NCBI GenBank assembly: GCA_027021085.1
Contig: JALUVB010000292.1
Location: 1 to 5,346, forward strand
Direction of reading: 5' to 3'
Origin: a bacterium
GTDB lineage: Bacteria > CAIJMQ01 > JAADFP01
DNA: 5,346 nt
Part shown: one piece after another, positions 1 through 5,346 of the stretch
Position numbering within the stretch: position 1 is the first letter of the stretch
Layout of the letters: each line of letters opens with the position of its first letter
Position numbers and translations under genes: made by a program
The notes under the pieces: generated by a model
What the model saw: only the letters and a program-made list of their open reading frames with translations
Told to the model about the DNA's origin: nothing
Database searches by the model: none

Positions 1-250
1 TTATATATCCCTGGAAGATAAAATAATTCTGGGATTGATGAATTTTTCCACCGACGTATACGAAGAAATTATCCTATCCCTCCCCGGGTTAGCAGGCAAA
101 AAATTTGCAGTTTTCAGGCTTAATGAAGAGGGCAAAAGGGAAGATATCAAGGATAGAGTAAAGAAAAGAGAGCTTGCAGGAGAAAAATGCTTTTCGTTGC
201 AACTGACCTTCATCCCCGCTTCCTTAAATGTGTTGATATTCGAGTTATAA
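1..250 (+). CDS. 3' end of an unidentified protein, C-terminal beta-rich domain (5' partial)
   Basis: The frame is open from the left edge (first full codon at base 2) to TAA at 248-250, so these 82 residues are the C-terminus of a longer protein. An in-frame TTG-ATG at 35-40 exists, but no good Shine-Dalgarno precedes it and the frame is open upstream, so I do not take it as a start. The visible part alternates hydrophobic and polar residues as in a small beta-sandwich (for example LGLMNFSTDVYEEIILSLPG, then KKFAVFRLNEEGK, ending VLIFEL). Similar-looking C-terminal beta domains close many glycoside hydrolases of the alpha-galactosidase/beta-galactosidase type. That comparison is only an impression, and I do not recognise the family. 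Only 16 bases separate it from the next gene, so the two are probably co-transcribed. I am confident that it is a real gene end but not of its function. Confidence 0.72.
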   Translation, partial: YISLEDKIILGLMNFSTDVYEEIILSLPGLAGKKFAVFRLNEEGKREDIKDRVKKRELAGEKCFSLQLTFIPASLNVLIFEL

Positions 251-253
251 ACC

Positions 254-260
254 AGGAGGT
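254..260 (+). promoter_or_regulatory. Shine-Dalgarno site of the propeller-PHP gene
   Basis: AGGAGGT lies six bases before the ATG at 267 and just after the stop of the preceding gene. This fixes the start of the 793-residue protein and supports translation as the second cistron of an operon. Confidence 0.85.
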
Positions 261-266
261 ATTGCC

Positions 267-2648
267 ATGAATAATTTCACGCTTACCAGCAACAAAAAAA
301 GCTCCCGGCATAATTATTCTCCCGCTATCGGGATTGACGGAAGCAACGGTATCTGGGTTGCCTGGCTCAGCCTGAATAAAGAAGGCGACGATATTTATTT
401 AAAACGGCTACAAAACAGCCAGTGGTCAGAAGAACTTAAAGTGACCGATAAACCGGGAATTATTTACCGCCCCTGCCTAGTTACCCATCCCCAGGATGGA
501 CTATGGGTTCTCTGGGTAGAAAAAACATCTGAGACCTGGAAATTATGCGGAAGAAATTACGATAGAAACGGCAATTTGAAAGGAGATTGGGAATATATAG
601 ATAAAGGCCGTTCTTATAATCTTCACTCCCATTGCGACTGCAAGGGCAACATCCACCTTGCCTGGGAGAGCCATGCAGGCGGGAAAACAGTCATCAAAAT
701 GGCTAAACTTGCAAAGGGGGATTTATCTACTCCCCGCACTATCAGTAACCCTCTTTTCAATTCCTACGATCCCTCTCTGGCCAGTGACAGCAAGGGAAAT
801 TTATGGATAGCCTACACCTCCTTTCAACAGGGAAATTACGATATCTTCTGTCGTTCCTACAGTAACGAGGATAATCTCCTGGGCAAAGAGCAAAAGGTAA
901 GCTGGATACACGGATACAGCTACTATCCAACAGTAACAGTAGATTCCCAGGATAGGATATGGTTCAGCTTTGTATCCTACGTGGGAGAATATCGTATGAA
1001 AGAACTGTTTCCCCTGGTAAAAACCGAATTACGGAAAAGACATCACTCCTTCTGGCTTAACCAGAGATACATTTATTGTGTCTGCCTGGATAAGGGCAAG
1101 TGGTATATTCCCATAAAGAAAGATGCTCCTCAACCTTCGCGCTGCACAGGTGTAGTCCCGGTACCGGAAAATGCTATTTATCCACATATAACCTTTGATT
1201 CTTCCGGGAAACTGTGGGTATTTTACCGATATTTCTGCTTTAATGAGAAAACTCCTGCCTGGCGAAGTCAAATCTCCGCTGTCTATCATAAAGGAGATAG
1301 ATGGTCTCCTCCGGCAATAGACCCGGCCGAAGAACTCCTGGGTGAGGCAGACCCCATACATTTAATGCAGGACCAGGAAGGAAAATTCTGGTATGCAGGA
1401 CAGGTAGATTACAGAAAATTTCCCGAATACTTTGAAAAAGAAAAAGGTGAGGAAATTTATCTGGATTATCTTGACCCCCAAGATATGGAAGGAAATCCCC
1501 CGGAACTTTATCCCCTGAGCAAAAGTTATACCCCGATAATGTCATCTTCCAACGCCGAGGTAAAATCTTATTTAACCCTACGGGGAAAGAGGTACCAGTT
1601 AGCCTTTGGCAATATTCATCGTCACTCCGAGATCTCGGGCTGTGACAGACCGTATAATGGCAGTTTTGACCTCCATTATCGCCACGCCCGGGATGTTATG
1701 GGAGAGAGTTTCAGTGCTCTTACAGATCACGGGACAAGTGGTGATGACCTAAACTGGCACAAAAATCTCAAGGCAATAGCAATTTACCACTCTCCCCCCT
1801 TCTTTGTGGCTATACCCAGTGTGGAATGGACAGCCTCGGAGAGAAAGGGGGTGGAGAAACTGGGGGAAAGCCTGGGACACTACAACATCCACTATTTCGG
1901 GGAAGACCGGGAAGCTGTTCCATATACGGCACGGGATTTTGGCTACAGCGATACGCCGGATAAAATCTGGCACCTTTTAGGCAGTAAAAAAGCTCTAACC
2001 ATTGTTCATCACCCGGCTGACTGGGACCACCACCACGGGTGGGACTACTACCATCCCCAATTTGAGCCGGTGGTAGAAATTTTCCAGGATTTGAGGGGCT
2101 CAGCAGAATACGGAGGATGTCCGGGCTCCACGGGATGGCGCCAGACTCCGCGGGAAGGATGCTTTGTACAGGATGCCCTGGCAAAAGGCTACAAGCTCGG
2201 CTTTATAGGGGGAGGAGACCACTTTGGCGTAGCAATGGCCGGTGTATATGCAGAAAACCTTACCCGCGTAGGAATCTTTGAAGCGCTGCAAAATAGAAGA
2301 TGCTTTGCCACTACCGGGATAAAGCTTCACATAGATTTCAGGCTAAACCAGACATTTATGGGAGAAGTGCTGCAATTGCGCAGAGAAAAAGAACGCATTC
2401 TCTATATCAAGGTAAGTGCACCCGAGAATATTCTCTCTATCACCATAGTTAGAAATAACCAGGACATTTATACCCATGCAGGTAAAAACAAAGAGGAAAA
2501 TTTTGCCTACCAGGATGCAGAACCACTAAAAAGCCTGTTGCAAACACGGGAAATAGGGGCACCATCTGTCTATTATTATTTACGCATCATCCTTGTAAAC
2601 GGCGAGATGGCCTGGGCATCTCCCATATGGATAGAAATAAACGAATAA
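267..2648 (+). CDS. Beta-propeller protein fused to a C-terminal DUF3604/PHP-like metallohydrolase domain
   Basis: This 793-residue protein has two parts. Residues about 17-378 hold seven copies of a loose Y-x-P-(x4)-D-x-x-G-x-x-W pattern, with the W position at residues 30, 80, 130 (His here), 180, 232, 317 and 375. The first four are exactly 50 residues apart, as in BNR/Asp-box-like seven-bladed propellers. Residues about 440-793 resemble PHP-superfamily hydrolases of the DUF3604 or CehA/McbA type. Candidate metal or catalytic residues are H451-x-H453, D487-H488 (TDHG), E520, H538 (GHYNIHYF), H581-H582, E604 with the following RGSAEY, and D651-H652 (GGGDHFG). The ending with NRRCFATTG and FMGEVL also fits DUF3604. 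The family predicts metal-dependent hydrolysis of a phosphoester, amide or ester bond; the substrate is unknown. The N-terminus has no hydrophobic stretch, so a cytoplasmic location is likely. It follows the preceding gene by 16 bases with a strong ribosome site. The domain assignment is fairly secure; the role is not. Confidence 0.88.
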   Translation: MNNFTLTSNKKSSRHNYSPAIGIDGSNGIWVAWLSLNKEGDDIYLKRLQNSQWSEELKVTDKPGIIYRPCLVTHPQDGLWVLWVEKTSETWKLCGRNYDRNGNLKGDWEYIDKGRSYNLHSHCDCKGNIHLAWESHAGGKTVIKMAKLAKGDLSTPRTISNPLFNSYDPSLASDSKGNLWIAYTSFQQGNYDIFCRSYSNEDNLLGKEQKVSWIHGYSYYPTVTVDSQDRIWFSFVSYVGEYRMKELFPLVKTELRKRHHSFWLNQRYIYCVCLDKGKWYIPIKKDAPQPSRCTGVVPVPENAIYPHITFDSSGKLWVFYRYFCFNEKTPAWRSQISAVYHKGDRWSPPAIDPAEELLGEADPIHLMQDQEGKFWYAGQVDYRKFPEYFEKEKGEEIYLDYLDPQDMEGNPPELYPLSKSYTPIMSSSNAEVKSYLTLRGKRYQLAFGNIHRHSEISGCDRPYNGSFDLHYRHARDVMGESFSALTDHGTSGDDLNWHKNLKAIAIYHSPPFFVAIPSVEWTASERKGVEKLGESLGHYNIHYFGEDREAVPYTARDFGYSDTPDKIWHLLGSKKALTIVHHPADWDHHHGWDYYHPQFEPVVEIFQDLRGSAEYGGCPGSTGWRQTPREGCFVQDALAKGYKLGFIGGGDHFGVAMAGVYAENLTRVGIFEALQNRRCFATTGIKLHIDFRLNQTFMGEVLQLRREKERILYIKVSAPENILSITIVRNNQDIYTHAGKNKEENFAYQDAEPLKSLLQTREIGAPSVYYYLRIILVNGEMAWASPIWIEINE

Positions 2649-2705
2649 AAAGACAAATAGGTGAGGAAATATGTGCTCTGGCATGCGCCGGGACAGGGAA
2701 CTGGC

Positions 2706-2733
2706 AACTCATAACTTTTAGACTTTAGACCGG
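2706..2733 (+). repeat. Degenerate 7-base tandem repeat, four units (ARACTTT type)
   Basis: Four successive heptamers can be laid out without gaps: AACTCAT, AACTTTT, AGACTTT and AGACCGG. They share the A-R-A/C-C-T start and drift apart toward the end. The tract lies in non-coding DNA, 8 bases before a second heptamer tract with a different consensus. The units are short and imperfect, so chance contributes, but the neighbouring tract with the same period makes a real repeat more likely. Confidence 0.5.
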
Positions 2734-2741
2734 GGGAAGCC

Positions 2742-2790
2742 GTGAACAGTAAATAGTGAACAGTGAATGGTGAGCAGTTAATGGTAACCT
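2742..2790 (+). repeat. Degenerate 7-base tandem repeat, seven units (GTGAACA consensus)
   Basis: Seven gap-free heptamers begin at 2742, 2749, 2756, 2763, 2770, 2777 and 2784, and every one starts with GT. Units 1 and 3 are identical (GTGAACA); the others differ from it at one to four positions (for example GTAAATA, GTGAATG, GTGAGCA). After 2790 the pattern drifts into three CCTGG-containing units spaced 8-9 bases (to about 2809). A 7-base period is not a coding period, and all frames are poor, so this is a non-coding tandem repeat. Function unknown. Confidence 0.75.
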
Positions 2791-2861
2791 GGTATCCTGG
2801 TAATCCTGGAAGATTTTCTTATGGATATTGGATTTTTAGGAATAATATAAACCATAACCCG

Positions 2862-2919
2862 CCCTGCCTGTCATGTCCGCCTGTTCTCAGGTGGGGCGAA
2901 AAAGGCAGGGAAGTCGCCC
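2862..2919 (+). terminator. GC-rich nested inverted repeat, possible terminator of the left operon
   Basis: An outer stem pairs CCCTGCCT (2862-2869) with AGGCAGGG (2903-2910), 8 perfect pairs. Inside it CCGCCTG (2877-2883) pairs with CAGGTGG (2888-2894) across a TTCT loop with one G-U pair. An alternative stem pairs GGGCG (2894-2898) with CGCCC (2915-2919), followed by TATTTTAATT, which would resemble a weak intrinsic terminator and cannot form together with the other stems. It sits over 200 bases after the stop of the propeller-PHP gene and upstream of the next promoter. It could be a terminator, a dispersed repeat of the REP type or a structured leader; the dyads are visible, the role is inferred. 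Confidence 0.45.
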
Positions 2920-2975
2920 TATTTTAATTCCTTCCCCCTCTTTCGAGAAGATTTTAAGTGAGGCAACTGATAGTC

Positions 2976-3004
2976 TTGACAAAGACGAAAAAATGGATTA
3001 TACT
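2976..3004 (+). promoter_or_regulatory. Sigma-70-type promoter of the regulator gene
   Basis: A perfect -35 hexamer TTGACA (2976-2981) is followed by a 17-base spacer and a -10 hexamer TATACT (2999-3004), one mismatch from TATAAT. Transcription would begin near 3011, about 45 bases before the ATG of the GntR-type gene. Spacing and match are close to ideal and the placement is right, so this is a strong prediction. Confidence 0.83.
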
Positions 3005-3006
3005 TA

Positions 3007-3024
3007 TGATATAGTGATATATCA
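3007..3024 (+). promoter_or_regulatory. Candidate operator: inverted repeat over the transcription start
   Basis: TGATATA (3007-3013) and TATATCA (3018-3024) are perfect inverted arms around GTGA. The right half also contains the 10-base perfect palindrome TGATATATCA (3015-3024), so two TGATATA half-sites lie in tandem as well. The site starts just after the -10 box and covers the predicted +1, where a bound dimer would block transcription. GntR-family repressors commonly bind dyads at their own promoters, so autoregulation is the simplest reading. AT-rich sequence forms dyads easily, which lowers confidence. Confidence 0.5.
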
Positions 3025-3055
3025 ATATGAAATTAGAGTTTAAAGGTGGGGTGTT

Positions 3056-4156
3056 ATGGAAGAGCTTAGATATGTCCCCAAATATATTCAGATAAAGAAA
3101 AACCTGGAGAGGCAGATTAAGCAGGGAATTTATTCTCCGGGAGACAGAATTCCAACCGAGTTTGAGCTGACGAAGATGTATGGAGTCAGCCGTATAACGG
3201 TAACCAACGCTATTAAAGAACTGGTAAATGAAGGGCTCTTAGTGCGAGCTGGGCCCAAGGGAACCTTTGTTTCTGAAATAGAGCAAAAAATAAAGTCAGA
3301 ATCTATTGCCGGGCTTCTACTTCCAGCCAGAGGGCATCTCTTCGGAGAATTTTCCCGGCATTTAGTGCAGAATCTGCATGCGGCGGACTACTACTCCTTC
3401 GTATGTGATACAAGTTTGCTGGCTCGTCATTTTAGGGAAGAGAAGAAAAAAATTCAACGTTTTTTGAGTGCTGAGTTTGGCACCCTGATTGTTGACGGGG
3501 TTTCTATTTTCCCTTTTGACTTGCTTTTGCAGAAAAAGGATATTGACAGGTTAATATTTATCTTCCGCTTTGAAACCTCGCTTTTATTCCCACAGGCCAT
3601 CAAAGTGCTGAGTGATTACGATGAGGGTGGTTATTTGGCCGTCAAGCATCTTCTTGAACTGGGACACCGGAAGATACTTGTCTGGACTTATGAGCCCCAA
3701 CCCGAACCATATTTTTACATACATTCCCTTTTAGCCGGCTGTCGGAGAGCTTTCCGGGAAAGTAGACTTGACCCTGGTGAATCGTTTTCTCTTGAAACCT
3801 ATGATCCGGAAAGGAGCAACGAGGAGAAATTAACCAAGATACTGTCGGGGCCGGATAGGCCCACGGCAATATTTGCCTTTGGTGATGTCAGGTGTGGGGA
3901 GATATTTTCCGTAGCAAGGAAATTGAATCTCTCCATCCCTGAAGACCTGGCGATTGTTGGATACTACAATACCCCCTGGTGTGAGAAATTTGATGTACCT
4001 TTAACCTCGATATCAGTGGAAGAAGAAAGCATGGTTAAGGTGGTGAGATATATACTGGAAGATAAGATGGATTTTGCTGCAGGAGAGACGATTCTTATAA
4101 AACCGAAGATAGCTGTGCGTTCCTCCTGTGGAGCGGATAAATCGAGGAAGAAATAA
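3056..4156 (+). CDS. GntR-family transcriptional regulator with LacI/GalR-like ligand-binding domain
   Basis: This 366-residue protein has a GntR-type winged helix-turn-helix at about residues 8-72. Signature elements are PGDRIPTE (28-35), the recognition-helix region [15 protein letters not shown] (42-56), EGLL (59-62) and the wing ending in GTFV (69-72). From about residue 80 it resembles the periplasmic-binding-protein fold of LacI/GalR regulators. [17 protein letters not shown] occurs near residues 191-207, PTAIFAFGD at 269-277 and [10 protein letters not shown] at 294-303, followed by [12 protein letters not shown]. This is the arrangement of AraR-like sugar-responsive repressors and the length fits. 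The ligand is probably a sugar, but its identity cannot be read. The ATG is preceded by AAAGGTGGGG (3042-3051 region) and by a near-consensus promoter with a dyad over the start site, suggesting autoregulation. The pseudopilin gene follows 98 bases after its stop and may be co-transcribed. Confidence 0.93.
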
Positions 4157-4177
4157 GAAAGGAGGTGAGAAAGATTA

Positions 4178-4213
4178 GAAACTTGAAATCACAAGCTCTA
4201 AACTCTAAAGGAT
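4178..4213 (+). repeat. Degenerate 7-base-period tract in the pilin leader (RAAACTY type)
   Basis: GAAACTT (4178), GAAATCA (4185), an 8-base unit CAAGCTCT (4192), AAACTCT (4200) and AAAGGAT (4207) follow each other with a near-constant 7-base step. The unit resembles the ARACTTT tract at 2706-2733. It is short and imperfect, and I include it because three such tracts occur in this window, all in non-coding DNA. Confidence 0.42.
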
Positions 4214-4215
4214 TA

Positions 4216-4236
4216 TCTCCGGTGTTGCATCGGAGA
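4216..4236 (+). promoter_or_regulatory. Strong hairpin just upstream of the pilin ribosome-binding site
   Basis: TCTCCGGTG (4216-4224) pairs with CATCGGAGA (4228-4236) over a three-base TTG loop: 9 pairs with one G-U. No T run follows, so it is not a standard terminator. TCTCC (4216-4220) could instead pair with GGAGG (4243-4247) of the ribosome site, with one G-U, so two exclusive folds are possible: one leaves the ribosome site free and one covers it. Whether this controls translation is inference. Confidence 0.5.
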
Positions 4237-4254
4237 AAAGAAGGAGGTGTAACG

Positions 4255-4983
4255 ATGTTAGGAAAAATTAGAAAAACCTGGGGTTTAAGAGGAGGGTTCA
4301 CGCTGATAGAGCTATTGGTGGTTGTAGCCATCATAGCAATACTGGCAGCCATGCTGCTGCCCGCTTTGCAGAAGGCCAGGGAGAAAGCCAGGAGGGCCGT
4401 GTGCATGAACAACTTGAAGCAGATAGGTCTGGGGCTCTACATGTACTCCATTGACTACAAGGGGTGGATAAGGATAGGCAATCAGGATGGAGCAGACTGG
4501 CGACCACCTCGATATCGTTCTCCCTTATGGGTGCTGGTAAAAGGGAACGGCACAATTCCCGCCTATGACCCAAATCAACCCGGATACCTATCCATAACAT
4601 TCCCTGGTTTATTCAGCTGTCCGAGTGCCTATCCCAAAGATTACTCACATTATATAACCCAGCGTTATGTAACATATCTTGGGCGACCTATACAAGGTAG
4701 TGGTAATTCTGGCTCCCCGCTCGAAGGGGTAAATGACTATGCCGGGACAGGAGGCTACACCTCGTTGGGATACATAATGCTCAAAAAATATCCTAACAGG
4801 GCCTTATTTGCCGATATGTTCACCTGGAGAAATCCGCACGGGGACGGGGTAAACGTGCTTTACGGTGATGGAAGTGCCAAATGGTATCCGGACAAGGACC
4901 ATGAATTCCCTCTCGCCTTAAATGGTAAAAGAGGTTACACGTATATCAACGCGACCTGGGAAAAAATGGATAATAACCGGTAG
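4255..4983 (+). CDS. Prepilin-type pseudopilin-like protein with H-X9-DG motif
   Basis: This 242-residue protein starts at the ATG seven bases after GGAGG (4243-4247). It has a short basic leader ending in RGG, a prepilin peptidase site G14|F15, the conserved E at mature position 5 (E19, in [19 protein letters not shown]) and the single N-terminal helix of class III (type IV pilin/type II secretion) signal sequences. A charged amphipathic stretch ([20 protein letters not shown]) follows, then a globular C-terminal part. Near the C-terminus H195, nine residues and D205-G206 form the H-X9-DG motif typical of the large pseudopilin-like families (DUF1559-related) expanded in Planctomycetota and Lentisphaerota. 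Those proteins are expected to be inserted in the inner membrane, processed by a PilD-type peptidase and displayed at the surface; no secretion machinery is seen here. Its position right after a sugar-type regulator suggests a substrate-related surface role, but that is inference. Confidence 0.9.
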
Positions 4984-5010
4984 AATATATATAGGGATAT
5001 TCTGTGTATA

Positions 5011-5044
5011 GGCAGGGGAGGGTATTCTTCCCCTGCTCTTTCTC
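5011..5044 (+). terminator. Intrinsic-terminator-like hairpin after the pseudopilin gene
   Basis: GCAGGGGA (5012-5019) pairs perfectly with TCCCCTGC (5029-5036) over a 9-base loop, with a possible extra G-U pair outside, followed by TCTTTCTC. The T tail is interrupted by C, so termination may be partial. A smaller AT stem, AGAATAT (4982-4988) with ATATTCT (4997-5003), overlaps the stop codon just upstream. The next gene begins 20 bases after the hairpin, so leaky readthrough into it is plausible. Confidence 0.7.
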
Positions 5045-5056
5045 AAGGAGGCAGCA

Positions 5057-5346
5057 GTGGATAGATTGTTAAAAGGGTTATTCTTATCAGTCGGTGTATT
5101 TGTTTTCTTTGCGGGATTACCTTCCTATGCAGGAGAATACTCGCTCCCGGTAATCAGCATCAGCAGGACCAAGGCCCCGCCGGTGATAGACGGGAAAATG
5201 ACCCCGGGGGAGTGGGACCAGGCAAGCGGGGTAACCGGGTTCTTGGACCTTTACGGCAAACTTGTCTCGCATCAGACTTTTGTCTATGTTACCTACGATG
5301 ATAAGAAGCTTTACTTTGCCTTCCAGTATCCCTTTCCCGGAAATCT
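5057..5346 (+). CDS. Secreted protein with CBM9-like domain (3' partial)
   Basis: The frame opens with GTG at 5057, five bases after AAGGAGG (5045-5051), and stays open to the right edge (96 full codons). Residues 1-25 are a classic signal peptide: basic start (DRLLK), hydrophobic core (about 8-21) and a likely signal-peptidase site S-Y-A|G after residue 25. The mature part opens like the family 9 carbohydrate-binding fold (CBM9-like): PPVIDGKMTPGEWDQA (41-56) matches the usual IDG-x(3-4)-EW-x-x-A element and VYVTYDDKKLYFAFQ (76-90) matches the v-x-v-a-y-D-d-x-x-L-Y-f-a element. Proteins of this kind are exported and bind sugars, alone or fused to enzymes, so the missing C-terminal part may hold more domains. 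It follows the pilin gene behind a terminator-like hairpin. The start is secure; the full function cannot be judged from this fragment. Confidence 0.85.
   Translation, partial: MDRLLKGLFLSVGVFVFFAGLPSYAGEYSLPVISISRTKAPPVIDGKMTPGEWDQASGVTGFLDLYGKLVSHQTFVYVTYDDKKLYFAFQYPFPGN

Follow-up and report, generated by a model that had tools for sequence, protein, structure and literature searches.

The stretch of DNA analysed here, 5,346 nucleotides from a bacterial contig and referred to below as the window, carries a gene for a protein in which a regular series of repeats precedes a putative PHP-type metallohydrolase. An earlier note, made from the letters alone, read the repeats as a seven-bladed β-propeller, the second half as a DUF3604-like enzyme and the pairing of the two as a novel fusion. 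The locus thus raises the questions of whether this architecture is real, whether it is peculiar to this genome and what reaction such a protein would be expected to catalyze.

The gene and its surroundings

Direct reading of the frame confirmed the coordinates 267-2648 that had been proposed for the gene: it begins with an ATG at 267, ends with a stop codon at 2646-2648 and encodes 793 amino acids with no internal stops. The following features were assigned to the gene, its domains and the adjacent regions.

2..250, forward strand: 3' end of an upstream open reading frame (82 aa, truncated at the contig boundary), with its stop codon 16 bp before the ATG at 267
254..260, forward strand: Shine-Dalgarno-like AGGAGGT ahead of this ATG, read from the sequence
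267..2648, forward strand: propeller-PHP-Ig protein, 793 aa, without a signal peptide
267..1490, forward strand: seven-bladed β-propeller, residues ~1-408 (AlphaFold2 model, VIA-align, Pfam Reg_prop)
986..1055, forward strand: low-confidence insertion in blade 5, residues ~241-263 (pLDDT below 50 at 241-251 and 260-263)
1569..2315, forward strand: PHP-type metallohydrolase domain, residues ~435-683 (model, ligand alignment)
2316..2645, forward strand: Ig/Fn3-like β-sandwich, residues ~684-793 (VIA-align Z ~9 to CbhA Fn3 and SoxYZ)
2976..3024, forward strand: sigma-70-like promoter TTGACA-17-TATACT (11 of 12 matches) with an inverted repeat
3056..4156, forward strand: regulator of 366 aa with a GntR-type HTH and a LacI-type sugar sensor (Pfam GntR 65 bits, Peripla_BP_3 72 bits)

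The upstream open reading frame had no family match above cut-off and, apart from the strain copy described below, no homologue in the seven genomes of the phylum. As 16 bp separate its stop codon from the ATG at which the propeller-PHP gene begins, the two are probably co-transcribed. The GntR/LacI-type regulator is tied to the propeller-PHP gene by proximity only, because it has a promoter-like site of its own; the number of such sites in the window is not above that in shuffled sequences. Just past the promoter-like -10 element and 5' of the regulator gene lies the inverted repeat TGATATA-GTGA-TATATCA (3007-3024), a possible operator through which the regulator may control its own expression. 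Further downstream, the window encodes a pseudopilin-like protein (4165-4983) with an N-terminal methylation motif, a DUF1559 domain and a C-terminal H-X9-DG motif; such proteins are expanded in Planctomycetes, Lentisphaerae and similar bacteria. The last open reading frame (5057-5344) runs off the contig and covers the N-terminal portion of a secreted protein, which by eye resembles a CBM9/DOMON-type domain and had no Pfam match.

Another contig, C37, shares its starting base with the window and is 98.1% identical to it across its 3679 bases. We considered the presence of two gene copies in one genome and rejected it, as C37 fits a strain variant of the metagenome assembly. In the propeller-PHP gene, the two versions differ by 29 synonymous and 19 non-synonymous changes, and the resulting dN/dS of ~0.18 between strain copies indicates that the protein is under purifying selection.

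Domain architecture and its distribution

The full-length AlphaFold2 model, built with 40 relatives (pLDDT 85, pTM 0.89), has seven consecutive four-stranded blades that form a closed ring at residues ~1-408, as the earlier note had supposed. The seven repeat residues that it had picked out (30, 80, 130, 180, 232, 317 and 375; W W H W W W W) are real features of the fold and largely conserved in relatives, each falling on the second strand of one of the seven consecutive blades (29-36, 78-86, 129-137, 178-187, 231-239, 316-326 and 374-380). The motif [GD]x(0,1)[ILF][WH] followed by one of VILFYS is found eight times in residues 1-405 (the seven positions listed and 365), whereas 5000 shuffles averaged 0.44 occurrences and never exceeded 4; this comparison serves as a check and not as a blind test, the motif having been composed after the repeats were seen. 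Pfam Reg_prop matches the protein with 34.2 bits (cut-off 20.4). Low model confidence is mainly confined to the blade 5 insertion, where the other aligned propeller-PHP proteins have a gap, and to a few loops.

In VIA-align searches with residues 1-408, solved seven-bladed propellers were matched with Z scores of 28-33, the best being CylK (Z 33), followed by PLL lectins (Z ~30), BT3686/BACCELL_00856 of the GH145 type (Z ~29) and the L-Rha-α-1,4-GlcA lyase (Z 28.5); PL25 ulvan lyase matched with Z 26. Since BT3686/BACCELL_00856, the L-Rha-α-1,4-GlcA lyase, PL25 and CylK are all catalytic, one might suspect that the propeller is itself an active domain (of GH145/PL42, PL25 or sialidase type) and the protein a two-headed enzyme that combines a lyase or glycosidase with an ester hydrolase. 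We regard this as very improbable: the non-catalytic PLL lectins match equally well, propellers are alike whatever their function, and the residues that are near-invariant in 36 relatives (W83, W133, P169, W232, G314, R321 and W346) mostly look structural, R321 apart, which makes a second active site in this domain less likely. No conserved acid or histidine pair was found in the propeller among these 36 relatives.

The second half of the protein, modelled separately (residues 428-793, pLDDT 89, pTM 0.91), belongs to the PHP superfamily by fold: VIA-align returned 3E38 (Z 20.2 over 220 residues, 3.1 Å) and TM0559 (Z 19.2), with EndoQ, RNase AM and PolIII PHP domains as further, lower matches. 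A single-sequence PDB search with the window protein gave nothing useful; with a profile built from 42 relatives, 3E38 was retrieved at an E-value of 4.6e-9, with the HxH, E, GH, H and D motifs aligned. The Pfam PHP model (PF02811) had no match to the window protein at E ≤ 1 and matched a single one of 40 relatives. Membership in DUF3604 (PF12228) is supported by 29.2 bits against a gathering cut-off of 20.4, and 38 of 40 full-length relatives match this model at E ≤ 0.01. The CehA/McbA model (NF038032) aligns with residues 481-790, that is, with the catalytic and C-terminal domains (E 5.5e-17), and its 62.1 bits are below the cut-off of 80, so that the protein appears to be related to the CehA/McbA family and is not filed as a member. 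The earlier note was therefore right about the PHP/DUF3604-type fold and its coordinates but left unsplit what are two domains, as the catalytic part ends at ~683 and the remainder forms an Ig/Fn3-like domain of its own. The latter ends in a conserved YYYxRxxxxxxxMAWxSPIW motif, and Y770, R773, W783, S785, P786 and W788 are near-invariant columns.

We scanned 84,980 species genomes for this architecture. About 70 of the best 80 loci match both domains in a single open reading frame (residues ~10-790, 23-29% identity) and come from at least a dozen phyla, including Acidobacteriota, Sumerlaeota, Planctomycetota, Verrucomicrobiota, Kiritimatiellota, KSB1, Calditrichota, Ignavibacteriota, Nitrospinota, Armatimonadota, Myxococcota, Actinomycetota, Hydrogenedentota and others. 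In the phylum of genome G018, at least 18 of 40 genomes contain a long match. In the window's own phylum, the propeller-PHP protein is encoded by one of seven genomes, that of the window; a genus mate has PHP proteins without a propeller. The idea of a novel fusion must therefore be abandoned, the pairing being common in many bacterial phyla. It has nonetheless gone uncharacterised as far as open-access text is concerned, where no functional study of a propeller-PHP protein was found and DUF3604 is mentioned only incidentally. Uncultured bacteria that live in soil and sediment or in association with sponges commonly encode propeller-PHP proteins, which are often annotated just as DUF3604 or hypothetical.

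In the phylogenetic tree, the two propeller clades are separated by other PHP proteins, but a single propeller clade is not rejected (p-AU 0.22), so that the two domains may have been fused either once or twice independently. A viral origin was considered and rejected: the patterns used retrieved no relatives from IMG/VR, no PHROG was found, and phages provided one weak partial match. An Armatimonadota genome carries two propeller-PHP genes in tandem (L056 4999-10004). Many Acidobacteriota members of the DH type described below (L057, L060, L068, L077, L080 and similar) have ~150 extra residues between the signal peptide and the propeller.

The metal site and two types of PHP domain

The trinuclear site of No-PDE and 3E38 is formed by the α ligands H61, H63 and D260, the bridging E135, the β ligands H142 and H203, and the γ ligands D68, H93 and H262 (PMC11656708). 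The equivalents in the window protein are H451, H453 and D651 (α), E520 (bridge), H538 and H581 (β) and H488 (γ). The position of the canonical γ aspartate (458) is occupied by glycine and that of the γ histidine (653) by phenylalanine, with H652 directly adjoining D651. Among 67 family members, H451, H488, E520, H581, E604 and D651 are conserved in all, H453 in 65, H538 in 64 and D487 in 52 (with glutamate in the other 15), so that each residue of the α/β set (HxH, Glu, His, His, Asp), which aligns with that of 3E38, is kept in 64-67 of the 67. H652 is kept only in the 48 proteins of the DH subtype; the other 19 have D-x-H with the histidine one residue later, which is the spacing of PHP enzymes of known structure. 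All ten residues that had been proposed as metal ligands are thus present and largely conserved, but D487 and E604 do not belong to the nine-ligand set given for No-PDE/3E38 (PMC11656708) and H652 is a feature of the DH proteins only. Of the trinuclear γ ligands (the Asp of HxHxxxSD, the His of TDH and the His of DxH), the window protein retains just H488.

The γ aspartate is missing in 46 of the 48 DH proteins and present in 18 of the 19 DxH proteins. Two types can thus be told apart in the family: 'SDG + DxH', which is canonical, and 'DH', to which the window protein belongs. In the tree of PHP parts, the DH propeller proteins form one starred clade, which includes the window protein among its 25 propeller-bearing members, and the DxH propeller proteins form another, both with strong support. 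Because each type with a propeller is grouped in its own clade, the DH/DxH divide probably reflects one ancient event and not repeated ones; as the tree suggests a single change, the Fisher p-value of the association with the γ aspartate is not taken as evidence for repeated events.

With two of the three γ ligands lost or shifted, the metal centre of the DH type has probably been remodelled and is predicted from the ligand pattern to be either binuclear or equipped with a rebuilt third site. If so, it would offer a testable case of a PHP site in which the number of metals, and perhaps the chemistry, has changed. The change of two out of nine classical ligands might also be taken as a sign of degeneration, the domain serving as a non-hydrolytic metal-binding scaffold or sensor, as do some PolIII PHP domains. 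Such a loss of activity seems highly unlikely, given that the other seven ligands are conserved in the DH subtype, that the changed pattern is itself maintained in many different phyla (48 of 67 members are of the DH type) and that the strain copies are under purifying selection. A more far-reaching possibility, which we consider rather unlikely, is that the DH propeller-PHP proteins constitute a separate enzyme class, in which a trinuclear phosphoesterase centre has become binuclear or rebuilt and catalyzes a different reaction, such as the removal of carbamoyl, acyl or sulfo-type esters from glycans, with the propeller as part of the substrate site.

Predicted function and relation to known systems

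Most of the relatives whose N-termini were inspected carry a Sec, lipoprotein-like or TAT leader. According to the same signal-peptide calls, made by eye, the window protein, the Hydrogenedentota protein of L119 and a homologue from Cetobacterium somerae have none; the frame of the window gene is open for just ten codons upstream of the ATG at 267. The C. somerae protein (WP_330112106.1, 746 aa, 23% identical, DxH type) is likewise cytosolic, and its gene is located 24 bp behind one for a glycoside-pentoside-hexuronide (GPH):cation symporter, with a Crp/Fnr regulator nearby. On plasmid p1 of this fish gut isolate, the Crp/Fnr, GPH symporter and propeller-PHP genes form an apparent operon (L141 6637-11052).

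Propeller-less PHP genes in the window's genome and genus have GH38, GH2, GH29, GH35, GH78, sulfatase, PIG-L and URO-D-family genes as neighbours. The URO-D-family genes adjoin PHP genes at L137, L138 and L140, three contigs from this genome and genus, and in the Hydrogenedentota genome (L119) such a gene is found 10 bp behind the propeller-PHP gene. One of the PHP paralogues (L137 5827-6534, G000:C19), located between sulfatase and URO-D genes, is a 236-aa open reading frame that lacks the HxH motif and the N-terminal part and is probably a broken gene. No conserved neighbourhood of the propeller-PHP family was found in the genes adjoining the relatives, where only scattered TonB-receptor-like, sulfatase, PIG-L and β-lactamase-like genes occur, and no glycan enzyme was seen in the window itself. 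Taken together, the sugar-type regulator, the GPH symporter of C. somerae and the PHP paralogues among glycosidase and sulfatase genes point to glycan catabolism, although none of these lines is strong alone. The cytosolic versions beside a sugar symporter or a sugar-type regulator provide a first hint of the substrate class, for which C. somerae represents a culturable test organism.

These contexts also bear on whether the protein might instead be a phosphoesterase or phosphodiesterase unrelated to glycans, acting for example on nucleotides, lipids or phosphonate-type compounds. The fold neighbours 3E38, TM0559, PsfC, EndoQ and RNase AM all act, or are presumed to act, as phosphoesterases or nucleases, and Sb-PDE and No-PDE, relatives of 3E38, are phosphodiesterases (PMC11656708, PMC5460133). 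However, the DH subtype departs from those enzymes in its γ ligands and the PHP genes of the window's genome and genus are surrounded by carbohydrate genes, so we see this alternative as unlikely, if still to be reckoned with.

With moderate confidence, we propose that the window protein is a cytoplasmic metallohydrolase of a widespread and uncharacterised DUF3604/CehA-like PHP subfamily, which removes an ester-type group from a glycan-derived substrate after its import; the propeller would shape access to the active site. In such an enzyme, two metals would be held by H451, H453 and D651 (α) and by E520, H538 and H581 (bridge and β), and a metal-activated water would attack an ester-type bond, which may be a phosphodiester, phosphomonoester, carbamate or carboxylate ester. 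The third (γ) site, having lost its aspartate and had its histidine moved by one residue, is probably absent or rebuilt, which would make the protein a two-metal or possibly a three-metal hydrolase. The propeller, seemingly non-catalytic, most likely covers or extends the mouth of the active site and selects the substrate, and the likely setting is the intracellular processing of an imported glycan-derived compound.

Among known systems, DUF3604 (PF12228) accommodates the window protein and most of its relatives above the gathering cut-off, but the match is limited to residues 656-691 and the Pfam model does not include a propeller. The carbaryl and carbofuran hydrolases CehA and McbA (NF038032), which have essential histidines in their PHP-like part (PMC8292978), resemble the window protein across the catalytic and C-terminal domains, whereas the window protein falls below the family cut-off and has DH instead of DxH; the absence of CehA from the PDB search matches says nothing on its fold. 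BVU_3505 (3E38) and Sb-PDE/No-PDE provide the closest solved PHP fold, with aligned α and β ligands, but they have no propeller and possess an intact trinuclear site including D68, H93 and H262 (PMC11656708), of whose γ part the window protein has only the H93-equivalent histidine in place. The C-terminal propeller of CylK, the PLL/PHL lectins and the GH145-type enzymes share the seven-bladed fold (Z 28-33) but have 9-13% identity and no PHP domain, and a common fold does not amount to a common function. The proteins of Sumerlaeota, Acidobacteriota, other bacteria (L054-L132) and C. somerae share the three-part architecture over their full length at 22-29% identity; in contrast to the window protein, most of those inspected carry a leader, and the Sumerlaeota and Cetobacterium members are of the DxH type.
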